NCBI GenBank assembly: GCA_030605085.1
Contig: JAUWBH010000189.1
Coordinates: 1-11,238 of the forward strand
Source: Promethearchaeota archaeon
Lineage (GTDB): Archaea; Asgardarchaeota; Lokiarchaeia; Sigynarchaeales; SOKP01
DNA: 11,238 bases
Reading direction: 5' to 3'
Under the pieces are notes generated by a model. It worked only from the letters and a program-made list of their open reading frames with translations. It was not told where the DNA came from and made no database searches. Of the stretch, positions 1 through 11,238 are shown in pieces (the stretch's first letter is position 1; the number at the start of each line of letters is the position of its first letter). The position numbers and the translations under genes are program-made.

Positions 1-56
1 AGGAAACCTAACATCATTGCAAAAACTATATTTGCATAAGAATCAGTTCACGACGC

Positions 57-403
57 GTATACGTCTTAATCCAGACCAACCATATGTAGAAACAAATGAT
101 GGCGTTGTTTTAACAATGTCATACGATAAATCTACTGATTCTTTTAAAGGGACCGTCTATAATCCAACATTTCAGACTTTGGATGATGTACGGGTTGAGG
201 TGCATTTGTATAAGGATTCTGATTCATATGAACTTGGACCAACTCAAGCTGAAGATCTAGCCGCTTGGGAAAGTAGAGCTGTTGAATTGTCAGCAGAAGG
301 ACGGAGTTTTGATACATGGGTGGCTCATCCAGAAACATCCTCCTCTGAATCAGAAGAAGGAGAACATGAGGAGGGACATGAGGAGGGAGAAGAACACGAT
401 TGA
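57..403 (+). pseudogene. Truncated copy of the acidic-tailed membrane-anchored protein
   Basis: This reading frame matches residues 37 onward of the intact gene at 1930-2385 with no gaps. It keeps the beta-rich domain (motifs SYDKSTDSFKGTVYNP and DVRVEVHLYKD) and the Glu/His tail ending GEEHD. Homology begins at base 57. Upstream sequence is unrelated, so the N-terminal membrane anchor and the promoter are missing. A frame open from TTG at 17 would give about 14 unrelated leading residues, but I see no reason to trust that start. Six of the eight coding differences from the intact copy change the amino acid (P/S, E/G, D/G, E/K, R/W, E/G), as expected if at least one copy is under little constraint. 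I infer a non-functional fragment made by duplication. It could still be expressed as a cytoplasmic protein, which is less likely. Bases 1-39 also read as an open frame ending RKPNIIAKTIFA-stop, possibly the end of an upstream gene, but this is too short to assign. Confidence 0.7.
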
Positions 404-436
404 ATGATAATTACATTAATAATTGATAAAGATTAA

Positions 437-456
437 TTTTTTTTCTTTTCTTATTT
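437..456 (+). terminator. T-rich terminator-like tract after copy 1
   Basis: A run of eight T is followed by CTTTTCTTATTTT about 35 bases past the stop. Archaeal RNA polymerase commonly terminates at such oligo-T tracts without a hairpin. The same tract follows the intact copy. Confidence 0.45.
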
Positions 457-483
457 TATATTAAGTTGAAGATTATTATGATT

Positions 484-729
484 TTAAGCAATTGGCTTTA
501 AGCCGATGTTATTTACGATAGTTACAATGTTGTGAAGCCCCAAATCAATCGCGATAACATTGTTTTTATTCAACAGTAAGGAACGAGGCTCTCTCTCGTA
601 CACGATCTCAACGCTGTATCGAATTCCCATCGGAACGATTCTTATTTGGTTGAACGGTCCTTGATAATTAACTTTTATTGGTTCAACGCTAATATAGAAT
701 ATTAATAAATCTAATATGTCTTTATATTT
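484..729 (-). pseudogene. tnpB: TnpB (IS200/IS605-family OrfB) remnant
   Basis: The minus strand keeps an 81-codon open frame with unmistakable TnpB features: QIRIVPMGIRYSVEIVYE, the strand before the catalytic domain, then NNVIAIDLGLHNIVTIVNN, the RuvC-I segment whose Asp is the first catalytic residue of the RNA-guided nuclease. The reading starts at KYKDILDLLIFY, which fits the PKYKD region of the family, and stops soon after GLKPIA. The rest of the RuvC domain, the zinc ribbon and the N-terminal third are absent; full TnpB proteins are usually about 350-450 residues. No tnpA partner or element ends are visible. The stop codon (484-486) overlaps the edge of the repeat ending at 485, so the element was probably cut off at that junction. 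It is dead as a nuclease. Confidence 0.85.
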
Positions 730-730
730 T
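721..730 (+). promoter_or_regulatory. Candidate TATA box for the nucleotidyltransferase unit
   Basis: TTTATATTTT lies about 52 bases before the ATG at 777. Archaeal TATA boxes sit about 25-27 bases before the start of transcription, which would leave a leader of roughly 25 bases. A closer TATA-like TTATAAA at 764-770 is too near the ATG to serve this gene. In such AT-rich DNA this is only a weak call. Confidence 0.25.
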
Positions 731-776
731 TAAGGAAAATAATTTTAATCAACAAGAGAATTCTTATAAATTAAAT

Positions 777-1016
777 ATGAGAACTGACTTGGATAAGAAA
801 TTTAGGAAAATTTCTAGAGATTTTAAAGGTAAAGTTGAGTTAACAAATAAAACACCAATAGAATATTTAGAGAAAATGTTCGTAGAAATGTATGATTTTA
901 ATTTGCAGTATTACATAGATACTGAAAGAAAACTTCACCCTAAAAAATCTAGAAAAGAGATTCTTATAGAAATGTATAAATTAAAAGAGAGATTAAAAGG
1001 AAGAAAATACAAATGA
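777..1016 (+). CDS. Small basic protein paired with nucleotidyltransferase
   Basis: A 79-residue, soluble, strongly basic and helical protein with no membrane segment. The middle reads NKTPIEYLEKMFVEMYDFNLQYYIDTERKLHPKKS and the C-terminus is Lys/Arg-rich (KLKERLKGRKYK). Its stop overlaps the start of the next gene in an ATGA arrangement (1013-1016), so the two are almost certainly co-transcribed and translationally coupled. I do not recognise the family. A short protein tightly coupled to a minimal nucleotidyltransferase suggests an antitoxin or partner subunit, by analogy with AbiEi/AbiEii and HEPN/MNT pairs, but it shows no HEPN R-x4-6-H motif and no obvious helix-turn-helix. That role is an inference. 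The ATG at 777 is the only good start in the frame. Confidence 0.75.
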   Translation: MRTDLDKKFRKISRDFKGKVELTNKTPIEYLEKMFVEMYDFNLQYYIDTERKLHPKKSRKEILIEMYKLKERLKGRKYK

Positions 1017-1642
1017 AGGACGTTCTACCCAATGCTTTAAAGCAAATAATAAAATTCCTAGAAGATTGTGAGCAAGAATTAGGAATACAATATTATTTAG
1101 TGGGAGGAATACTAGTAAATATCTACGCAACAATTAGAGCTACTCAAGATATAGATTTTGTTGTTGACATCCAATCTAAGAACATAAGTATTGAAGACTT
1201 TGTTGCTCTCTTAGAAAAGAATGATTTTCAACCATTTCAAGATTGGAGATCTTCAATATTATTAGCTAGGGATACTAAATTATTACAGTATTTTGATAAA
1301 GAGGAAATTGTAAAATTTGATAATTATATTATAGACAAATTTGACAGAAGCAAGTATAAGCGAATTGGTCCTATAGCACTTAAGAGAAGAGTAAGAGAAA
1401 AATTATTTGGTGTTGAATGTTGGGTTGCATCCAAAGAAGATTTTATTTTAAGTAAATTAGTGTTTGGAGGATGGCAAGATTATACGGACTCGCTTGGCTG
1501 CTGGATGCGATTTAAAGAAATTTTGGATGTAAATTATTTAGACAAAACCAGTAAGGAATTAGGAATATTAAGAGAATTGAGTTTATTGAAATCCGGAATA
1601 GAAGATCCTGACGAATATTTTGAAGAAATAAATGATTATTAA
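1013..1642 (+). CDS. AbiEii/MNT-like nucleotidyltransferase
   Basis: This 209-residue protein has the signature of the DNA polymerase-beta nucleotidyltransferase fold: a glycine pair in YYLVGGILVNIYA (about residues 27-39) followed by RATQDIDFVVDI (about 42-53), where the DID supplies two metal-binding Asp residues. A third acidic residue may come from VKFDNYIID near residue 105. The later ASKEDFILSKLVFGG segment (about 142-156) is typical of the AbiEii/MNT-like group, whose members transfer nucleotides to protein or RNA targets and often act as toxins or antitoxins. An AGGA at 998-1001 lies 11 bases before the ATG, which overlaps the preceding stop. The length suits the family. The target and direction of action (toxin or antitoxin) cannot be read from the sequence. 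The unit lies inside a rearranged region, which suits a mobile defence or addiction module. Confidence 0.85.
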   Translation: MKDVLPNALKQIIKFLEDCEQELGIQYYLVGGILVNIYATIRATQDIDFVVDIQSKNISIEDFVALLEKNDFQPFQDWRSSILLARDTKLLQYFDKEEIVKFDNYIIDKFDRSKYKRIGPIALKRRVREKLFGVECWVASKEDFILSKLVFGGWQDYTDSLGCWMRFKEILDVNYLDKTSKELGILRELSLLKSGIEDPDEYFEEINDY

Positions 1643-1648
1643 AATAGG

Positions 1649-1855
1649 GTGGTACAAATTCGAGACCCGAAAAGAATTCCAAAAGTATTAGAAAAGATTG
1701 AGAGATTATGGTCAAAATTCCCTGATCTTCGATTAGGACAACTCATACTTAATGTGTTCAGCCTTCACAATGGCATATATGTAGCAGTTTACAACATGGA
1801 AGATGAAGAATTCGTGAATAGAATAGAAGAGTTCTACGTAGGACGATTTGATTAA
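1649..1855 (+). CDS. Small RDPKRI...PDLRLGQLI protein (DUF1040-like)
   Basis: A 68-residue soluble protein begins at GTG, six bases after the nucleotidyltransferase stop, so it is probably the third gene of that unit. The pattern RDPKRIPKVLEKIERLW, then FPDLRLGQLILNV, then an acidic YNMEDEEFVNRIEEFY is one I associate with short bacterial and archaeal proteins, sometimes labelled DUF1040, of unknown function. The match is from memory of the pattern and has not been checked. The GTG start is supported because family members begin almost directly at the RDPKRI segment, and no ATG occurs in frame between the preceding stop and that motif. No catalytic motif is visible. It could be an independent hitchhiker rather than part of the toxin-antitoxin-like pair. 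Confidence 0.75.
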   Translation: MVQIRDPKRIPKVLEKIERLWSKFPDLRLGQLILNVFSLHNGIYVAVYNMEDEEFVNRIEEFYVGRFD

Positions 1856-1870
1856 AACATTTGACTCGTA

Positions 1871-1905
1871 TTTAAAATTTTATTTTAAAAAGTATTCCTT
1901 GGAAT
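1871..1905 (+). promoter_or_regulatory. Candidate promoter with a small palindrome
   Basis: TTTAAAATTTTATTTTAAAA from 1871 includes a TATA-like core about 55 bases before the ATG at 1930. It is followed by the palindrome ATTCC-TT-GGAAT (1894-1905) near the expected transcription start, a position that would suit an operator. Both are short patterns in AT-rich sequence. Confidence 0.25.
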
Positions 1906-1929
1906 TTCTATAAAAAAAATGAAGATGAT

Positions 1930-2385
1930 ATGAATAAAAAAAATAAAATAATAATGTTGAGTGCTTTTTTAATCATAATAGTTTTATTTGGAATAGCACT
2001 TATCGTATTCTATAATACAAATGATGAGGAGGAGTCAGGTATACGTCTTAATCCAGACCAATCATATGTAGGAACAAATGATGGCGTTGTTTTAACAATG
2101 TCATACGATAAATCTACTGATTCTTTTAAAGGGACCGTCTATAATCCAACATTTCAGACTTTGGATGGTGTGCGGGTTGAGGTGCATTTGTATAAGGATT
2201 CTGATTCATATGAACTTGGACCAACACAAGCTAAAGATCTAGCCGCTTGGGAAAGTAGAGCTGTTGAATTGTCAGCAGAAGGATGGAGTTTTGATACATG
2301 GGTGGCTCATCCAGAAACATCCTCCTCTGAATCAGAAGAAGGAGAACATGAGGAGGGACATGAGGAGGGAGGAGAACACGATTGA
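1930..2385 (+). CDS. Membrane-anchored protein with acidic, His-rich tail
   Basis: This 151-residue protein starts with MNKKNKI and a hydrophobic stretch at about residues 8-28 (LSAFLIIIVLFGIALIVFY), an uncleaved signal anchor with basic residues on the inside. The exported part, about residues 40-120, is beta-rich: VVLTMSYDKSTDSFKGTVYNP, then VRVEVHLYKDSDSYELGPT, then LAAWESRAVELSAEGWSFDTWVAHPE. It resembles small FxLYD-like or fibronectin-like sandwich domains in which GTVYNPTFQTLDGVRVEVHL is the core hairpin. The last 25 residues are almost all Ser, Glu, His and Gly (SEEGEHEEGHEEGGEHD), a likely metal-binding tail. I infer a cell-surface protein that may bind divalent metal. ATG 1930 is preferred because an ATG at 1919 runs into a stop after four codons. 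A truncated copy lies at 57-403. Confidence 0.85.
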   Translation: MNKKNKIIMLSAFLIIIVLFGIALIVFYNTNDEEESGIRLNPDQSYVGTNDGVVLTMSYDKSTDSFKGTVYNPTFQTLDGVRVEVHLYKDSDSYELGPTQAKDLAAWESRAVELSAEGWSFDTWVAHPETSSSESEEGEHEEGHEEGGEHD

Positions 2386-2467
2386 ATGATAATTACATTA
2401 ATAATTGATAAAGATTAATTTTTTTTCTTTTCTTATTTTATATTAAGTTGATGATTATTATGATTTT
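2039..2467 (+). repeat. 429-bp dispersed direct repeat, copy 2
   Basis: This is the partner of 57-485. It covers codons 37 to the stop of the membrane-anchored protein gene plus 82 bases of 3' flank, ending inside the first codons of the candidate gene at 2451. Here the reading frame continues upstream into a proper membrane anchor, so this is probably the parental copy. Confidence 0.92.
2419..2438 (+). terminator. T-rich terminator-like tract
   Basis: Eight T, then CTTTTCTTATTTT, about 33 bases past the stop of the membrane-anchored protein. This fits intrinsic archaeal termination on oligo-T. No hairpin precedes it. Confidence 0.5.
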
Positions 2468-2754
2468 GGATTCGGATATAGAATCGGCGGGTATGGTAGC
2501 GGAATCATTTTTATACTTAATTGTAGCGATAATTACATTATTACTTCTTTTTTTTTTCTAATGATATAATTAATTACAATTCTAATTCTAAATTAAATAC
2601 ATTAAAAAAGATTCATGAAAAGAATGACATACGCTGGAACTTCAAAAAAGATTTGAAAAAAGACCTTATTAATAAAAAATTAATTAGAAAAAATTTAAAT
2701 GAATTTTTTAAATTTCCAATTAAAAGTAAAAAAAGACAAAGAACATTATTTTAA
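2451..2754 (+). pseudogene. Candidate small membrane protein split at a T10 run
   Basis: Two abutting frames look like halves of one gene. The first (2451-2561) gives MIIMILDSDIESAGMVAES and then one hydrophobic helix (FLYLIVAIITLLLLFFF). It stops just after ten consecutive T at 2548-2557. The second frame, one base over, continues SNDIINYNSNSKLNTLKK through a basic stretch and ends KSKKRQRTLF-stop at 2754. With nine T instead of ten the whole would be a 100-residue single-pass protein with an acidic outside and a basic inside, a sensible topology. This may be a real frameshift, a sequencing error in the homopolymer, or slippage during transcription. I do not recognise a family. AT-rich DNA gives chance open frames, so confidence is low. 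The rest of the stretch from 2386 holds only the terminator-like tract and AT-rich sequence. Confidence 0.35.
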
Positions 2755-2805
2755 GATTATAATACTTTAAATCAAAAATCTTTAGAAAATGTAAAAATAT
2801 GTTAT

Positions 2806-4254
2806 CTAATACGAAAATCCTTTAAGTTTCTGTACTGTTGTAAAAATATTTTTCCCACCTTTTCTAAGAAAGTCCATTGCGTCTTCGATCCCTTCAACTG
2901 TTAAATTATACATGGGAATTACACTGGAAATAATCTTTCTCGTCCACGGCTGCCATTCCTCTCTTATAAGTTCAGGGTTTAACCAAACGATACCGTTTTT
3001 AAAATGTTCTGCGATCTCTCTTATATAATAAATTCCAGGCATCTCGTTCCTATGATAATAGTATATTGACCCGTATTTTTCTGTGAGCTCCCAACTTGCC
3101 TACACCGCTTAAGGGGGATTCCCTTAAACTATAGCGGCATCGCCCACAAGAACTACTTTATATTTGTTATTGAACTTTTTCAAGAATTCCTCAAATGGGA
3201 TTGCTTCATCTGGATTGCGTTGGGCGTTAAAGAACAGTTTCTCGTAAACGCAATTATGGAAGTAATAAAATTTAAAATCTTTCCAATGCGACATGTTGTT
3301 AGCAGCGGAAAATAGGATGTTCACAAGATGAGCGTATGGCGTCATCGAACCCCCGACATCCATCAAGAGTATCAATTTCACGTCGTTTTTCCGTCGTTTA
3401 TCGAATATTATTTCAATATCACCAGCATTTCTGGCCGTTTCGTCAATAGTTTTATCAAGGTCCAGCTCGTCTCGTTTACCGATCTCTTCTAATTTTCGCA
3501 AGCGTTTTAAAGCAACTTTAATTTGTCTCGTGTCTAAAACAATGTCTTTTCTATAATCTTTGAAAATTCTTTTCTGGGCAATTTGAACCGCCATGCGCAT
3601 CCCCGCACTTCCTCCAACTTGCATGCCCATGGGATTTTCTCCAGCATTTCCGAATTGCGACTGACCTTGAGTACCGATCCAGTGATCTCCGAAATTATGT
3701 TCACCGTCTTGTCTTTGCAATAGCTCTTCGAAGCGCTTTTGTAAATCTTCGAGGTTAAGAAACTGGCTCATCATTTCTTGAAAGGCTACATTTCCTTCTA
3801 ATTTATCGAGGTTTTTTTGTAACCATTCCCATATTTCGTCCTTTATCTCACCTGGAGCGTTTATTAACATCATTTCCCCTGATTTTACTTTTTCCAATAA
3901 CTCTTCAAGAAACTGTTGTAAATCTTCGACATTTATGTATTGTCTATATTCGCTTAACAATATTTGTAGCCCTGTAATTAACTCTTGAAAAGTAATATCT
4001 TTTTGTAGCCAATCCCATATCTCTTGTTTTACTTCTTCTGGAAATTTAAGCGACGCTTCCTTAAAGAAATTCGCAAAAGATATGTCAAAAATGTCAAAAT
4101 GATGCTCGTTCTTGCAAAGGATACTTCGGGAGATGTAATAGAACTCTACCATGTTGTGAATAAGTCCTTTGTCCAAGGCTTGGAGTAGAGTCATATATTC
4201 GGTAATACTAACAGGCAATCGTTCCTTAAGATAATAAAAAAACTCTACAAACAT
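2806..4254 (-). CDS. CoxE-like VWA protein, interrupted by a BHB intron
   Basis: Read as bases 4254-3131 joined to 3100-2806, this gives a 472-residue VWA-domain protein of the CoxE type, which works with a MoxR ATPase in assembling or activating metal-containing enzymes or complexes. The N-terminal helical region (1-180) is followed by the family segment HNFGDHWIGTQG (about 187-198) and the conserved DYRKDIVLDTRQIKVALKRLR. The VWA domain begins at LILLMDVGGSMTPY (about 294-307), whose DxGxS is a variant metal-ion-dependent adhesion site (MIDAS). Later motifs are FYYFHNCVY and VLVGDAAMASWELTEKYG. Unspliced DNA has three in-frame stops right after VGDAA, cutting off the C-terminal 98 residues. 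After splicing, GDAAMASWEL aligns without gaps to GDQCMYRSEL of the neighbour. AGGA at 4260-4263 sits 5 bases before the ATG. A 60-residue helical insert (about 110-170) is absent from the paralogue. The alternative is a recent pseudogene made by a palindromic insertion. Confidence 0.88.
3101..3130 (-). other. 30-nt BHB intron in the second VWA gene
   Basis: On the minus strand the exon end reads UGC-CGCU-AU and the intron starts A-GUUUAAGGG, loop AAUCC, CCCUUAAGC-GGUG-UA, then exon 2 begins G-GCA. Outer helix: UGC/GCA, 3 bp. Central helix: CGCU/GGUG, 4 bp including two G-U pairs. Inner helix: GUUUAAGGG/CCCUUAAGC, 9 bp. The two three-base bulges on opposite strands are AUA and UAG. Cutting after the second base of each bulge, as archaeal tRNA-splicing endonuclease does, removes 30 nt. 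The split codon becomes AUG (phase 2, Met375), restoring GDAAM. Retained, the insert adds in-frame TAA, TAA and TAG stops. The structure and the restored motif are seen directly; splicing itself is inferred. Confidence 0.82.
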
Positions 4255-4307
4255 ACTAATCCTAAAATTGTAATATCTTTTAACATTTTAATTTTTAATT
4301 GTTTTTT

Positions 4308-5546
4308 TTAATAAAGTGCCAATGGCACTCCTTTAAGCATCTCAACAGTCGTAAATATATTTTTTCCTTTTGTTTTTAAGTAGTCCATAGCCTTTTCAAT
4401 ACCCTCAATCGTTAACGGGAAAGTTGGGATAACTTTTGAAATAACTAATTGCGTCCATGTCAACCAATTATATAGGTCGTTTACAGGACTCAACCAAATC
4501 ACTCCGTTCTTAAAATGACGGGCAATTCTTTTTATATAATAAATTCCGGGTTTTTTATTGGTTACACCATCGTAAATAGCTCCGTAAGGCCTTTTTAATT
4601 CGCTGCGGTACATACATTGGTCACCTACAACTACCACGCGATATGAACTATTGTATTTTCTTAAAAAATCGTTAAATTCAATTGCTTCCTCTTGATTTCG
4701 ACTAGCTTTTTCGTATAAATAATTGTAAATGCAATTATGAAAATAATAATGCTTAAAATCTTTCCAGTGCGACATACTATATGCTGCAGAAAATAAGAGA
4801 TTAACTCGATGAGTATAGGGGTCCATTGTACCGCCAACATCCATTATAAGCAGAAGTTTTACGTTGTTTTTTCTCTTTTTTTCGAAGATTAGTTCGATTT
4901 CACCAGAATTTCTGGCTGTATTATCAATCGTTTTTTTAAGATTTAACTCGTTTTTCTTACCAATCTCGTCTAATTTTCGAAGCCGCTTTAGAGCTACTTT
5001 AATTTGTCTAGTGTCGAGGACGATATCCTTTCTGTAATCTTTGAATATCCTTTTTTGAGCAATTCTTATCGCCTTACGCATGCCGAAAGCGTCGCCAAAC
5101 TTTATACCCGCAGAATTTAAACCAGAATGACCGAATTGCGACCACCCTTGAGTTCCAATCCATTTATTCCCGAAATTGTGCTCGCTATCTTGTTCTTTCA
5201 ATAATTGTGCTAATTGTCTTTCTAACGATTCCAAATCAACATCTTCAAACAATTCTTTAATTTCTGGTAAAAAATGTAATAAACTTATATCTTTTTGCAG
5301 CCACTTCCAGATTTCCTGTTTTATATCCACTGGAAATTTAATTGAAACCTCCTCGAAAAAATTTGCGAAACACCAATCGAATATGTCAATGTGATGCTCG
5401 TTCTTACATAAAATACTTCGTGATATGTAGTAGAACTCTACCATGTTGTGTATAAGTCCTTTATTTAAAGCTTGCAATAAGGTTAAGTACTCTGTAATAG
5501 ATACAGGTAATCGCTTCTTTAAAAAATAAAAAAAATTTATGAACAT
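4308..5546 (-). CDS. CoxE-like VWA domain protein, intact paralogue
   Basis: A 412-residue uninterrupted protein with the same layout as the downstream gene. It begins MFINFFYFLKKRLPVSITEY, has a short helical linker with EIWKWLQKDI (about 78-87), then HNFGNKWIGTQG (123-134) and YRKDIVLDTRQIKVALKRLRKL. The VWA domain starts at LLLIMDVGGTMDPY (231-244), with a DxGxT in place of the classic DxSxS, then HYYFHNCIY, VVVVGDQCMYRSEL (304-317) and a C-terminal KKPGIYYIKRIARHFKNG. Proteins of this family pair with MoxR ATPases and are thought to act as adaptor subunits that bring the ATPase to its target. It starts 30 bases after the ATPase stop, with AGGA at 5553-5556 six bases before the ATG, and is followed 53 bases later by its paralogue. 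Two different VWA partners for one ATPase suggest either a mixed complex or two targets. No cox or other substrate genes are visible to say which enzyme is served. Confidence 0.92.
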   Translation of the reverse strand: MFINFFYFLKKRLPVSITEYLTLLQALNKGLIHNMVEFYYISRSILCKNEHHIDIFDWCFANFFEEVSIKFPVDIKQEIWKWLQKDISLLHFLPEIKELFEDVDLESLERQLAQLLKEQDSEHNFGNKWIGTQGWSQFGHSGLNSAGIKFGDAFGMRKAIRIAQKRIFKDYRKDIVLDTRQIKVALKRLRKLDEIGKKNELNLKKTIDNTARNSGEIELIFEKKRKNNVKLLLIMDVGGTMDPYTHRVNLLFSAAYSMSHWKDFKHYYFHNCIYNYLYEKASRNQEEAIEFNDFLRKYNSSYRVVVVGDQCMYRSELKRPYGAIYDGVTNKKPGIYYIKRIARHFKNGVIWLSPVNDLYNWLTWTQLVISKVIPTFPLTIEGIEKAMDYLKTKGKNIFTTVEMLKGVPLALY

Positions 5547-5576
5547 TTAAATTCCTAAAATTAATGTCTTAACATT

Positions 5577-6462
5577 TTAAGTAGGGAATTTTACTTTTTC
5601 TAATACTGTTTCTAAATCCTTTTCTTTCTTAATTAAAACTCCTAAAAATGGGATTTTATGCTTTAGCTCCTCCAAAGTTAAGCCGCTTTTTAATAATACA
5701 CCGATCCAATCGAGCAGTTCTGAAGTTGATGGCATTTTTCTGAGTTTAGTAATAGCTCTAAGGGCGTAAAAATGCTTAAGGCATTGATCAAGAAGATTCT
5801 GCTTCAAATCTGGATAGTGTAAATTACATATTTCCGCCATAAACTCTTTAGAAGGGAATTCAATCCAGTGAAACACGCACCTTCGTAAAAATGCGTCAGG
5901 AAGTTCTTTTTCGTTATTAGAAGTGATGATTACTATAGGTCTTATTTTTGTTTTTATGAACTCTTTAGTCTCCTTAATGTAAAATTCCATAAAATCTAAT
6001 TCTTGAAGCAAGTCATTGGGGAATTCGATGTCTGCTTTATCGACTTCGTCGACCAAGAGCACTACTTGTTCATCGGATTCGAATGCCTCGCCTAAAGGTC
6101 CATACATAATGTAATCCTTTATATTGTTCACATCCCGATCTTCGCTCCCAAATCGGCTATCGTTTAATCTCTGGACCGTATCGTACATATAGCAACCATC
6201 TATGGCCTCTGTGGTGCTTTTTATGTTCCATACGATTAATCTTTTTCCAAGCGTTTCGGCAATTGCGTGCGCTAGAAGCGTTTTTCCCGCTCTGGTAAAT
6301 TTTAATAATTTAAAATTTATTTCCAGGTTCTCCTTTCACCAATAATGGTCTTTCTAGCGCAATTGCTATATTTACGATATTTCGTAGCTGAGGATCAGCT
6401 ATATATCGTATTCTCTCCGTGTTCACATTGCCTTTAAACTGATTAAAGCTTGCATTACTCAT
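5577..6462 (-). CDS. MoxR-type AAA+ ATPase, interrupted by a BHB intron
   Basis: Read as bases 6462-6321 joined to 6289-5577, this encodes a 284-residue MoxR/CoxD-like AAA+ ATPase. Such proteins form hexameric rings that, with VWA partners, remodel or activate metalloenzymes. Spliced motifs are: Walker A GEPGTGKT (44-51); WNIKSTTEAIDG (68-79), typical of the CoxE-linked subfamily; Walker B VVLLVDEVDKADIEFPNDLL with Asp128/Glu129; and sensor 1 with arginines in IVIITSNNEKELPDAFLRRC (about 166-185). Length and start fit the family. Without splicing the frame ends at GEPGNKF-stop (49 residues). A second frame opens only at a Met (6188) beyond Walker A, so unspliced products could not bind ATP. 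This is the first gene of the operon, with the two VWA genes close behind. Its ATG has no Shine-Dalgarno and lies about 28 bases from a TATA box. The alternative is a pseudogene, but every other part is intact and conserved. Confidence 0.88.
6290..6320 (-). other. 31-nt BHB intron inside the Walker A codons
   Basis: On the minus strand exon 1 ends C-CUGG-AA; the intron starts A-UAAAUUUUAA, loop AUUA, UUAAAAUUUA-CCAG-AG; exon 2 begins C-GGG. Central helix: CUGG/CCAG, 4 perfect pairs. Inner helix: 10 perfect A-U pairs. Bulges: AAA and AGC, three bases each, on opposite strands. The outer helix is weak (one C-G pair), so this is a relaxed BHB motif. Cutting after the second base of each bulge removes 31 nt, restores the frame, and rebuilds the split codon as ACG (Thr48, phase 1), giving the canonical GEPGTGKT. 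The sequence has no similarity to the other intron. The geometry is seen directly; splicing is inferred. Confidence 0.82.
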
Positions 6463-6482
6463 AATTAAATAGAATTATCAAC

Positions 6483-6497
6483 AAATTATATATTTTT
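6483..6497 (-). promoter_or_regulatory. TATA box of the MoxR-VWA operon
   Basis: Minus-strand AAAAAATATATAAT is centred about 28 bases before the ATG at 6462, preceded by an A-rich stretch that could serve as the B recognition element. With normal archaeal spacing, transcription would begin at or next to the ATG, giving a leaderless mRNA. This agrees with the lack of a Shine-Dalgarno there. Confidence 0.55.
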
Positions 6498-6713
6498 TGA
6501 CAATTTTAGTTCAAAAAAATCATTATAACGAATGAAAATAAGATTAATATTTAAAAATTTCAACCTACGAAAAGTGAAATATAGTTGAAATTCAAAACAA
6601 TTAGAAATTAAAGCGTTAATAAGAACCTTATAGATAATAAGGCGTGTTAAAAAGAAATGTAATTAAAATATAAAAAAAATCTAATATTAAATAAATAAAT
6701 CAAAATGTAATCT

Positions 6714-6771
6714 AAAAAAAGAATGAATATGCAACTGATAATAAAAATTATCAGTTAAAAAATTATTCATT
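6714..6771 (-). terminator. Hairpin plus T-run terminator of the large gene
   Basis: A perfect 10-bp inverted repeat AACTGATAAT (6733-6742) / ATTATCAGTT (6747-6756) with a four-base loop is nested within AATGAATA (6722-6729) / TATTCATT (6764-6771). On the minus strand the stem is followed at once by seven T (6720-6714). It begins 8 bases past the stop of the 1291-codon gene, the right place for an intrinsic terminator that separates it from the MoxR operon. The rest of the gap (6463-6713) is AT-rich with only the MoxR promoter. Confidence 0.75.
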
Positions 6772-6778
6772 GCACATT

Positions 6779-9700
6779 TTACTCGTATAATTTTTTATAA
6801 ACCAAATCAAAACCAGTATGAATTTTTCTAGAATATTTGTTAAGAAAGTTAATTATAGGTTTTAATTCGTTAGAAACATCTTGATATACACTTGACATCA
6901 TAGCTTCTCCAAATGTTTTTTTATTGTGCGTGTCAAATGGCAATTTAAATCCTAATAATTGAGTTCTATTTTTTGCCCAAACGGCATTTTTACCAAAAAT
7001 TTTACTAAGGTTATTATGTGTGATAGTGGAAGGAATTTTAATGGGAAGTTTTATTATATTTCCATATGTTTTATGGTTGACTATTTTGGTGAGTAATACA
7101 TCATTTAAAATTGAATTTTTAGAGATGGCAGAATTCATATTAAGCCTTAAAAGATCGCTTATTCTGGTTGATGCTTTAATAAGAGATTTAATATAATTGT
7201 GATTATACTTACTTTTTAAGATTAAATTCATTTTGATATCTCTTGGTACGTCATATTCCTCGGTGTTCAATAAAGCCATTATTCTAATTCGATTAATAGA
7301 TTCAAATTCGAACTTATCAAAACCATGCTTTTCGCTTTCACTTCTAAGTGTGTCTTTCAAATTGTTTGACACCTGCTCAATTATTGTATCTCTTGGCGTT
7401 ATTTTTTGTGGTCTATATGTAAATACTTTTTTTAGAATATGTAGGTCGTACTGCAAAATATTTTCCAAATTATTGATATCTTCGATTATTGCGTCAATTC
7501 TCTTTTTCGGTACTTTTTTCAAATTAAACTTTCTTGAAGGATGGTCCTTCCTAGGATGTCTACCATCTTGAAAAAATGATCTTTCTCCAGGATAAACGGT
7601 TTCGTGTATACCATATAATATATTTATCGCTTCATGATTAAATATTTTCAATTCAAAAGGTTGTTTAGGCTTAGTACTGCGATAACCACGTATATAGTTT
7701 ACGGTTGAGTCATAAAATTTTTCTAATTGTAGTTTTAAATCATCTCGTTTCCTCGAATTACTAAATTTTTTCTCGATATAATCAAGAAACTCGTCTACAA
7801 TTTCAGGAGCGTTAAAAGATCTAATGAATTCTTCAGCTGAGGAAAAGTTTTTCTCCACAGAATAATCTGCTAAATAATTCATTAAAAAATCTAAGTTTAA
7901 ATGCCTAAACTTACTTTTATTATATTCAATACTTTCAAATACTTTTTTAAGCGTTGTTAATCCATTTTGTAATTGTAATTGACGAGTCACCTTTTTATAT
8001 TGCTTATTAAACAATTTCCCTGCTTTGACAATATTACCTAACTTTTTCTTATCTAATCTTTCGATATCTTGAATTATAAATTTACCAAAATAATCTTCGT
8101 AGATGTGAGCGTAAGTTTCTACAAGAGCATCCATCAGTAAATCACGAGATTTATGTTTTTTTTCTATATTTGATTCTTTAATTAATGGTTCTGAATGTGT
8201 AACTGTTTTTATCATTCCTTTAACGTGTGCATATCCGTCTAATTTTAAAAACTCATTTTCTAATTTGTCAAGAGTTTTTAGTATTTTTTCCAGTTCAGTA
8301 TATTTAACTATTCCTTTGATTCCACTTTCAAAATCTTTCAATTTTTGATCGTCCTTGATTAATTCTCTTGCATCAGTTATTTTATTAAGTAATTGATTTA
8401 ATTTTTCTGTTTCCTTATCGTCAACTAAATTTGTAATACTATTCAATAATCCAATGATGTTTTCTTTATCAAGGCTAAGTTTGTTTGCGATTATTGTCTT
8501 AGAATCTCTAATTAATTTATTAAATTCTCTTCTTCCAAAAAATTGTTCAGAAGATTTTTCTATTTTTTCAAGTTCTTGCACAATTTTATATATCTCAGTT
8601 TTACTAGAATAAGTTTTAACGAGGTCCTCTCTCTTTTTTGTATGTGGCTCGGTATTTCTTAATATCGTTTCTTTAATGAAATATTTAAGATTCTTTGTCT
8701 TCTCATCGTATTTTCCTTCTGTATTAATAAAATGTTCCCAATAACCTAGAAAATCTTCAATTGAGGTTTTTTGGGGGTTTACACCTAAATTTTCAATTAA
8801 ATCATCAATTTTATTTATCCAAGATTCGAACAATTCGCTTGAATTTTGAAGCTCTTGTGCAACTTTATCGCGCGTTAAGCCAAAACTATCAAGAATTTGA
8901 ACGAATGATTCTTTATTTTCTTCTGAAAGCTTTAAATTATCAATAGCTTTATAAATATCTTTGTTTAATCCTGTTTCATTGATCAATTCCGAGCAAAACT
9001 TAAGGCTATAGGAATCAAGTGCAACAATGGGATTTTTTTTATTAATAAGAAAGGGATTTTTTATGTAATTATCGTATAGATAGTTTTGAAGAAAGCTTTT
9101 TAAGAGACTAATAGAATAATGTTTGGTCAATGTATTAGGTTCAACTTTCCTAATTGTTTTTTCAAGTATAGCTGCGAAACTAAAATCTTGGACTTTATTA
9201 AAAATAGATTTGATATAACTTATCGTTTCGCTAATAATGAATTTCTTAATATCATCGTCATATACTATAACGTGTTTAAATTTCCTATATGAGTTAAAAA
9301 TTTCATCGTAAAGAGAGTTAATTACTTTTGTAACAATATTTTTTCTTAGAGTCCTAATAGTATTTTTTACTTCACCTTTAAAATCTTGAGATACTTTATC
9401 TTCAGTAGTAATCCCTTTATCATATGGAACCTCTTCTTGATTAATTTCGCTATAAATATTGTATAACTTTTCAATCTCTTTGGTTCCTTTATATTGTGCA
9501 ATATCATCTATTAATGACAACAATGTTTCTAAAACATTTTTTAGATATGAAACAATTTGGTTAGCTTTAATTATATTCTTTTTTAGTAAATAATCTTTAA
9601 TTTCTAATTCGTTGAAATCTAATCTATTTTGTATTTCTTTAAGTGAATTTAATTCATTTTTGTCTGAGTATTCTTCTTGAATTTTAACAATAAAATCGTC

Positions 9701-10654
9701 TAGTTCATTAGGTTTAGGCAAAATTTTCTGTAATTTTACTATTTTCTGTGTTCCTTCATCAGATAAAGAATCTTTTAGTTGTATTTGCAGATCGTTCAAT
9801 GAAGTGTACCATTCTTCCAACGATAACATGAGCGCTCTTTTTTTCTCAAAGTAGCTTTCCTGCTTATCCAAGTAACTATTATATAGTTCTCTTAATTGAG
9901 AAAATGTATTTTTTCTTCCATAAATCTTATTTTCTCGAAAAAAATCAAGTTTCTTTTCTGCTTCTAAGAATTCATTTATTTCGTTGTTAATTATTTTTCT
10001 AACTTCCTTTACTCTTTTAACATACTCTTCTTGCATACAACTATAAGTCAAGGGAATTTTTGATAAAAATTCACCAATAATTTTTGAGTCCTTTTTGAGT
10101 ATTCGACTAAGTTTTTGATTAATCAAGCGATTTAATTTATCACTTTTTTTCTCTATTAATCTACCCTTTTTAGAGAAATTGAAATTGTTTAGAACTTTAC
10201 TTATGATATCGATATTGATTAAAGGGTCGATTGTTCGTACTTTTGATAATTCTCCAAGCATAAATCTATAGACGATCTCATCGTTAATATTACGTAAAAA
10301 TCTTAACAAGTTGTTATATTCTTGATTATCCATTTCAGGTCCTGAGACTTGTAGCATTGAGGTAATTACTGGAATGGCGTTCTGATTTTGCTTACATGTA
10401 CTGATTTCATTACCCCATGTAGTATATAAAGTTAGACGCTTTGATCCCCCTTTTAAATCTTCCCAATTGTATTTACTTACCTCATCCGATTTAACCATCT
10501 CCTTACTTAATTGTTGACTTGCGGTAATAAAACCCGCAGTAATATCTAAATCGGTTAAACTGCTTCCTCTACTACCGCACTTCCCAATAGCAGTTCCACT
10601 CTCCGAGTTTACATTAAGATACAATATGTTTCTGATGTCAGATTCTTGTATCAT
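6779..10654 (-). CDS. Giant helical protein, possible longin-like N-terminus
   Basis: A 1291-residue soluble protein rich in Lys, Glu, Ile, Asn and Leu, with no membrane segment or signal peptide. I do not recognise a named family. The first about 135 residues differ in style from the rest: Gly/Ser/Thr-rich, with DLDITAGFITASQQLSKEM (about 35-53) and GGSKRLTLYTTWGNE (about 69-83). This spacing recalls the longin/roadblock domains common in Asgard archaea, but the match is only suggestive. About residues 150-1000 are long charged helices with repeated hydrophobic spacing, likely coiled coil (for example KKLDFFRENKIYGRKN and EKLNQLLNKITDARELI). The end is more mixed, with a basic patch HPRKDHPSRKFNLKKVPKKR (about 1055-1074) and a conserved-looking C-terminus. 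A GGAG at 10663-10666 lies 8 bases before the ATG. It is a single-gene unit with its own terminator. Scaffold, tether or cytoskeleton-like roles are possible, but nothing here decides. Confidence 0.9.
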   Translation of the reverse strand: MIQESDIRNILYLNVNSESGTAIGKCGSRGSSLTDLDITAGFITASQQLSKEMVKSDEVSKYNWEDLKGGSKRLTLYTTWGNEISTCKQNQNAIPVITSMLQVSGPEMDNQEYNNLLRFLRNINDEIVYRFMLGELSKVRTIDPLINIDIISKVLNNFNFSKKGRLIEKKSDKLNRLINQKLSRILKKDSKIIGEFLSKIPLTYSCMQEEYVKRVKEVRKIINNEINEFLEAEKKLDFFRENKIYGRKNTFSQLRELYNSYLDKQESYFEKKRALMLSLEEWYTSLNDLQIQLKDSLSDEGTQKIVKLQKILPKPNELDDFIVKIQEEYSDKNELNSLKEIQNRLDFNELEIKDYLLKKNIIKANQIVSYLKNVLETLLSLIDDIAQYKGTKEIEKLYNIYSEINQEEVPYDKGITTEDKVSQDFKGEVKNTIRTLRKNIVTKVINSLYDEIFNSYRKFKHVIVYDDDIKKFIISETISYIKSIFNKVQDFSFAAILEKTIRKVEPNTLTKHYSISLLKSFLQNYLYDNYIKNPFLINKKNPIVALDSYSLKFCSELINETGLNKDIYKAIDNLKLSEENKESFVQILDSFGLTRDKVAQELQNSSELFESWINKIDDLIENLGVNPQKTSIEDFLGYWEHFINTEGKYDEKTKNLKYFIKETILRNTEPHTKKREDLVKTYSSKTEIYKIVQELEKIEKSSEQFFGRREFNKLIRDSKTIIANKLSLDKENIIGLLNSITNLVDDKETEKLNQLLNKITDARELIKDDQKLKDFESGIKGIVKYTELEKILKTLDKLENEFLKLDGYAHVKGMIKTVTHSEPLIKESNIEKKHKSRDLLMDALVETYAHIYEDYFGKFIIQDIERLDKKKLGNIVKAGKLFNKQYKKVTRQLQLQNGLTTLKKVFESIEYNKSKFRHLNLDFLMNYLADYSVEKNFSSAEEFIRSFNAPEIVDEFLDYIEKKFSNSRKRDDLKLQLEKFYDSTVNYIRGYRSTKPKQPFELKIFNHEAINILYGIHETVYPGERSFFQDGRHPRKDHPSRKFNLKKVPKKRIDAIIEDINNLENILQYDLHILKKVFTYRPQKITPRDTIIEQVSNNLKDTLRSESEKHGFDKFEFESINRIRIMALLNTEEYDVPRDIKMNLILKSKYNHNYIKSLIKASTRISDLLRLNMNSAISKNSILNDVLLTKIVNHKTYGNIIKLPIKIPSTITHNNLSKIFGKNAVWAKNRTQLLGFKLPFDTHNKKTFGEAMMSSVYQDVSNELKPIINFLNKYSRKIHTGFDLVYKKLYE

Positions 10655-10680
10655 TGATTAATCTCCATCTAAAGACTTTT

Positions 10681-10690
10681 AATATAAATT
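10681..10690 (-). promoter_or_regulatory. Candidate TATA box of the large gene
   Basis: Minus-strand AATTTATATT is centred about 32 bases before the ATG at 10654, giving a very short predicted leader that would barely include the GGAG ribosome site at 10663-10666. The fit is imperfect. The rest of 10655-10995 is AT-rich with no coding frame that I can support. Confidence 0.35.
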
Positions 10691-10952
10691 ATTTTGTTCA
10701 GTTAATCAAACCAATTAATTTTTTTTCCGTTTTTGAAGCAAATCTGCTTATAACAAATTATTTTAATTAAATAATTTTAAAATTAAAAAATTTTTGAAGT
10801 AATTAATTAATTCTTTACAAAAACAAAAAAATTAACATATTTAAAAAAATCCTAATAGTTTCTTATATCAAATATGATTTTTTTAAAATCTTGTTGAATG
10901 TGTGTGGCTAAATATAAACTCTCAGTTAAATCATTAGTCTAATAACAAATCT

Positions 10953-10973
10953 AAAAAAAAATCAAAAAAAAAA
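10953..10973 (-). terminator. Double oligo-T terminator after thiolase
   Basis: On the minus strand, about 22 bases past the thiolase stop, come ten T, then GAT, then nine T. Repeated T runs without a hairpin are typical archaeal terminators. Confidence 0.55.
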
Positions 10974-10995
10974 TTGAAAATTTTTATAATTGCTT

Positions 10996-11238
10996 TTAAT
11001 CTCTTTGTCCTAATATACTTACGCTACAAATGCTAAACGCTCCCCCAAGGTTATGACCTAAGTCAATCTTAGCGTCTGGTACTTGCCTCCCCTCTGCACG
11101 ACCTTGAATTTGTTTAATAACTTCTGTTAACATCCTACATCCTGTCGAACCAATTGGATGTCCGAACGATTTAAGGCCTCCAGAAGGATTAACAGCGGTC
11201 TCTCCATCCCAATTAAATGTACCGTTCTTTAATTCTTC
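10996..11238 (-). CDS. Thiolase (acetyl-CoA acetyltransferase family), C-terminal part
   Basis: Only the last 80 codons are in the window; the gene runs off the right edge. They show the thiolase signature NPSGGLKSFGHPIGSTG with the catalytic His in GHPIG, then the helix RMLTEVIKQIQGRAEGRQV and the end LGHNLGGAFSICSVSILGQRD. HNLGG followed by Cys is the pattern of archaeal and SCP-x-type thiolases rather than the CIGGGQG of bacterial PhaA/AtoB. Thiolases join two acyl-CoA units, or split beta-ketoacyl-CoA. In many archaea they begin the mevalonate pathway in a complex with HMG-CoA synthase and a DUF35 protein, but neither partner is visible here, so beta-oxidation is equally possible. The stop is TAA at 10996-10998. 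Confidence 0.93.
   Translation of the reverse strand, partial: EELKNGTFNWDGETAVNPSGGLKSFGHPIGSTGCRMLTEVIKQIQGRAEGRQVPDAKIDLGHNLGGAFSICSVSILGQRD

What the first reader, a model, noticed from the sequence alone, without database searches (positions are those of the whole stretch)
6290..6320. BHB intron splits the Walker A codons of a MoxR ATPase
The frame breaks exactly in the P-loop, where a 31-nt insert separates GEPG from GKT. The insert folds with a perfect 4-bp central helix (CUGG/CCAG), a three-base bulge on each strand (AAA, AGC) and a 10-bp inner helix. Cutting after base two of each bulge, the known rule for archaeal splicing endonuclease, yields GEPGTGKT and the correct frame. The fold was not used to choose the cuts that give this motif, so the agreement is strong evidence. 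BHB introns are common in archaeal tRNA and rRNA but rare in mRNA (cbf5 of Crenarchaeota is the known case). I know of none in a MoxR gene.
Basis: partly seen in the sequence, partly recalled or inferred. Interest (0 to 1): 0.93.

Follow-up and report, generated by a model that had tools for sequence, protein, structure and literature searches.

The report
Lokiarchaeal mRNA introns of tRNA type
A 31-base insert splits the ATP-binding motif of a MoxR gene in a lokiarchaeon, an archaeal relative of eukaryotes, and it is predicted to be cut out of the messenger RNA by the enzyme that normally splices tRNA; inserts of similar size and build interrupt other genes, including the only copy found of a ribosomal protein gene, in dozens of related species.

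Summary
Neither is a one-off. By homology I located 51 inserts of 28-37 nt in 40 interrupted genes: moxR (3 sites), vWA (1), an HMG-CoA-synthase-like gene (1) and ribosomal protein uL11 (4 sites, up to three introns per gene); 34 of 83 Lokiarchaeia genomes and the window carry at least one. Excision restores residues invariant in uninterrupted frames (T 47/47, AMA 27/27, N 35/35). An exon-intron helix in the frame-restoring register is found in 33 of 38 non-redundant introns, against 8.5 on average for shuffled introns; stems covary. Relatives encode splicing endonuclease, mostly as two paralogues, and RtcB. Splicing itself is inferred: no RNA data. The only confirmed mRNA intron of this type named in the papers seen is crenarchaeal cbf5.

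The parts
5577..6462 (-). moxR (MoxR-type AAA ATPase) gene, two exons: 6462-6321 and 6289-5577
   Evidence: Pfam AAA 2.5e-11, AAA_5 3e-09 on the spliced protein
6290..6320 (-). 31-nt predicted BHB intron in the Walker A codons (splits the Thr codon A|CG)
   Evidence: top-ranked of 12 BHB candidates
6321..6326 (-). 5' exon side of the BHB: central-helix quartet CTGG (6326-6323) and first two bulge bases AA (6322-6321)
6290..6295 (-). 3' end of the intron: central-helix quartet CCAG (6295-6292) and first two bulge bases AG (6291-6290); third bulge base C is 6289 in exon 2
2806..4254 (-). vWA (CoxE-like) gene, two exons: 4254-3131 and 3100-2806
   Evidence: PF05762 on exon 1
3101..3130 (-). second predicted BHB intron, 30 nt, in frame but with three stop codons in the unspliced reading; splits the Met codon AT|G of DAAMASWEL
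4308..5546 (-). uninterrupted vWA paralogue between the two split genes (DQCMYRSEL at the equivalent site)
   Evidence: PF05762 below its cut-off

Best explanation
The 31-nt insert is an archaeal tRNA-type (bulge-helix-bulge) intron in the moxR mRNA of a lokiarchaeon, predicted to be cut out of the transcript by the splicing endonuclease EndA, with the exons likely joined by the ligase RtcB. Shown by sequence: the insert, its BHB build, frame and residue restoration, the second intron in vWA, and similar introns at nine sites in four genes of 34 relatives. Inferred: that the transcript folds so, that EndA cuts after the second base of each bulge, that RtcB joins the exons, and that the protein made is the spliced one. 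Inferred too: introns come and go at a few strongly conserved codons, so they are patchy between close species.
For:: BHB fold and restored GEPGTGKT; 51 inserts of 28-37 nt placed by homology alone in 40 genes (uL11 36, moxR 8, vWA 4, synthase-like 3); a 4-nt exon/intron helix in the register that restores the frame (d=0; best over 13 joint shifts of both cuts) scores at least 3.2 in 33 of 38 non-redundant introns, against 1-14 of 38 in 18 other registers; shuffled introns give 8.5 of 38 on average, 17 at most in 2000 rounds; in the 7 non-redundant introns whose junction homology fixes to the base, the helix scores highest exactly two bases from each cut (7 of 7 over shifts -3 to +3; 3 of 4 pairs in L042); residues made by split codons are invariant in uninterrupted frames (T 47/47, AMA 27/27, N 35/35); uL11 site-4 introns (14 sequences), 93.5% of cells paired, 5 of 12 pairs with changes on both sides, covariation score reached by 0 of 500 shuffles; no second, intact uL11 copy listed in the interrupted genomes. 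EndA family in 6 of 6 relatives searched, two copies in 5; in G001 one copy keeps the Tyr, His and Lys aligned with the catalytic ones (columns recalled) and the loop lysine of A. pernix EndA, the other lacks the His. RtcB in 11 of 12; dN/dS 0.09 and 0.11 for the interrupted moxR of L036 against L031 and L032.
Against: No RNA read or cDNA was available. The window's own genome is not held, so its EndA and RtcB were not seen. The moxR intron lacks the outer helix. A blind energy ranking put the homology-defined insert first in only 14 of 51 cases and offered no candidate of the right length nearby in 12; 5 of 38 non-redundant introns, 3 of them at uL11 site 2, have a weak central helix. In one search the number of further pair types did not exceed the shuffles (368 of 500 as high). 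Ab initio scans did not rise clearly above controls. Thermosome showed no intron in the listed rows (list cut).
Confidence: 0.92

Rival explanations
1. The insert is not removed from RNA; ribosomes hop over the hairpin, as reported for byps elements of some yeast mitochondria and for phage T4 gene 60 (both recalled).
For: Short hairpin inserts, lengths not always multiples of three, in conserved genes.
Against: The Thr and Met codons are split by the inserts, so no contiguous codon for them exists there in unspliced RNA: the triplet in frame before exon 2 is GCG in moxR and the stop TAG in vWA, yet uninterrupted frames have T 47/47 and AMA 27/27. An exon-intron helix in EndA register (33 of 38) is not expected of hopping.
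Confidence: 0.03
2. The genes are dead: a palindrome inserted and the gene is decaying.
For: Most relatives have an uninterrupted moxR; the unspliced frame has stops or shifts.
Against: No other stop or frameshift in the window's moxR and vWA; dN well under dS for L036; in 27 genomes the only listed uL11 copy is interrupted, in one of them three times.
Confidence: 0.03
3. Assembly or sequencing artefact.
For: Named records are metagenome assemblies; raw reads were not seen.
Against: Inserts at the same base in separately titled assemblies, with diverged sequence and compensatory changes.
Confidence: 0.01
4. EndA cleaves at the BHB as a regulatory or decay signal, not to splice; the message is destroyed or used as two pieces.
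For: In Haloferax the splicing endonuclease cuts one additional mRNA (PMC7714728, passages).
Against: The exons restore one conserved frame and residue at the junctions tested, which cleavage alone would not require.
Confidence: 0.03

Closest known systems
cbf5 pre-mRNA BHB intron of Sulfolobales and Desulfurococcales (PMC2738675 passages; Watanabe 2002 seen only as a citation)
   Same: [quoted passage not shown] sizes in the passages seen 21-39 bp; [quoted passage not shown] lineage-specific losses; a cited title (Yoshinari 2006) links it to hetero-oligomeric EndA
   Different: One gene, Crenarchaeota. Here four genes, nine sites, up to three introns in one gene, Lokiarchaeia
BHB introns of archaeal tRNA genes, including the intron-rich tRNA genes of the Asgard Atabeyarchaeia and Freyarchaeia (PMC11291895 passages)
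   Same: Fold, cut rule, probable enzyme
   Different: RNA genes, not mRNA; no reading frame to restore
BHB introns of archaeal rRNA genes (recalled, apart from a mention in PMC2738675)
   Same: Inserts at strongly conserved sites; patchy presence
   Different: Often longer and with homing endonucleases (recalled); those here are 28-37 nt
byps elements of yeast mitochondrial mRNAs (recalled)
   Same: Short hairpins breaking conserved coding regions
   Different: Bypassed in translation; the split codons here speak against that reading

Membership tests
archaeal BHB intron | 4-bp central helix between 5' exon end and intron 3' end | tested here: met
   Window moxR CUGG/CCAG, vWA CGCU/GGUG (with two G-U); 33 of 38 non-redundant introns score at least 3.2 of 4 in the right register
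archaeal BHB intron | 3-nt bulges cut after base two, giving the mature RNA | tested here: met
   Geometry only: 7 of 7 non-redundant introns with a junction fixed to the base; actual cutting not testable
archaeal BHB intron | outer exon-exon helix (strict form) | tested here: not met
   Window moxR has only one C-G pair outside the bulges and folds without it: a relaxed BHB. vWA can form three outer pairs, by reading the sequence
archaeal BHB intron | splicing endonuclease in the organism | tested here: met
   PF01974 in 6 of 6 relatives, two matches in 5 of 6; the window's own genome is not held
archaeal BHB intron | RNA ligase RtcB | tested here: met
   PF01139 in 11 of 12 intron-bearing relatives; none found in G033; window's own genome not held
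archaeal BHB intron | spliced RNA observed | not testable with these tools
   no transcript data
cbf5 mRNA intron | lies in cbf5 | tested here: not met
   Genes are moxR, vWA, an HMG-CoA-synthase-like gene and uL11; cbf5 of Lokiarchaeia was not looked at
translational bypass element | the conserved protein can be read from unspliced RNA | tested here: not met
   The T and M codons are split by the insert
group I / group II / other Rfam intron | match to a covariance model | tested here: not met
   No Rfam family at gathering score in the window

The most novel reading that the evidence does not exclude
Lokiarchaeia run a true multi-intron mRNA splicing economy with tRNA-splicing enzymes: about 30-nt BHB introns, several per genome and up to three per gene, that are mobile and keep landing on the most conserved codons of core genes, the first intron-rich protein-coding genes known among the archaea related to eukaryotes.
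Probability: 0.5. Interest if true: 0.95.

Novelty: new variant of a known kind. Interest (0 to 1): 0.88.

Why it matters
In the papers I could see, confirmed mRNA splicing by the archaeal tRNA-splicing enzyme was one gene of Crenarchaeota. Here its signature lies in four genes, one for a ribosomal protein, across a class of Asgard archaea. It bears on how introns arose and spread before eukaryotes, it means that plain gene calling breaks these proteins into fragments (in the window moxR and vWA are each read as pieces), and it makes intron gain and loss testable at nine mapped sites between close species.

Tried and rejected
Ab initio BHB-plus-frame scans. Permissive scan of 455 kb: 190 passes against 174-200 with shifted cuts. 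Stricter scans: inner helix 7, 8 passes against 2-6 for unequal cut shifts; inner helix 8, 5 against 1; equal shifts of both cuts keep the frame, give 8-9 and 5, and are no control. 398 kb of G001: 12 against 9-17. In AT-rich DNA this approach is weak alone, so I turned to homology.

Blind energy ranking: insert first in 14 of 51; 12 had no candidate of the right length nearby. Inner mismatches and stronger hairpins close by in uL11 explain part of this; I judged by the register test instead, which was devised.

G1C5 100-nt insert: judged false, because the upstream match reads like a tRNA gene, and ARAGORN places a tRNA there. Two other rows shown (G1C10 490520, G4 337487) were dropped as unconvincing. 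Other single-reference rows were dropped without being read one by one. Thermosome rows cut short in G004 and G046 end at 100-N runs.

Trees: the uL11 tree needs at least 10, 6, 2 and 11 changes for sites 1-4, but one short protein resolves little, L290 lacks the first 16 residues and no shuffle was taken. The moxR tree carries spurious labels in nine divergent rows (L102, L103, L107, L109-L114), where the splice aligner put gaps in dissimilar ends; one search shows uninterrupted frames there. I use only the placement of true carriers, none of its change counts. dS was not computable for the window pairs (dN 0.07-0.09); one pair (L041-L100) was out of register.

Full report
What is in the window. 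The minus strand carries, in order, moxR (6462-5577), a vWA paralogue (5546-4308) and a second vWA gene (4254-2806). The spliced MoxR matches Pfam AAA and AAA_5; exon 1 of the second vWA gene matches VWA_CoxE, and the 412-aa paralogue does so below the cut-off. moxR is interrupted at 6320-6290 by 31 nt. Without them the frame is continuous for 284 aa and reads GEPGTGKT. The outer helix is missing, so the motif is a relaxed BHB. The second vWA gene is interrupted at 3130-3101 by 30 nt that keep the frame but contain three stops; without them the protein reads DAAMASWEL, and uninterrupted frames of relatives have AMA in 27 of 27.

Where it comes from. A scan of named genomes with the spliced protein gave 42 loci, all titled Lokiarchaeota or Lokiarchaeia, at 79-89% identity in the best segment; the window's own genome is not held.

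Relatives. tblastn of 479 ORFs over 48 loci and the window (455 kb), without any structure, found split inserts only in moxR (L036 31, L039 32, L041 31 and 31, window 31) and vWA (L042 29). Adding 18 regions, a stretch of G001 and in-frame inserts with stops gave a third intron of 30 nt in L041, L099 (30), L100 (31), the window's vWA (30) and an HMG-CoA-synthase-like gene in L008, L011 and L015 (30). That gene name rests on my reading; Pfam saw only a C-terminal OB-fold. The moxR sites are A, Walker A (window, L036, L041); B, RL|NDSRF (L041, L099); C, AD|IEF (L041, L039, L100). In class-wide searches of 83 genomes, moxR matched in 64 and 5 are interrupted (six more are cut by contig ends or split between contigs); vWA in 66, 3 interrupted at the site (G041 29, G072 33, G052 30); the synthase-like gene in 58, 3 interrupted. 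Weak vWA fragments with stops in G003, G015, G017 and G046, and distant synthase homologues with stops in G007, G009 and G010, were not examined.

uL11. Comparing 1.16 Mb of G001 with 1.2 Mb of G004 and other loci (3.1 Mb, 3489 ORFs) turned up a 28-nt insert in the ribosomal protein uL11 gene of G004. Searched over the class, uL11 matched in 74 of 83 genomes. A splice-aware protein-to-DNA alignment that knows nothing of structure was run on 51 loci, the 30 best matches and 21 chosen because their match looked broken: 27 are interrupted, with 36 introns at four sites (residues 16/17, 24, 28, 33/34), three in one gene of G043 (L293). The spliced proteins run through the conserved N-terminus. No second intact copy is listed. 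In the phylum-wide search (227 genomes, 210 with a match) no listed row outside the class is broken, but the list was cut, and G114, with two matches, was not examined. Counting genomes with at least one intron in the four genes: 34 of 83, and the window.

Structure tests. Over 38 non-redundant introns of the 51, a 4-nt helix between the 5' exon and the intron 3' end, in the register that removes exactly the homology-defined length, scores 3.2 or more in 33, taking the best of 13 joint shifts; 18 other registers give 1-14, shuffled introns 8.5 on average and at most 17 in 2000 rounds. Where homology fixes the junction to the base (7 introns), the helix scores highest exactly two bases from both cuts, as the endonuclease rule asks (rule recalled), though L042 has only 3 of 4 pairs there. 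In 14 uL11 site-4 introns, 5 of 12 pairs changed on both sides and 0 of 500 shuffles reached the covariation score; the count of further pair types was no higher than in shuffles. In vWA the exon quartet differs between species and the intron quartet differs with it (CGCU/GGUG, UGCU/GGUA, CGCA/UGUG; UGCG/CACA has one mismatch). Weak cases are the synthase-like intron, L041 site C and three uL11 site-2 introns. Energy ranking and ab initio scans did poorly and are told under Tried and rejected.

Machinery. Six relatives all have PF01974, five of them twice. In G001 one copy matches EndA 3p1z (4.9e-40) and aligns with its Y, H and K and with the lysine of its loop; the other lacks the His. That 3p1z is A. 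pernix and which columns are catalytic is recalled; that the loop lysine is K44 is my count; that K44 lies in the Crenarchaea-specific loop and that two-subunit enzymes cut relaxed BHBs comes from passages of PMC6379350, which also names one two-subunit enzyme of narrow specificity. RtcB is in 11 of 12. ARAGORN, asked for introns of 10-120 nt, predicts nine intron-bearing tRNA genes in 1.2 Mb of G004.

Mechanism. Shown: inserts, build, register, residue restoration, covariation, interrupted uL11 without a listed intact copy. Inferred: EndA cuts, RtcB joins, MoxR and uL11 are made from spliced RNA. Ribosome hopping is disfavoured because codons of invariant residues are split. Pseudogenes are disfavoured by uL11 and by dN/dS of 0.09 and 0.11 for L036 against L031 and L032. 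L036's nearest relatives L031, L032 and L038 lack its intron, so a gain or losses are recent; which of the two is open.

How common. Thermosome, a long gene chosen without regard to introns, showed no stop or intron in the listed rows of 82 matching genomes; that list was cut, and the two truncated rows looked at end at 100-N runs. So the introns favour certain genes, or only few genes have them.

Literature. Nine searches, of which I saw the listings, showed no report of mRNA introns in Lokiarchaeia; the library lacks most subscription journals and bioRxiv. Passages read: PMC2738675, PMC7714728, PMC11291895, PMC6379350, PMC12397907, PMC13149111. PMC2738675 says that by 2009 only cbf5 was confirmed and that introns in other archaeal protein genes had been predicted; it mentions 12-bp putative introns in an archaeal virus.

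Verdict. New variant of a known kind. Proof at RNA level remains to be had.

Noticed in passing
window 3101-3130 (-): Second BHB intron, in vWA, in frame with three stops; the same site is occupied in G041, G072 and G052.
   Followed up: yes
L269-L296 and G004 C1 near 1129380: uL11 ribosomal protein gene interrupted in 27 of 51 loci examined, three introns in one gene (L293).
   Followed up: yes
window 2-403 and 2041-2385 (+): Two nearly identical ORF stretches about 2 kb apart, which look like a recent duplication.
   Followed up: no
window 6779-10654 (-): 1291-aa ORF without a Pfam match, upstream of moxR on the same strand.
   Followed up: partly
L034, L035 (start), L040 and L116 (end): Contigs start at moxR residues 53 and 55 and end at 138, close to intron sites A and C; perhaps assembly breaks between strains with and without the intron.
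   Followed up: no
L297 1313-1412, L298 998-1097: 100-N runs inside the thermosome gene of G004 and G046; these look like scaffold gaps, so the chromosome-level records are not gapless.
   Followed up: partly
L165 and L164 (G001): Two EndA paralogues, one with catalytic residues and the loop lysine, one without the His: a predicted two-subunit enzyme.
   Followed up: partly
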